A stretch of 51,599 nt of DNA from Phycisphaerales bacterium (GTDB taxonomy: Bacteria; Planctomycetota; Phycisphaerae; Phycisphaerales; UBA1924), in NCBI GenBank assembly GCA_022843565.1, contig JALHNK010000005.1, forward strand, positions 1 through 51,599, in the 5' to 3' direction. Numbering within the stretch: position 1 is the stretch's first letter; every line of letters starts with the position of its first letter. The notes beneath the pieces were generated by a model. It made no database searches, was not told the DNA's origin, and worked only from the letters and a program-made list of their open reading frames with translations. A program made the position numbers and the translations under genes. Shown here one piece after another: positions 1 to 51,599 of this stretch.

Positions 1-96
1 CCCGCCCCTCCTCCCCCGGCGCGAACAGGTCCGACTCAAACCGTTTGATTTGTTTCAGAATTTGTTGAAATCCTCCTATTGGAGCCGGCCCGTCTT

Positions 97-2124
97 ATGA
101 AACTTCTTCCGACGATCAACTCGCCCGCCGATCTCCGCAAGCTCTCGATCGATCAGCTCCCGCAGGTCGCCAGCGAGATCCGCGAGGCGATTTTCGCCCA
201 GGTCTCCAAGACCGGCGGCCACCTGGCCCCCAATCTCGGCGTGGTCGAGTTGTCCATCGCCCTGCACTATGTCTTTGATTTCGGCTTTGACCGTCTGCTC
301 TTTGACGTCGGCCACCAGTGCTACCCGCACAAGCTGTTGACCGGCCGCCTCAAGATGCTCGACGGCCTGCGCACCAGCGCGGGGATGGCCGGCTTCCCCG
401 AGCCGCGCGAGTCCAGCTTCGACCTCTTCTCCGTCGGGCACGCCGGCACCGGCATCTCGACGGCGGTGGGCATGGCTCGCGGCGATTCGCTCAACGGCGA
501 CGGCTTCGATCCGGCCAAGGCCCCGAGCGGCCGGCGCGTGGTCACGATCATCGGCGATGCCTCGATCGTCAACGGCGTCGCCATGGAAGGCCTCAACGGC
601 GCCGGCACGCTCAAGCGCCAGTTCATGGTCATCCTCAACGACAACGGGATGAGCATCAGCAAGCCGCAGGGTGCCGTGGCGCACTACTTCGACAAGCTCC
701 GCATCTCGAACACCTACACCGGCATGAAGGAAGCGGCCAAGGAACTCCTGGCCAGCGTCCCCGGCGGCAGCGCGATGCGCGAGGCGTATCACGTCATGGG
801 CGAGGGGATGAAGGCGGTCCTTAACGAGGGCGCGTGGTTCGAGCACTTCGGCCTCGTCACCGTCGGTCCCGTCGATGGGCACAACCTGCCCGAGCTGATC
901 AAGGTCCTGCAAGAGGCGAAGAACTTTGATCGCCCGATGGTGCTGCACGTCAAGACCATCAAGGGCAAGGGCCTGTCGTTCGCGGAGCGCGACGCCAGCA
1001 CGTTCCACTCTCCCGCGGCGTTCACGGTGATCGGCGATCCGGATTCCAGCCGACTGGAGAATGAGGGCTGCCGCGTCGAGATCAAGAAGGATGGCCGGTC
1101 CTTCACCGCCGCGATCGGCGAGATCATGGTCGAGGCCATGGCCAAGGACCCGAAGATCGTCACGGCCACGGCGGCGATGCCCGATGGCACCGGCATCGCC
1201 AAGACGCTCTCGAAGTTCCCCGAGCGTTCGTTCGACACCGGCATCTGCGAGAGCCACGCGCTGGACATGATGGCGGGCATGGCCAAGACCGGCTGGAAGC
1301 CGTTCTTCGCGGTGTACGCGACGTTCCTGCAGCGCGCGTTCGATCAGTGCTTCCAAGAGGTCAGCCTTCAGGGTCTGGCGGTCCGACTGCTGCTGGATCG
1401 CGCCGGCCTCGTCGGCGGCGACGGCGCGGTTCACCACGGCTTCTGCGATATCGCGATCTTGCGCGTGCTGCCCAAGGCGGCGATCATGGGCGCGATGGAT
1501 GAGCCGAGCCTGCGCGAAGCGGTCGAGTTCATGCGGACCTACGAGGACGGCCTCAGCAGCGTGCGCTACCCGCGCGACAGCGTCAGCGGCCTCTTCGCCA
1601 CCAAGGGCGAGTGCCCGCCGTTCCAGCTCGGCAAGGCCCGCTGCCTCACGCCGCAGTTTGATCTCGGCGCGCCGGGCAACAACGGCGCGGGTGTTCCGGA
1701 AGTCGCGGTCCTGGCCTTCGGCACCTGCGCCATCGACGCGGCGCTAGCGGCTGAGGAAGTCCGCAGCGAGGTCCGCACCTGCGTCTACGACGCACGGTTT
1801 GCGAAGCCGGTGGATGCCGATCTCATCGCACGCCTCATCAAGGCCAAGGTGCCGATCGTCACGGTCGAGGATCACTCCGTGGTCGCCGGGTTCGGCGCCG
1901 CGGTCGTCGAAGCCGCGGCGGAGATGCACCTTGACGCCTCGCGCGTGATCAAGCTCGGCCTGCCGGACGCTTGGGTCTATCAGGACTCACGCGCCAAGCA
2001 GCAGGCCCTGGTGGGGATCGATGTCGCCGGTATCGCCAAGGCGATCCGCCAGGCCGCGGCGATGAACACGGGCACGCCGTCGGTGCAGGTGAAGGTCGCC
2101 AGCTCCGCCCGCACGATGGGATGA
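97..2124 (+). CDS. dxs: 1-deoxy-D-xylulose-5-phosphate synthase
   Basis: Thiamine-diphosphate enzyme that condenses pyruvate with glyceraldehyde-3-phosphate, the first step of the MEP isoprenoid pathway, in the cytoplasm. The 675-residue product carries the family landmarks in order: ALHYVF near residue 56 (position of the DXS active-site His), GHQCYPHKLLTGR near 72-84, the diphosphate/Mg motif GDAS...NDNGMSIS near 153-188, and a catalytic Glu in GICESHALDMM near 385, followed by the pyrimidine-binding and transketolase C-terminal domains. It is about 50 residues longer than the E. coli enzyme. The ATG at 97 is preferred over an in-frame TTG at 79 because homology begins there; a GGAG lies about 12 nt upstream, which is rather far. 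No other MEP gene is visible, and what lies upstream is outside the window. Confidence 0.96.
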   Translation: MKLLPTINSPADLRKLSIDQLPQVASEIREAIFAQVSKTGGHLAPNLGVVELSIALHYVFDFGFDRLLFDVGHQCYPHKLLTGRLKMLDGLRTSAGMAGFPEPRESSFDLFSVGHAGTGISTAVGMARGDSLNGDGFDPAKAPSGRRVVTIIGDASIVNGVAMEGLNGAGTLKRQFMVILNDNGMSISKPQGAVAHYFDKLRISNTYTGMKEAAKELLASVPGGSAMREAYHVMGEGMKAVLNEGAWFEHFGLVTVGPVDGHNLPELIKVLQEAKNFDRPMVLHVKTIKGKGLSFAERDASTFHSPAAFTVIGDPDSSRLENEGCRVEIKKDGRSFTAAIGEIMVEAMAKDPKIVTATAAMPDGTGIAKTLSKFPERSFDTGICESHALDMMAGMAKTGWKPFFAVYATFLQRAFDQCFQEVSLQGLAVRLLLDRAGLVGGDGAVHHGFCDIAILRVLPKAAIMGAMDEPSLREAVEFMRTYEDGLSSVRYPRDSVSGLFATKGECPPFQLGKARCLTPQFDLGAPGNNGAGVPEVAVLAFGTCAIDAALAAEEVRSEVRTCVYDARFAKPVDADLIARLIKAKVPIVTVEDHSVVAGFGAAVVEAAAEMHLDASRVIKLGLPDAWVYQDSRAKQQALVGIDVAGIAKAIRQAAAMNTGTPSVQVKVASSARTMG

Positions 2125-2176
2125 TCGAGAGGTTCCCGGGGCGCGGCCTGGTGATCGGAGCATTCGCAGAATGAAC

Positions 2177-2208
2177 AAAGCCCCGGCGCATGAGCGTCGG
2201 GGCTTTTT
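2177..2208. terminator. Intrinsic terminator between dxs and a convergent gene
   Basis: Arms AAAGCCCCGGCGC (2177-2189) and GCGTCGGGGCTTT (2194-2206) form a 13-bp stem with one G-U pair and a 4-nt loop, followed by a run of T on the plus strand. It sits 50 nt after the dxs stop and ends dxs transcription. The A residues on the left give a weaker U tract on the minus strand, so it may also serve the converging gene at 2266-2865. Confidence 0.88.
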
Positions 2209-2265
2209 GCTTTCAGACCGTCGATTGTCGCGTTGAAGCGATCGGCTGCGACGCGGTTGCTGGGC

Positions 2266-2865
2266 TCAGGCCCGGCGGCGACGCGACGCGAGCAGACCGG
2301 CGACACTCATCAGGCCCAGAGCGCCCGGCGCGGGGATCTCGCGCATGGTGATCTGGAAGGTGTTGGAGGTGTTCGTGCCGCCGACGTTGATGACCAGGCC
2401 GCTGACGCTCAGCTCGTAGTTGCCGACGGTGTACGTGGTGGCGCCGCTGTAGGGGCTGGTGCCGGAGAACTGGCCGTTGTTCTGCACAGCGATTCCCGCG
2501 GCGGGCGTCAGCGGGATGTTGGTGTAGCCGTAGACGACCAGATCCGGCGCTGAGGCGAACGGGCGGCTGAACGCGGCGCTGGTCGATGAGAAGTAGAGGG
2601 AGAACGACTGGTAGCCGGAGATGTAGCGGGTGGTGAAGTTGTTGACGCCCGGCGTGAGGGCGAACGTGGTGCCGCGAGCGGCGCTGTTGACGATGAGCTC
2701 GCTGTTGTTGGTGCCGACGATGTTGTCGTACTCCGCCGGCTCGCTCGACGTGGAGCCATCAGAGAAGGATGAATAGGTGACCACGCCGGACAGCCAAGCC
2801 TGTGCCGAGGCGGATGCGACCAGCGACAAAGACACAACGCCCGCGAGAACGGAAGAACGAAGCAT
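2266..2865 (-). CDS. Exported protein with PEP-CTERM-like sorting tail
   Basis: A 199-residue secreted protein of unknown role. It has a Sec signal peptide (MLRSSVLAGVVSLSLVASASA, cleavage likely after ASA near residue 21), a beta-rich middle full of Ser, Thr, Gly and Asn with no cysteine, and a C-terminal tail of IPAPGA, a short hydrophobic stretch and RRRR, the layout of PEP-CTERM exosortase substrates. The ATG at 2865 is chosen because GGGAGG lies just upstream and a signal peptide starts there; the frame stays open further upstream but without these features. Such proteins are expected to be processed at the cytoplasmic membrane and anchored to or released at the cell surface. No exosortase gene is visible here. 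Confidence 0.85.
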   Translation of the reverse strand: MLRSSVLAGVVSLSLVASASAQAWLSGVVTYSSFSDGSTSSEPAEYDNIVGTNNSELIVNSAARGTTFALTPGVNNFTTRYISGYQSFSLYFSSTSAAFSRPFASAPDLVVYGYTNIPLTPAAGIAVQNNGQFSGTSPYSGATTYTVGNYELSVSGLVINVGGTNTSNTFQITMREIPAPGALGLMSVAGLLASRRRRA

Positions 2866-3287
2866 GAGGGACCTCCCAATCAGATAAGGCCCGAACGACA
2901 GTTCGGACGACACTCCGGAGCAGAATATGGCACCGGGCGGCGGGCGCGGCCAATAAAACAGCGTGAAAACTCGTCCAATCAGCGAATCGCGCCGCGGGCG
3001 CAAGGTCTTTCGAAAGACCGACGGTGCCAGAGTTTGGCCCCGCTCCTATCGGCCTCGGCTCGCGATCACCAGACGGGCGACGGTGCATCTGGCGGCGTTC
3101 GGCAACCACCCGCACCGAGCCGGAGTCGCGCTTCGCGCCCTGGCTGCGCTTGAGCATCTTCCCTCGATTCACCTCGGAAACCCGTTTGCCGCCGAATTTC
3201 GATGCATCTGGGCTCGGAATGCGTTAAGGTGTAATCGGATCGGATCGCAGTCTCGCGGGTCTCCGATTCACTCAGGAGCCCACGCCG
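2866..3287. other. Divergent intergenic region, 422 bp
   Basis: Separates two divergent genes for exported proteins. It contains a 16-bp perfect palindrome at 3004-3019 (listed separately). I see no convincing coding sequence, and no -35/-10 pair I would defend. Confidence 0.5.
3004..3019. promoter_or_regulatory. 16-bp perfect palindrome, possible operator
   Basis: GGTCTTTCGAAAGACC is a perfect inverted repeat without spacer, about 140 bp upstream of the minus-strand gene and 270 bp upstream of the plus-strand gene. It could be a dimeric repressor site serving both, or a small hairpin. No regulator is encoded next to it. Confidence 0.35.
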
Positions 3288-5009
3288 ATGAATCAGGTCA
3301 CTCGCTCACGCGTTGCCGGCATTTCTGCCGGCGTTCTTCTGTCGCTTGTTGGCGGTTCGAGCGCTCTGGCGCAGTGGACCAGTGACGCGTCGGTCAACAC
3401 GCCGGTCTGCACCGCACCGGGCGATCAGGTTCAGCCGAAGATCAAGCGAGCGCCCGACGGCAGCTTCCGCGTGACGTGGTTCGACAATCGCTCGGGCGGC
3501 AACGACGTGTACATCCAGAAGCTCAGCAGCGCGGGCGTGGCGGAGTGGGCGGCGAACGGCATCCTGATCGCCGATCGCAATCAGAGCTCGACCAACGACT
3601 ACGACCTTGAGATCGATGCCGACGGCAACGCGTTCGTCGCGTTCAGTGATGACCGCCAGGGGGGAACGCTGAAGGCGACGGTGGCGAAGGTCAGCCCCGG
3701 CGGCACGATCCTCTGGCAGCGCAACATGGCCTCGGCGGGCACCGCCAATGACCCGCGGCTGCTGGTGATGGGCGACAACTCAGTGATCTGCGCGTACATC
3801 GCTGGTGTCAGCGGCCCGACCAACTCGCTCATCGAGATGTACCGCTTGAACGGCGCCGACGGCGCGGACGTCTGGGGGAGCGGCGGGCGAGTGACGCTGG
3901 GCGAGCCCTCGCCGGTGCGCCCGTACAACACGGGCGATCTGGCCCGGGCCGATGGTGACAACTTCTGGATGACGATCCGGCGCGCGACGGGGACCAGCTT
4001 TTCATCCGGTCGCCACGTCTACTACCAAAAGTTCAGCGGCGCCGGCGCAGCCCAGTTGCCCAACCCCGGCGCGCCGACGGCGCAGCTCATGTGGAACACC
4101 GATGGGCTCTCGATCGCGTTCTATCCGCCGGCGATCGCCGACGGCAGCGGCGGCCTCTTCACGGCGTGGTACGGCGGCCCGTCGACGAACTTCAAGAACC
4201 GCGTGCAGCGCGTGAACTCTGCGGGTGTGCTCCAATATGCAACGCCGCCGCAGGGCAGCACCGGCGGCAGCCAAGCCAACTGCAGCGCCGACTTCATCGC
4301 GGCCACCGGTGACATGTTCCTGTGCTGGCCGGAGAAGAACAGCAGCCAGTCGCTGACCGGCGTCGGTGCGCAGCGGTTCGAGGCTTCGGGCACGCCGCTG
4401 TGGGGGGACACGGGCGTGGAGATCCTGCCGCTGGGCACGACGGACAAGAGCTTTGTCCAGGGCGTCGCGAGCGAGAACGGCGAGTACAGCGTGTTCTGGT
4501 TCGACTATGTCGATGCGGTGAACTTCAAAGTCCGCGGCACGCGCATCACCTCCAGCGGCAACAACGCCTGGTCGCCCGACGCGATCATCGACATCAACAG
4601 CAACGTGAACCCCAAGGGTCGGCTCGCCAGCGAGCGCGACGGCACCGGCGTCGTGTTGGCGTGGCACGAGAACCGCGGCGGCAACACCGACATCTTTGTC
4701 CAGCGCGTGACCAAGGACGGCACGCTTGGTGTTGATCTGGTGCCGCGCTGCACGCCGGCGGATATCGCCTATGACAACGGCGACCCGCTGCCGCCGATCG
4801 GGGCGCCCGGTGGCGTGAACAACGGCGTGACCGAGGGCGATTACAACGCGTTCTTCTCGACGTTCTTCGATGCCGGTGCGCTGTGCGACATCGCCAACGA
4901 TGACGGCACGCCACTGCCACCGTTTGGACCGTTGACGACAAACAACGGCACGACGGAGGCGGATTACAACCTCTTCTTCGCGATCTACTTCGATGGCTGC
5001 CCCGTGTAG
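3288..5009 (+). CDS. Exported repeat protein with GC-type dockerin-like C-terminus
   Basis: A 573-residue secreted protein. Residues 1-28 are a signal peptide ending SALAQ. The body contains degenerate repeats of the pattern WFDNRSGGNDVYIQKL...G...W (also SDDRQGG and WHENRGGNTDIFVQRV), as in beta-propeller-like exported proteins. The last 85 residues (from RCTPADIAYD) hold two dockerin-like half repeats, NNGVTEGDYNAFFSTFF and NNGTTEADYNLFFAIYF, each resembling a Ca-binding dockerin loop plus helix, and end in a Gly-Cys followed by PV. The ATG at 3288 has AGGAG 9 nt upstream. The next gene carries nearly the same tail, so both probably attach to the same surface partner or are processed by the same route; that is inference. 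Confidence 0.85.
   Translation: MNQVTRSRVAGISAGVLLSLVGGSSALAQWTSDASVNTPVCTAPGDQVQPKIKRAPDGSFRVTWFDNRSGGNDVYIQKLSSAGVAEWAANGILIADRNQSSTNDYDLEIDADGNAFVAFSDDRQGGTLKATVAKVSPGGTILWQRNMASAGTANDPRLLVMGDNSVICAYIAGVSGPTNSLIEMYRLNGADGADVWGSGGRVTLGEPSPVRPYNTGDLARADGDNFWMTIRRATGTSFSSGRHVYYQKFSGAGAAQLPNPGAPTAQLMWNTDGLSIAFYPPAIADGSGGLFTAWYGGPSTNFKNRVQRVNSAGVLQYATPPQGSTGGSQANCSADFIAATGDMFLCWPEKNSSQSLTGVGAQRFEASGTPLWGDTGVEILPLGTTDKSFVQGVASENGEYSVFWFDYVDAVNFKVRGTRITSSGNNAWSPDAIIDINSNVNPKGRLASERDGTGVVLAWHENRGGNTDIFVQRVTKDGTLGVDLVPRCTPADIAYDNGDPLPPIGAPGGVNNGVTEGDYNAFFSTFFDAGALCDIANDDGTPLPPFGPLTTNNGTTEADYNLFFAIYFDGCPV
4746..5000 (+). repeat. Dockerin-like tail module, copy 1 (coding)
   Basis: 255-nt coding module for the 85-residue C-terminus. 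It matches the module at 6021-6275 without any insertion or deletion; by eye most differences are single bases, many of them silent, and the last roughly 60 nt are nearly identical. This fits a duplicated or gene-converted domain cassette. Confidence 0.9.
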
Positions 5010-5210
5010 GCCAACTGCGGGCTCGCAAAACGCGCGACCATGATGGGATCCCCCGATGGGTTCGGCGGCCAGAACACGAACGCCCGAGCGGGTGCTGTGT
5101 TCGCTGCGCAGAACCACCGACTCTTGGCTGTCAGAGCTCCGTGGCGCGGTAGACTCACGCTGCCGCCCGCGCCCTCGTCGGCACGGCGATCAACTTTCAG
5201 GAGCGAACCC

Positions 5211-6278
5211 ATGGGCGCGAGCGTGTGCGTGATGAGTCCTGTCCGCGGGCGTTTGATCCGAGGGGGACCGTCGTTTCTGGCGCTGGCCGCGTTGCCGGTG
5301 GTGGGCAGCGCGTGCCCGTTGATGGCGAGCAGCTTCTACGACGTCTTCCTGACCATCAACTACCAGCAGACGCTGACGCAGCCGCCGCAGCTTGTCAACT
5401 ACTTTGCGAGCGCCCGCTGGTTTGCGGAGCAGGATCAGGCCGAGTTCGTGAGCGTGACGCTCCCGAGCGGTGGGAACTTCCCGATGAGCGTCCAGATCGG
5501 GTCAGATGTCACTTGGGCGTACCTGCCGTTTCCATACCCCACACAAACCGCGATGACCGACGTCTGGACGCCGGGCGACTACGTCTTCTCGATCAGCGGC
5601 GGGACGCTGGGCACGCAGACGGGCACGCTGAATGTTGGAACTGTTCCGCTTTGGACCCCCACGGTGCCCGAGGTGACGAACCTGCTGGCGCTGGAAGGTG
5701 CGAACCCGGGAGTCGAGAACCTCATTGAGTTCACGGGATTCCCCGACACCCCTGGCGCGGACTTCAACCTCACGTTCGTCACGCTCAGCGCACCGAGCAG
5801 CACGTCGCAGTTGATTCTCAACCTCGCGATCTCGAACACCGACACGAGCGTGACCATTCCCGCGGGGTTCCTCGTGCCCGGCGCGAATCACGAGATCCTG
5901 GTGTACTACTCGTCACGAAAGAGCATCGTCAACGCGGGCCTTGCCGGCGCGACCGCGACGGTCGGCTGGGATCGCGTCGTCCGCGCGACGTTCACGGCCG
6001 GTGAGGAGCCGTCGCAGGCCCGCTGCAACCCGGCGGACATCGCGTATGACGATGGCGCGCCGCTGCCGCCCATCGGCGTGCCCGGCGGGGTGAACAACGG
6101 CGTGACCGAAGGGGATTACAACGCCTTCTTCTCGACGTTCTTCGATGCGGGCGCGATCTGCGATATCGCCAACGATGACGGCAGCCCGCTGCCGCCGTTC
6201 GGCGATCTCACGACGAACAACGGCACGACGGAGGCGGATTACAACCTCTTCTTCGCGATCTACTTCGACGGCTGCTGA
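5211..6278 (+). CDS. Exported protein with GC-type dockerin-like C-terminus
   Basis: A 355-residue protein of unknown body function. The first 45 residues contain a long signal sequence with a hydrophobic core (FLALAALPVVGSACP). Residues about 45-265 look beta-rich and match no family I know. The last 85 residues, from RCNPADIAYDD, are the same two-half-repeat dockerin-like module as in the preceding gene, here ending exactly at DGC. The ATG at 5211 is chosen because CAGGAG is 6 nt upstream and the signal sequence follows; the frame is open back to 5040 without a ribosome site. It lies 200 bp after its neighbour, on the same strand. Confidence 0.82.
   Translation: MGASVCVMSPVRGRLIRGGPSFLALAALPVVGSACPLMASSFYDVFLTINYQQTLTQPPQLVNYFASARWFAEQDQAEFVSVTLPSGGNFPMSVQIGSDVTWAYLPFPYPTQTAMTDVWTPGDYVFSISGGTLGTQTGTLNVGTVPLWTPTVPEVTNLLALEGANPGVENLIEFTGFPDTPGADFNLTFVTLSAPSSTSQLILNLAISNTDTSVTIPAGFLVPGANHEILVYYSSRKSIVNAGLAGATATVGWDRVVRATFTAGEEPSQARCNPADIAYDDGAPLPPIGVPGGVNNGVTEGDYNAFFSTFFDAGAICDIANDDGSPLPPFGDLTTNNGTTEADYNLFFAIYFDGC
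6021..6275 (+). repeat. Dockerin-like tail module, copy 2 (coding)
   Basis: Second copy of the 255-nt module described at 4746-5000. Its length is identical, and the gene stop codon follows immediately. Confidence 0.9.
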
Positions 6279-6634
6279 CGCGGGCGATCTGATGGGGCGT
6301 TATGACTGCGCCGCACGCTGGGCTTCACGGCGCGAGTGGCCGGAGCGCGAGCGGTCGTTGTTCGCCGAGGCGTGGTGACCGGCGACGCTCGCTGGCGTAA
6401 AGCGTTTACGCGATCTTTGCGACATCTTGACATTGCGGCCCTTGGAACGGGCGTGGCGATCTACTACCTTGACGCCTCCGAAAGTGGGGGGGGCGATGTT
6501 CGATATCGCGTTGTTGCGGAGCGGACGGCCGAGATGGGGAGCTGACGAGATCGCGGCCCGCGCGACGGGCGTTTGTCGCGTGACCGTTTCAGTCGGCAGT
6601 TTGGTTTCAATCGCCAGTTTTTGATGGAGCACGG
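6279..6634. other. Intergenic region, 356 bp, upstream of the pseudopilin gene
   Basis: Holds an inverted repeat at 6395-6411 (listed separately) and, 15 bp further, a TTGACA at 6427-6432 with no good -10 at the usual 16-18 bp. No coding sequence is supported. Confidence 0.45.
6395..6411. promoter_or_regulatory. Inverted repeat, possible operator upstream of the pseudopilin gene
   Basis: Arms GCGTAAA and TTTACGC around a central GCG, a perfect 7-bp dyad spaced like a helix-turn-helix dimer site and rather similar to LacI/GntR-type operators. It lies just before a TTGACA hexamer and 224 bp upstream of the pseudopilin start. Confidence 0.4.
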
Positions 6635-7669
6635 ATGACACAGGCACACGCACCGCTCGGTACTTCGGTCATTACCGCTCGATGCTCGTCGGGGCCTCGC
6701 GCCCGGCTGCGCGGCTTTACGCTGATCGAGTTGCTCGTGGTGATCGCGATCATCGCGCTGCTGGTCGGGATTCTGGTGCCGAGCTTGGCGGGGGCGCGGG
6801 ATGCGGCACGCCAAAGCAAGTGCGGCTCGGCGCTGAGGCAGCTTTCGATTGCGGCGGGAACGCACGCCGCGGATCGCAAGGGATTGTTCAGCACCGGTGC
6901 CGCGGACAACCGTCGCGAATACGGCAACGGCGCGTTCGATGAGAAGGGCTGGATCGCGGACTATGTGAACGGCGGCTATTGCAAGCCGGGCGGGCTGCTG
7001 TGCCCGTCGAGCCCGTCGCAGGCGAGCCAGAACCTGAACATCGGGCGCATTAACGACAACGGCTACAAGTCGTTCACGCCGACGGACATCGATCGGCTGA
7101 TCGACGAGGGGTACAACTCGAACTACAACCAGAGTTGGTACATGGCGCACACGGACACCAAGACGCGCTCGCCGGTGGCACCCGGGCCGGTGAACCCGTC
7201 GGACGTGAAGCTGCACCGGTTCAATGTCGGGCCGATGAAGGACTCGAGCATCCGCAACACGACGCCGTCAAAGGTGCCGCTGTTCGGCGATGGCACGTCG
7301 CTGGTGTTGCAAGATACTGTGACGTACAAGGGCCAGATCATCACCGGCGCCAAGGCGCTGAGCGACGGGCCCGAGCGCGGGGCCCTGGGCAGCGGGATCG
7401 TGTGGGGCCGGCAGAACTACACCGACTTCGGCCCCGCCCACGGCAAGGGCTCGGTCATCACCGTCGAGAACGCCAACCACCAGTCGAACGTCGGCCAGAT
7501 GGGCTTCAGCGACGGGCATGTCGAGGTCTTCTTCGATACGCAGCGCGACGGCCAGTTCGGCGGCACCACCGGCACCCGCAACGGCTACACCGGCCAGCTT
7601 GCGGAGTATCACGAGCTGGAGAACAAGGTCTTCGGCGGGTGGCTGCTGCGGGCCGGGTTGAACTACTAA
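6635..7669 (+). CDS. Type II/IV pseudopilin-like protein, prepilin N-terminus, H-X-DG C-terminus
   Basis: A 344-residue protein with a type IV prepilin leader: a 26-residue basic stretch, then the processing and helix motif [22 protein letters not shown] (peptidase cleavage after the Gly, methylated Phe at +1). The long C-terminal domain is the planctomycete kind, ending with [19 protein letters not shown], close to the H-X9-DG signature found at the end of many planctomycete prepilin-like proteins. Four cysteines are scattered in the first half. GGAG lies 5 nt before the ATG. It would be inserted in the inner membrane and assembled into a type II secretion pseudopilus or related fibre. No pilus machinery is adjacent; pilM begins at 51224. 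Confidence 0.88.
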
Positions 7670-7697
7670 GTCGCGAGTGCTGAGTGCTGAGCGTGCC
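7670..7697 (+). repeat. Heptanucleotide tandem repeat directly after a stop codon
   Basis: Four 7-nt units in register: GTCGCGA, GTGCTGA, GTGCTGA, GCGTGCC. The first unit starts at the base after the TAA stop of the pseudopilin gene. Same repeat class as at 7779-7834, 10140-10228, 21578-21612 and 40422-40543. Confidence 0.75.
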
Positions 7698-7775
7698 ACC
7701 GACCTCGTTTTGAGGTCGGTGCTCGTGACCATACGTTGCCCACGGGCACCGACCTGAAGACAGGTCGGTGGCACG
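7696..7775. repeat. Composite double-hairpin element, copy A
   Basis: Two perfect 10-bp hairpins with related arms. Hairpin 1 has CACCGACCTC (7697-7706) and GAGGTCGGTG (7712-7721). Hairpin 2 has CACCGACCTG (7747-7756) and CAGGTCGGTG (7761-7770), followed by GCACG. The same pair in the same order occurs at 15850-15930. Both copies lie between convergent genes, with hairpin 2 ending 6-9 nt from the stop codon of the minus-strand gene. A bidirectional terminator or 3'-end stabiliser is the simplest role; there is no long U tract. Confidence 0.8.
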
Positions 7776-7776
7776 G

Positions 7777-8175
7777 TTACTCGCGACTCGCGTCTTGCGA
7801 CTCGCGACTCGCATCTTGCGACTCGCGACTTTCCAATCGATCAAGGCTGCGGCTGAGCACCACCATCAGCACGCCCGCCAGCGGCACGATGTACCACATT
7901 GTCGCCGGCACCGCCAGGAGCGTGTGGCTCGGCAGCGCCCAGGCGATGACGTGGTAGCCCGTACACATGAGCGAAAAGCTCAGCGCGGCGTAGGACGCGA
8001 AGCTCCACGCGTCGCGACGGACGCGGGGCGCTGCGCGCTCGGCGTCAAGCTCGATCTGTGCCGCTTGCCAACGGTCCATCGTCACGCGGCGGCGTGCGCG
8101 AATGAGGATGATGATGCCCAGCACGATGAGGCCGACACCCGGCGCGATCATGAGCCATGAGGACAGTGTGGGCAC
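7777..8175 (-). CDS. Small membrane protein of unknown function
   Basis: A 132-residue protein with three likely membrane helices, near residues 7-27, 60-80 and 86-107, and a basic loop RARRRVTMDRW after the first. The GTG at 8175 is chosen because GGAGG lies 6 nt upstream. It follows amrB on the same strand after 72 bp and may be cotranscribed. The last 18 residues (LESRESQDASRESQDASRE) are translated from a heptanucleotide repeat and read as a 7-residue period, so the original C-terminus was probably shorter. I do not recognise the family. Confidence 0.7.
   Translation of the reverse strand: MPTLSSWLMIAPGVGLIVLGIIILIRARRRVTMDRWQAAQIELDAERAAPRVRRDAWSFASYAALSFSLMCTGYHVIAWALPSHTLLAVPATMWYIVPLAGVLMVVLSRSLDRLESRESQDASRESQDASRE
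7779..7834. repeat. Heptanucleotide tandem repeat inside the end of a coding region
   Basis: Seven clean 7-nt units (ACTCGCG, ACTCGCG, TCTTGCG, ACTCGCG, ACTCGCA, TCTTGCG, ACTCGCG) and a decayed eighth. There is a 21-nt higher-order unit. The array forms the 3' end of the minus-strand membrane protein gene and supplies its last codons; the stop TAA is at its edge. Confidence 0.85.
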
Positions 8176-8247
8176 AAGACCTCCGCGGAGCGCGGTCGAG
8201 CGACAGGGAACGTGGGGCGAATCGGCACAACGGCCCGCGAGGGCGGA

Positions 8248-9645
8248 TCAGGTCATGACCATGGCGGCGCTGGTCACCATGCCGAGGCCCTGCGGGTCCA
8301 TCACGGGGCCGTAGCGGAGCATGCGGACATCGGCCGGCTGCGCGACCATGAGCGTGGCGACAAGGTTGCCGACGCTGCACCAGCGCGTGGGGTTCTGTTG
8401 CCAGGCCATGCTGGCGACGAGTTCGGATGGCTTGTTGGCGACGACGAGACCGAGCATCTCGTCATCCATGCCGAAGACGCGGTTACGGGCTTGCTCTGCG
8501 TTCTGCGCCTCCTCGGTGCCCTCCTCCGCTGCCAGGGCGACCTCATCGCCGAAGGCCCGCCCGACGTGCGAGAGGTCTGCGGAGCTGACGATGAGCGTCC
8601 GGCCCGGGAGCTTGGCGAGCTGGGCCTTGAGCGCGTCGACGAAGGGCTGGAGGGCGACGCCCTGGCCGTCGTAGCTCTCGCCGTTCTTGACGACCGGGTC
8701 GTGGATGAGCGCGCCGAAGACCTTGGGGTACTGGCCGCTGGAGTCCTTGCCGAAGACGTGCTGGATCCAGGTGACTTGCAGCTCGATGGAGTGCTCGCGC
8801 TCGTGATCGAAGCGGTTGGCGAAGATGGCATCGCCGAGGGTTGAGCGCAGGCCGCTGGCCAGCGCCGCGTCGATCTCGCACGCGCCGAGCACGGTGCTGA
8901 AGCCCTTGTCGCACGCCGCGATGCCGGTGGAGACGCCGAAGTGATTGGTGCCCAGGATGATGACGCGATCGGGACGATCGGCGACGCGGAGGCGACCGTA
9001 GACCGCGGCGTAGTTGAGCCCGCCGCGCTGATAATCCAGGTGCGGCGCGACGATGGCCTTGGGCAGTGCGGTGAAGGCGGGATCGGGGACGTCGCTGAGG
9101 GCTTCGGCGATGAGCGAATCGAAGTACGTGCGGACGCGCCGCGCGGCGTATTCCGAGCGGGCCGGCTCTTCTGCGGGCGCTTCGGTGTCTTCGCTCAGCA
9201 TCGCGTCCACGAACGCGGCGGTCGTTCCCGGCGGCAGGATCGGCTGGCTGTCGAACTCGGCGCGCATCTTGGTCAGCAGCTCGTCGAAGGCGGGGCCTTC
9301 AAGGAGGGCGGCACCGTCAAGCTGCGTGATGAGCTGCTCCATGACCGGGCGGGTGAGCCCGCGGCCGACTTCCATCACGATCTGGTCGATCGAGCGGGAG
9401 CCATCCATCAGCGGCAGCACAAGGCTGACGCCGGGCATGACGACGGCGACACGATCGGAGATTTGGCGGGCATCGGCGAGGCCGAGCATCTGGTGCTCGG
9501 TGCCGTCGGGTGCTTTGGCCTGCACGGGGAAGCCGCGGATGGCGCGGATCTTGGGGCGGGTGTGATGGGGGAGGTTGTTGTTGAACGCGGGGCCTTGGCT
9601 GGCGGGCTGAGCGTTCGGATCTTGTGAGGAATCTGGCGTGGTCAT
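8248..9645 (-). CDS. amrB: MEMO family protein (AmmeMemoRadiSam system protein B) with extra N-terminal domain
   Basis: A 465-residue protein. Residues about 195-465 form a MEMO domain, related to extradiol dioxygenases, with the expected ligand set: His in VAPHLDY (about 202), His in LGTNHFG (about 235), the EREHSIELQ stretch, His in SSADLSHVG, and Cys in NPTRWCS. Residues about 35-150 are a second domain predicted as small winged-helix/PqqD-like (LMDGSRSIDQIVMEVGRG), not part of ordinary MEMO proteins. In other bacteria AmrB is found with AMMECR1 (AmrA) and a radical SAM enzyme; neither is here. No Shine-Dalgarno sequence is visible, and TACACT lies 9 nt before the ATG. The biochemical role is unknown. 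Confidence 0.85.
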   Translation of the reverse strand: MTTPDSSQDPNAQPASQGPAFNNNLPHHTRPKIRAIRGFPVQAKAPDGTEHQMLGLADARQISDRVAVVMPGVSLVLPLMDGSRSIDQIVMEVGRGLTRPVMEQLITQLDGAALLEGPAFDELLTKMRAEFDSQPILPPGTTAAFVDAMLSEDTEAPAEEPARSEYAARRVRTYFDSLIAEALSDVPDPAFTALPKAIVAPHLDYQRGGLNYAAVYGRLRVADRPDRVIILGTNHFGVSTGIAACDKGFSTVLGACEIDAALASGLRSTLGDAIFANRFDHEREHSIELQVTWIQHVFGKDSSGQYPKVFGALIHDPVVKNGESYDGQGVALQPFVDALKAQLAKLPGRTLIVSSADLSHVGRAFGDEVALAAEEGTEEAQNAEQARNRVFGMDDEMLGLVVANKPSELVASMAWQQNPTRWCSVGNLVATLMVAQPADVRMLRYGPVMDPQGLGMVTSAAMVMT

Positions 9646-9654
9646 AGGGAGGAG

Positions 9655-9660
9655 AGTGTA
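9655..9660 (-). promoter_or_regulatory. Candidate -10 element (TACACT) for amrB, near-leaderless
   Basis: TACACT on the minus strand ends 9 nt before the ATG at 9645, and no ribosome-binding site lies between. Transcription would begin about 2-3 nt before the start codon. Confidence 0.35.
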
Positions 9661-9805
9661 TGGTGTGAGGAGGAAGATCGCTTGCGATGGGTGAAGGAAA
9701 AGATGACCTGTGGGGTTGGGTTGCGTAGTATCTGGGCCCGTCTCGGCGCGGTCCGGTTGGCCGCGCGTCGTGGGGATGTCTCACTTTGATTCGCACGAGG
9801 TTCCC

Positions 9806-10123
9806 ATGTTCGATACGCTCAAAGCCGGCCAGATGATCACGATCACGCTCAAGAGCGCGCCGCGCGCCGCGGGCAACAAGGCGACGTTGCAGCGCCTGAT
9901 GCGGCTTGATCCGACGAACAAGAAGGCCTTGGGTCGTGCGTATCGCGTGCGCGAGTCGCGCATGACCACCTACAACCGCGGCAACCGCGACTGGGTCAAG
10001 CGTGAGTCGTGCGCCCGCATCGTGACGGTGGGCAAGGGCGAGTCGTTCAGCCTGCGCTACACGCCGATGCTGCTTGCGGACCTCAAGTCCGTCGAGAAGT
10101 ACCTGACCGTCGCGAAGGCGTGA
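9806..10123 (+). CDS. Small basic protein of unknown function
   Basis: A 105-residue, strongly basic protein (many Arg and Lys, such as RAYRVRESRMTTYNRGNRDWVKRE) without signal peptide or membrane helix. GAGG lies 5 nt before the ATG at 9806; an in-frame start at 9710 has no ribosome site. The composition suggests nucleic-acid binding, but that is inference only and I do not recognise the family. It is divergent from amrB (160 bp apart), and a repeat array follows 16 nt after its stop. Confidence 0.75.
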   Translation: MFDTLKAGQMITITLKSAPRAAGNKATLQRLMRLDPTNKKALGRAYRVRESRMTTYNRGNRDWVKRESCARIVTVGKGESFSLRYTPMLLADLKSVEKYLTVAKA

Positions 10124-10139
10124 GTGCCGACGGGGCGGC

Positions 10140-10228
10140 GCTGAAAGCTCAACGCAGCAACGCAGCAACGCAGCAACGCAGCAAAGCTCAAAGCTCAAAG
10201 CTCAAAGCTCAAAGCTCAAAGCAGCAAG
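10140..10228 (+). repeat. Mixed 7/8-nt tandem repeat array
   Basis: In order: GCTGAAA, GCTCAAC, GCAGCAAC three times, GCAGCAAA, GCTCAAA five times, GCAGCAAG. It fills most of the gap between two plus-strand genes, starting 16 nt after a stop codon. The same words (GCTCAAA, GCAGCAAA) recur in the array near 40466-40495. Confidence 0.9.
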
Positions 10229-10282
10229 TCGAATTGCTGCGTCTGTTGAAGCGCGCGTAGAGTGGGGTTTCGGGGAGCGTGC

Positions 10283-10774
10283 ATGGCTATCAGTGTTGGT
10301 TGTTTACGGCGTGGGCCTGTGCGGTCTTGGCGTGGCTGCGGAGTGTGGGCGGCCGTGTGCGTGGCGTTGGGCGGTGCGTTGATGGTGAGCGGCTGCGAGC
10401 GTCCGCCCGCGGCGGGCACGGTGCGGGTGAGTGATCTGACGCCGCCGACATCGCCGCCGAGCGCGACGTATGTCGTGCGGGGCGAGGTGGTGTCGCTGCC
10501 GATCACGGGCAAGCCGCAGACGGAACTGATCGTCAAGCACGAGGCGATCGACGACTTCAAGGACCGCGACGGGAAGGTCGTCGGGATGAACGCGATGGAG
10601 ATGGAGTTCCCGCCCGCGAAGGGCGTTGACGTTCGAGATCTGAAGGTCGGCGAGAAAGTGGCGGTGACGTTCAGCGTGTGGTGGACGCAGACGCCGCCTT
10701 GGCTGGCGACGAAGATCGAGCGGCTGCCGCCGGAGACGCAGTTGGAGTTTCGGAAGAAGCGGAAGCTGCCGTAG
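10283..10774 (+). CDS. CusF-like copper-binding lipoprotein
   Basis: A 163-residue lipoprotein. The N-terminal hydrophobic stretch ends in the lipobox VSGC, so the mature protein is lipid-anchored in the periplasm. The C-terminal half has the CusF_Ec fold pattern: VVSLPITGKPQTELIVKHEAI, then MNAMEMEF, then VGEKVAVTFSV. The Met pair of MEM and the preceding His fit Cu(I)/Ag(I) ligands of CusF; the Trp of E. coli CusF is replaced by Met here. It is probably a metal-binding chaperone or a regulator of a heavy-metal efflux or electron-transfer system, though no efflux gene is adjacent. The ATG at 10283 has GGGGAG 5 nt upstream; a GTG at 10262 is less likely. Confidence 0.8.
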   Translation: MAISVGCLRRGPVRSWRGCGVWAAVCVALGGALMVSGCERPPAAGTVRVSDLTPPTSPPSATYVVRGEVVSLPITGKPQTELIVKHEAIDDFKDRDGKVVGMNAMEMEFPPAKGVDVRDLKVGEKVAVTFSVWWTQTPPWLATKIERLPPETQLEFRKKRKLP

Positions 10775-10874
10775 TTTGGATTCTGGCTGACGAGCGCGAT
10801 TGCGTGGATCGACGTGCCGAATGGCGGCGCAGTCCAATCGCCAGTTCAACGCCATCGGCGAATCGGACGTCTTG

Positions 10875-10930
10875 CCCCCTCCGCCGCGAAGCGCGGCACC
10901 TCACCCGGTAGGAACCGGGGGAGGGTGGGG
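10875..10930. repeat. Paired stem-loops in a C-rich/G-rich element
   Basis: A C-rich start (CCCCCTCC), the hairpin CCGCG-AAG-CGCGG (10884-10896), the hairpin CCCGGT-AGGA-ACCGGG (10904-10919) and a G-rich end. The layout resembles short palindromic interspersed elements of GC-rich bacteria and lies between convergent genes, so it may end transcription from both sides. Only one copy is visible in this window. Confidence 0.5.
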
Positions 10931-10963
10931 AGTGCTGCTGCGATTGGGCTCGCGGCTCGGCGA

Positions 10964-11446
10964 TTACTTCACGCGGCGGTATTCAGCGCGCATGAACTCG
11001 TGGAACTGGCCGTCGGGCGTCTTCGTGCCGGAGGTGAGCAGACGCTTGTCGGGAGTGATGAGTTCGACGGAGTCGCGGTAGACGGTCATCGTGCCGTCGC
11101 CGGCCATGCTGGGGCCGTTGGTGTAGAGGTCGAGGCGGTTGTCGTTGTTGGGGCGGTCGCCCTCGTAGACGAACATGTAGGCCATGGGCGAGCCGACCCA
11201 GGTGCCGCGGTACTTCTTGGTGGCGGGGTCGAAGCCGACGGTCATGATGGCGGTCATGTCGCCGCCGCCGGGCATGGTGCCGGTGGACTCGCCAACGACC
11301 CAGAGATCGCCGAGCATGCGGACGGTTTCGGTGCCGCCGGATTTCATCGGCGGCTGGTTGGGACCCATGTTGCAGGTGCTCTCAAACGTCCAGGTGCCGA
11401 CGAAGTTCTTGAGCCAAGCGTGCTCGGCGGTGGGGGGCGTAAACAT
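10964..11446 (-). CDS. DUF1579 family protein
   Basis: A 160-residue protein matching the DUF1579 pattern: HAWLKNFVGTWTFEST near the start, a central block with IMTVGFDPATKKYRGTWVGS, and a C-terminal YRDSVELITPDKRLLTSGTKTPDG. The family is a small beta-barrel of unknown biochemical role, very common in planctomycetes. The ATG at 11446 is preferred over an upstream ATG because AGGAG is 7 nt before it. It has no signal peptide, so it is probably cytoplasmic. It lies 117 bp downstream of nfo on the same strand. Confidence 0.85.
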   Translation of the reverse strand: MFTPPTAEHAWLKNFVGTWTFESTCNMGPNQPPMKSGGTETVRMLGDLWVVGESTGTMPGGGDMTAIMTVGFDPATKKYRGTWVGSPMAYMFVYEGDRPNNDNRLDLYTNGPSMAGDGTMTVYRDSVELITPDKRLLTSGTKTPDGQFHEFMRAEYRRVK

Positions 11447-11563
11447 CGTGAGTCTCCTGCGGGCGGGGAGGTCGGGGGTTGGGTGCGGCAACTCGAAGCG
11501 GCCGCGGAGAACGCACGCGATGGGTCGAATGTTCGGCGTTCAGATCGCTCGCGTCAAGCGAAG

Positions 11564-12562
11564 TCAGGAGACGGGCACCTTCTTGGGGTTGCGCGACTGC
11601 GACTTGGCGGTCTGAGGCGTGGCCAGCGGCGTGATGGTCACGGGCTCGCCGCGGGAGGAGGCGCGAAGGCGAGCGACGTTGACGGTGTCGCAGTCGACTC
11701 CCCCGGGGCCTTCGCCCTTGGGCGTTTCCATGATCTTCGGCACGCTCCGCAGTTGCGGCGAGGTCACCCACGGCCCGAAGCCCTGCATGCCAATCGTCCC
11801 CTCGCCGATGTGCGCGTGCCGATCGAGGCGTGAGCCGACGGGGCCTTTGGAGTCGTTGACGTGGAGGCAGCGAACGTTGACAAGGCCGAGGGTGTTCTCG
11901 GCGTGTTCGAGGGTGCGCGTGGCGGATTCGACGGTGGAGAGGTCGTATCCGCCGGCGTGCATGTGGCAGGTGTCGAGGCAGAAGCCGACGCGTTCGTTTC
12001 CGCCGCGGGCCAGGGCGATGATCTGCTCGCGCATGCGGGCGAGTTGTTCGAACTCGCGGCCGATGGTGGAGCCGGCGCCGACGACGTTTTCGAGGCAGAG
12101 CACGGTGCGGTGGCCGGCGGTCTGGGCCAGGAGCTCGGCGCAGGCGTAGACGATGCGGCGCTCGCCGGCGATGGGGTCAGAGTCGGTGGCGGAGCCGGGG
12201 TGGAAGACCAGCAACGGGATGCCGAGCTGATGGCAGCGGTTGAGCTCGACGACCATCATGGCGATCGAGCGATTGCGGAGGGTGTCGTCGGGCGATGCGA
12301 GGTTGGCGAGGTACGACGCGTGCGAGACGACGCGTGCGGGGGCCTCATCGCGCCGGGCCGCGGCGTTTCCGGGCTTGTCCATGGCCCAGCCCATCTCGAC
12401 CAGGGCGCGGCGCCACGCCGCGATTTCTTCGTCCTTGAGATCGGGCGCTGCCCACTGCTGCTGGTTCTTGGTGAAGACCTGGACGCAATCGAGGCCAAGA
12501 TCGCGCGCAGCGACGAGCGCGTTGACCATGCCGCCGGCGATTGAGAGGTGGCTTCCAAACAT
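11564..12562 (-). CDS. nfo: Deoxyribonuclease IV (AP endonuclease)
   Basis: Zinc-dependent endonuclease IV of base-excision repair, cutting 5' to abasic sites. The 332-residue product begins MFGSHLSIAGG, as family members do, and keeps the metal-ligand blocks HASYL, LVFHPGS, CLENVVGAG, GFCLDTCHMHAGG, LHVNDSKG and DRHAHIGEG. It is about 45 residues longer than usual because of a basic C-terminal extension after GPWVTSPQL. I chose the ATG at 12562; another at 12574 adds only four residues. The 12562 start is supported by TATGCT 7 nt upstream and the absence of a ribosome site. It is divergent from the SDR gene with 55 bp between them. Confidence 0.93.
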   Translation of the reverse strand: MFGSHLSIAGGMVNALVAARDLGLDCVQVFTKNQQQWAAPDLKDEEIAAWRRALVEMGWAMDKPGNAAARRDEAPARVVSHASYLANLASPDDTLRNRSIAMMVVELNRCHQLGIPLLVFHPGSATDSDPIAGERRIVYACAELLAQTAGHRTVLCLENVVGAGSTIGREFEQLARMREQIIALARGGNERVGFCLDTCHMHAGGYDLSTVESATRTLEHAENTLGLVNVRCLHVNDSKGPVGSRLDRHAHIGEGTIGMQGFGPWVTSPQLRSVPKIMETPKGEGPGGVDCDTVNVARLRASSRGEPVTITPLATPQTAKSQSRNPKKVPVS

Positions 12563-12569
12563 CGGCAGC

Positions 12570-12575
12570 AGCATA
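12570..12575 (-). promoter_or_regulatory. Candidate -10 element (TATGCT) for leaderless nfo
   Basis: TATGCT on the minus strand ends 7 nt before the ATG at 12562. The matching SDR element at 12606-12611 points the other way, so two promoters are packed back to back. Confidence 0.42.
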
Positions 12576-12605
12576 GCGGGCGGCGGCAAGGGCGTGGAGC
12601 GTCAC

Positions 12606-12611
12606 TACGAT
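12606..12611 (+). promoter_or_regulatory. Candidate -10 element (TACGAT) for the leaderless SDR gene
   Basis: TACGAT ends exactly 6 nt before the ATG at 12618, with no ribosome-binding site. This is the spacing at which transcription would begin on the A of the start codon. Confidence 0.42.
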
Positions 12612-12617
12612 CTCGGC

Positions 12618-13442
12618 ATGACAACCCCGAAGATCACAGCGGTATCTGGTTCCCACGTCGGTCGGGTGGCGATTGTGACGGGGGCGTCGGCGGGAATCGG
12701 TGAGGCGACGGCGGCGCTGCTGCACCGGCGCGGCGCGAGCGTGGTGATCAACGCGCGCCGAGCGGAGAGGCTGAAGGAGGTCGCTGCGGAGATCGGTGCC
12801 CAGGGCGGGGCCGAGCGCGTGCGTGTGGTGGCGGGCGACTGCGCCGAGCAAGCGGTGATCGACGCGATGCTCGACGAGGCCAGACGGGCGTTTGGCGCCG
12901 AGGCGGATCTGGTGGTGGTGAACGCGGGGCGCGGGCTGAACGGCAGCGTGATGAGCAGCGACGAGGCGCAGTGGGAGGAGGTGGTGCGGACGAACGTGCT
13001 CGGCGCGGCGCGGCTGATCCGCGGCGCGGGCAAGCGGATGCTCGATCGCGTGCCGCCGGAGCAGTGTGGCCAGAGTGGGACGTGGCTGAAAGCGGCGCGG
13101 GACGTGGTGGTTCTGGGCTCGGTGGTTGGGCGGCACGTGTCGCCGTTTTCGAGTTTGTATGGATCGACGAAGTTCGCGGTCCACGCCATGACCGAGGGCG
13201 TGCGGCGCGAGCTGGCCCCGCGCGGCGTGCGCGTGACGCTTATCGAGCCGGGCTTTGTGGTCAGTGAGTTCCAGCGCGTCGCGGGCTATGCCGATGCGTG
13301 GTTCGAGAGCATGAAGGAGAAGTTCGCCCCGATGCTGGAGCCGGCGGACGTGGCGCGAATGATCGAGTTTGTGACAGCGCAGCCGGCGCACGTGCATGTC
13401 AGCGATCTGCTGGTGCGGCCGACGCGGCAGGAGTATCCGTGA
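12618..13442 (+). CDS. Short-chain dehydrogenase/reductase
   Basis: A 274-residue classical SDR. The Rossmann motif TGASAGIG follows the first strand (near residue 22), NAG is near 104, the catalytic Ser lies in VVLGSVVGR and the catalytic pair is Y-x-x-x-K in YGSTK. The NARR after the second strand suggests NADPH preference. The substrate cannot be told. The ATG at 12618 is the natural start; the frame extends further upstream only as antisense to nfo. It has no neighbour in an obvious pathway. Confidence 0.9.
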   Translation: MTTPKITAVSGSHVGRVAIVTGASAGIGEATAALLHRRGASVVINARRAERLKEVAAEIGAQGGAERVRVVAGDCAEQAVIDAMLDEARRAFGAEADLVVVNAGRGLNGSVMSSDEAQWEEVVRTNVLGAARLIRGAGKRMLDRVPPEQCGQSGTWLKAARDVVVLGSVVGRHVSPFSSLYGSTKFAVHAMTEGVRRELAPRGVRVTLIEPGFVVSEFQRVAGYADAWFESMKEKFAPMLEPADVARMIEFVTAQPAHVHVSDLLVRPTRQEYP

Positions 13443-13525
13443 GCAGGTGGCACGCGGACCAGTTATGACGTCTCAGGAGCCACATCGGGGCGGGAAGTCG
13501 GTGCCAAAGACGCTCGGGAATGATG

Positions 13526-13531
13526 TATACT
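13526..13531 (+). promoter_or_regulatory. Candidate -10 element (TATACT) for leaderless mntA
   Basis: TATACT ends 6 nt before the ATG at 13538, the best -10 match in the neighbourhood. It overlaps an in-frame ATG pair at 13520 and 13523, which argues that translation starts at 13538. Confidence 0.45.
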
Positions 13532-13537
13532 TCTCGC

Positions 13538-13840
13538 ATGGAAATCCACGGCGTCGTGTTTCCCGAGGACCAGATCGCGGCGTTCTGTCAGCGGCATCGC
13601 GTTCGCTCGCTCCGTGTCTTTGGTAGCATTCTGCGGCCTGATTTCAGCGATGCCAGCGATGTAGACCTGTTGGTCGAGTTCGAGCCGGGGCACACGCCGG
13701 GGATGGTTGGCTTCGGCGAGATGATTCTCGAGCTTCGCGAGATGCTGCGGCGCGATGTTGATCTGCGAACGGCCGAAGACCTCTCGCGGCACTTCCTGCC
13801 GGCGGTGCTCAGAGTGGCGAGAACGCTCCATGCCGCGTGA
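13538..13840 (+). CDS. mntA: MntA-like nucleotidyltransferase antitoxin
   Basis: A 100-residue minimal nucleotidyltransferase. It carries the exact GS-x10-DxD signature (GSILRP...SDVDLLVEF) of MntA antitoxins, with a further acidic position at RRDVDLR. In characterised pairs MntA transfers AMP to a tyrosine of its HEPN partner and so silences it. The next gene, overlapping by 11 nt, is that HEPN partner, so the module is complete. The start at 13538 is preferred because a -10-like TATACT lies just upstream; starting at 13520 would add six residues. Confidence 0.9.
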   Translation: MEIHGVVFPEDQIAAFCQRHRVRSLRVFGSILRPDFSDASDVDLLVEFEPGHTPGMVGFGEMILELREMLRRDVDLRTAEDLSRHFLPAVLRVARTLHAA

Positions 13841-14201
13841 GAAGTTTGGCGGCGAATTTGACGACCGGATTCGCCTTGAGCACATGCTCGAAGCGGCGCG
13901 GGACGCCCGGCGTTTCATGCAGGGTCGTTCGCGGCCGGACCTCGACGCGGACGCGATGCTGTTGCGAGCAGTCACGAACGCGATTCAAGAGATCGGGGAA
14001 GCGGCAGCGCGGATTAGCGAATCGGGTCGAGCCCGCGCTCCCGGTGTTCCTTGGAAGCAGATCGTGGCAATGCGCAACGTCTTGGTACACGTGTATTGGG
14101 GCGTTGATCGCGACAGGCTTTGGGCCACCGCACGAGACGACTTGCCGGCGTTGATTGCGGATCTTGAAGCCGCGGTTCTGGATTGGCCGCTGCCCCCCTG
14201 A
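13830..14201 (+). CDS. hepT: HepT-like HEPN toxin RNase
   Basis: A 123-residue all-helical HEPN protein. RNVLVHVYW gives the exact RX4HXY motif (Arg, His, and the Tyr that MntA modifies), and IQEIGEAAARIS is the usual preceding helix. In studied pairs it is an RNA-cleaving toxin neutralised by AMP addition. It starts inside the end of mntA (11-nt overlap), so the two are translationally coupled, antitoxin first. The N-terminus is unusually basic (MPREKFGG). It is free-standing, with no recombinase or repeats at its borders. Confidence 0.92.
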   Translation: MPREKFGGEFDDRIRLEHMLEAARDARRFMQGRSRPDLDADAMLLRAVTNAIQEIGEAAARISESGRARAPGVPWKQIVAMRNVLVHVYWGVDRDRLWATARDDLPALIADLEAAVLDWPLPP

Positions 14202-14382
14202 GCGGATTCGTGTGGCGTCCGACTCCCCACCCCTCGCCCGCCGCCATGCCAGCCTGCTCCCTGCCGGGCTCGTGTCTCCACGCGCCGTCGGCGAAATCGC
14301 CTTCCGCCGGTGCTATCCTCGCCGACTTCTGGCGGGCGGCGGATCACCTGATCCGGCGAACCATGCCAAACAGGAGCCTTTC

Positions 14383-15807
14383 ATGCTCGGCAAAGTCTTC
14401 AAGGCCTACGACGTTCGCAGCACGTACCCGGATCCGCTGAATGAGGCGATGGCGCGTCAGATCGGGTTTGGTTGCTCGCGGTTTTTGCTCCAGGACGCCG
14501 CGGGGGCCGGTGAGGGCTCGCCGATGATGCGGAATGTGGTGGTGGGGCGCGACATGCGGAAGAGCTCGCCGAGCCTGACCGAGGCGCTGATCCGTGGGAT
14601 CACCGATCAGGGCGGGCACGTGCTGGATGTGGGGATGGTGGACACCCCGTTTGTCTACTTCGCGGTCAACCACTTTGATTGCGCCGGCGGGGTGATGTGT
14701 ACCGCGAGCCATAACCCGCCGCAGTACAACGGGTTTAAGGTGAGCAAGCGCAAGGCCAAGCCCGTCGGCGAGAGCACCGGGCTGGGCGACGTTCGCAAGT
14801 TCGCGGCGACGGTGGACTTCGTGAACAACTTTCAGACCGCCGGCGGGCGCGTTGAGAAGCGCGAGCTGTGGGACGCGTACAAGGCGCACGTGCTGAGCTT
14901 CCTGGATCTGTCGGCCCGCAAGGGAAAGAAGCCGCTCAAGTGCGTGATTGACGCGAGCAACGGCATGGCCGGCACGATGGTGCCCAAGGTCTTCGGCAAC
15001 AAGAAGCACGCGGTCGATGGGCTTGAGATCATCGAGATCAACTTTGACAACTCCAAGGGCGAGTTCGTTCACGAGCCGAACCCGCTGGTGGCCAGCAACG
15101 TGAAGCAGACGTGCGACGCGGTGGTGGCGCAGAAGGCGGATGTCGGCTTCTGCTACGACGGCGACGCGGACCGTTGCGTGGTGGTTGACGAGAAGGGCCA
15201 CATCATCGGCTGCGACCATCTCACCGGCGCGCTGTGCCGGCATTTCCTTGAGCAGCAGCCGGGCAGCGCCGTGGTCTATGACCTTCGGAGCACCAAGGCG
15301 GTTCAGGAAGAGATCACGAAGCTCGGGGGCAAGCCGGTGCGCAGCCGCGTGGGCCATGTGTTCATGAAGGCGGCGCTGGCGGAGCACAAGGGGAGCTTCG
15401 GCGGCGAGCTTTCGGGGCACTTCTACTTTGCGAAGAACTTCAACGCCGACAGCGGCGCGATCGCGATGGCGGTGGTATTGACGGTGCTGGCTCGAACGGG
15501 CAAGAAGATGAGCGAGCTGGTGGCGCCGATGCAGAAGTACTACCAGTCGGGCGAGATCAACTTCCAGATCGAGGACAAGGACGCCGCGATCGCGAATCTG
15601 AAGGACGAGTTCGCGGGTCAGGGCACGATGGACGAACTCGACGGCGTGACGATCGACTGCTTCACGAAGAACGGCTGGTGGTGCAACGTGCGCAAGAGCA
15701 ACACCGAGCCGCTGCTGCGGCTGAACCTTGAGGCCAAGGACAAGAAGACGCTGGACGCGATGATGGCCAAGATCGCGCCGATGCTGGGGCACAAGGTCGA
15801 TCACTGA
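14383..15807 (+). CDS. Phosphomannomutase/phosphoglucomutase
   Basis: A 474-residue alpha-D-phosphohexomutase that moves phosphate between C6 and C1 of a hexose, supplying mannose-1-P or glucose-1-P for surface sugars. Motifs in order: phosphoserine loop CTASHNPPQYNGFK (Ser 109), metal loop CYDGDADRC (Asp 259, 261, 263), sugar loop GGELSGHFYF (near 347) and phosphate-binding KSNTEPLLRL near the end. AGGAG is 6 nt before the ATG at 14383; the frame is open to 14155 but without a start signal. The CDS ends 12 nt before a set of three hairpins. Whether it prefers mannose or glucose cannot be read from the sequence. Confidence 0.93.
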   Translation: MLGKVFKAYDVRSTYPDPLNEAMARQIGFGCSRFLLQDAAGAGEGSPMMRNVVVGRDMRKSSPSLTEALIRGITDQGGHVLDVGMVDTPFVYFAVNHFDCAGGVMCTASHNPPQYNGFKVSKRKAKPVGESTGLGDVRKFAATVDFVNNFQTAGGRVEKRELWDAYKAHVLSFLDLSARKGKKPLKCVIDASNGMAGTMVPKVFGNKKHAVDGLEIIEINFDNSKGEFVHEPNPLVASNVKQTCDAVVAQKADVGFCYDGDADRCVVVDEKGHIIGCDHLTGALCRHFLEQQPGSAVVYDLRSTKAVQEEITKLGGKPVRSRVGHVFMKAALAEHKGSFGGELSGHFYFAKNFNADSGAIAMAVVLTVLARTGKKMSELVAPMQKYYQSGEINFQIEDKDAAIANLKDEFAGQGTMDELDGVTIDCFTKNGWWCNVRKSNTEPLLRLNLEAKDKKTLDAMMAKIAPMLGHKVDH

Positions 15808-15819
15808 GTCTCTGGGTGG

Positions 15820-15838
15820 CCCGCCACTCCGTGGCGGG
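15820..15838. terminator. Hairpin after the hexomutase gene
   Basis: A perfect 8-bp stem, CCCGCCAC and GTGGCGGG, with a TCC loop 13 nt after the hexomutase stop. No U tract follows. It is the first of three hairpins in this convergent gap. Confidence 0.55.
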
Positions 15839-15849
15839 TCTGCCTTGTT

Positions 15850-15930
15850 CCACCGACCTCGTCGCGAGGTCGGTGTCTCGCGATCTGCAATCGTCCAAGT
15901 GCGTCGACCTGAGGACAGGTCGGTGGCACG
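15850..15930. repeat. Composite double-hairpin element, copy B
   Basis: Hairpin 1 has CACCGACCTC (15851-15860) and GAGGTCGGTG (15866-15875), extendable to 11 bp. Hairpin 2 has CGTCGACCTG (15902-15911) and CAGGTCGGTG (15916-15925), with two positions that would be G-U pairs in RNA. CAGGTCGGTGGCACG is identical to copy A at 7696-7775; the stretch between the two hairpins differs. It lies between convergent genes, 9 nt from the stop of the phosphatase gene. Confidence 0.8.
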
Positions 15931-15934
15931 TTCA

Positions 15935-17359
15935 TCACATCGCGCTTGATCCGGTGATCACGATCATCGTGCGGTCGTCCGCGGGCGGCTGGCCGCTCGA
16001 GAACGTGTCCAGCTCGCTGAGCACGGTCTGGAGCAGGCCTTGCGCGCCGGAGTGGCGACGGGCCAGGATCTCGTCGAGACGGTCGGTTCCGAACATCTCT
16101 CTGGACTTTGGTGTGACGGCGGACGCCGGGCTCGCGCTGGCGTCGGGGGCGAAGGTCTCGGTCACGCCGTCGGTGTAGAGCACCAGGGCGTCGCCGGGAT
16201 CGATTCGGATCTCGGAGGACTCGTACTCAGCATCATCGATGACGCCCAGCGGCAGGCCGCGGGCACCGTCGATGCTCAGCACCGGCCCGTGGTCACCCAC
16301 GAACCCGACGCGCAGGCGGGGCGGGTTGTGACCGGCGCTGCAGTACGTCATCATTCGAGACTTGGGGTCGTAGACCGCGTAGAACGCAGTGACAAACATC
16401 GAGCCCGAGCCAGATGAGAGCGTGTAGCGCCGGCTGAGTTCCTGGTTGAGCGACGTCACGAACTTCGCCGGATCGTGCCGGTCGGTCGGGGTCACGTGGG
16501 CGATCGCGTGCATGATCGCCATGAGGACCGCGGCGGGCGTGCCGTGGCCCGAGACGTCGGCGATCAACATGCCGACGCGACCGCCTTCGAGGTCGAAGAA
16601 GTCGTAGTAATCGCCGCCGGCGTTCTTGCTGGTCTGGTAGTGGGCGGCGAAGTCGAGGCCCGGAAGCGAGGGGAGTGCGGTGGGCAGGAGCGAGCGCTGG
16701 ATCTCGGCGACGGTGCGCATCTCGCGGTCGAGCGCCTCGTTGCTCTCGGCCAGTTTCTGCGACAGCACGAGCGAACTGGTCGCACGTCCGAACATGCTGC
16801 TGAGCCACACGGCCTCGGGCACGCGATCGTGGACAAAGCCGTTGCGCCGCTTGATGAGCGAGCAGACCATGTTGATGACCTGGCCGTTCTCGTAGTGGGG
16901 GATCGCCAGAAGCGAGCCCATTCCGGCGAGATACGGAGCGCTGGGGTCATCGGCGTCAACAGTCAGATCGTTGATGAGCACCGGCTTGCCCTCATAGAGC
17001 AGGCGCCCGAGCAGCCCGCGATCGAGCACCGGGAGTTTGTGGGGCTCCTTCCAAGGGTCCGGCTGCTCTTTCCAGGTGCTGGAGCGGGTGATACGAAACT
17101 TCGGCGAGGGCATGTTCCGGCGGGACATGGACACGACCCCGTCGTTGCCAAAGAGCTTGCGGACGCGCTGGCCGTAGGCGGCGACCATTTTTTGCGGGTC
17201 CGAGTGCATGGACATTTCGCGCATGAGCTCGTCAACCTCGCCGAGGCGCTCGTGCCAAGTGCCGCCCATTGCGCCGGTGGCGCCGGCCGGAGTGGGGGGC
17301 GCGGGGGTGTCGTTGGATGAAGCGGGGCCGGGAACAGAGCCAGCGTTGTCATCAGCCAT
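15935..17359 (-). CDS. GAF - SpoIIE-type serine/threonine phosphatase
   Basis: A 474-residue cytoplasmic PPM-family phosphatase of the RsbU kind. After a disordered Pro/Ala-rich start, residues about 40-195 form a GAF-like sensor. A short coiled coil (LAESNEALDREMRTVAEIQRSLLP, 203-226) links it to the SpoIIE domain (233-474), which has the metal-binding motifs AGGDYYDFF, IADVSGHGTPAAV, YCSAGHNPPRL and LVLYTDGVTET. Such proteins usually dephosphorylate an anti-anti-sigma factor in a partner-switching cascade; no anti-sigma kinase or STAS protein is adjacent. TACGCT lies 5 nt before the ATG and there is no ribosome site. Confidence 0.9.
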   Translation of the reverse strand: MADDNAGSVPGPASSNDTPAPPTPAGATGAMGGTWHERLGEVDELMREMSMHSDPQKMVAAYGQRVRKLFGNDGVVSMSRRNMPSPKFRITRSSTWKEQPDPWKEPHKLPVLDRGLLGRLLYEGKPVLINDLTVDADDPSAPYLAGMGSLLAIPHYENGQVINMVCSLIKRRNGFVHDRVPEAVWLSSMFGRATSSLVLSQKLAESNEALDREMRTVAEIQRSLLPTALPSLPGLDFAAHYQTSKNAGGDYYDFFDLEGGRVGMLIADVSGHGTPAAVLMAIMHAIAHVTPTDRHDPAKFVTSLNQELSRRYTLSSGSGSMFVTAFYAVYDPKSRMMTYCSAGHNPPRLRVGFVGDHGPVLSIDGARGLPLGVIDDAEYESSEIRIDPGDALVLYTDGVTETFAPDASASPASAVTPKSREMFGTDRLDEILARRHSGAQGLLQTVLSELDTFSSGQPPADDRTMIVITGSSAM

Positions 17360-17364
17360 GGGCG

Positions 17365-17370
17365 AGCGTA
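17365..17370 (-). promoter_or_regulatory. Candidate -10 element (TACGCT) for the leaderless phosphatase gene
   Basis: TACGCT on the minus strand ends 5 nt before the ATG at 17359; no Shine-Dalgarno sequence is present. Confidence 0.35.
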
Positions 17371-17410
17371 TTCGCGCTCGGCCCAGTGGGCATCGAGGAG
17401 TGTGACACGC

Positions 17411-17644
17411 TTACGTGCGACGGCCCTGATCGCGATCAGTCGTCGGACTTTGCGGGGCGCTCGTGCGTTCCTGAAATCGCTCGACGATCACTTCTGTCGT
17501 GTCATCGCGATCCGACGCACCCCCTCGCCGCCCGCTGAGCCACGGGACGCCGACGCCGTATTGGATGCGCCAGTAGAAGAAGACCGCCGCGCCGAAGAGC
17601 GGGAAGAGGATGGCGGCGGCGATGATGATCCAAGTGTCGGTCAT
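17411..17644 (-). CDS. Small single-pass membrane protein, unknown
   Basis: A 77-residue protein with one membrane helix (residues 4-24, IIIAAAILFPLFGAAVFFYW) and a charged cytoplasmic tail rich in Arg, Asp and Glu. It starts 43 nt after the nuoG stop on the same strand and is probably cotranscribed with it. There is no clear ribosome site and no recognised family; the length and position make it plausible rather than certain. Confidence 0.55.
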   Translation of the reverse strand: MTDTWIIIAAAILFPLFGAAVFFYWRIQYGVGVPWLSGRRGGASDRDDTTEVIVERFQERTSAPQSPTTDRDQGRRT

Positions 17645-17687
17645 GTGAACCGTCAGTCCACGCGCGGCCGGGCGCGAACCATGCGAC

Positions 17688-19376
17688 TTACAACTCCACC
17701 ATCGCCATCGCCGGCTGCTGCTCGACGGTGACGGTCGGCAACGAAACGCTCGTGGCGAACGCCTCCAGGCCCGGTACGCGGCTCATCTCCGTGCGGATCG
17801 CTGCGGCGTTGTACGCCGGGGCGAGGTCGGGCTTGCCGGACTTGATCTGGGCGAAGAGATCAGCGCCGATCTGGGCCTCGGGGCGTGCGCCGTCGAGAAC
17901 GGGGATCGCGCGTTCGAAGGCTTGGATCATGGCGCGAGCGTTCTCGAAGCAACCGGTCTTCTCGACCCACGTCGCGCCGGGGAGCAGCACGTCGGCGCGT
18001 GCGGCGAGCTCGCTGGGCAGCGTATCGATGACGACGACGAACGCGTTCTTGAGCGCGTCCATCAGCGCGGGGGTCACCCAATCGCTCGGGAAGTTGCCGG
18101 TGACGATCACGCCGCCGATCTCGCCGGAGCGGACCTGGTTGATGAACTGCTCGAAGTTGGCGACGTAGCCGTTGTGCTTGCCCTGCTTGCTGAGGGCTTC
18201 GAGCGTGCGGCGGACTCCTCGGCTGTTGGGGCACTTCTCGGCGTAGAGCTTGAAACCGTCGGCGCTGTTGGGCGGGAAGGTCTTGTCCTGGCCATGCACC
18301 GGCACGGGCCCGACGGCGAGGAAGGCACGCGGGTCGATGGCGGTGGTGGCTCGGGCGATGGAGAAGGTGTCTTCACAGCTCAGCATGGGGCTGGCGAGGA
18401 AGGCGATGTGCTTGCCGCGCGTGGCGACGGCTTTGAGGCCCTCGACACAGTCGGCGATGGCGCGTTCCCAATCGGTCTTGAGCTGGACGCCGAACTGCTT
18501 GTGCTTGGGCTCGCAGAGGCGGTCCTCGCGCTGGACGAACTTCCAGCCGTGGCGGACCTCGTCGGTGATCCACCACTTGTTGACGCTCATGTTGGTGCGC
18601 GGCTTGATGCGGTAGACCTTGCCGTCATTGTGCTCAACGAGGATGTTGTCGCCGCTGGCGGTGATGCCGTCGATCGACGGCGTGCTCTTGAGGAACCAGA
18701 CGCGCTGGGCGAAGAGGAAGTCCTTGTCCAGCAGCGCGCCGACGGGGCAGAGGTCAACGACGTTGCCCGAGAGCTCGTTGTCGATGGGCTTGCCGGGGAA
18801 GACATCGATCTCTTCGCGGTTGCCGCGTCCGGAGACGAGCAGCTCGCCGGTGCCGGTGACCTCGCGCGTGAAGCGGACGCAGCGGGTACACATGATGCAG
18901 CGGTCGGAGTAGAGATAGATGTTGGGGCCGAGGTCCTTCTTGGGGTTCTTGACCTTGGCTTCCTCGAAGCGGGACTCACCGCGACCGTACTCGTAGCTGA
19001 AGTCTTGCAGGAGGCACTCACCGGCCTGATCGCAGACGGGGCAATCCAGCGGGTGGTTGATGAGCAGGTACTCCATCACCGCCTTCTGGTTCGCGACGGC
19101 CTTGGGGCTGTCGGTGTAGACGACCATGCCGTCGATGCAGGTGGTCTGGCAGGTGGGCATGAGCTTGCCGCCCATGTAAGGCATGAGCTTGCCGGTGGCC
19201 TTGTCGGGCATCCAGATCTCGGCGAGGCAGATGCGGCACGAGGCCACGATCGACAGCCCGTCGTGGTAGCAGTACTGCGGGATCTCGATCACCGGCGCAG
19301 CCTGATTGGCCACCTGGATGATGACCTGACCGGGTTTGAACTCGAGCTCGCGACCGTTGAGCGTGATCTTGGGCAT
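17688..19376 (-). CDS. nuoG: NADH-quinone oxidoreductase subunit G
   Basis: A 562-residue iron-sulfur subunit of complex I, on the electron path from NADH. The N-terminal ferredoxin-like [2Fe-2S] domain has Cys 36, 47, 50 and a fourth at about 76 or 80. The His-Cys3 [4Fe-4S] motif is H108-C112-C115-C121 (HPLDCPVCDQAGEC), and the next [4Fe-4S] site is C160-C163-C166-C210 (CIMCTRC...CPVGAL). The rest is a shortened molybdopterin-oxidoreductase-like region. It is much shorter than E. coli NuoG (about 900). No other nuo gene is present, so it lies outside a nuo operon, or the operon is split. The ATG at 19376 is chosen because the ferredoxin fold starts there. Confidence 0.9.
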   Translation of the reverse strand: MPKITLNGRELEFKPGQVIIQVANQAAPVIEIPQYCYHDGLSIVASCRICLAEIWMPDKATGKLMPYMGGKLMPTCQTTCIDGMVVYTDSPKAVANQKAVMEYLLINHPLDCPVCDQAGECLLQDFSYEYGRGESRFEEAKVKNPKKDLGPNIYLYSDRCIMCTRCVRFTREVTGTGELLVSGRGNREEIDVFPGKPIDNELSGNVVDLCPVGALLDKDFLFAQRVWFLKSTPSIDGITASGDNILVEHNDGKVYRIKPRTNMSVNKWWITDEVRHGWKFVQREDRLCEPKHKQFGVQLKTDWERAIADCVEGLKAVATRGKHIAFLASPMLSCEDTFSIARATTAIDPRAFLAVGPVPVHGQDKTFPPNSADGFKLYAEKCPNSRGVRRTLEALSKQGKHNGYVANFEQFINQVRSGEIGGVIVTGNFPSDWVTPALMDALKNAFVVVIDTLPSELAARADVLLPGATWVEKTGCFENARAMIQAFERAIPVLDGARPEAQIGADLFAQIKSGKPDLAPAYNAAAIRTEMSRVPGLEAFATSVSLPTVTVEQQPAMAMVEL

Positions 19377-19701
19377 AGGAGGCCCATGGTAGCGCCGATG
19401 GAGCGCCCGGTGGAGGTTCACACTGCGGTGAAATCGCCAAGATCGGCGCGAGCGGGTTGGCGATGGGCCGCGGCGGCGGCCGGGGGTGTTACCGGTGGCG
19501 TGTGTTTATCGGAAGCGAGACGAGCGACGCAATCTCGCCCTGTTTCCCCAACCGGCGCGGGCACCTCGTGCGGCGTGTCAAGAGTGGTGCCGTGCGTGGT
19601 GGCGATCGTGCGTGTGTTGCACAGTGAGTGTGCGAGAAGCGAGTGCGACTCGCAATCACACGCAGAGCCCACGCACGCCATACTTCGAAAGAGAGACGAA
19701 A
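19377..19701. other. Divergent intergenic region, 325 bp
   Basis: Between nuoG and a sorting-signal protein gene. It contains a TACCAT close to nuoG and the dyad GCGAGT-GCG-ACTCGC at 19639-19653, about 50 bp before the plus-strand start, which could be an operator. Nothing coding is supported. Confidence 0.4.
19386..19391 (-). promoter_or_regulatory. Candidate -10 element (TACCAT) for nuoG, near-leaderless
   Basis: TACCAT on the minus strand ends 9 nt before the ATG at 19376; the bases between (GGGCCTCCT) resemble an anti-Shine-Dalgarno, not a ribosome site. Confidence 0.3.
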
Positions 19702-20439
19702 ATGAAGACCCTTGCGACCCTTGTTCTGACGACGGCGGCGCTGACCGCTGGTGCCAGCGCGGACATCGTCGGCAGCTATTACGTGCTGCCGAACAACATC
19801 CCCGGCACGCCCCGCCACATCGATGTGCAGAGCGGCATCGACGGCGGCATCGTCACCGGCCTCGTGCAATCCACGCTCGGCCCGAACGGGCTTCCCGTCG
19901 CCACCAACTTCGCCAAGACGCGCAGCTCTGGCAGCGGCAACATCCAGGACATCGATGCGACCACCAGCGAGATCCTGTGGTGGACGCCCGGCCGCACCGG
20001 CAACCGCACCGTCCTCTTCGAGAAGACCCAGTCGGACCCGACGCCGTTCACGATGCGGCAGAACTTCTTCCCCGATGGGCAGACCAGCAACGCCTGGGGC
20101 TTCCGCGCGGTGCGCTGGTCCGGCTCGTTCTTCATGAACCAGGCTGACATCGCGTCGCTCACGATGTCGCTTGAGGCCGACGACGACGCGTGGATCTTCA
20201 TCAACAACACCCTCGCGGTGGACAACGGCGGCGTCAAGGCGATCGGCCACGTCTCAAATCTCTTGGGCACCGGCATGGTCAACGCCGGCTGGAACACGAT
20301 CGACATCTTCTTCGCCGATCGCAATCAGGTGCAGTCGGGCATCGGCTTCCGCACCAATGCCAGCATCATCCCCACGCCTGGAGCCGCGGCCCTGATCGGC
20401 CTTTGCGGGCTCTGTGCCTCACGCCGCCGTCGCGTCTGA
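19702..20439 (+). CDS. Exported fibro-slime/PA14-like protein with PEP-CTERM-like tail
   Basis: A 245-residue secreted protein. Residues 1-20 are a signal peptide (MKTLATLVLTTAALTAGASA). Near residues 155-180 lies EADDDAWIFINNTLAVDNGG, the core of the fibro-slime domain (a PA14-like carbohydrate-binding fold). The C-terminus is IPTPGA, hydrophobic residues and RRRRV, the sorting signal shared with three other genes in this window. It may bind polysaccharide at the cell surface, by analogy. The ATG at 19702 is preceded by GAGAG at a fair distance. It is followed 43 nt after its stop by a strong hairpin. Confidence 0.85.
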   Translation: MKTLATLVLTTAALTAGASADIVGSYYVLPNNIPGTPRHIDVQSGIDGGIVTGLVQSTLGPNGLPVATNFAKTRSSGSGNIQDIDATTSEILWWTPGRTGNRTVLFEKTQSDPTPFTMRQNFFPDGQTSNAWGFRAVRWSGSFFMNQADIASLTMSLEADDDAWIFINNTLAVDNGGVKAIGHVSNLLGTGMVNAGWNTIDIFFADRNQVQSGIGFRTNASIIPTPGAAALIGLCGLCASRRRRV

Positions 20440-20481
20440 GTCCTTCTTGATCTCGAAGAAGTGCTCGCCGATTTGACAAAC

Positions 20482-20512
20482 CGCAGGCACCGCGCATCGC
20501 GCGGTGCCTGCG
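20482..20512. terminator. Strong hairpin after the fibro-slime protein gene
   Basis: A perfect 14-bp stem, CGCAGGCACCGCGC and GCGCGGTGCCTGCG, with a 3-nt loop ATC. The trailing sequence has few T residues, so it may be a terminator or a 3'-end stabiliser. Confidence 0.65.
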
Positions 20513-20578
20513 TGTCGTTATCGGAGGCTTCGCCCCCCTTTGATTGGGGTGCTTGCGAGCGTAGCTGTGGCGTAGAAG

Positions 20579-20603
20579 TTACCCATCTTTACCACAGTTA
20601 CCC
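20579..20603 (+). promoter_or_regulatory. Three direct repeats TTACCM at helical spacing
   Basis: TTACCC, TTACCA and TTACCC start 10 and 9 nt apart, the one-helical-turn spacing of direct-repeat sites bound by OmpR-type response regulators. They lie about 210 bp before the next start codon. Confidence 0.35.
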
Positions 20604-20811
20604 CCAAAATGGCTGAGATTTTCGATCGCACGTTGTTCGTACCGCTTCCGTGGGCATGATGTACTTGTGGCGCGATGGTCGCGCCGGCGGATGGAAGAGA
20701 GAGACTTTCCACCGATCACGTTGGATGTGCTGGGCGATCCGGCTGCGGAGCGAACGCGTGTTCGCCGCGCTGTCTGGTGGCCAGGGCGATCACTGTTTCG
20801 AGGAGAGAGAG

Positions 20812-21474
20812 ATGAAGAACTGGACTTCTTTGGCGGCGGTCGCTAGCGCGTTGTCCCTGACCATGATCTCGGGCGCCAGCGCCTCAGTCGTCACGGCGAC
20901 ATTCAACAACGTTGGCCCGAGCGAGGTCGTCACCGTGACGCTCGACGCGGGCGCCAACACGCGGCAGGTCCACTCGGGCCTCATGAACTGGACCCGCACC
21001 GGCGGCGATTACACCGGCGTCGGCACGACGTTCTGGACATTCTGCACCGAGATCACCGAGACCGTCAGCGGCGGTGCCTCGATCACCTATAACGTCATGG
21101 CCCCCGAGTTTGCGCCCAACACCGCGCCGATGGGTCCGGCTCGGGCCGCGCTGCTCTCGGAGCTGTTCGGTCGCTACATCGGTGTCGTCAACTTCGGCAG
21201 CGCGACGGACATGTCCGCGTTCCAGATGGCGGTCTGGGAGATCGCGTACGACGACGGCGTCGATCTCTCCGGTGGCGATTTCCGCGTCACTGCGGGCCCG
21301 AACCCCTCTCGCAACCTCGCGCAATCGTTCCTCAACGCACTGGACGGCACCGGCCCGCGGGTCAATGTTGACGCGCTGGTCAACGTTGGTCGTCAAGATC
21401 AGCTCGTGCCCACTCCGGGCGCCTTCGCTCTGCTCGGTCTGGCTGGGCTCGCGGGCTCGCGCCGCCGCCGCTAA
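20812..21474 (+). CDS. Exported protein with PEP-CTERM-like tail
   Basis: A 220-residue secreted protein. The signal peptide ends near residue 24 (ISGASA). The body has two Cys-free beta-rich halves around TTFWTFCTEITE, and ATDMSAFQMAVWEIAYDDG, a stretch that recurs in PEP-CTERM proteins of unknown role with a conserved FC...FQ.A.WEI pattern. The tail is VPTPGAFALLGLAGLAGSRRRR. The ribosome site is AGGAG, 6 nt before the ATG at 20812. It is the second sorting-signal gene in tandem with 19702-20439, but hairpin and spacing suggest separate transcription. Confidence 0.85.
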   Translation: MKNWTSLAAVASALSLTMISGASASVVTATFNNVGPSEVVTVTLDAGANTRQVHSGLMNWTRTGGDYTGVGTTFWTFCTEITETVSGGASITYNVMAPEFAPNTAPMGPARAALLSELFGRYIGVVNFGSATDMSAFQMAVWEIAYDDGVDLSGGDFRVTAGPNPSRNLAQSFLNALDGTGPRVNVDALVNVGRQDQLVPTPGAFALLGLAGLAGSRRRR

Positions 21475-21542
21475 GACATTCGAACGTCTCGATCTCGCGT
21501 GCGAGAATCGCGACGACATCACCCGCCCCTTTCTCACGAATG

Positions 21543-21561
21543 CCACGGGTCGTCCCCGTGG
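21543..21561. terminator. Hairpin between convergent genes
   Basis: Arms CCACGGG and CCCGTGG with a 5-nt loop, about 70 nt after one stop codon and 40 nt from the livF stop. There is no U tract. Possible bidirectional transcription end. Confidence 0.4.
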
Positions 21562-21577
21562 TGTTCGACGTTTTGGC

Positions 21578-21612
21578 GTCGCGTGTCGCGAGTGCCTAGT
21601 GCCTAGTGCCCC
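21578..21612. repeat. Heptanucleotide tandem repeat overlapping the livF stop
   Basis: Five units in register: GTCGCGT, GTCGCGA, GTGCCTA, GTGCCTA, GTGCCCC. The livF stop codon (TAG on the minus strand, 21603-21605) and its last His codon are formed by the repeat units. Confidence 0.8.
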
Positions 21613-22322
21613 AAGTACGCCTTGCGCACCGCGTCGCTCCTGGCCAGGTCCGAAGCGGGGCCTTGCATCGCGACGCCGCCGGTCTCGAGCACCACGGCGG
21701 TGTGCGCGACTTGCAACGCCATGTGGGCGTTCTGCTCCACGAGCAGGATGCTGACGCCCTGCTGGTTGATCTCGCGGATGATGCGGAAGATCGTCTGCAC
21801 AAGCTGCGGCGCCAAGCCCAGCGAGGGCTCGTCGAGCAGCAGCAGTTGCGGGCGGCTGAGCAGCGCGCGTCCGATCGCGAGCATCTGCTGCTCACCGCCG
21901 CTGAGTGTGCCGGCGTTCTGCTTCAGGCGTTCTTTGATCCGCGGGAAGAGGGTGAAGACGCGCTGGCGATCGCTCTCGATCGCGTCGCGATCGTTGCGGG
22001 TGAAGGCACCGAGGCTGAGGTTCTCTTCGACGCTCATGTTGGCGAAGATGCCGCGTCCTTCGGGGCAGTGGCAGAGCCCGCGCCTGACGAGCGTCTCGGG
22101 GCGTTCGCCGGCGGTGCTGCTGCCGTTGAAGGTCACGTCACCTGAGACGCGGACCATCGAGCTGATGGCGCGGAGCGTGGTCGTCTTGCCCGCGCCGTTG
22201 CAGCCGATGAGCGTGAGGATCTCGCCACGCTTCACGCTGAACGAGACGTTATTGATCGCGCGGATCGCGCCGTACTTAACGCTGATGTCGCGGAGCTCCA
22301 GGATGTTCGCGGCTTCGGGCAT
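21603..22322 (-). CDS. livF: Branched-chain amino acid ABC transporter, ATP-binding protein LivF
   Basis: A 239-residue ABC ATPase. Walker A is GCNGAGKTT (near 40-48), the signature is LSGGEQQ (near 144), Walker B is LLLLDEPSLGLAP, and the H-loop region has LLVEQNAH. The LGLAPQLV after Walker B and the C-terminal QGPASDLA...YLG are typical of LivF rather than LivG. It pairs with LivG to power the LivHM channel. It is the last gene of the livKHMGF cluster, beginning 6 nt after the livG stop. The last residue and stop lie in a heptanucleotide repeat. Confidence 0.95.
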   Translation of the reverse strand: MPEAANILELRDISVKYGAIRAINNVSFSVKRGEILTLIGCNGAGKTTTLRAISSMVRVSGDVTFNGSSTAGERPETLVRRGLCHCPEGRGIFANMSVEENLSLGAFTRNDRDAIESDRQRVFTLFPRIKERLKQNAGTLSGGEQQMLAIGRALLSRPQLLLLDEPSLGLAPQLVQTIFRIIREINQQGVSILLVEQNAHMALQVAHTAVVLETGGVAMQGPASDLARSDAVRKAYLGH

Positions 22323-22328
22323 GATGAT

Positions 22329-23108
22329 TCAAAGGACGGCGCCGGGCTCCCCGAGATACGCCTCTTGGACTTTGGGGTTGTTCTGGACCTCGCGCGGCGC
22401 GCCGGCGGCGATGGGCGTGCCGTGGTCCAGCACGGTGATGTGCTCGCAGATGTCCATGACCAGACCCATGTCATGCTCGATCAGCAGGATCGCGAGGTTG
22501 AAGCGATCGCGGATCTGGCGGATCGTTGCCGCCAGCGCGACTTTCTCGCTGGGGTTCATGCCCGCCGCGGGCTCGTCCAGGAGCAAGACCTTGGGCTCGG
22601 TCGCTAGCGCGCGGCAGATTTCGAGCCGTCGCTGGTTGCCATAAGGCAAGCTCCGCGCTTGTTCATCGGCGAGGTCGGCAAGGTCGAAAACATCGAGCAT
22701 CTTGAGCGCTCGCTCGCGGATGGCGCGCTCCTGCGCGACGAACATGGGCGTGCGGAAGAGCGTGCCGATCAGTGTGTGCGTGCCGCGCAGGTGGCACGCG
22801 AGGCGCACGTTGTCGAGCACCGAGAGATCGCCGAAGAGACGGATGTTCTGAAACGTGCGCGACATGCCGGCTTTGGCGATCTGGTGCGGGGCCAGGTGGT
22901 GTACGTGTACGCCATCGAGCGAGACGCTGCCGGTCTGGGTTTGGTAGACGCCGGTGATGAGGTTGAAGGCGGTGGTCTTTCCGGCGCCGTTGGGCCCGAT
23001 GAGCCCGTGCAGCCCGCGCGCGGGAACCTGCAGCGTGAGCTGCTGGCAAGCCTTGAGCCCGCCGAAGCTGATGCCGATCTCGCGTACATCGAGCAGGAAC
23101 TCGCTCAT
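22329..23108 (-). CDS. livG: Branched-chain amino acid ABC transporter, ATP-binding protein LivG
   Basis: A 259-residue ABC ATPase. Walker A is GPNGAGKTT near residue 39, the LivG-specific MSRTFQNIRLFGDLSVLDNV follows, the signature is the variant LPYGNQRRLEI seen in LivG proteins, and Walker B is LLLDEPAAGMNPSE, then IEHDM. The start at 23108 overlaps the livM stop by 4 nt (ATGA), indicating translational coupling. GGGGAG lies upstream of the ATG. The frame is open further upstream, but that part is antisense-like shadow of livM. Confidence 0.95.
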   Translation of the reverse strand: MSEFLLDVREIGISFGGLKACQQLTLQVPARGLHGLIGPNGAGKTTAFNLITGVYQTQTGSVSLDGVHVHHLAPHQIAKAGMSRTFQNIRLFGDLSVLDNVRLACHLRGTHTLIGTLFRTPMFVAQERAIRERALKMLDVFDLADLADEQARSLPYGNQRRLEICRALATEPKVLLLDEPAAGMNPSEKVALAATIRQIRDRFNLAILLIEHDMGLVMDICEHITVLDHGTPIAAGAPREVQNNPKVQEAYLGEPGAVL

Positions 23109-24487
23109 GGGCGGCTCCCCTCTGTGGGCGCCGCCGCGGCTGCTTGCGACGCGGTGGGGGGCGTAGTTGGCGGCTTCTTGGCACGCTCGGGGCCGAAGTA
23201 CTCCCAGATCTCGGTGAGCCCGAAGAGCCCGTTGGGGCGCACGAGCATCACGACGATCAACAGCAGCGCGTAGACGACCATCCGGTAGTCGGCGAGGTTG
23301 ATACCGGTGGCATCGGTGAAGAACTTGCTGGCGAGGCCGAGCAGCAGGATGCTCAGCGGCGTGACGGCCATGAGCAGGGTGATGCGCCAGCCGCGGTTGC
23401 CGACGGCGCGAAGGATGGCCGCGACGATCGAGATCACAGCCGTGAGAATCAGGAGGGCGATCCAGTTTTCGAGGATGGGCTCGGGCCCGCGCAGGGCCTC
23501 GGTCATGATGCTCAGCGCCACCGCCGCCAGGGCGGCACCGCTGATCGAGCCCAGCCCGCCGAGCACGACGAAGATGATGCAGTCGAACGATCGTTGGAAC
23601 CCGGCGTCGCGAGGTTGCAGGACGTTGCCCGAGTGGGCGTAGAGCGCGCCGGCGATGCCGGCCAGAGCGGCGGCGAGGACGAAGGCGCGGACCTTGTACT
23701 TTGTGATGTTCACGCCCATGGCGCGCGCGGCGATCTCGTCCTCGCGGATCGAGAGCAACGCCCGCCCGGTGCTGCTGACCTTCACGCGATAGGCGAAGAA
23801 GACGACGACCGCGACGAAGAGCCACACCCACCAGAGGTTCGCGTACTTCGGGATACTCGAAAAGCCCGTCGCGCCGCCCAAAGGCGGGATGACCAGCTCG
23901 CCGGCGCTCATCTCGCGAAGCTCCGCGCCGTCAAAGACCTGCGGGCGGGTCTGTTGCAGGAGCACTCGCACGATTTCCCCAAAGCCCAGCGTGACGATCG
24001 CCAGGTAATCGCCTCGCAATCGCAACGAGGGGAGCCCCACGATGTAGCCGAACGCGGCGGCGACGCACGCGCCGAGTATCGCGCCGCCGATCATGAGCCA
24101 CTCGCCAGCGCCAAAGAGCCACGACTTGGAGTTGTTCCAGACCAGCGGCGCGCCGTGCGCCATCGCGCTGGCGTCGTTCCAGATCAGCAGCGCGCCGTAG
24201 TACGACACGCCTGCGCCGATGTACGCGCCGATCGCAAAGAACCCCGCGTGCCCGATGGAGAACTGGCCCGTGAAGCCGTTCACGATGTTCAGCGAGACCG
24301 CGAGCATCACCGCGATGCCCACCTGCACGCCGACGCTCGTCCAGTAATCACCCAGCACCGGCCCGACGCCGAACTGCATGAGGGTGCCGACACCGATCGC
24401 GCACAGCGACGGGACCACAACGCCTGCGAACAAGCTCTGCGCAAGCGAGGGTCGGTGGGCCGGGATGAGGTCGGTCAGGGCGCTCAT
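23105..24487 (-). CDS. livM: Branched-chain amino acid ABC transporter permease LivM
   Basis: A 460-residue inner-membrane permease, longer than the usual 320-420. It has about ten hydrophobic segments, with the LivM hallmark SLNIVNGFTGQFSIGHAGFFAIGAY (near 75-100), the permease loop SIREDEIAARAMGVN and GGLGSISGAALAA. The extra length comes from an insertion around residues 110-140 and a C-terminal tail rich in Ala, Pro and Lys. It forms the channel with LivH. It starts 13 nt after the livH stop. Confidence 0.93.
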   Translation of the reverse strand: MSALTDLIPAHRPSLAQSLFAGVVVPSLCAIGVGTLMQFGVGPVLGDYWTSVGVQVGIAVMLAVSLNIVNGFTGQFSIGHAGFFAIGAYIGAGVSYYGALLIWNDASAMAHGAPLVWNNSKSWLFGAGEWLMIGGAILGACVAAAFGYIVGLPSLRLRGDYLAIVTLGFGEIVRVLLQQTRPQVFDGAELREMSAGELVIPPLGGATGFSSIPKYANLWWVWLFVAVVVFFAYRVKVSSTGRALLSIREDEIAARAMGVNITKYKVRAFVLAAALAGIAGALYAHSGNVLQPRDAGFQRSFDCIIFVVLGGLGSISGAALAAVALSIMTEALRGPEPILENWIALLILTAVISIVAAILRAVGNRGWRITLLMAVTPLSILLLGLASKFFTDATGINLADYRMVVYALLLIVVMLVRPNGLFGLTEIWEYFGPERAKKPPTTPPTASQAAAAAPTEGSRP

Positions 24488-24500
24488 GGCGTTTGACGGA

Positions 24501-25544
24501 TCAGACTTTCTCCCGCACGGGCGTGCCGAGTAGCCCGCTGGGTTTGACAAGCAGCACAACGATCAGCACGCTGAAGACGTAGACGTCACGCAGGTTGGTC
24601 CCCATGTTGGTGCCCATCAGCGGGTCCAGGTACTTGGAGAACAGGTACATGCCCATGAACTCGATCAGCGCGATGAGGAACCCGCCGAGGACCGCCCCGC
24701 GCACGTTGCCGATGCCGCCGACCACCGCGGCGACGAAGGCCTTCAGCCCCAGGAGCACCCAGATCTCGTGCGCCGGCTGGTTCAGCCCCGGGTACTTCAG
24801 CGCGTAGAGGAACCCCGCCGCGGCGGCCAGGACCGCGCCGGTGACGAACGTGAACGACATCACGCGATCCACCGGCACGCCCATCAGCGACGCGGTCTCG
24901 GTGTTGAACGACACCGCCCGCATCGCGGCCCCCAGCTTGGTGCGGTACACCAGGTGCTGCAAGCCGAACATCAGCACCATCGCGCTGACAAAGATGAACA
25001 CGTCCACGAGGTTCACCTGCACGCTTGCAGCCGGGATGGTCGGATCGCCGGAGGGGAACGGCACGCTGATCAGCGATGTGTCCGGCAGCAGGCTCGGCAT
25101 CCGGCTCGGTGAGGGGCCAAACGGCACCGTCGCCAGCGAGCGCCCGTCTTTCTCTGCGGCGGTGAAGCCCGGGAGCTGCCCGACGTTCTGCAGCAGGAGC
25201 GAGACGCCGATCGCGGTGATGAGCACGTTCAGTCGGGCGGACTTGCGGAGCGGCTTGTACGCCAGACGTTCGACAAGGAACGCCACGCCGCCGCAGACGA
25301 CCATCGCGCACAGCAGCACCACCGGTGCCAGCCACAGGGGCGGCTGCTGGGTGTCGAGCTTCAGCCAGGTGATGACGCAGACGCTGGCGGTCAGGCTCGT
25401 CCACGCGCCCAGCACGAAGATGTCGCTGTGGGCGAAGTTGATGAACTTCAGGATGCCGTAGACCATCGTGTAGCCCAGCGCGATCAGCGCGTACAGGCTC
25501 CCGACAGCGATCGCGGTGATCAGGATTTGAAGAAAGTCAGCCAC
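24501..25544 (-). CDS. livH: Branched-chain amino acid ABC transporter permease LivH
   Basis: A 347-residue inner-membrane permease with the LivH start pattern VADFLQILITAIAVGSLYALIALGYTMVYGILKFINFAHSD split over the first two helices, the loop AMRAVSFNTETASLMGVPVDRV and the conserved GGIGNVRGAVLGG. An insertion near residues 120-170 contains a charged loop (AAEKDGRS, PDTSL). I chose the GTG at 25544, as homology begins there; the open frame extends 24 codons further without support. A strong terminator lies between livK and this gene. Confidence 0.92.
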   Translation of the reverse strand: MADFLQILITAIAVGSLYALIALGYTMVYGILKFINFAHSDIFVLGAWTSLTASVCVITWLKLDTQQPPLWLAPVVLLCAMVVCGGVAFLVERLAYKPLRKSARLNVLITAIGVSLLLQNVGQLPGFTAAEKDGRSLATVPFGPSPSRMPSLLPDTSLISVPFPSGDPTIPAASVQVNLVDVFIFVSAMVLMFGLQHLVYRTKLGAAMRAVSFNTETASLMGVPVDRVMSFTFVTGAVLAAAAGFLYALKYPGLNQPAHEIWVLLGLKAFVAAVVGGIGNVRGAVLGGFLIALIEFMGMYLFSKYLDPLMGTNMGTNLRDVYVFSVLIVVLLVKPSGLLGTPVREKV

Positions 25545-25618
25545 GCGCGATGATGAACCCGTCAATCCTCTGGAACTCTCACAGATCGAGCTTGAACCGG
25601 ACGCCCAGTGTAGCAAAA

Positions 25619-25647
25619 CACCCCGCGAGCGTCGGGCTCGCGGGGTG
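25619..25647 (-). terminator. Terminator between livK and livH
   Basis: An 11-bp perfect stem, CACCCCGCGAG and CTCGCGGGGTG, with a 7-nt loop. On the minus strand it is followed by TTTT, so it acts after livK. Partial read-through would give far more binding protein than channel. Confidence 0.85.
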
Positions 25648-25711
25648 CAAATGGAATCACTGATCGTGCGTGAGGCTCGGTCGCGTCAGGGTTTGGCCGT
25701 TCCGCACTCGA

Positions 25712-26962
25712 TCAAGGCGTCACGGTCGCGCGATACTTCGGGCCCAGCGGCGAGCCCTTCATCTCGACGATGACGGCGCTCTTGACCGCGTCGCGATTGG
25801 CATCGATGGTGATGACGCCGGTGACGCCCTTGAAGTCCTTGGTCGCTGCGATCGCGTCGCGGAGCTTCTTGCCGTCGAGGCTGCCGGCCCGCTTCATCGA
25901 ATCGGCCAGGATCATCGCGGCGTCATAGCCCAGCGCAGCCAGACCGTCGGGCGTCTTGCCCTTGTAGTCGGCCTTGTACTTGGCGATGAACGTCTGCACC
26001 TGCTCATCGGGCTGATCGGGCGCGTAGTGGTTGGAGTAGAACGAGCCTTCGATCGCCTTGCCGGCGACTTCCGCGAGCTTCTCGCTGTCCCAGCCGTCGC
26101 CGCCGAGCATCGGGCAGGTGATGCCGAGCTTGCGGGCCTGAAGGGCGATGTTGCCGACATCGGTGTAGTAGCCCGGGACGAAGAGGACGTCGGGCTTGCG
26201 AGCGCGGATGGAGGTGAGCTGGGTGGTGAAGTCACCATCGCCGCCGGTGTAGGTCTGCTCGATGACGACGTCGCCGCCGAGCTTCTTGAAGGCTCGCTTG
26301 AACTCCTTGGCTAGGTCCACCGAGTACGGCGCCTTCTGGTCGTAGAGCATCGCGGCGGTCTTGGCCTTCAGCTCGCCAGTGGCGAACTTGGCGCACGCGC
26401 TGCCCTGGAACGGATCGATGAAGCAGACGCGGAAGATCATGTCGCCGACCTTGGTGACACGCACGTTCGTCGACGAGGGCGAGATCATCGGCACGCCCGC
26501 TTCCTGGCAGACCGGCCCGCCGGCGAGCGAAAGCCCCGAGGCGACCTCGCCCAGGACCGCGACGACTTTGTCGCTCTTGATCAATCGCGTCACCGCGAGC
26601 GTCGCCTCTTTGGGCTCGCCCTTGGTGTCATACTCGCGAAGCTCGATCGGTCGCCCGTCGATCCCGCCCGCGGCGTTGATTTCCTTGAACGCGAGTCGAA
26701 TGCCCTCGCTGGTGCTCTGGCCGAACGTCGCTTCCGGACCGGTGAGCGAGCCGTAGTGCCCGACCAGGATCGGCGCGCCGGATGCAGGTTTCGGGGCCAT
26801 CGAGTCGCCGGGTGTCGATGGCATGATGGACTTGGGGGCCATGCCCAGCGCCAGAGCGCAGGCGCCCAGGGCCGCGACAGAGGCGAGCACGTTGCGTGCG
26901 CCGCGTGATGCGGGCGAACGCTCCGAGCGTGGGCCGGAGAGCGAGCGGGAGAACCATGTCAT
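25712..26962 (-). CDS. livK: Branched-chain amino acid ABC transporter substrate-binding protein LivK
   Basis: A 416-residue periplasmic binding protein of the leucine/isoleucine/valine family. A signal sequence or membrane anchor covers residues about 24-42, followed by a Pro/Ser-rich linker. The type I periplasmic fold has ILVGHYGSLTGPEATFGQSTSEGIRLAFKEINA split over the first strand and helix, VVAVLGEVASG, ISPSSTN and FVPGYYTDVG. The ATG at 26962 has GGAG 8 nt upstream. The ligand is an amino acid or amide by family, but the specificity cannot be read. It is followed by a terminator before livH. Confidence 0.93.
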   Translation of the reverse strand: MTWFSRSLSGPRSERSPASRGARNVLASVAALGACALALGMAPKSIMPSTPGDSMAPKPASGAPILVGHYGSLTGPEATFGQSTSEGIRLAFKEINAAGGIDGRPIELREYDTKGEPKEATLAVTRLIKSDKVVAVLGEVASGLSLAGGPVCQEAGVPMISPSSTNVRVTKVGDMIFRVCFIDPFQGSACAKFATGELKAKTAAMLYDQKAPYSVDLAKEFKRAFKKLGGDVVIEQTYTGGDGDFTTQLTSIRARKPDVLFVPGYYTDVGNIALQARKLGITCPMLGGDGWDSEKLAEVAGKAIEGSFYSNHYAPDQPDEQVQTFIAKYKADYKGKTPDGLAALGYDAAMILADSMKRAGSLDGKKLRDAIAATKDFKGVTGVITIDANRDAVKSAVIVEMKGSPLGPKYRATVTP

Positions 26963-27201
26963 GCGTGTGCTCCGTGAATCAAGAGAGGGACGACCGTTGG
27001 CGACGCGATGCGAGCGGCCCGAAGACGCCGGGCCCCCTGCCGCCGACCCGAGGCGCGATGATACCACAAGGCCCGGCGACGGATGTGCATTCGTCCGAGC
27101 GGGCGGTGCCGATTCACACGTTTGTTGGCCGCGCCGGCCGAAGTCGGGCCCGCGACGCCACGGATCGACCGCCGGTGCCGCATCGGATTCTCGCGCGGCG
27201 G

Positions 27202-27759
27202 CTAGCGATTCAGCACCCCTTCGATTTTGCTCCGCATCTCCGCGGCGCTCTCTCTGGCCATCGCACGAGACTTCTTCAAGCCCCACCACATCGTCAGCGG
27301 GAGGCTCGCGATCGTCAGCGGCAGGTACCAGTACGCGGTGTACGTCCACCACATCGCAGGGAAGATCTGGTCGATCAGTAGTTCTGTCAGCGGCAGCCCG
27401 GGCCAGATCGTCACCAGCAGAATCACCAGCCACACCAGCGGCATGCGCCACAGCATCCGCTGCTCAAACCGCACCACCGAACCTGACCCTCCATTCTCGC
27501 CCGCGTCAACGCCGCTGTCGGGCCCCACGCCAAAGACGGTCCCCACGAGCGAGTGCTCGAACGGCACCGCGAATGCCTCGACTTCGAACATCGCTGCGCC
27601 CGTGGCGTGAAACCCCGCCAGTTTTCCTCGGCGGGCCGCTTCGTCGAGCTTGGCGATCACCTCCGGGCCGGTGCGATCGGTTCGAAGTTCGCGAAGCGAA
27701 CAGTCCCGTGCGCCCGCGGGTTGTTGATCGACGCCCTGTTTCGCCGTGCCGCCGCCCAT
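27202..27759 (-). CDS. Membrane protein of unknown function
   Basis: A 185-residue protein. A soluble first half (residues 1-100) is followed by two membrane helices, near 104-122 (WRMPLVWLVILLVTIWPGL) and 135-158, and a basic C-terminal helix. A good AAGGAG lies 8 nt before the ATG at 27759. Its stop is 239 bp upstream of livK, on the same strand, so a shared transcript is possible but not shown. I do not recognise the family. Confidence 0.7.
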   Translation of the reverse strand: MGGGTAKQGVDQQPAGARDCSLRELRTDRTGPEVIAKLDEAARRGKLAGFHATGAAMFEVEAFAVPFEHSLVGTVFGVGPDSGVDAGENGGSGSVVRFEQRMLWRMPLVWLVILLVTIWPGLPLTELLIDQIFPAMWWTYTAYWYLPLTIASLPLTMWWGLKKSRAMARESAAEMRSKIEGVLNR

Positions 27760-27985
27760 GCATCGGACTCCTTGACGCTCTGGGTGTGCCGCGAAGTTCT
27801 GACACCGTTCGCGCCCGCTCACACTCCAATGTGCGCCGAACACATCGACTCATTGCCGCCCAGCGTACCGGAGATACGGCTCGTGTGCGGGAGACGTTCG
27901 CAAGATCGAGTGGCTTGCCCAGAGAGCGTCCACGTCCGCTGAAGGTTATCGGCCTCGGACGAGTCTCTGGCACACCGCTCGCTCG

Positions 27986-27991
27986 TATGCT
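27986..27991 (+). promoter_or_regulatory. Candidate -10 element (TATGCT) upstream of 28004
   Basis: TATGCT ends 12 nt before the ATG at 28004. A leader of about 5 nt would be too short for a ribosome site. Confidence 0.3.
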
Positions 27992-28003
27992 CTGAAGCCT
28001 TCT

Positions 28004-28828
28004 ATGCGACCCGGGACGGCCCATTCTGTGCTGAGACTGGTGCGAGACGCCGACAACGCGCTCGCTCCGGGCGCCGGCGCGTCGCCGGGAAGCGACACAC
28101 ACCGGTCCGCCGCCAGGGCAGAGGGGGCTCAGCCAGCCGCCATGTCGGCGCAGACCCTGCGGCAGCGATTGTCGTCTGGCCGGGTGCAGCCGGTCTCGCC
28201 GGAGGCCCACGCCGAGCGGTCGGAGGTGATGTCGATCGGGCAGGCGATCCGGCGGCACGGCGCGGCTTCAGGAGCGAGCGCCCCCCATGCACCAACGCAG
28301 AGTTCGAACTCGCGGTCGGCGCGGGTGAGCACGCGTTCGTCGCTCGTGCTGGACCCGGGCGGTGTGTCGCCCATGAGCTTTCAGAGCGGCGCGGCCGCGG
28401 GCGATGCCACACCGTCGGGGCAACGCGCGGCACGGCGCGAAGTCGCTCGGGAGAATCTGCTCGCCAGCGCCCTGCCGGCGATGGACGTGCGCTGGATGCT
28501 CGCCTTGAAGGTGCAGCACGCGCTGGAGGGTGGCGTCGCGGCGATGCTGCGACCTGAGGTGCGGCGTCGGCTGATCGACGATGCGGGCTCGATGGGGCTT
28601 CGCCCGTTTGATGCCAACCTGATCATCGCGATCGTGCAGGATCGCGCCCGCAGCCGGCTGCCGATCGGCGGTGCCGAGACCGACGCGCGCCTCGCGATGG
28701 TCGGAGTGCCCGACGTGCCGCCTGCCACAACGCAGAATGCCCGAGCGTTTCACATGCTGATGCTCGCGGCGTCGCTCGGGCTGCTCGTCGCGGCGTATGT
28801 CGTGAACTGGATCCTCACGGCGCGCTGA
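28004..28828 (+). CDS. Tail-anchored membrane protein of unknown function
   Basis: A 274-residue protein with a long disordered, Arg/Ser/Ala-rich N-terminal half (residues 1-140), a folded helical part (about 145-235, with VRWMLALKVQHALEGGVAAML and LRPFDANLIIAIVQDRARSRL), and a single C-terminal membrane helix (248-268) with only four residues after it. The N-terminal extent is uncertain: the ATG at 28004 is the longest choice, and one at 28142 is also possible. I do not recognise the family. Confidence 0.65.
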   Translation: MRPGTAHSVLRLVRDADNALAPGAGASPGSDTHRSAARAEGAQPAAMSAQTLRQRLSSGRVQPVSPEAHAERSEVMSIGQAIRRHGAASGASAPHAPTQSSNSRSARVSTRSSLVLDPGGVSPMSFQSGAAAGDATPSGQRAARREVARENLLASALPAMDVRWMLALKVQHALEGGVAAMLRPEVRRRLIDDAGSMGLRPFDANLIIAIVQDRARSRLPIGGAETDARLAMVGVPDVPPATTQNARAFHMLMLAASLGLLVAAYVVNWILTAR

Positions 28829-28928
28829 GCAACTGCACCGCCGCCGACATGCGGCCGCCGGATCGGCGTTCGAGAGCGAGGCTGGCTCAGCGCCAGTGGA
28901 TTCCGTCGGATCGCGCGGCGTTGGCACT

Positions 28929-29225
28929 ATGCTCAGCGCGTTGGACACCACGTCGATCATTCTCGCGATCGTTGTGATCGCCGCCAGCGCCGCGGCACGC
29001 CTGGGCTACTACCTCTGGTGGCGCGGCGCTGTCGGCGGGCGACCCGTCACATTTCGAAAGCCCACGGCCAGCACCGAGGTCACGATCGTGCGCTGGCCGG
29101 ATCGCGCAGCGGCTCCGTCGCCTCACTCTGGCGTGGGCGGTCCGGAGGCGGGCGGTGTCGGCAGGGATGGTGGCGGCGGCACCGCCGGCGTCGCGACGGG
29201 CCGGCGTGATTCGGCCGACCTCTGA
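28929..29225 (+). CDS. Small membrane-anchored protein, unknown
   Basis: A 98-residue protein with one N-terminal membrane helix (SIILAIVVIAASAAARLGYYLWW) and a Gly/Ala/Pro-rich tail. It overlaps the end of the convergent lipoprotein gene by 103 nt, which is unusual. There is no good ribosome site; a TATGCT overlaps the ATG itself. It could be a real small gene or a chance open frame. Confidence 0.4.
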   Translation: MLSALDTTSIILAIVVIAASAAARLGYYLWWRGAVGGRPVTFRKPTASTEVTIVRWPDRAAAPSPHSGVGGPEAGGVGRDGGGGTAGVATGRRDSADL

Positions 29226-30403
29226 GCGCCCGGCAACTCGGGCACGATCGCGATGAGCACCCGCGCCCCGCCCGCGCCACCCCGCGCCGTCAGCATCTCC
29301 TCGCCCAGTGACCGCACCGGCCCGTCGTCCGGGCCGCGACGAACTTCGGCTCGCGAGCTGGTCGATGGCGAAGCGCTGGCGTTGCCAGCGATTGGACCAC
29401 CGGCTTCGCTCGTACGCCGGACTTCGCCGAGGCGGGCGATCGGAGCCGTTGCGTCAGGCGCGTTCATCGTGTCGGTGACGGCGGCTGGCTCCTCTGGCGG
29501 GCGATCGAGCACCTCCTGCCACGATCGCGAGGGCGACTCGGGCACGATCAGCACCGCCTCGCCGGGCTTCAGCGTGAGCGTCAGCAGCAGCCGCCTGAAC
29601 ACCTGCCCCTGAAGTGTGACGTCCGCAGTGGTGGTGCGGGGTGCCAGCAGGTCGGCCGTTTCCTGACGACCCGAATCGTGCTGCGGCACGAGCTGGACGC
29701 GCATGTCGGCCTCAACGCCGCTGTCGCCCGGCACCGGCACCGGCCAGCATCGCGCAAGCAGCCGCAGCGCACCGGGCGGCACCGCGACGCGGCTGTCATT
29801 CAGCGCGATCACGCCGCCTTGGGCCAGCTCCGGCCCGCGCGCGGCGATGTTCCAGCGGGAGCCCTGTTCCAGCCACTGACGCTGCACCGCCACCGGCACG
29901 CTGCTGACACGCTGACCGGCATCGAACTTGTCCAGCGAGAAGACGCCGACGCGCGGCGAGAGCTCCGCCTGAACGCGGATCAGATCGGCGCGATTCACAC
30001 GCAGCACGCGCAGCCCGGCACGCTTCCACGCGTCCAGATCGCTCGCGCCCGATGCTTGCGCGCCCGTGCCGACAGGTTGCTCGATCTCCAGCGGGCGCAG
30101 GGCGCGGGCGATGTCGCCCTCACGGTCATTGACGACCCAGGAGCGGATCTCGACGCCGACCCGATTGGTCACTGCGGGCTCGTCGGGCAGGACGCCCGGT
30201 GGCGCTGCCGACGGAGGGTTCGGGGCGGCCGCTGGAACTGAGGAGCTTTCGGATCCTGGACCGTCTGGCGTGCTCGAACAGCCCGCAACGCCGAACGCCA
30301 GGAGCACGAGTGTCGCCACGACGCAACCGTCGACCGCGAGAGTGCGGGCGGCTTTGAGCTTGCTGCTCTGGCGATCGCCGGATGGGCTGGGGGTGTGAGC
30401 CAT
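29123..30403 (-). CDS. Large lipoprotein of unknown function
   Basis: A 426-residue lipoprotein. Residues 1-42 hold a long signal sequence with the lipobox VAGC (Cys 42), then a Ser/Pro-rich linker. The folded part (about residues 75-340) has WVVNDREGDIARALRPLEIEQ, ARGPELAQGGVIALND and a late LKPGEAVLIVPESPS. The C-terminus is Pro-rich and disordered. No known family is recognised. The start at 30403 has no ribosome site; TACGCT lies 10 nt upstream. It is divergent from the sorting-signal gene at 30585. Confidence 0.75.
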   Translation of the reverse strand: MAHTPSPSGDRQSSKLKAARTLAVDGCVVATLVLLAFGVAGCSSTPDGPGSESSSVPAAAPNPPSAAPPGVLPDEPAVTNRVGVEIRSWVVNDREGDIARALRPLEIEQPVGTGAQASGASDLDAWKRAGLRVLRVNRADLIRVQAELSPRVGVFSLDKFDAGQRVSSVPVAVQRQWLEQGSRWNIAARGPELAQGGVIALNDSRVAVPPGALRLLARCWPVPVPGDSGVEADMRVQLVPQHDSGRQETADLLAPRTTTADVTLQGQVFRRLLLTLTLKPGEAVLIVPESPSRSWQEVLDRPPEEPAAVTDTMNAPDATAPIARLGEVRRTSEAGGPIAGNASASPSTSSRAEVRRGPDDGPVRSLGEEMLTARGGAGGARVLIAIVPELPGAQRSAESRRPVATPAVPPPPSLPTPPASGPPTPE

Positions 30404-30413
30404 GGCTAGACAG

Positions 30414-30419
30414 AGCGTA
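30414..30419 (-). promoter_or_regulatory. Candidate -10 element (TACGCT), near-leaderless lipoprotein gene
   Basis: TACGCT on the minus strand ends 10 nt before the ATG at 30403, in a gene without ribosome site. Confidence 0.33.
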
Positions 30420-30584
30420 ACCCTGCCCCAAGCCCCGCGGCCACCCAGCTTCACCCGGGCGAGTGGTGGTTTCGAGCGCAGATTGCTCGACTCTGGCGGC
30501 GGCGCGTGTATTCTGAACCCGGAGTGTCGTGGCCTCGCGCCCGGTGGGCGTGTGGGCTGTTGGCTTTGAACTGGGAGGTTTCTC

Positions 30585-31772
30585 GTGCAGAAGCTGTCAA
30601 GCGTCGCTGTGGTCGGTGCGTCCTTTCTGATCGCCGGAGCTGCGATGGCGCAGCCCGGGAGCCTTGCGGTGGTTCGCGTGGGTGCCGCGGGCGGCTCGGC
30701 CCCGCTGACCAGCGCCGCGGCGCCGGTCTTCATCGATCACTTTGGCGCGACAACAGTCGGCCAGGCTGCGCCGTCGCTGACTTGGGCCCTGCCCACGACG
30801 ACAGCTGGCGTGCAGCGCCGCTTGACGATCTCCGGGTCGCAGGTCGCTGAGGGCGGGCTGCAACTGTCCAGCAACGGGCAGTATCTCGTGCTGGGTGGTT
30901 ACGACGCGGGCGTGGGTACCGCCGCGGGCACCGGTGCTGGCCTCTTGAATAACGCCGGCACCCCACGCGTCGTGGCGCGGATTGACTCCAGCGGCAACAT
31001 CGACACCTCCACCGCTTACGCCAATGGCGAGTTCAGCGGCGGCGCGGGCACCGGTCTCCGTGGTGTCTACTCCGCCGACGGCACGTCGTTCTACGGCGTC
31101 GGTAACGGCACCGGCACGCTCCCGGCCACCAGCGGCGGCATCCGACGCGTCGCTTTCGGGAGCGTGACCTCGGCGGGCTCGCCTTCAACGCTCATCTCGC
31201 CCGGCAACTCCGGCACCGGCACCGCCAACGTCCGGCGTGCCATCGCGTTCAATGGCCAGCTCTTTGCGGCCACCAACTCCTCGCCTTTCACAGGCGTCAA
31301 CAGCGTCGGCACCGGCGTGCCGGTCACCAGCGGCAACTCGCAGACGAATCTCTTCGGTGCTGGCGGCAGTTCCTACGACTTCTTCTTCGCCTCCACCACC
31401 GTCGCGTACCTCACGGACACCCGCGCCATCGCCAGCGGCGGCGGACTGCAACGCTGGAACTTCGACGGCAGCGCCTGGGCCCTGGCGTACACGATCAACC
31501 TCGGCCTCGATCCCGCCAGCGGCCTCTCGGGCCTGACGGGATTGAGCCTCGCCGGCGGCAACGTCTACCTCGCGGGCGTCAGCGCCGATGGTCGCCGCCT
31601 GGTGACGACCACCGACAATCTCAGCAACGTCACTGCGTCGGCGGCCTTCTCCGTGCTGGCGACAGCCCCGGACAACACGTTCTTCCGTGGCGTGGCCATC
31701 CCCGCGCCCGGCGCCGCGGCGGCGATGGTCCTGGGTTCACTCCTGGCATCGCGTCGTCGTCGCCAGGTGTAA
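30585..31772 (+). CDS. Exported beta-propeller-like protein with PEP-CTERM-like tail
   Basis: A 395-residue secreted protein. The signal peptide ends at AMAQ (about residue 23). The body is rich in Gly, Ser, Thr and Asn with repeats of the type YSADGTSFYGVGNG, LSSNGQYLVLGGYDAG and LAGVSADGRRLVTT, as in beta-propeller surface proteins. The tail is VAIPAPGA, hydrophobic residues and RRRRQV, the local sorting signal. GTG start at 30585 with GGGAGG 6 nt upstream. The function is unknown; it is probably exposed at the cell surface. Confidence 0.85.
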   Translation: MQKLSSVAVVGASFLIAGAAMAQPGSLAVVRVGAAGGSAPLTSAAAPVFIDHFGATTVGQAAPSLTWALPTTTAGVQRRLTISGSQVAEGGLQLSSNGQYLVLGGYDAGVGTAAGTGAGLLNNAGTPRVVARIDSSGNIDTSTAYANGEFSGGAGTGLRGVYSADGTSFYGVGNGTGTLPATSGGIRRVAFGSVTSAGSPSTLISPGNSGTGTANVRRAIAFNGQLFAATNSSPFTGVNSVGTGVPVTSGNSQTNLFGAGGSSYDFFFASTTVAYLTDTRAIASGGGLQRWNFDGSAWALAYTINLGLDPASGLSGLTGLSLAGGNVYLAGVSADGRRLVTTTDNLSNVTASAAFSVLATAPDNTFFRGVAIPAPGAAAAMVLGSLLASRRRRQV

Positions 31773-31869
31773 GGCGACAGGGGTCGGTGGGCGGACGGGT
31801 CGGCGAGATCGAATCGCGCGCCGGCGGCGTGCGAATACGCTTCTGAAGCACCTTGCTCAGGAGCCCAAC

Positions 31870-32745
31870 GTGTCCGAGAACCTTGCCACCAGCTTCGCCC
31901 GGTCCGGTACCGCCTCGGGTTCGTTGATCGGGTTGCGCGCACTTGCTCACTTGGCCCGATTGTCGGGCGGGGTGATGTGCGTGCGCCCCGCACGGGTGGT
32001 GTGGCTCGCCCTCGCGGCACTGGCTCTGGCCGGTCCTGCGCTCGCGAGCCAGCCCGAGCCAACTCCAGCGCCGGCTCCGGCGGATCCCGCGCCGACTGCG
32101 CCGGCTGCCCCGGCCAAGCCCGAGTCACCGGCACCGGTGGTGCCTGCTCCTTTGCGCCCGGGCTTGAAGAACGAGCAGCCCAGTGCCGCGGGGATGGTCG
32201 GGCGCGATCAAACGATCACCGACCTGCAAGAAGCGCACGCCCTCGCGACATCTGTGATTGCCCAGAGCGAGCGATTCGCCAAGCAGGCCGACGACGAGGG
32301 CCAGGGGCAGGTCGCGTCGCTGTTTCGTGCGGTGAAGCGGTCGACCGAGATCCGCCAGAGGACGATCGCGACAGTCTTGCAGAAGCTCAGCGCTCCGGAG
32401 AAGGCGCCTGCGTCGGCCCCGGCAAGCCAGGCCAAGACCGCCGACAACATCAAGGCGCTGATCCAGACGATCGACCAGGAGAAGGACAAGCAGATCCCGC
32501 TGTACGTCTCTCGCGTGAAGACCGAGATGAACCGCGACGTGACGCAGGCCCTGCGCTACACGCGAGACGCCCTGCGCGAGCAGAGCGCGCTCCTGGGCGA
32601 GGCGCGCGACAACGCGAGCCAGTTCAAGGCCGGCGCGAAGGAGTATTACGTCTCGCGGACCTGCGGCTTCATGGTCGACAAGCTCGATTTCAAGAAGTGC
32701 CCGGTCTGCCTCGCCGCTCGCGACGACTTCGAACTCGTCAAGTGA
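31870..32745 (+). CDS. Exported rubrerythrin-like protein without metal ligands
   Basis: A 291-residue protein. After a hydrophobic segment (WLALAALALAGPALAS, about 45-60) and a Pro/Ala-rich linker comes a helical region (about 115-250) that follows rubrerythrin: ERFAKQADDEGQGQVASLFRA matches the AkkAkeEG..qIA.lFr block, and a second half follows. The C-terminus (TCGFMVDKLDFKKCPVCLAARDDFELV) matches the rubredoxin-like domain. The di-iron Glu and His positions appear replaced (Thr, Arg), and one of four rubredoxin cysteines is Ser. The GTG at 31870 is chosen for its AGGAG; an ATG at 31975 would give a standard signal peptide. Confidence 0.75.
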   Translation: MSENLATSFARSGTASGSLIGLRALAHLARLSGGVMCVRPARVVWLALAALALAGPALASQPEPTPAPAPADPAPTAPAAPAKPESPAPVVPAPLRPGLKNEQPSAAGMVGRDQTITDLQEAHALATSVIAQSERFAKQADDEGQGQVASLFRAVKRSTEIRQRTIATVLQKLSAPEKAPASAPASQAKTADNIKALIQTIDQEKDKQIPLYVSRVKTEMNRDVTQALRYTRDALREQSALLGEARDNASQFKAGAKEYYVSRTCGFMVDKLDFKKCPVCLAARDDFELVK

Positions 32746-33057
32746 CGTCACAGGCCAGCGGCATCGACGCAATCGACACGGCTGAAGCCCTTTAGTGTTT
32801 CCCCGAAGTTGCGTGAATCTCCCCGCGCGCCGGGAACCGATCGCCATCGATCCGCGAATTTGGCCGAGCGACACTCGTCGCGATCCTGCGCTTTTCGCGA
32901 AAGTTCAACGTCGGCGCGAACCTGTTTCTCCATTTGGTGCCTCTACTGGAATTCCCAGCCGGGATGAACTTTCCCGCGCATCTTCGAGGGATGTCGTTCC
33001 GCTGGCTCGTGGGCCCGCGCTTCGGCCCAGCGCTCGCTTGAGGGCCAGGAGATTGCC
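32746..33057. other. Intergenic region, 312 bp
   Basis: Between two plus-strand genes. I see no convincing hairpin, promoter or coding sequence. Confidence 0.4.
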
Positions 33058-33831
33058 ATGCTCGGTTCAGCTCTTCATCAACGCCCCACCATGACGACCT
33101 CATCTGCGAACGACCCGTTGCCTCGCTCGGACCAGAGACCCCCCGCGGACAGCTCGCTCCTCAGCGGCAACGCGGCTCTCACCGGCGTCACGACGCTCTA
33201 CGTCGTCAATCCCAGCGGCGGCGAACGCCGTCGCCTCGCGTCGGTGCTCGAGTCGCACGGCGCGTCCATCCGCGAGCTTTCCAGCGCCAGCGACATGCTC
33301 TCGCACGTCGACTCGGGCACGTTGGGCTGTCTCATCTGCGACTCGGACCTTGGCGGCTCCAGCGGGCTGCACCTGCTGGCGCAGCTTCACGCCACGGGCG
33401 TTGTCATGCCCACGGTGATGCTCATCTCGCCGGGCGACGTTCACGGCGCCGTCGCCGCGATGAAGGCCGGCGTTGGCGAGATCGTTGTCAAGCCGGCGGA
33501 TCCGGGCGAGCTGTTGCACGCGGTCCGCAGCGTGATCGAGCGTGCTCGCACGGGCGTCTCGCAGAGGGAGTCGGTTGGTGAGCTGCTTCGGTTGCAGTCC
33601 AGGCTCACCTCGCGAGAGCTGATGGTGATGCGGCTGATCTGCCGCGGCAGTTCGAACAAGCAGGCGGCATCGGAGATGCAGTTGGCGGTGAAGACGATCG
33701 AGATCCATCGGGCCAACGTGATGCGGAAGATGGGTTGCAAGAGTTTCGCGCAGCTCGTTCGCCAGGCGGTCATGCTGGAGAACACGCTGACGCCGCTGAA
33801 CCACCCGATCGTGGTCGGCGGGCGTCGCTAA
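33058..33831 (+). CDS. NarL/FixJ-type response regulator with altered receiver domain
   Basis: A 257-residue regulator. Residues about 45-165 are a receiver domain and 183-240 a LuxR-type DNA-binding domain (LTSRELMVMRLICRGSSNKQAASEM and the recognition helix VKTIEIHRANVMRKM). Asp 95 (CLICDSDLGG) aligns with the phospho-acceptor and Lys 145 (VVKPAD) is kept, but the paired acidic residues of the Mg pocket are replaced by VVNPSGG, and Ser 124 takes the Thr position. It may be phosphorylated poorly or not at all. No histidine kinase is nearby. AGGAG is 6 nt before the ATG. The stop overlaps the purK stop by 3 nt. Confidence 0.88.
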   Translation: MLGSALHQRPTMTTSSANDPLPRSDQRPPADSSLLSGNAALTGVTTLYVVNPSGGERRRLASVLESHGASIRELSSASDMLSHVDSGTLGCLICDSDLGGSSGLHLLAQLHATGVVMPTVMLISPGDVHGAVAAMKAGVGEIVVKPADPGELLHAVRSVIERARTGVSQRESVGELLRLQSRLTSRELMVMRLICRGSSNKQAASEMQLAVKTIEIHRANVMRKMGCKSFAQLVRQAVMLENTLTPLNHPIVVGGRR

Positions 33832-35003
33832 GGCGACGGTTCGAACGCGACCTTGCCCAGCGCGCTGAGATCAATGCCGACGAGGTTCGCATTCCGAAGC
33901 TCGTTGAGGCGGCGCCGGAGCTCGGTCGCGTCGGGAGCGACGACGTTCAGGTGGCCGACCTTGCGCCCGGCCCGGGGCTTCTTGGCGTAGTCGTGAACTC
34001 GCAGGAACGGGATCGCGCAGCTCGCGCCGGCTTCGGGCATCTGTGCGATGACGTTCACCATCGCGCTGTGCCCGGTACACGCACAATCGCCCAGCGGCAA
34101 GCCGACGACCGCGCGCAGGTGGTTCTCAAACTGGCTCGTCACCGCCCCGTCGATTGTCCAGTGCCCACTGTTGTGGACGCGCGGCGCGATCTCGTTGGCG
34201 ATGAGTGACCCGCCGAGCCCGCCGGCGCTGTCGGCGGACTCGAACAGCTCCAGGGCCATCACGCCGACGTAGTCTAGCTCGCTCATCACCTTTCGCACCA
34301 GAGACTCTGCGTGCGACTGAAGCTCCGGCGACACGCGCGGCGCCGGCGCGATCGACAGGCGCAGGATGCCCGCGGCGTGGTGGTTCTCGGTGAGCGTGTA
34401 GCACCGCACCTCGCCCTGGCTGGAACGCACGCCGAGGATCGAGAGCTCGCGCGAGAACGCGATGAACTGTTCGTAGATCAGGGCCGCGTTCGAGGCTGGC
34501 GCGTTGAGTGCGGCCCAGGCCTCATCGACCTGTGACGCGGACTTGATCACGCACTGGCCCTTGCCGTCGTAGCCGAAGCGGCGCGTCTTCAACACACCGG
34601 GGGCGCCGATCAACTCGACCGCCGCCCGCAGGTCTGCCATCGAGTCCACCTTCGCAAAGCGCGGCGTTGGGATTCCCAGCCGCTGAAAGAGCGTCTTTTC
34701 GCTCAGTCGGTCCTGGGCGACGCTGAGGGCGGTTGCCGATGGACGCATCGGGACGCCGAGGGCCGCGATGGACTCAGCGAGCGCGGCGGGCACGTTCTCG
34801 AACTCGAGCGTGCATGAATCGAGATTGCGGACGAAGTTGGTTAGCGCGTAGGCGTCGTCGAACGGCGCGTGGATGGTGGGGGCGATCTCGGTGGTGCCGG
34901 CGTCCGGAGATGGCTCCCAGACGCGGAAGCGCAGGCCCAGGCGTGTGCCGGCGAGCACGAGCATCCGGGCCAGTTGCCCGCCGCCGAGGATGCCGACGAT
35001 CAT
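33828..35003 (-). CDS. purK: N5-carboxyaminoimidazole ribonucleotide synthase
   Basis: A 391-residue ATP-grasp enzyme that carboxylates AIR with ATP and bicarbonate in purine synthesis. It starts [15 protein letters not shown], the family opening, with [12 protein letters not shown] as the ATP-grasp loop, [15 protein letters not shown] and the catalytic [13 protein letters not shown]. The product feeds PurE, encoded just upstream with a 4-nt overlap (ATGA). It is slightly longer than E. coli PurK (355). Confidence 0.95.
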
Positions 35004-35539
35004 CGGCGCGGCTCCTTTGGATGTGCTCCGTCGCTGGCGGGCCCCGGAAGGTTGGGCGGCGGCACGATGCTGTCGAGGGCTTGCTGCGTTTGCGCGAGCC
35101 GGAAGGCTTCGAGCGCTTCGAGGATGTGCGGGTGTTTGCCAACGAGGATCGATGCGGCCAGAAGCGCGGCGTTGATCGCGCCGGCTCGCCCGATGGCGAG
35201 CGTGCCGACGGGAACTCCGGCGGGCATCTGGACGATCGAGAGCAGGCTGTCGACACCTTGCAGGGCTTTGGATTCGACGGGCACGCCGAGGATCGGCAGG
35301 GAGGTCTTGCTGGCGCACATGCCCGGCAGGTGGGCGGCGCCGCCGGCGCCGGCGATGATCACTTCGATGCCGCGGGCGCGAGCGCCCGCGGCGTACTCGA
35401 AGAGCAGATCCGGTGTGCGATGAGCGGAGACGACACGGGTCTCATGCGGGATCGACAAGCGCTCCAGCGTCGCGGCGCTATGTTGCATCGTCTCCCAATC
35501 GGACGAGGAACCCATGATGACGCCGACCAGCGGGGGCAT
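35000..35539 (-). CDS. purE: N5-carboxyaminoimidazole ribonucleotide mutase
   Basis: A 179-residue class I PurE that moves the carboxyl group of N5-CAIR to C4, the step after PurK. Motifs: [41 protein letters not shown] and [23 protein letters not shown]. It has a 15-residue polar tail beyond the family end. It is coupled to purK and begins 40 nt after the stop of a small lipoprotein gene, so the three may form an operon. Confidence 0.95.
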
Positions 35540-35579
35540 GTTCGCAGTGTAGCGAGCGGCGTGGTTGACCGGCGCGGGG

Positions 35580-36068
35580 TCACTCGGCGATCGGTGCCCA
35601 CGCGCGCCCCGCGAGTTCGCGAAGACGCGCGATCGCGGCGGCGACCAAACGCCCCTCACGAACAGCGTCGCGGCTGGATTCGATCCCCAGGAAGGCGGTG
35701 ACCGTGATTGGCTCGGGCGGCAGAACAGTGACGTCCGGTCCGGCGGCGGCGGGCGAGCCGCCGCGGGTCGGGGCAGGGGACGGGCGCTCGAAGCGCAGCG
35801 TCCCCTCGTCGGCGGCGATGCTTCGAAGGTTGAAGACGACCGTCTGCGAGTTGGGGCGCTCGGTGGTGAGAATCGCGCATTCGCCGGCGGTCAAGGCATG
35901 AAACGCGGCGGGTTCGACGTCGTCCCAATCGGCAAGAATCGTGGACGGGTTGGGAGCAACGGGTGGCCGGACGAGCCCGCAACCCGAAAGTGTTGCCGTG
36001 AACGCAATCGCGGCAATAGGAAGCAAAATCGAATAATATCGCTTCAAAATGATGGTACAATCGTGCAT
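35580..36068 (-). CDS. Small lipoprotein, unknown
   Basis: A 162-residue lipoprotein. Hydrophobic [16 protein letters not shown] ends in the lipobox LSGC at about residue 30. The rest is soluble with a Pro-rich loop (PSPAPTRGG) and no recognised family. The start at 36068 is uncertain; an ATG at 36089 is also in frame. It overlaps nothing but is divergent from phoH, and lies just upstream of purE on the same strand. The first codons are locally AT-rich compared with the neighbourhood. Confidence 0.65.
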
Positions 36069-36294
36069 TTTCGGTCGTTCGAAAAGTTCCATCGGTACGG
36101 TGTTCACGGCCGGTGGGTCATGCGGTTGCATTTCTGCGGCGGTCGGAGGCGTGGATCATTGCCGTTTGATCGGGGTCATGGCGGCAGAGGTGATAGCATC
36201 CGTGCGACGGGCGGGAGGGGTATTGGGCGAAATCGCGGCGGTTGTCGTCGGCGTTGGCCGGCCCCGCTGGGGCGATGCAGGGAGTAGCAGACGC

Positions 36295-37356
36295 GTGGAC
36301 GTGTTCATTCAAGTGCCTCGTGGGGCCGAGCCGGTGAGCATCTTTGGCCCCGCGGATCGTAACGTAAAGATGATGCGCGAGGCGCTGGGCGTGCGCATTT
36401 CCATGCGAGACGGCAAGATCAAGCTCAGCGGCGAGTCGCCGGAGCTCGGGATCGCCCGGCGCGTGCTGGAGCAACTGACCAAAGCCGCGGCGAACCGGGA
36501 TGAACGCTTCGGCGAGCGGCGCGAGGTGATGGCGCTGATCGCGCAGGCGTCGGCGGAGGCCAGCGACGACGGCGTGCAGACCTCGCACATGGCCCGCGAC
36601 GGGTGGGAAGTCGGAGATCCCAGCGCGCCGGCGTGGGGTGCGCAGCTCAATGTCTACGTCGGCGGAAAGCCTGTCAAGGCCCAGACGGTCAACCAGCAGC
36701 ATTACCTCGACGCCATTCGCGATCATGATGTCGTGTTCGGCATCGGCCCCGCCGGCACGGGCAAGACGTATCTGGCGGTCGCGGCGGCGGTTCACCTGCT
36801 GAAGATGGGGCGCTGCCGCAAGGTGATCCTGGCGCGGCCGGCGGTTGAGGCGGGCGAGAAACTCGGGTTCCTGCCCGGCGATTTGCAGCAGAAGGTGAAC
36901 CCGTATCTGCGGCCGCTGCTGGATGCGCTGCACGAGATGATGGACTTCAACACGATCCGGCGGTTCATCGAGACGGACGTGGTGGAGATTGTGCCGCTGG
37001 CGTATATGCGCGGGCGGACGCTGAACCGCGCCGTGATCATCCTGGATGAGGCGCAGAACACCACGCGCGGGCAGATGCGGATGTTCCTGACACGCATGGG
37101 CCATGGGTCCAAGATCATCGTGACCGGGGACGTCACGCAGGTCGACCTTGAAGACCCGACGCAGAGCGGGCTGATCGACGCGGTGCGGACGCTGAAGCGT
37201 GTGCCGGGGCTCGCGTTCTCGGGCCTTGATCAGACGGACATTGTTCGGCATCCGATGGTGCAGCGGATCGTCGACGCGTACGAAAAGACCGATAAGCCCA
37301 AGTCCGGGACAAGACGCACCGGCGGCGGGTCGATGCAACGTGAGCCGGGGGCGTGA
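36295..37356 (+). CDS. phoH: PhoH family ATPase
   Basis: A 353-residue PhoH-like protein. An N-terminal KH-like region has VSIFGPADRNVKMMREALGVRI, followed by the P-loop ATPase domain: Walker A GIGPAGTGKTYLA, PAVEAGEKLGFLPGD and Walker B AVIILDEAQNTT, then FLTRMGHGSKIIVTGD. The family takes part in RNA metabolism in many bacteria, usually beside ybeY. GTG at 36295 is chosen: GGGAG lies 10 nt upstream and homology starts there; an ATG at 36178 would add 39 residues. It is followed by pgpH on the same strand, the phoH-yqfF order known from Firmicutes. Confidence 0.9.
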   Translation: MDVFIQVPRGAEPVSIFGPADRNVKMMREALGVRISMRDGKIKLSGESPELGIARRVLEQLTKAAANRDERFGERREVMALIAQASAEASDDGVQTSHMARDGWEVGDPSAPAWGAQLNVYVGGKPVKAQTVNQQHYLDAIRDHDVVFGIGPAGTGKTYLAVAAAVHLLKMGRCRKVILARPAVEAGEKLGFLPGDLQQKVNPYLRPLLDALHEMMDFNTIRRFIETDVVEIVPLAYMRGRTLNRAVIILDEAQNTTRGQMRMFLTRMGHGSKIIVTGDVTQVDLEDPTQSGLIDAVRTLKRVPGLAFSGLDQTDIVRHPMVQRIVDAYEKTDKPKSGTRRTGGGSMQREPGA

Positions 37357-37433
37357 GGCTCTCGGACGTGAACACAGCGAGCGGCTCGGGCCGCGATGCG
37401 ATAGCGAGTTTGACAGCCTGAACAGCGGGCACC

Positions 37434-39782
37434 ATGACACGGGCGGCAAGCGGCAATCTGAGCACTCGAGACCGGGCGGACGGGCAGGGCGTCGGTGCGC
37501 GCCGGCGCGATGCGCTGCGCGAGGCGGGCGAGCGATGGCTGGTCAACTCGCCGGAGCGCGGCTGGACGGTCCTGATCGCGGCGCTGATGGCGATCCTGAT
37601 CGCCGGCACGCTCGTGTTCATGCAGCGCCAGATCTTGCTGGCACCGGGGCAGGTGATGAGCGAGGCTCGGGCGGCGCGCGTCGAGCTTCGATTGACGGAT
37701 GAACTGGCCACCGCGCGCTCCAAAGAGAGCGCTCGCGAGCGAGCGGCCCGCGTGTATGCGCCGGATGAAAAGGTGCTGTCGGGCGTCCTGGCGTCGTTGC
37801 TTGAGCTGCCGTCGGCGGTGCGGTCGAGCGACACGGTGGAGTCTCTGCCGTCGTCAGTGTCGCGTGACTTTTCGCTCACGCCTGAAGAGCTGAGCGCGTT
37901 GCGTGAGGTGCCGATGTCGGGCCCCGGTGCGGCGCGCTGGGCGGAGATGGCGACGGCGTTTGTCGATCGTGTCCGGCGCGTGCCGGTCGTGAGCACTGAT
38001 GTGCTGGCCGACGAGCGTCGCGGCATCAACCGCGCCGTCGAGCTGCGACTGGCCGGTGAGGGGTACTCGGTGACTCTGGCGACCGGCGAGGTCCTGGGCG
38101 TCAGCAGTGGCGAGTGGGCGCGAAAGGCAACGGAGCTCGCGGCGGATGCGGGCTTTGGCGTGGATGTGCGCGCGGCGGTCGCGCGTCGCGTGACCCTCGG
38201 TCTCAAAGTGACGCCGCCCACGACGCTGGACACCGAAGCGACCAGGATCAATCGAGAGGCCGCGGCGGCGGGGGCCGAGACTGTCACCACGACGTTCCGA
38301 CCCGGGCACCTGATCTATGCGCGGGGCGACGTGCTTTCGGGCGAGCAGCTCCGCCTGGCAACGATCGAGAACAACGAGTACTGGGAGAGCAACCGCAATC
38401 CCGTCAGCCGGTTGCACGACGCGGCGGCGGTGGTGCTCGCGGCGGTGTTCTCGCTGGGCGTGGTGCTCTCGATCGCGACGTTTGCGCCGCAGATCTCCGC
38501 GTCGCAGCGGAAGCTGGGCGTGGTGTGCGGGATGATCGTGGCGGCGCTGGTGACGGGCTGTGCGCTGGCGATTGCCGAGCCGCGGCTGGTGATGATGGCC
38601 AGCGTGGCACCGGCGGTGTTCGTGGCGATGGTGCTGGCGATCGCGTATGACCGTCGGGTGGCGCTGGCGATCGGCGCGGTGCTTGTCGTGCTGTCGTGCG
38701 TGGCGCTCGATCAGGGCGCGGTGCAGTCGGTCGTCGGCCTCGTGGGTGTCGTGGTGAGCGTCCGATCGCTGCGCGAGGTGCGCGTCCGGCCGACGCTGGT
38801 GATCGCGGCCCTCTGGGCCGGGGCGGCGGTGATGGTCGTGGGGCCGGGCGTCGGCCTGCTGGCCAGGCCGGTGATGTGGGACGCGGTGCGCCAGTCGATG
38901 CTCGAATCGGCCGTCGCGAGTGTCGCTGTGATGCTCTGCGGGTTTGTGATCCTGGGCTTGGTGCCGGTGATCGAGCGTGTCTTCGGCGTGACCACAGGGC
39001 TGACATTGATCGAGCTGCGCGACCCGAGCCATCCGCTGCTGCGCCAGCTTCAGCAGCGTGCGCCGGGAACGTACAACCACTCGTTGAATGTCGCGGCGCT
39101 GGCGGAAGCGGCGGCGACGGCGATCCACGCGGACTCGTTGCTGGCGTTCGTCGGCGCGCTGTACCACGACGTGGGCAAGATGAACAAGCCCGAGTACTTC
39201 GTCGAGAATCAGACGCCGGGCTTCAATCGGCACGAGCGACTGACCCCGGCGATGAGCCTGCTGGTGATCGTCGGGCATGTGAAGGACGGTGTTGAGCTTT
39301 CGCGCGAGCACCGGCTGCCAGCGTCGATCGAGCATTTTATCGAGAGCCACCACGGCACCACGCTGGTGGAGTATTTCTTCCATCGCGCGCGGAAGCAGGC
39401 GGAGACGGCGCGGCTGAACGCCACCGACGAACCGGGCATGGAGCCGGCGACGCCGCAGGAGATCGAGTACCGGTATCCGGGCCCGAAGCCGCGCTCGCGC
39501 GAGGCGGCGATCCTGATGGTGTGCGACGCGTCCGAGAGCGCGGCGCGGGCGATGAGCGATCCGTCGCCGATGCGGATTGATGCGCTGGTGCGGGCGATTG
39601 CGCACAAGCGATTGATGGATGGGCAGTTTGATCAGAGCGACCTGACGCTGAGCGAGCTGACGACGGTGATCGAGGCGGTGTCGCGCAGCCTGTCATCGAT
39701 TCACCATCAGCGGATCCAGTATCCGGAACCGGTCAAGCCGGTCAGCGCGGTGGCAACCTCGGGCGCGGCGGCGCGAGCCTGA
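37434..39782 (+). CDS. pgpH: 7TM-HD c-di-AMP phosphodiesterase (PgpH/YqfF type)
   Basis: A 782-residue membrane enzyme. The first membrane helix lies at residues 46-64, then a large extracytoplasmic domain (7TMR-HDED type, about 65-330), a block of seven hydrophobic helices (about 330-530), and a cytoplasmic HD domain (about 545-740) with GTYNHSLNVAALAEAAA and the metal motif YHDVGK (near 577). By family it cleaves cyclic di-AMP to pApA. It follows phoH by 77 bp, the usual gene order, but ybeY is missing. This suggests c-di-AMP signalling in this organism; no DAC cyclase is in the window. Confidence 0.9.
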   Translation: MTRAASGNLSTRDRADGQGVGARRRDALREAGERWLVNSPERGWTVLIAALMAILIAGTLVFMQRQILLAPGQVMSEARAARVELRLTDELATARSKESARERAARVYAPDEKVLSGVLASLLELPSAVRSSDTVESLPSSVSRDFSLTPEELSALREVPMSGPGAARWAEMATAFVDRVRRVPVVSTDVLADERRGINRAVELRLAGEGYSVTLATGEVLGVSSGEWARKATELAADAGFGVDVRAAVARRVTLGLKVTPPTTLDTEATRINREAAAAGAETVTTTFRPGHLIYARGDVLSGEQLRLATIENNEYWESNRNPVSRLHDAAAVVLAAVFSLGVVLSIATFAPQISASQRKLGVVCGMIVAALVTGCALAIAEPRLVMMASVAPAVFVAMVLAIAYDRRVALAIGAVLVVLSCVALDQGAVQSVVGLVGVVVSVRSLREVRVRPTLVIAALWAGAAVMVVGPGVGLLARPVMWDAVRQSMLESAVASVAVMLCGFVILGLVPVIERVFGVTTGLTLIELRDPSHPLLRQLQQRAPGTYNHSLNVAALAEAAATAIHADSLLAFVGALYHDVGKMNKPEYFVENQTPGFNRHERLTPAMSLLVIVGHVKDGVELSREHRLPASIEHFIESHHGTTLVEYFFHRARKQAETARLNATDEPGMEPATPQEIEYRYPGPKPRSREAAILMVCDASESAARAMSDPSPMRIDALVRAIAHKRLMDGQFDQSDLTLSELTTVIEAVSRSLSSIHHQRIQYPEPVKPVSAVATSGAAARA

Positions 39783-39980
39783 CGGAGTGCCCGGACCTGA
39801 GCATTCATCCATCCAGCTTCGGTTTTCTGAAACTCGTCCGATGTCGGCGCGGACACCGGCTGGCGGCGCGCGGTCGCGCTCATTGTGCGCATACGACGGC
39901 CCGGGACGAACGCCGTGGCGTCGGTCCCGGGTGTCGAAAGGAGGACGGGGAGAGTCTTGCGTGCGCCAGCGTCGGGGGGC

Positions 39981-40397
39981 TCAGGCGCGGGCGACGGTGT
40001 GAGCGCCGCGAGCCCGGAGCTGCGTCCGGACCTGGAAGCCGATGCGGAGGGTGTGAACGACGATCGCGACGATGACGAGGGTGATGAGCGAGACGATCAT
40101 CGCACCGGCGACGAGGCCGCCGGTCTGGGTGCCGGCGAAGCGATCGAACTCAGCGGTGCCCATGGCTTGGCTGGACATCGCGGTCGCGCCGGGCATGAGC
40201 ATGCTGATGAGCCAGGCCTGGGTGAACATGGTGATGAAGAGGCCGGCCATCATGCTGCAGGAGACGGCGATCTGCTTCCAGCGCTTGGGGCAGCCCTGGC
40301 CGCGGACGGTGCGGTGCGCTTCGCGCACGGGCATCCAGATGGTGAGGATGAGGTAGAAAAGTCCGCCGAGGCCGGTGACAGGGAGACCGAAGATCAT
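39981..40397 (-). CDS. Membrane protein of unknown function
   Basis: A 138-residue protein with three likely membrane helices, near residues 5-25 (LPVTGLGGLFYLILTIW), 45-70 and 92-120, and an Arg-rich tail. The ATG at 40397 is chosen because AAAGGA lies 7 nt upstream. The 159 bp before it hold only tandem repeats, which stay open in this frame but should not be translated. I do not recognise the family. Confidence 0.7.
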   Translation of the reverse strand: MIFGLPVTGLGGLFYLILTIWMPVREAHRTVRGQGCPKRWKQIAVSCSMMAGLFITMFTQAWLISMLMPGATAMSSQAMGTAEFDRFAGTQTGGLVAGAMIVSLITLVIVAIVVHTLRIGFQVRTQLRARGAHTVARA

Positions 40398-40421
40398 GGC
40401 AAGGTCCTTTGGGGGTTGGAA

Positions 40422-40543
40422 GTCGCGAGTCGCGAGTTTCGAGTCGCGAGAGGGGCGGGTGAAATGCTCAAAGCTCAAATGTTCAAAGCAGCAAATCTGA
40501 TGACTGACGGCTGAGGGCTGAAAGCTGGCGGCTTTCCGCTCAG
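40422..40543. repeat. Three heptanucleotide repeat blocks ending at a stop codon
   Basis: Block 1 (40422-40449): GTCGCGA, GTCGCGA, GTTTCGA, GTCGCGA. Block 2 (40466-40495): GCTCAAA, GCTCAAA, TGTTCAAA, GCAGCAAA. Block 3 (40502-40543): GACTGAC, GGCTGAG, GGCTGAA, AGCTGGC, GGCTTTC, CGCTCAG. The stop of the glycosyltransferase gene lies in the last unit. Words of blocks 1 and 2 recur at 7670 and 10140. Confidence 0.85.
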
Positions 40544-41712
40544 TGTCCCTTTTCAAACGTCCGAAGGCGTTTGCGGGCGATGACTTCGTTGTAGAAGGTC
40601 TTGAGGGAGTAGTAGAAGTTGACGAAGCGGAGGACGTAGAAGGCGGGGATGCTGGTGATGGCCTTCCACTTTTCGCCGCGCTGGTGGGCGCCGTAGAGGA
40701 CGGGGATGGCGATGGCGGGCATGTCCATCAGGTAGCCGAGGATGAACAGGGGATGCACGAAGATGGCCAGCAGCGGGATGAGCAGGAAGTAGACGGTGGC
40801 AGCGACGACGGCGTCCCAGAGCGCCACGGCGACGATCATCCGCAAGTACGGCACCTTGAGCAGGTCCTGCCAGTGGACGCTGACGCACTGCCAGAAGCCG
40901 CTGCTCCAGCGCGTGAGCTGCTTGCGCATGAAGTCGAAGTTCGGCGGCTCGATCGGGTAGCAGATTGCGTCGGCGACGTAGCGGACCTCGTAGCCCTCGG
41001 CGTACAGCACCCAGGTCAGGTCCATGTCCTCGCCGACGGTGCGTGTCGGCCAGCCGCCGAGGCGCACGAGTTCATCGGTGCGGTAGACGCTGAAGCAGCC
41101 CGAGGCGATCATCGGACGCCCGTAGTAGTCCTGGATGGGCTTGTAGAACGTGAAGGCGTAGAGGTACTCGATGTATCGCCCGCGCTCCCACATCGTCCGC
41201 ACGTGCCGCGGCAGGACGAAGCCGCACGCGGCGCCGACCTTCTCGTCGTCCATCGCCGGCAGGAGCTTCTCGACGGCGTCATCGGCCAGCGTGGTGTCGG
41301 CATCGATCGCGAGGCAGAACTCGTCGGGCACGAACGGCAGGCCGAAGTTGAGCGCGCTGGCCTTGCAGCCGCGGTTCTTAGCGGGGCGGATGACGCTGGC
41401 GCCGTGGGCGCGGGCGATCTCGCCGGTGCGGTCTGACGAGCAGTCGTCAACCACGATGATGTGGTCAACCTTGCGGGTCTGGCGCTTGAGGCTCTCGATG
41501 GTGGCGCCGATGTTCTCGGCCTCGTTGTACGCCGGGATGAGGACGGTGAGCGAGCCGGGCTTGCGAGAGCCGCGATGCTCGGTGAGCGGTGCGGGCGTGG
41601 TGATCTGGTCACCCTGCGTGCCGACCATTTCTGGCCGCATCGACGGGGCGATGGTGGTTGAGGGGGTGATGGAGGGGAGTGGGGGGGCGTCGAGAACGGA
41701 TGAGGCAACCAT
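40540..41712 (-). CDS. Family 2 glycosyltransferase, polysaccharide synthase-like
   Basis: A 390-residue membrane GT2 enzyme. The catalytic motifs are TVLIPAYNEAENI, VVDDCSSD, IDADTTL (DxD-like), GEDMDLTW and QLTRW (QxxRW), the set of processive beta-glycosyltransferases such as PgaC, NodC and hyaluronan synthases. The C-terminal part has at least two membrane helices (about 290-345). The first 50 residues are a disordered Ser/Thr/Pro stretch. It probably makes a surface polysaccharide; the substrate is unknown. There is no polysaccharide export gene next to it. Confidence 0.88.
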   Translation of the reverse strand: MVASSVLDAPPLPSITPSTTIAPSMRPEMVGTQGDQITTPAPLTEHRGSRKPGSLTVLIPAYNEAENIGATIESLKRQTRKVDHIIVVDDCSSDRTGEIARAHGASVIRPAKNRGCKASALNFGLPFVPDEFCLAIDADTTLADDAVEKLLPAMDDEKVGAACGFVLPRHVRTMWERGRYIEYLYAFTFYKPIQDYYGRPMIASGCFSVYRTDELVRLGGWPTRTVGEDMDLTWVLYAEGYEVRYVADAICYPIEPPNFDFMRKQLTRWSSGFWQCVSVHWQDLLKVPYLRMIVAVALWDAVVAATVYFLLIPLLAIFVHPLFILGYLMDMPAIAIPVLYGAHQRGEKWKAITSIPAFYVLRFVNFYYSLKTFYNEVIARKRLRTFEKGH

Positions 41713-42077
41713 GGTCAGCGTGTCCTACACAAACTCGCGGCGGCGTTGCCCCGGGCACATCTCGACCCGAGGGCCGAATCGTGCGTGACGCGCGAACGGG
41801 TTCGCGCTGGTGGCAAGGCCGCCGACCTCCTTTGTGTTCACGCCGCGAGCGTGAACCGGCAAACGACCTCGCGACTGACTTCGCGGAGTCCGGGCTTTGG
41901 ATTCAGACGCAGCGGCATGATCGCAGATCGCCGCGAGCGGTCGGAGTGGGTGATGGTCCGAGAATGTCGGAGCTTTGTCCGCATCCTGTTCGGTATTTAC
42001 TTGGACAGCAATCGCGCTAGGCTCATACGGGGTTGTTTCGGCGCTCGCGCCGCGACCCGCGCAGAAGGAGCAATCTC
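41713..42077. other. Divergent intergenic region, 365 bp
   Basis: Between a glycosyltransferase gene and an unknown gene. It may hold promoters for both (for example TTGGAC near 42001), but no -35/-10 pair is convincing. No gene is seen. Confidence 0.4.
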
Positions 42078-42641
42078 ATGGTCATGAACCGTCTGAACGA
42101 GGTGCTCACCGAACTCGACGCCGCGATCTCCACGCCCAAGGCGCCCGAGCTTTGGCGCAACGCCCACAACCTTCTCAAGCGGACGACCGCAGACCAGATG
42201 AAAGTCGGACGGTTGATCGCCGAGCGGAACGTGCCCGGCCTTCGAGCCCTGATCGAGAGCGGCATCGGCGAGCAGCAGCGTGTGCCCGGGCTTTCGCGTC
42301 CGGCCCAGCCGCCGATCCCCGTGCAGTCGGCGGTCGTCACTGAGGCGGTCGCGGCGGCCATGAGCGCCGACACCGCGAGCGCCACGGCGACTGCGGTCCT
42401 CACGCCGCCGACGTTTGACCAGCTCAAGAGCGGGCTGCGTGCGTTCAAGAAGAAGCTGCGCGTCTCGCAGCTTGACGCCGATAGCAAGCTGACGAATCGG
42501 GCCCTGACCGGCGGCAGCCGCGGCACCATCTCGGCGATCACGCCACCCAGCGAGTTCCCGCGTCAGGTGTGGGAGCAGTTGGCGACCGAGGGCAAGCTGA
42601 AGCGTGCCGGGCACGGGCTGTACGCGCTCGGGACGGACTGA
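42078..42641 (+). CDS. Protein of unknown function
   Basis: A 187-residue soluble protein. Residues 1-60 are helical (MNRLNEVLTELDAAI...LWRNAHNLLKRTTADQMKVGRLIAERN), then a low-complexity Ala/Thr stretch (75-120), and a C-terminal part with FKKKLRVSQLDADSKLTNRALTGG and PRQVWEQLATEGKLKRAGHGLYAL, which looks like a small helix-turn-helix or wing fold. AAGGAG lies 7 nt before the ATG at 42078. It precedes the NTPase gene by 108 bp on the same strand. I do not recognise the family. Confidence 0.7.
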   Translation: MVMNRLNEVLTELDAAISTPKAPELWRNAHNLLKRTTADQMKVGRLIAERNVPGLRALIESGIGEQQRVPGLSRPAQPPIPVQSAVVTEAVAAAMSADTASATATAVLTPPTFDQLKSGLRAFKKKLRVSQLDADSKLTNRALTGGSRGTISAITPPSEFPRQVWEQLATEGKLKRAGHGLYALGTD

Positions 42642-42733
42642 AAGATCGAGCCCGCGGCGGTTGAGCGTCGCGACGCGGGCGCTGATCGGGGTGTGCGTTG
42701 CGGTGATGCCACGCTTGGCGGGGGCTGATCGCG

Positions 42734-42739
42734 TAGACT
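42734..42739 (+). promoter_or_regulatory. Candidate -10 element (TAGACT) for the NTPase gene
   Basis: TAGACT ends 10 nt before the ATG at 42750, with no ribosome-binding site between. Confidence 0.33.
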
Positions 42740-42749
42740 GCCATCTGCA

Positions 42750-44573
42750 ATGACGCCGAGCGCATTCTTTGAACACTGGGGCCTGATCGAGAACCCGTTC
42801 CGCGGCGAGGAGGCGCGTCAGGACAGCGTCTTTGCGCGCCTGGTCTCGGCGGCGGCCCCGGGCGCGAGTGTCGGCTCGCTGGCGGCCTCGATGGCCTCGG
42901 GGCAGCCTTCTGTCACCGGTGTGGCGGCGATCTCACCATCGCTGGCGAGTCGCGCGCAGCACAACGACTTCGAGAAGGTCGTCGGCGATATGGCCAGGGC
43001 GAGCTCGTCCGTTGCGTTCGGCGAGAAGGGCAGCGGAAAGACTGCGCTGCGGCTGCAGATCCAGCACGCCGCGGCGTTGCACAACGCCGCGAACCCGACG
43101 GAGAAGGTGTTGCTGGTTGCTCACGATGATCTCACGGCGTTTCTTGAGCGGCTGCACGCGCGGCTCGTGCGCCAGACGCGCAAGGGCGAGACGACACCGA
43201 GCGATTCGTTCAAGCAGACGCGATTGGTTGACCATGCCGATGCGGTGCTGCACTCGGTTGTGCCGCGACTGGTGGATGCGTTGATCGAGAACGGAGCGGG
43301 GCTCGCGACGGTGCCGGGGGCGCTGCCGGATCCTGCGACGCTGGACCTTGGGCCCGAGCCGCGCCGCACGGCGCGGGCACAGGAGAAGGTGTGGCGGCGT
43401 GATTTGTTGTTGCTGCAATCGATCTACGACCGGGGCGAGGGCGCGGGCGATCGGGCCAAGTCGCTGCGCCGTGGCGTGGGCGTGCGCCGCCCGCTTGGCG
43501 AGTATGTTGGCTATGTGATCGCGCGCATCGGCTGGCTGGTGCCGGTGGTCACGCTGCTGTGGATTTATCAATCGCGGCGGACCGCGACGGGGCTGGATCT
43601 GCCGGATTCGACGACGGGTTTCCTTGGCTGGCGCGAGTGGCTGGGTCTGACCGGCACGCCGGATGGCAACGCGGTGGGTTGGGCGACGTTTTTCTTTGGC
43701 AGCACGCTGGTGTGGGTGCTCTTTGTGATCAAGCGGTGGTGGACGCATCGCGTGATGTTCAATCGCGTGACGCGGCGCGTGTACAAGCAGGTGCGGATCA
43801 CCGGGCGCGGGGAGCACAGCTTTGCCCAGAGCCTGCACGAGTTGCCGACGGGCTGGCGTGGTGGCGGTGTCATGCCGGTGACCGATGCCGACGCGACGCG
43901 CATGGCGATGATCCAGCGTTTGCGGCGCGTGCTCAAGCCGTTTGGCTACTCGACGCTGCTGGTGGTTGTTGATCGCGTGGACGAGCCGGCGCTGATCGCC
44001 GGCGATGTCGAGCGCATGCGCACGGTGGTGTGGCCGCTGTTCAACAACGCGTTTCTCCAGCAGGAGGGCGTCGCGGTCAAGATGCTCCTGCCCATCGAGC
44101 TGCGCCACGCGCTCATGCGTGAGTCCGCGGCGTTCTTCCAGCAGGCCCGAATGGACAAGCAGAACATGGTCGAGCAGCTCGGCTGGACCGGGCCGATGCT
44201 CTACGACATCTGCGACACGCGCATCGCGGCGTGCCGCCTGGCGAGCGCCACGGGGCGATCGCTGACGCTTTGCGATCTGTTCGCTCCTGAGATCACACGC
44301 GATGCATTGATCGAAGCCCTGGAGCAGATGCGCCAGCCTCGCGACGCGTTCAAGTTCGTGTACGCGTGCATCATCGACCACTGCGCGCGCACGGTCGAGG
44401 CCCGCGTGCGGCCGACCGAGAGCGAGGACGCGCTGACGGCCAGCGGGGCCGATGGCGCGCCCGCGCACGACGCGCACGCGGGGTATCGCGTGTCGAAGCA
44501 GGTCTTTGATGAAACCCGCAAGGCGCAGGCGGAGCGGCTGCGTCAACTGGCCATGGGCGTTCGGCCCGCGTGA
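42750..44573 (+). CDS. Membrane-inserted P-loop NTPase, KAP/ExeA-like
   Basis: A 607-residue protein. It starts FFEHWGLIENPFRG, like the opening of ExeA-type AAA proteins. Walker A is GEKGSGKTA (residues 91-99), HDD at 125-127. Two membrane helices follow, near 251-273 and 308-328, and only then Walker B LLVVVDRVDEP (403-411). Membrane helices placed between Walker A and B are the hallmark of KAP NTPases, which organise membrane complexes. The C-terminal third has no known motif. It is followed 14 bp later by a BtpA gene. No ribosome site; TAGACT is upstream. Confidence 0.75.
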   Translation: MTPSAFFEHWGLIENPFRGEEARQDSVFARLVSAAAPGASVGSLAASMASGQPSVTGVAAISPSLASRAQHNDFEKVVGDMARASSSVAFGEKGSGKTALRLQIQHAAALHNAANPTEKVLLVAHDDLTAFLERLHARLVRQTRKGETTPSDSFKQTRLVDHADAVLHSVVPRLVDALIENGAGLATVPGALPDPATLDLGPEPRRTARAQEKVWRRDLLLLQSIYDRGEGAGDRAKSLRRGVGVRRPLGEYVGYVIARIGWLVPVVTLLWIYQSRRTATGLDLPDSTTGFLGWREWLGLTGTPDGNAVGWATFFFGSTLVWVLFVIKRWWTHRVMFNRVTRRVYKQVRITGRGEHSFAQSLHELPTGWRGGGVMPVTDADATRMAMIQRLRRVLKPFGYSTLLVVVDRVDEPALIAGDVERMRTVVWPLFNNAFLQQEGVAVKMLLPIELRHALMRESAAFFQQARMDKQNMVEQLGWTGPMLYDICDTRIAACRLASATGRSLTLCDLFAPEITRDALIEALEQMRQPRDAFKFVYACIIDHCARTVEARVRPTESEDALTASGADGAPAHDAHAGYRVSKQVFDETRKAQAERLRQLAMGVRPA

Positions 44574-44587
44574 ACGGAGGCTGAGGC

Positions 44588-45400
44588 GTGCTGAAGCTCA
44601 AACGTGGTTCGCTGATCGGCATGATTCACGTGCGGGCCCTGCCGGGCACGCCGGCCTCGAAGGTCGAGGTCGCGCGGATCGCGGTGCTGGCGGCGATGGA
44701 GGCCCGCGCGCTGGCCGAGGCGGGCTTTGATGCCATGCTGATCGAGAACATGCATGACGCGCCGTACGTCATGGCGCCGCACGACCCGGTGATCGTCAGC
44801 GCGATGACCGCGGCGGCGCTTGCGGTGCGGGCGGCGGTGCCGGAGCTGCCGCTGGGCGTGCAGGTCTTGGCGCGGGGCGAGCGCGAGGCCTTGGCGGTCG
44901 CGCTGGCGTCGGGCGCGAGCTTCATCCGCTGCGAGAACTTTGTGTTCTCGCATGTCGCTGATGAGGGTTTGATGGTCGAGGCGGCGGCGGGGCCGCTGCT
45001 GCGGTATCGGCGGTCCATTGGTGCCGAGGACATCGCGATCTACGCCGACATTCAGAAGAAGCACGCGTCGCACGCGATCACCGGCGACCTGCCGATCGAT
45101 GAGCACGCGCGCGGGGCGGAGTTCAGCGGCGCCGACGGCGTGATCGTCACCGGGCAGTCCACCGGGCGACCGGCGAGCGTGAGCGATCTTGAGCTTGTGC
45201 GCGGCGCGACGAAACTCCCGCTGCTGGTCGGATCTGGCGTGGACGCCGAGAGTGTTGGTGAGCTGCTGCGGATCGCCGATGGCGTGATCGTGGGGTCCTC
45301 GATCAAGCTCGGTGGTGAGTGGGCCAACTCGATCGACCCGAAACGGGCCGCGGCCCTGGTCAAGAGCGCCCGCGCCAAGCGGAAACGCGGGCGCGTCTGA
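44588..45400 (+). CDS. BtpA/SgcQ family TIM-barrel protein
   Basis: A 270-residue protein of the BtpA/SgcQ family, a TIM barrel related to phosphoribosyl-type enzymes. Family stretches: GMIHVRALPGTP, DAMLIENMHDAPY, PLGVQVLARGEREALA, SFIRCENFVFSHVADEGLM, YADIQKKHASH and VGSGVDAESV. BtpA is needed for stable photosystem I in cyanobacteria and related members may act on sugar phosphates; the reaction is not established. GTG start at 44588 with GGAGG 7 nt upstream. It begins 14 bp after the NTPase gene, so cotranscription is very likely. Confidence 0.9.
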   Translation: MLKLKRGSLIGMIHVRALPGTPASKVEVARIAVLAAMEARALAEAGFDAMLIENMHDAPYVMAPHDPVIVSAMTAAALAVRAAVPELPLGVQVLARGEREALAVALASGASFIRCENFVFSHVADEGLMVEAAAGPLLRYRRSIGAEDIAIYADIQKKHASHAITGDLPIDEHARGAEFSGADGVIVTGQSTGRPASVSDLELVRGATKLPLLVGSGVDAESVGELLRIADGVIVGSSIKLGGEWANSIDPKRAAALVKSARAKRKRGRV

Positions 45401-45519
45401 GCGCGCGGTGCTCAGCTCTATGGGCGTGCGAGGCTCGCCCGCGGGGTGGGGGGGGCGGTGGTACGCTTCGGTGTCGTGGTGGAGCGGGCGTCGCGAAGTT
45501 GGTCATCGGAGGGCTCATC

Positions 45520-46494
45520 ATGCTGTGGCGAATGCTGTGCGTGCTGGTGGTGGCGGTGTCGATGCTGAACCTTGGTGGCTGCCAGACGAACGCCGCCACG
45601 GGGCGGTCGCAGTTCCAGCTTTTCTCGCGTGCCGAGGAGATCTCGCTGGGGACGCAGAGCCAGCCGCAACTCGTCAAGGAGTTCGGTGGGACGGTGCCGG
45701 ATCAGCAGCTCCAGGCGTATGTCACCGACATCGGCAAGCGGCTGGCGAGTGTGACCGAGGGGGACAACCCGTCGCTGCCGTGGGAGTTCACGTTTCTGAA
45801 CAGCGACGTGATCAACGCCTTCGCGCTGCCCGGCGGCAAGGTCTTTGTCTCGCGGGGGTTGGTGAAGCAGATGAAGGACGAGTCCGAGCTTGCGCACGTG
45901 CTGGGGCACGAGGTCGGGCACGTCACCGCTCGGCACGCGAACGATCGCATGGCCCAGGCGCTCGGGGCGCAGCTCATCGCGGGGGTGGCGGGGGCCGCGG
46001 CGCGGAATCAGGCGATCGCCGAGGTCGCGGCGAACGCGGCGCAGGTCGCGGTGCTGGGTTTCAGCCGCGAGCAGGAGAACGAGGCCGACGCGCTGGGCAT
46101 GCGGTACATGACGCGACTGAACTACGACCCGCGCGGCGCGCTGGGGGTGATGCAGATTTTGCTGGCCGCCAGCGACGGCCCGCGCCCGCCGCAGATGCTC
46201 GCGACGCATCCGTATCCGGAGGAACGCATCAAGCGTGTGCAGCGAGAGCTCGATACGACCTACGCGAGCATGGTGAACAACCCGCAGTATCAGCGCCATG
46301 AGGAGCGATTCCGCACGCGGATGCTGGGCCGATTGGCGATGCTGCCGCCGGCACCGGATGCGGTTGATCGCACCGCCCTGGCCGATGGTGGCGTGGTGTG
46401 GTCAATGCCCGAGACGTGGTGCGGGCACTGTCGCGCCGGCGCCGCGTTGAGTGAGCTGGAGCGGATCGAGAACGCGGTCGCCGCGATGTACTGA
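45520..46494 (+). CDS. M48 family metallopeptidase lipoprotein with WCGHC tail
   Basis: A 324-residue zinc peptidase, anchored in the envelope by the lipobox LGGC (Cys 21). The zinc site is HEVGH (H130, E131, H134) with the third ligand in ENEAD (about 188). Domain order fits the BepA/LoiP-like group of periplasmic quality-control proteases. A C-terminal extension contains WCGHC at 300-304, the exact active-site word of protein disulfide isomerases, with only 20 residues after it, too little for a thioredoxin fold. GGAGG lies 7 nt before the ATG. It ends flush with a convergent glycosyltransferase gene (shared TGATCA). Confidence 0.88.
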   Translation: MLWRMLCVLVVAVSMLNLGGCQTNAATGRSQFQLFSRAEEISLGTQSQPQLVKEFGGTVPDQQLQAYVTDIGKRLASVTEGDNPSLPWEFTFLNSDVINAFALPGGKVFVSRGLVKQMKDESELAHVLGHEVGHVTARHANDRMAQALGAQLIAGVAGAAARNQAIAEVAANAAQVAVLGFSREQENEADALGMRYMTRLNYDPRGALGVMQILLAASDGPRPPQMLATHPYPEERIKRVQRELDTTYASMVNNPQYQRHEERFRTRMLGRLAMLPPAPDAVDRTALADGGVVWSMPETWCGHCRAGAALSELERIENAVAAMY

Positions 46495-47316
46495 TCAGCG
46501 TCTGTCGCCGCAGCCGCCGCAGGGCGTGGTGAGGTGGGCCAGCGCGTGCTCGGGCAGGCGGTGCGCCTGGCGGCAGAGCTCGGTGTGCAGCACATGCCGG
46601 TAGTGCGCAAGCCGAACGTGCGGGTTGTCCAGCCCGTTGCCAAACTGTCGTGTGTGGTCAAGATAGATGAGCTTGACGGGGATCTCGCGGACGCGAAGGC
46701 CCAGTGCGGCGCACTGCACCCAGAACTGCATCGGGAACGCATAGCCGGTTTCGGTGAGCCGGAGCGAGGCGAGCGACGAGACGCGATGCGCCTTGAAGCC
46801 GCAGAACGAATCGGTGAGCGACCAGTCGAGCCGGTCGTTGAGCTCGGTGGTCAGCGAAACGTTGATGGCGCGCCGGTCGGCGGGCGGCTCGGTGGATTCG
46901 TCCATCGACGCGATGTATCGCGAGCCGCTGATGATGTCGGCGTCGTCCGCCGCGGCGGCGCGGATGAACGCGGGGATCGAAGCCGGCTCGTGCTGCTCGT
47001 CGCAGTCCATCGTGATGATCCAGTCGTACCCGTGCCCCTCGGCGAAGGTGAACGCGTCGCGGAGAGCGCGCCCGTACCCCATGTTCGTCGGGTGACGGAG
47101 GACGTAGACCGGGTGCTGGGCGAGCATCTGCGGCGTGCGATCGGTGCTGCCGTCGTCGATCACCAGCACGTCTTTGGTGTACTGAAGCACTCGCGAGAGC
47201 ACGCGATCGATGTAGCGTTCCTCGTTGTACACAGGGATCGCCACGAGCACGCGCAGGTCGCCCCAAGCGTCGTATGTCGGTGCCGCGGCGTTGGCATCTT
47301 TGTTGTCCTGGGGCAT
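46495..47316 (-). CDS. Family 2 glycosyltransferase, dolichyl-phosphate mannosyltransferase-like
   Basis: A 273-residue GT2 enzyme: LRVLVAIPVYNEERYIDRVLS, VLVIDDGSTDRTP, NMGYGRALRDAFTFA, MDCDEQHEPASI (DxD) and SGSRYI. There are no membrane helices. Typical of enzymes that load a sugar onto a lipid carrier or a glycan. CGGAG lies 6-7 nt before the ATG at 47316. Its stop meets the stop of the M48 gene without any gap. No other glycan genes are adjacent. Confidence 0.88.
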   Translation of the reverse strand: MPQDNKDANAAAPTYDAWGDLRVLVAIPVYNEERYIDRVLSRVLQYTKDVLVIDDGSTDRTPQMLAQHPVYVLRHPTNMGYGRALRDAFTFAEGHGYDWIITMDCDEQHEPASIPAFIRAAAADDADIISGSRYIASMDESTEPPADRRAINVSLTTELNDRLDWSLTDSFCGFKAHRVSSLASLRLTETGYAFPMQFWVQCAALGLRVREIPVKLIYLDHTRQFGNGLDNPHVRLAHYRHVLHTELCRQAHRLPEHALAHLTTPCGGCGDRR

Positions 47317-47504
47317 CGGAGGCTCCGAGCGTGCGAAGTAGAGAGTGGAACTGATGAACCTGACGCGCGGCAGAGATGTCAATGCGGCGAGGGCCGTCGG
47401 TCGCCGCTCGTGAACCCGGGGCGATTCACAACTCGCCGAGCTTTGATGATTCGGCTCCGATCACGTTGCAGATTCCGGGAGATTTACGCGAGCCCAAAGT
47501 CGGC

Positions 47505-47516
47505 GTCCGTACGGAC
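47505..47516. promoter_or_regulatory. 12-bp perfect palindrome GTCCGTACGGAC
   Basis: Lies about 190 bp upstream of the glycosyltransferase start and 62 bp past the stop of the next gene. It may be an operator; its lack of a T run argues against a terminator. Confidence 0.3.
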
Positions 47517-47577
47517 AGGTTCCCTTGATCAGGTGCTCGTCGATGTGAACTGGGGGAAGCTGCGGAGGCCGGTCCGC

Positions 47578-48210
47578 TCAACGCTTCGGCTTGGCCTTGC
47601 GAGCAACGGGAGTCGCACGCGGCATGGGTTGTTCGAGGTCGTCGGCACGTCGGGCCGATTCGTTGCCCGGATTCGACGGCCCACGCATGCTCTCGGCATC
47701 GACCGCGCGCTGCTTGGATGTCTCGGCGAACGCCGCGAAGCCGAAGGGCTCGCCGGTCCCGCTTTCGACACCGCCCATCTCCTCTTGAATGCGGCGCTGC
47801 AGTTCCTCGCTCACAGCGTGGAACGCCCGCACCTCGCTCAGCGGGAGCGTGAACGCCTCGCCCGAGGGCGTCACGACGCGATAGACCGAGCACTGAACCG
47901 CGGCCGAGAGGTCGCGGTCGGCGTCTGTGCCGGGGATGCTGCACGCAAAGAGCGGGTGAACCTCGGCGATCGGGATGCGCTCACCGGCGTGCGTGAGGAT
48001 CGAGAGCCGGCCGTCCAGAGCGCTCGGCTCCTTCTGGACGGTGAGCATGGCGCTGAGAGAGTTGAGCATCTCCTGCGCGACGTTGGTCCAGAAGAGCTGG
48101 CGCAGCGAGTGCGTCAGATCCGGGTTCGAACGCGTTGGATGGCGCTCGACCGCCTGAGATCGCTTGCCGGAGGAAACACGCTGAGCGCGACGCGGCGTTC
48201 GGTTTTTCAA
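47578..48210 (-). CDS. Protein of unknown function following the efflux adaptor
   Basis: A 210-residue soluble protein starting with a basic stretch (MKNRTPRRAQRVSSGKRSQAVERHP). Residues about 30-140 have SLRQLFWTNVAQEMLNSLSAMLTV, HAGERIPIAEVHPLFAC and LPLSEVRAFHAVSEELQRRI. The C-terminus is Arg/Pro/Lys-rich. I chose a TTG at 48210, because AAGGAG is 9 nt upstream and no ATG is placed well. It starts 47 nt after the adaptor stop on the same strand and may be cotranscribed with it. No family is recognised. Confidence 0.6.
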   Translation of the reverse strand: MKNRTPRRAQRVSSGKRSQAVERHPTRSNPDLTHSLRQLFWTNVAQEMLNSLSAMLTVQKEPSALDGRLSILTHAGERIPIAEVHPLFACSIPGTDADRDLSAAVQCSVYRVVTPSGEAFTLPLSEVRAFHAVSEELQRRIQEEMGGVESGTGEPFGFAAFAETSKQRAVDAESMRGPSNPGNESARRADDLEQPMPRATPVARKAKPKR

Positions 48211-48256
48211 CGTCGGGATCTCCTTGAGCGTTCGCCACCCCGGATCAATGTGATGC

Positions 48257-50086
48257 TCAGCTCGCTGGCGTGGTGGCGGTCCCGGGCGGCGTATCCGGGC
48301 GCGCGGCACCGGGCGCGGGAATGGACGGTGCCTGGGCGGGCGACATCGATGCGTCGGGCCTGCGGCGCTCCGGCGCGCCCTGGCGTCCTTCGCCCCCGCC
48401 GCCCGGGGCGGTGTTGGGGTTGGCAGGGTTGGGCGCGGTAGGGGGGGAGCCGGGGCCAGCCGTAGGAGTGCCGGGCCCTCCGCCGCGAGTTCGTGCCAGC
48501 GGCTCAATGCGTCCATCGGGGAGCAGGTTCATACCCACCACCGCCAGTTGTTCCTTCGACCAGGGGCGCTCGATCTGCTCGCCGGGCAGGGCTGAGCGAA
48601 GCAGCACGCGCTGGCCATCGCTGATGCCGGCGACGACCTCGGCCAGGCGATCGCTGCGGCGTCCGATGCGGACCGGCACTCGGGCGAAGTTTGCACCCTC
48701 GGGCACCAGCACGTACCGAACCATGCCTTCAACGAAGACCGATTGGATCGGCACCGCCAGCGTGTTCTCAGCGCGGTCGAGCATGATCTCCGCCTCGCAG
48801 CGCATCGAGGGCTTCAGCGGGATGTCCACTGCGTTCATGTCGAGCTTGATCTTGACGGTGTACTCGCGCAGGTTCGGATCGCGCATGCCGCCACTCTCGG
48901 CGATCACGCCCACCGACAGCACGCTGGCGCTGACGGTCTTTCCCGCCAGAGCGTCGATCCGCACGTTGGCCTTCATCCCCTCGCGGATGCGCCCGCTGAT
49001 CGACTCGTGAACCCGCACCGACGCCACCATCTCGCTGGTGTCCGGCAGCACGATCAGCGGCGTGTTCCGCTTCACCACGCGACCGACATCCAGCGTGCCC
49101 TCGCTGTTGCCGCCCCAGCGATCGCGGTTCAGGCTCGTCGCGTAGACCACCAGCCCGTCGCTGGGCGCCTTGATCGTCGCGGCGTCGAACTGCTCGCGCA
49201 GCTTCGTCAGCTTCGTTGTTCGCAGCGAGAGCTGCTGGCGCTTGTTGTTGCGCTCGGCTTCCTTCGTGCCGATCAGCGACGCGTTCTGGCGGCCGGTGCG
49301 GTCCAGCTCCGCCTTGGCCTGATCGACCGCGGATTGCTTGGTCTTCTGGTCCTTGGGGAACTGGAACTCGTTGTAGACGGTGCGATCGAGCTCGGCGGTC
49401 TTCAGGGCCGCGTCGGCCTCGAGGAACTGCACCTCGTCACGCTTGAGCTCGTCGCGCGAGAGGAAGCCCTGCTTCTCAAGCGTCAGCGACCGCTCGTACT
49501 TGTCCTTCAAGCGGTCCAGCTCGCGCACGGCGCGCTCGTACGCCAGGTCGTTGGCCTGACGTTTACTCTTGACATCGCCCTCGAGCCACTGGAGCAGATC
49601 CAGCTCGGCGAGTTCAACTTCGAGCTTCTTCTTGGCCATCGACGATTCGTTGTCCGAGAGCTGGATCAGGTAGTTGTTCTCGGCGGTGGCGAGCTCGGCC
49701 CGAGCGGTCTCGACGCGCAGCGACTCTTCGTCGATCTGCGTCTGGATCGAGTCGGAGTTCAGCCGCAGCAGCACATCGCCCTGCTTGACGAGCGTGCCCT
49801 CGCGGACGATCTCGGTGATGGCGGTGTCCTGCTCGATCTGGCTGCGCAGGTCCACCTGCCGCAGTGCCTCGAGCTCGCCAGTGGCGGTGGTGGTGATGTC
49901 GAACGTGACAACCTTCGCGGCGCCGATGTCCGGCGCGTCGTTCGGTTCGTCGGCCCGCTGGGCGGGCCGGACGCCGAGCATGGCGCCCAGCGCGACGCCG
50001 GCGAACGCCAGCCCGCAGACGGCCAAGAGGATGCGCGGGGCGTGGCGTGCCCAGGATCGAGCGGGTTTCACGATCTGGTCGCTCAT
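48257..50086 (-). CDS. HlyD family efflux adaptor (membrane fusion protein)
   Basis: A 609-residue periplasmic adaptor of tripartite or ABC-type exporters. A signal-anchor helix lies at 19-37. A lipoyl/beta-barrel hybrid begins at about 75 (LRSQIEQDTAITEIVREGTLVKQGDVLLRL), then two long coiled-coil arms (about 120-290, Glu/Gln/Lys/Leu-rich), the second half-lipoyl motif (IKAPSDGLVVYA) and a beta-barrel. Residues beyond 550 are a Pro/Gly-rich tail. By family it would link an inner-membrane pump to an outer-membrane channel; no pump gene is in the window. The start at 50086 has AGGA 10 nt upstream. Confidence 0.88.
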   Translation of the reverse strand: MSDQIVKPARSWARHAPRILLAVCGLAFAGVALGAMLGVRPAQRADEPNDAPDIGAAKVVTFDITTTATGELEALRQVDLRSQIEQDTAITEIVREGTLVKQGDVLLRLNSDSIQTQIDEESLRVETARAELATAENNYLIQLSDNESSMAKKKLEVELAELDLLQWLEGDVKSKRQANDLAYERAVRELDRLKDKYERSLTLEKQGFLSRDELKRDEVQFLEADAALKTAELDRTVYNEFQFPKDQKTKQSAVDQAKAELDRTGRQNASLIGTKEAERNNKRQQLSLRTTKLTKLREQFDAATIKAPSDGLVVYATSLNRDRWGGNSEGTLDVGRVVKRNTPLIVLPDTSEMVASVRVHESISGRIREGMKANVRIDALAGKTVSASVLSVGVIAESGGMRDPNLREYTVKIKLDMNAVDIPLKPSMRCEAEIMLDRAENTLAVPIQSVFVEGMVRYVLVPEGANFARVPVRIGRRSDRLAEVVAGISDGQRVLLRSALPGEQIERPWSKEQLAVVGMNLLPDGRIEPLARTRGGGPGTPTAGPGSPPTAPNPANPNTAPGGGGEGRQGAPERRRPDASMSPAQAPSIPAPGAARPDTPPGTATTPAS

Positions 50087-50238
50087 GGAAACAACATCCT
50101 TCGCGTGCTGTGGCCGGACGCTCGCACGAATCGTCGGGGTTCGGTGATCGCCGCGGATCACTCCCTGGAGCGGGAATCGCCCTGAGAACTCGCCATTGTA
50201 GATGGCTCCCGTTCGGATGGGTTGCGTCGGTGGAGCCA

Positions 50239-50244
50239 TAATCT
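50239..50244 (+). promoter_or_regulatory. Candidate -10 element (TAATCT) for leaderless mqnB
   Basis: TAATCT ends exactly 6 nt before the ATG at 50251, in a gene lacking a well-placed ribosome site. Confidence 0.42.
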
Positions 50245-50250
50245 CATGCC

Positions 50251-51027
50251 ATGGCCGGAATGTCGCCCACGCTCACCACCCTGATCGGTTCCAAGCACGT
50301 TCTGCTGGTGTTCGCGACGCCGATGGAGGCCCGTGGGGCGCTGGTGCCCGCCGGGCTCGCGACCGCAGCGGCGATCGACGCGCTCGAACCGTGGACTCGC
50401 ACCCAGATCGCCCCACGCCTCGATCTGGCGATCAGCGGCGTCGGCAAAGCTAACGCCGCGGCGTGCGTTGCGCGGGTGGCCGATCGGGATCGCCATTCGT
50501 TGATCGTGAGCACTGGCATCGCCGGGTCGCTCGCTCTGGCCAGCAGTCCCGCACCGGCCATCGGCACGATCATCATCGCCGACTCGTGTACGTTCGCCGA
50601 TGAGGGCATCGCGACGCCCAAGGGCTTCACGAATCTCAGCCACGCGGGCTTTCCGATTCGTGTGAAGGGCACCGGTGTCGATGCCTCTCATTGGGGTGGA
50701 GTGTCGTACGCGGTTGATCTGTATCTTGTTGACGCGTTGAGCGCGGTGATCAGGTCGCCCGCGTCGTGGCTCGTCGGCGAGATCGCGACGGTCTCGACCT
50801 GTTCGGGTACGGATGCACAGGCCGCGGAGATCGGCACCCGAACATACGCGATCGCCGAGGCGATGGAGGGGGCGGCGGTGGCGCTGGTCGGTGACATGCT
50901 CGGCATCCGCGTCGCGGAGATCCGCAGCATCAGCAACACCACGGGCGACCGGGATCGGCAGGAGTGGAACATCCGCCTGGCGCTCGAACAGCTCTCAAAG
51001 GTTCTCGGGCCTGCGTTCACGTTCTGA
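50251..51027 (+). CDS. mqnB: Futalosine hydrolase
   Basis: A 258-residue nucleoside phosphorylase-fold enzyme that splits futalosine to dehypoxanthinylfutalosine in the menaquinone pathway independent of chorismate-derived o-succinylbenzoate. Motifs: LLVFATPMEARG at the start, STGIAGSLALA, and the active-site block AEAMEGAAVALVGD followed by RSISNTTGDRDRQEWNI, which is diagnostic of MqnB rather than MTA/SAH nucleosidase. The ATG at 50251 is used; one at 50260 is alternative. The presence of nuoG and mqnB fits a respiratory chain using menaquinone. Confidence 0.9.
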   Translation: MAGMSPTLTTLIGSKHVLLVFATPMEARGALVPAGLATAAAIDALEPWTRTQIAPRLDLAISGVGKANAAACVARVADRDRHSLIVSTGIAGSLALASSPAPAIGTIIIADSCTFADEGIATPKGFTNLSHAGFPIRVKGTGVDASHWGGVSYAVDLYLVDALSAVIRSPASWLVGEIATVSTCSGTDAQAAEIGTRTYAIAEAMEGAAVALVGDMLGIRVAEIRSISNTTGDRDRQEWNIRLALEQLSKVLGPAFTF

Positions 51028-51223
51028 GCGTTGGCTCGCGCGTGGGTGCTGCACCGGCGGCGACACTGTTCGGGTTGCGCCGTTTGTGTCGCTTCGGCAA
51101 TGCCTGAATCCAACGGCTTGACGCGCTGATCGCTCGTATCGCGCCGCCTTCGGCTCGATGTATCTCCGTGCGACCACGCAACGGGGCTTCATCCCCCGGC
51201 GCGGTCGACGGAGGCACCCACGG

Positions 51224-51599
51224 ATGTTTGGTCGCTCGCTCAGTCGATTCGCGCTCGGGGGCTTTCTCGGCTCGGCCAAACGGCCGGTCGCGATCGACTT
51301 CGGCACAACCAGTCTGAAGGTGCTCCAGCTCAGCGATGACACGCCGGCGACGATCCTCGCGGCCGTCTCGCTCCCGACGCCTTCGAACCTGATCAACGAC
51401 GGCCCGAAGCGCTTCGCGTTCCAGGCCGAGCAGCTCCCGGGGCTGCTCAAGTCCGCGGGCATCAGCGGGCAGCGAGCTGTCGCGTCGATCCCCCACTGGG
51501 CGTGCAGCGTGCGACACCTGCAAGTCGGCGGCGTGGATCAGTACAACGCCGCGTCGATGACCGCCAGCATGCTCGCCGGCGAGCTGAACTGTGACCCCG
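51224..51599 (+). CDS. pilM: Type IV pilus assembly protein PilM (5' part, runs off the window)
   Basis: The first 125 residues of an actin-like ATPase. Near residues 22-34 is VAIDFGTTSLKVLQL, the PilM form of the phosphate-1 motif. PilM sits on the inner face of the membrane and binds PilN in the pilus or secretion machine. GGAGG lies 9 nt before the ATG. Later motifs and the partner genes pilN/O/P would be beyond the window end. It probably belongs to the same system as the pseudopilin at 6635 in the wider genome; that is inference. Confidence 0.85.
   Translation, partial: MFGRSLSRFALGGFLGSAKRPVAIDFGTTSLKVLQLSDDTPATILAAVSLPTPSNLINDGPKRFAFQAEQLPGLLKSAGISGQRAVASIPHWACSVRHLQVGGVDQYNAASMTASMLAGELNCDP

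Follow-up and report, generated by a model that had tools for sequence, protein, structure and literature searches.

Inverted doublets of a CGTGC-tagged REP-like unit in convergent gene gaps of a Phycisphaerales bacterium, probably spread by a RAYT transposase

The double-hairpin repeat that occurs twice (copies A and B) in the window, i.e. the whole stretch of 51,599 nucleotides that was analysed, is read here with high confidence as a pair of REPINs: non-autonomous inverted doublets of a CGTGC-tagged REP unit, a perfect palindrome of 9-10 bp with a short loop, moved by a RAYT. The repeat is thus probably spread by a special transposase. What was observed directly is the unit architecture, the copy number, the covariation, the patchy distribution and, in relatives, the physical linkage between RAYT genes and units with the same tag. 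An earlier note on this DNA had described a double hairpin present twice in the same order, with a shared 15-mer and in convergent gaps behind minus-strand stops, and all of this was confirmed; our boundaries, 7692-7775 for copy A and 15846-15930 for copy B, are slightly wider than those given there.

In both copies a single asymmetric unit, CGTGC + CACCGACCT-loop-AGGTCGGTG, occurs twice in inverted orientation, with the unpaired CGTGC tag facing outward. The unit can also be written as the tag plus a CACCGACC hairpin, and within each copy the two outer ends are inverted relative to one another (5'-CGTGCCACCGACCT ... AGGTCGGTGGCACG-3'). The features of the two loci are as follows.

6635 to 7669, plus strand: gene upstream of copy A, with an N-terminal methylation motif (prepilin-like)
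7692 to 7727, plus strand: REP unit A-left; tag CGTGC at 7692-7696, stem 7697-7705/7713-7721, loop CGTTTTG
7722 to 7746, no strand: variable spacer of REPIN A; its ends CTCGTG and CCACGGG pair in the fold
7741 to 7775, minus strand: REP unit A-right; arms 7747-7755/7762-7770, minus-strand tag CGTGC at 7771-7775
7777 to 8175, minus strand: convergent open reading frame of copy A, 132 aa, without a family
14155 to 15807, plus strand: gene upstream of copy B, a phosphoglucomutase/phosphomannomutase
15846 to 15881, plus strand: REP unit B-left; degraded tag TGTTC, stem 15851-15859/15867-15875
15876 to 15901, no strand: variable spacer of REPIN B
15896 to 15930, minus strand: REP unit B-right; arms 15902-15910/15917-15925, minus-strand tag at 15926-15930
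15935 to 17359, minus strand: convergent gene of copy B, a SpoIIE-type phosphatase

The left-unit loops are closed by a C-G pair (CGTTTTG in A, where this pair lengthens the stem, and CGTCGCG in B) and the right-unit loops are GTCTTC and GTCCTC, which makes A and B hetero-doublets. In copy B the left tag has mostly been lost (TGTTC) and the inner arm of the right unit carries two transitions, at 15903 and 15904. The 15-mer CAGGTCGGTGGCACG ends both copies on the right side; a lone shared 15-mer is unremarkable in 51.6 kb of GC-rich DNA. The arm CACCGACCT with at most one mismatch was found 41 times in the window against 15.6 expected, and no shuffle equalled that number. With the covariance model the four units scored 49.7 bits (A-left, E 1e-12), 58.6 bits (A-right, E 2e-15), 36.3 bits (B-left, E 1.3e-8) and 49.7 bits (B-right, E 1.1e-12), E-values that are partly due to construction since the model was built including these units; with the filters off, the next-best matches in the window had E-values of 0.001 or worse. 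An Rfam scan of the window gave no matches at the gathering thresholds. As single-stranded DNA, copy A is predicted to fold into one long hairpin rather than two (-39.2 kcal/mol, z -8.9), and copy B into two separate hairpins (-26.7 kcal/mol, z -5.4).

The gene stops that border the gaps lie at 7669 and 7777 for copy A and at 15807 and 15935 for copy B, and the distance from the minus-strand tag to the stop codon of the minus-strand gene is 1 nt and 4 nt, respectively. A clean empty site was found for neither A nor B, and synteny with the congener is broken at B. The surroundings hold other repeats as well. Copy A is flanked by heptamer tandem repeats, GAGTGCT and ACTCGCG (7675-7691 and 7779-7830), and the last codons of the 132-aa minus-strand frame traverse the ACTCGCG array, which codes for its end. 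A GTGCTGA array is also present behind the orthologous mutase gene in the congener G001. Just ahead of copy B, at 15813-15838, there is a CCCGCCACTCCGTGGCGGG hairpin that resembles another planctomycete REP, TGGGTAGCCCGGCACTCCGTGCCGGGC, which flanks a RAYT in locus L126; the exact CCCGCCACTCCGTGGCGGG core was in no other fetched locus except those spanning the same site.

The host genome, G000, is an assembly of 3.54 Mb in 237 contigs with 88.9% completeness. A strict pattern had 17 sites in it and the reversed-pattern control had none. Two covariance models were used. In the first, R1, the 3' arm was mis-registered by 3 columns, so R1 searches count as sequence-profile searches only and their E-values are not structure-based. 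The structure-correct model R2 found 43 units (E up to 0.001), compared with 3 weak ones in the sole congener; R1 had given the same total of 43 at a looser threshold, and the four window units were likewise recovered. CGTGC is conserved at one foot, unpaired, in nearly all units. Ten of the 41 units examined pair up as five inverted doublets with a short spacer and the tags outside (copies A and B plus three others); the remainder are single. By placement, convergent gaps hold 10 of the 41, tandem gaps 18 and divergent gaps 5; predicted genes contain 4, and another 4 are close to contig ends. The units therefore have what defines a REP, a palindrome of 20-65 nt in many, mostly extragenic copies with a tagged foot, and the doublets have the architecture of a REPIN. 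The REP-like unit occurs either alone or paired in inverted orientation, and is not the fixed composite element that the earlier note proposed. In support of that note, many further copies with covarying stems and a preference for gene 3' ends were found, but most of these are single and non-convergent.

For the covariation analysis, units were gathered by their 5' half alone, blind to the 3' arm, which gave 127 distinct units from seven genomes. Pair 9-26, the fourth of the stem, is T-A in 75, C-G in 30 and G-C in 10 of them, and pair 14-21, the ninth, is C-G in 60, T-A in 41 and G-C in 18; stem changes are compensatory both between and within genomes. Overall 96.7% of the cells were paired, compared with 91.7% after shuffling the 3' halves within genomes (maximum of 500 shuffles 93.2%), which indicates that the palindrome is maintained. 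Such conservation does not separate RNA from folded DNA, and it is expected if a RAYT reads folded single-stranded DNA. The G-U pairs in copy B had been taken as a hint of selection for RNA structure, an argument that we reject. Seven of the nine positions of the CACCGACCT arm are C or A, so most transitions there yield G-T or G-U automatically, and there is no excess of G-T on the tag strand: 6 G-T were counted against 21 A-C (which are G-T on the other strand), a count that is biased by the 5'-arm collection and so stands as a mere lack of support.

The link to transposases comes from relatives, whose Y1 transposase genes were retrieved and their flanks inspected. In five genomes a RAYT is bracketed by CGTGCCACCGA-headed units with the tags outward: L131 (G064), L270 (G081), L272 (G126), L248/L331 (G025) and L266 (G091), the last with doublet arrays on both sides; L332 is a further RAYT locus flanked by CGTGCCACCGA-headed units. 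The tag is constant among these loci and the stems past CACCGA vary by locus (CCTCGG, CCGCGG, CCGCG, AGTCCG). The RAYT genes have about 205-226 codons. All five proteins tested scored above the cut-off of the NCBIfam model REP_Tyr_transpos (NF047646), with 80.9-95.8 bits against 80. These proteins keep the HUH motif (HVH) and the Y of YIHRNP, with H-x-H and Y invariant, and the best match of the clade profile among PDB structures is TnpAREP 4er8. When 151 genomes of the order were searched for the clade, more RAYT loci were obtained. An outward GTGCC-tagged hairpin lies within 350 nt at 17 of the 27 full-length related RAYT loci and is missing at the other 10; the clade loci L283 and L284 have no flanking tagged hairpin. 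Outward GTGCC was found in 37 of 88 hairpins near RAYTs, compared with 3 of 40 far away. Many RAYT-flanking hairpins carry GGTGCC on unrelated stems (GGTGCCACACAGCAGC, GGTGCCGTGGCAAGC, GGTGCCCCGGGGCATC), which indicates that the (C/G)GTGCC tag marks the RAYT clade and not one family.

No cognate RAYT was found in the G000 assembly, whose 89% completeness means that absence is not proven, and the L131 protein as query had no match there. The only RAYT match of this genome is embedded in an Hsp70 gene and accompanied by another REP (L018:259-2958, minus strand, on contig C73, where the locus spans 8401-11592). This RAYT, with 75.9 bits to NF047646, is just below the cut-off; it is in frame within an HscA/DnaK-type Hsp70 open reading frame of 899 aa, whose halves match Hsp70 at about residues 12-323 and 573-860, and the REP doublets on either side of it, GGGGCAGGCGTCCCGCCTGCC, are translated into peptide within the frame. 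Similar long open frames surround Y1 matches in other genomes.

The strict pattern was absent from 60 relatives, but several metagenome assemblies of Phycisphaerales contained it (JAFIFZ, SLFH, REET and others). Outside Planctomycetes, one exact match was noted in Lysobacter ruishenii (L074), probably by chance or transfer. With the R1 profile (E up to 1e-4), units were found in 28 of the 100 same-family genomes searched, with 41 in G002, 33 in G069, 40 in G076, 27 in G083 and none in the congener G001; this patchy distribution is the usual REP picture. Doublets predominate in G083, G123 and G061-063 and are common in G069. The units of G002 (L172-L191) have a T- and C-rich tail, CTCTTCTTCT, which is terminator-like and differs from the other genomes examined. 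Among three congeners at 92-95% identity, most of the compared doublets sit at the same orthologous positions, and movement is therefore rare or slow. A 70-nt presence/absence difference with one unit was seen among congeners (L060 against L047), and one of the three carries an orthologous REPIN in the opposite orientation at the same place (L043, reverse strand, 950-1048, compared with L033:2779-2877 and L045:585-683).

Published REP tags are GT[AG]G, CGTC and CnGA (PMC3733652, PMC6006769, PMC8266576). A GTGCC-tagged family was not described in the papers that were searched. GTGCC is a new tag variant; REPINs and RAYTs themselves are already known, including from Planctomycetes, where the GTAG and CGTC superfamilies have also been reported (PMC3733652). 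Like these superfamilies and the REPtrons (PMC3733652), the present repeats are short tagged palindromes that form head-to-head dimers, and the RAYT is flanked by units as in the GTAG but not the CGTC superfamily. The tag sets them apart: (C/G)GTGCC here, in contrast to GT[AG]G in the GTAG superfamily, and CGTG with an associated RAYT in contrast to the CGTC superfamily, whose CGTC tag has no transposase association. TnpA-Y1 class 3 (PMC6006769) likewise has planctomycete Y1 proteins flanked by tagged hairpins, but differs in the foot, CnGA, and in the Y motif, YV[VI]xEQ (Y----Q), compared with GTGCC and YIHRNP here. The REPINs of Pseudomonas fluorescens SBW25 (PMC3116915) are similar in being inverted REP doublets with conserved ends, a variable spacer and compensatory changes, and they also fold as one long hairpin or as a two-hairpin 'clover'. 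They differ in tag and stem; a cognate RAYT with adjacent clusters is present in SBW25 and was not found in G000, where singlets dominate. The E. coli BIME/REP system with TnpAREP (PMC8266576) probably shares recognition of a single-stranded DNA hairpin plus tag, and the RAYT clade aligns with TnpAREP 4er8, but the E. coli REP depends on GTAG and on a bulge, and the units here are perfect palindromes.

The proposed mechanism is drawn from established RAYT biochemistry (PMC8266576, PMC3116915). When the DNA is single-stranded the unit would fold into a hairpin, as in REP/RAYT systems; an HUH/Y1 RAYT would bind hairpin and tag, cut beside the hairpin and relocate the doublet; and insertions would survive chiefly where they do little harm, in convergent gaps and just behind stop codons. 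For this particular family, RAYT spread is what we infer, and the cleavage site, presumably a GC dinucleotide, is a guess from the published pairing model (PMC8266576).

Any effect on neighbouring mRNAs is putative. Simple decay of REPINs does not fit well with the host genome, where the majority of copies stand alone with no obvious trace of a partner and with a strong orientation bias. Every one of the 14 singles located between genes on the same strand in G000 is sense, its tag pointing to the upstream stop codon (two-sided p 1.2e-4), and 12 of the 14 lie within 46 nt of that stop, a clustering that differs from a scatter along the gap (KS p 5e-7; p 0.002 when the 150 nt before the next start are left out). 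In G002, 10 of 11 comparable copies are sense, counted by eye and leaving out four copies where the gene model fails; the gene calls behind the orientation counts were made with a simple codon model. Stability of the hairpin alone cannot account for the orientation, because its structure is almost symmetric. Either the insertion itself has a direction, e.g. by targeting the strand that transcription displaces, or copies are retained for an effect at the mRNA 3' end. A rather unlikely rival goes further and takes the units as putative RNA elements of mRNA 3' ends, exonuclease stabilisers or ribosome-slowing stop-proximal hairpins, that are selected for expression, with mobility secondary or past. 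The sense singles of both genomes fit it, as do the tandem-gap singles behind rpsI, urocanase and others, the convergent-gap copies behind rplS and transaldolase, and the nearness of A and B to a stop; a passage of PMC12306157, citing earlier work, describes REPs of E. coli located no more than 15 nt from a stop as stalling ribosomes or slowing translation. However, doublet-rich genomes show mixed orientation, the linkage to RAYTs and the patchiness of the copy number among species are in keeping with a mobile repeat, and an insertion bias may be the source of the orientation. The sense-only, stop-proximal singles, which transposition alone does not explain, nevertheless hint at a further, secondary function at the 3' ends of mRNAs.

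That the units are intrinsic transcription terminators for convergent genes is very improbable: they are GC-rich hairpins directly after stops and the G002 tail is T-rich (45% T over 12 nt), but the G000 tail is T-poor (18% T), a terminator scan calls neither A nor B, and the unit in L010 is followed by another GC-rich hairpin. For G000 we reject this explanation on the T-poor tail and the terminator scan. Scarcely credible is the original proposal, made from the two copies with their common order and convergent position, of an RNA element that is a fixed composite of two hairpins and confined to convergent gaps; the genome-wide survey, in which single, non-convergent copies prevail, contradicts it, and so does the orthologous doublet inverted in one congener. 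The reading of A and B as RAYT-moved REPINs is the one we retain. A broader proposal, offered as a tentative possibility, is that GTGCC repeats with their own RAYT clade may be a third transposase-linked REP superfamily across Phycisphaerales, and that the G000 and G002 singles may have been recruited as sense 3'-end elements that outlive the transposase.

RAYTs have been studied almost solely with GTAG-type REPs. The GTGCC clade, with a constant tag and changing stems, is a natural experiment on how RAYTs recognize tag versus palindrome and choose the cleavage site, and the sense-only, stop-proximal singles make the recruitment of a mobile repeat to mRNA 3' ends directly testable.

Follow-up and report, generated by a model that had tools for sequence, protein, structure and literature searches.

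A predicted exported rubrerythrin relative of Phycisphaerales that has lost most of its diiron ligands and may serve a regulatory circuit

Rubrerythrin is an iron-containing enzyme that destroys peroxide, and the product of the open reading frame at 31870-32745 of the window is almost certainly a relative of it that has lost the diiron site; its export from the cytoplasm is predicted with high confidence. The window is the whole stretch of 51,599 nucleotides that was analysed, positions 1 to 51,599 of contig JALHNK010000005.1 from a Phycisphaerales bacterium (assembly GCA_022843565.1). As regards the role of the protein, our preferred reading is a tentative one, to which we give somewhat less than an even chance: an exported pseudo-rubrerythrin, non-catalytic and perhaps thiol- or metal-responsive, which would act as an envelope partner of a regulatory circuit.

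The open reading frame at 31870-32745 was confirmed. The preliminary description had it begin at GTG 31870, 35 codons ahead of ATG 31975; the latter start is preferred, not proven, because the signal sequence is cleaner from there. GC content by codon position over 31975-32742 (0.69/0.50/0.85) matched the pattern expected of coding frames in the window. The 256-residue product is laid out as a signal sequence, a Pro/Ala-rich linker, a four-helix bundle and a rubredoxin-like end:

31975..32745, + strand: CDS of P0001, the predicted exported rubrerythrin-like protein, 256 aa, stop at 32745
31975..32046, + strand: putative Sec-type signal sequence, MCVRPARVVWLALAALALAGPALA followed by SQ, cleavage after ALA judged by eye
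32047..32196, + strand: Pro/Ala-rich linker, seen in the translation
32197..32622, + strand: ferritin-like four-helix bundle, ligand positions A91, T124, R127, I166, E169, L200 and Q203
32644..32742, + strand: rubredoxin-like C-terminal domain, three of four Cys (S227, C230, C242, C245)

The N-terminus contains a hydrophobic 14-mer (mean 2.12) preceded by basic residues. No promoters or terminators above chance were found by the scan, and PHROGs gave no relevant match. Three other frames of the window (19486-20439, 20650-21474 and 30585-31772) display a hydrophobic stretch and an Arg cluster at the C-terminal end, PEP-CTERM-like by eye; the first had a fibro-slime match below cut-off, the second weak PEP-CTERM matches and the third none.

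Profile and structure comparisons agreed on the family of the protein. The NCBIfam nigerythrin profile matched residues 74-253 (E 1.6e-12), spanning both domains, the NCBIfam rubrerythrin profile matched over almost its whole domain (3.4e-8), and the closest solved relative by sequence in the PDB was the nigerythrin of D. vulgaris (E 1.2e-7). Score cut-offs were not passed by the window protein, which reached 47.9 bits against the curated cut-off of 340 for NCBIfam nigerythrin, 13.5 (14.3 without the N-terminus) against 22.8 bits for Pfam Rubrerythrin (PF02915), and 16.1 (16.6 without the N-terminus) against 26.5 bits for Pfam RUBY_RBDX (PF21349). The PF02915 cut-off was passed by four of the ten members of its clade, which argues that the clade belongs with the rubrerythrin family. 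AlphaFold2, run on the window protein plus five relatives, gave a model with four long helices and two terminal strands (pLDDT 89.4, pTM 0.88). Nigerythrin came out on top in Foldseek (E 1.2e-8, TM 0.85) and first in VIA-align 2 (Z 24.4, rmsd 1.8 A over 175 residues, 22% identity), where the runner-up was a bacterioferritin (Z 19.7). A second model led by the protein of locus L034 (pLDDT 94.0, pTM 0.91) gave Z 24.9 over 174 residues with nigerythrin, the next entry having 18.8; the two models were built from the identical six sequences, with a different one in the lead, and are not independent. Among the 50 best VIA-align 2 matches listed for the window model, nigerythrin was the sole rubrerythrin type; 1b71 and 1ryt were present in other structure-match listings (Foldseek or the L034-led model). 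The predicted fold, a four-helix bundle followed by a rubredoxin-like domain as in rubrerythrin and nigerythrin, is well supported, and a chance resemblance to rubrerythrin was ruled out by the sequence E-values and both models. The preliminary description had recognised a rubrerythrin-like helical region and a rubredoxin-like C-terminus from the sequence alone, and both were confirmed by the profile matches, the fold and the nigerythrin score; a structure prediction could have lacked the ferritin-like bundle, and ours contained it.

The seven aligned Glu and His positions, which we take to be the diiron ligands of the rubrerythrin family, were assigned by alignment on nigerythrin and comprise a Glu in helix A, a Glu and a His in helix B, two Glu in helix C, and a Glu and a His in helix D. 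The window protein reads A, T, R, I, E, L, Q at these positions and keeps one of seven: Glu is replaced by Ala91 in helix A, Glu and His by Thr124 and Arg127 in helix B, the first Glu of helix C by Ile166, and Glu and His by Leu200 and Gln203 in helix D, with Glu169 of helix C retained. The replacements had first been given as Thr, Arg, Gln or Ile, all of which were correct; that list was incomplete, since Ala and Leu also occur and one Glu is kept. At the rubredoxin site the first of the four Cys is Ser227, as had been noticed, and Cys230, Cys242 and Cys245 are retained, leaving no full [Fe(Cys)4] set. The possibility of ligands intact at shifted positions was considered. Glu202, two residues past the helix D ligand Glu position, had been read as a kept ligand, a reading rejected by the full alignment, in which L083 has Glu at both places, and no full set of intact ligands was found elsewhere. 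Arg197 and Glu202 are invariant in all ten clade members; Arg197 is also present in L038/L039, and Glu202 in L037-L039 and L083. With one of seven ligands, and given rubrerythrin-family chemistry, diiron peroxidase activity is not expected of the window protein. Neither of the two working features of a rubrerythrin, the diiron ligand set and the FeS4 site, is complete in it, so the label 'functional rubrerythrin' does not apply.

Relatives were collected at several taxonomic depths. A first search returned 15 places, of which five were kept (the window's own and four others); the ten set aside matched mainly through a Pro/Ala-rich N-terminus, with weak E-values. The family-level profile search placed the gene in 10 of 163 genomes, the window's own included, and the order-level search in 13 of 400, namely the same ten plus L082, L083 and L084. 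The gene was absent from G001, the only genome marked as same genus among the rows listed. At the phylum level, matches occurred in 84 of 392 genomes and 30 loci were read, comprising two clade members, L037-L039, and 25 ligand-intact rubrerythrins. Ten open frames, at 27-35% identity to the window protein, make up the clade. Each keeps between none and three of the seven ligands: three in L006 and L026, two in L009, one in the window protein, L007, L008 and L028, and none in L025, L027 and L029. Every member has Ala, Leu or Thr in place of the helix A Glu, and Ala, Leu, Val or Ile in place of the first Glu of helix C. Exactly three of the four rubredoxin Cys are found in all ten; nine have lost the first, with Ser, His, Asp or Gly instead (Gly in L026), and L008 retains it and has Asp as the fourth. 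The Glu/His pattern was invariant among the comparison rubrerythrins (26 of 26 with all seven ligands), 25 of which had been chosen via a motif that includes the Glu of helix A; seven of seven are also present in L082, L083 and L084, which were not chosen by motif. Ligand loss in the window protein and its clade is well supported by these alignments, in line with the suggestion that ligands would be consistently absent in orthologues.

The distribution of changes was evaluated on 42 reference columns, each with a conservation of at least 90% among 18 intact proteins. Over the ten members, 12 of 70 cells were kept in the diiron columns, 30 of 40 in the Cys columns and 180 of 310 (58%) in the other 31 columns; a one-sided Mann-Whitney comparison of ligand with other columns gave p 0.016, which is indicative only, as columns are few and rows related. 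At that indicative level, losses seem to be concentrated at the metal site, general divergence being part of the picture. Nine of the 31 non-ligand columns survive in at most one member. They include the Gly that precedes the first Glu in helix A and in helix C, both the Met and the Tyr of MYP, and the His located four positions beyond the ligand His of helix B; no member retains the MYP Met and Tyr or this His. Bundle Leu, Ala and Arg positions, the Gly after the second Cys and the Pro after the third Cys are kept in all ten. Twelve of the 26 columns common to at least nine members fall in the last 31 residues of the Cys domain. As conservation is densest in this three-Cys domain, it is the likeliest working part of the protein. 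A decaying gene copy without function could be suspected from the lost catalytic residues and the patchy distribution; it is very improbable, given ten open frames that share the Cys pattern, the N-terminal segment and neighbours, and a loss concentrated at the metal site.

It is also conceivable that the protein is a residual redox or metal protein that has kept one Fe or Zn, bound by three Cys plus Ser, Asp or His or by leftover Glu or His of the bundle, and that serves electron transfer or oxidant scavenging outside the cytoplasm. All ten members arrived at three Cys by one of two routes, nine through loss of the first and L008 through loss of the fourth; L026 and L006, with three diiron ligands each, could still hold metal, and rubredoxins with a Cys-to-Ser ligand have been studied, to judge from the reference list of PMC10130062. 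However, L025, L027 and L029 have no ligand left, L026 offers a Gly at the first Cys, the MYP Met and Tyr and the later helix B His are gone throughout, and a passage of PMC9589262 states that rubrerythrin lost its peroxidase activity when zinc replaced the iron of FeS4. We consider this explanation quite improbable.

Export was assessed from the N-terminal segments. A hydrophobic segment is present in all ten members (14-mer mean 1.9-3.1) and absent from L083, L084 and L040; the signal sequence and Pro-rich linker of the preliminary description thus hold, the former as a prediction and the latter in the translation. L082 (genome G730; frame at about 1501-2226, minus strand) combines seven ligands, four Cys and an export-type N-terminus and might be a rubrerythrin that is active beyond the cytoplasm, so the statement that rubrerythrins are cytoplasmic needs a qualifier. 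A table row in PMC3824201 names rubrerythrin among supernatant proteins, with 'No' as its last entry.

In a tree built with ligand and Cys columns masked, the ten members formed one clade (99/96) within Phycisphaerales. Together with L082, L037 and L038/L039 they made a group of 14 (89/84, not starred), all with the hydrophobic N-terminal segment, and addition of L083, whose frame opens 11 codons ahead of the domain and leaves no room for a signal sequence, gave a group of 15 (99/95). The tree carries warnings for L009 and nigerythrin (long branches) and for L009 and L027 (odd composition). The relatives stand at several stages: intact without signal (L083), intact with signal (L082), partial loss (L037-L039) and lost (the clade). 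Export first and ligand loss later is the simplest order suggested by this arrangement, and ligands may have been lost more than once within the group of 14, whose inner forks are open. The window's genome (about 89% complete) showed no other rubrerythrin by PF02915 at E <= 0.01, in a search that also missed the window protein itself and the five members of G033, G036, G107, G108 and G152.

Gene neighbourhoods were compared over the ten loci. Two genes follow that of the window protein:

33058..33831, + strand: FixJ/LuxR-type response regulator, next gene downstream (Pfam/NCBIfam scan)
33828..35015, - strand: purK, convergent neighbour (NCBIfam; stretch as scanned, start codon not fixed)

NCBIfam also identified purE in the window, and purK lies near the gene in eight of the ten loci. 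A FixJ-type regulator is found directly 3' of the gene in seven (the window, G019, G036, G050, G107, G108 and G152), with none beside the gene in G033; NarL-type regulators occur in G152, G153 and G155 and are the sole regulator type in the latter two. A divergent histidine kinase accompanies the gene in four loci (G019, G033, G050 and G155), and the window's own locus has no kinase. All ten loci carry a two-component gene within the stretch read, a count that lacks a chance-rate control. The fullest order (divergent kinase, SOUL protein, rubrerythrin-like protein, FixJ-type regulator, convergent purK) was seen whole in G019. The neighbour profiles were made from seven of these regulators, three of the four kinases and the three SOUL proteins and match them by construction; Pfam confirmed the domains on representatives. 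As a control, purK matched in 52 of 61 genomes, and 30 loci were examined (5 carriers, 25 non-carriers): a FixJ-type regulator lay within 1.5 kb of purK in three of the five carriers versus none of the 25 non-carriers, the flanks being 1.5 kb long and possibly cut by contig ends.

A SOUL haem-binding gene is located directly upstream in three of the ten loci (L030, 4822-5772; L031; L027, 2439-3431). Genome-wide, SOUL genes were found in 6 of 10 carriers and 45 of 153 others (51 of 163 in total) by a search that missed the one of G050. With adjacency in just three loci and no SOUL gene found in the window's genome, the SOUL protein was rejected as a fixed partner. Next to the locus in L030 (48-4636) lies a row of genes for a PAS histidine kinase, a protein with a single STAS domain and an MshEN-containing type II/IV secretion ATPase, and the same row was seen by eye in L031 (1035-4878).

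In the kinases of G033 and G155, about 140 residues separate two membrane segments and leave room for an outside domain; the second segment of the G050 kinase was judged by eye only, and the G019 kinase has only a short membrane hairpin. The window's regulator keeps the acceptor Asp and Lys and reads NPS versus DDD or EDD, the receiver acidic pair, in the regulators of six relatives; it is possibly phosphorylation-independent. Owing to the missing kinase and this lost acidic pair, the circuit may be broken or rewired at the window locus, and the case for a signalling role is weaker for the window protein than for its relatives.

Under our preferred reading, the protein would have no catalytic activity and would work, beyond the cytoplasm, as a partner of the adjoining two-component circuit. 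The bundle would serve as a scaffold, and the three-Cys knob, with Ser, Asp, His or Gly at its fourth position, would respond through a weak hold on metal or through thiol oxidation; the histidine kinase and FixJ-type regulator would then alter expression, plausibly of the same operon. Participation in a two-component circuit appears a little less likely than not, and the knob as the responsive element is doubtful. The patchy occurrence of the gene (10 of 163 family genomes) speaks against this reading. It is unlikely that an exported rubrerythrin became, in these Phycisphaerales, an envelope redox or metal sensor feeding the histidine kinase and FixJ-type pair, a version in which the diiron site would have been emptied and one rubredoxin Cys exchanged for Ser, Asp, His or Gly, allowing that site to open.

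The protein may instead be a purely structural or scaffolding component of the envelope, its knob held by zinc or a disulphide and the nearby regulators merely controlling this gene or others. We regard this as possible, if on the less probable side: some core positions are kept in all ten members, the Pro/Ala-rich linker suggests a tethered part and the window's own locus is without a kinase, but a FixJ-type pairing in seven of ten loci exceeds the needs of a structural protein, and the densest conservation is held by the Cys domain. Because of this pairing, we modestly favour a role as regulatory partner over a purely structural one, and the earlier proposal of a 'structural or sensory' derivative leans toward sensory in view of the two-component neighbourhood.

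These proteins would represent a case of an exported iron enzyme retained despite the loss of its active site, on which the changes were focused. If the regulatory link is true, the fold of a redox enzyme now supplies sensor input from outside, and the knob would be a natural three-Cys candidate for metal or thiol chemistry. Caution is advisable with annotations, as a rubrerythrin-like label need not imply peroxide defence. An exported ligandless rubrerythrin is described in none of the titles and abstract openings listed by the literature searches, which covered open-licence papers.

Among known systems, the nigerythrin of Desulfovibrio vulgaris (PDB 1YUX/1YUZ) shares the fold over the whole domain, the C-terminal rubredoxin-like part included, and differs by its seven ligands and four Cys from the window protein, with one ligand, three Cys and a signal-type N-terminus. 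L082, from the same order, shares the N-terminal hydrophobic segment, the domain order and the tree group of 14, but has all seven ligands and four Cys. L037 and L038/L039, from other families of the same phylum, resemble the window protein in their hydrophobic N-terminal segment and in the loss of several ligands (two of seven kept in L037, one of seven in L038/L039), whereas they keep four Cys and fall outside the clade of ten. Sulerythrin and ferriperoxin belong to the same bundle family; an excerpt of PMC3317640 describes ferriperoxin as being without a rubredoxin-like domain, and in a passage of PMC9589262 sulerythrin is said to keep the two-metal site and to lack the rubredoxin domain. 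The window protein has lost the metal site and kept the rubredoxin-like domain.
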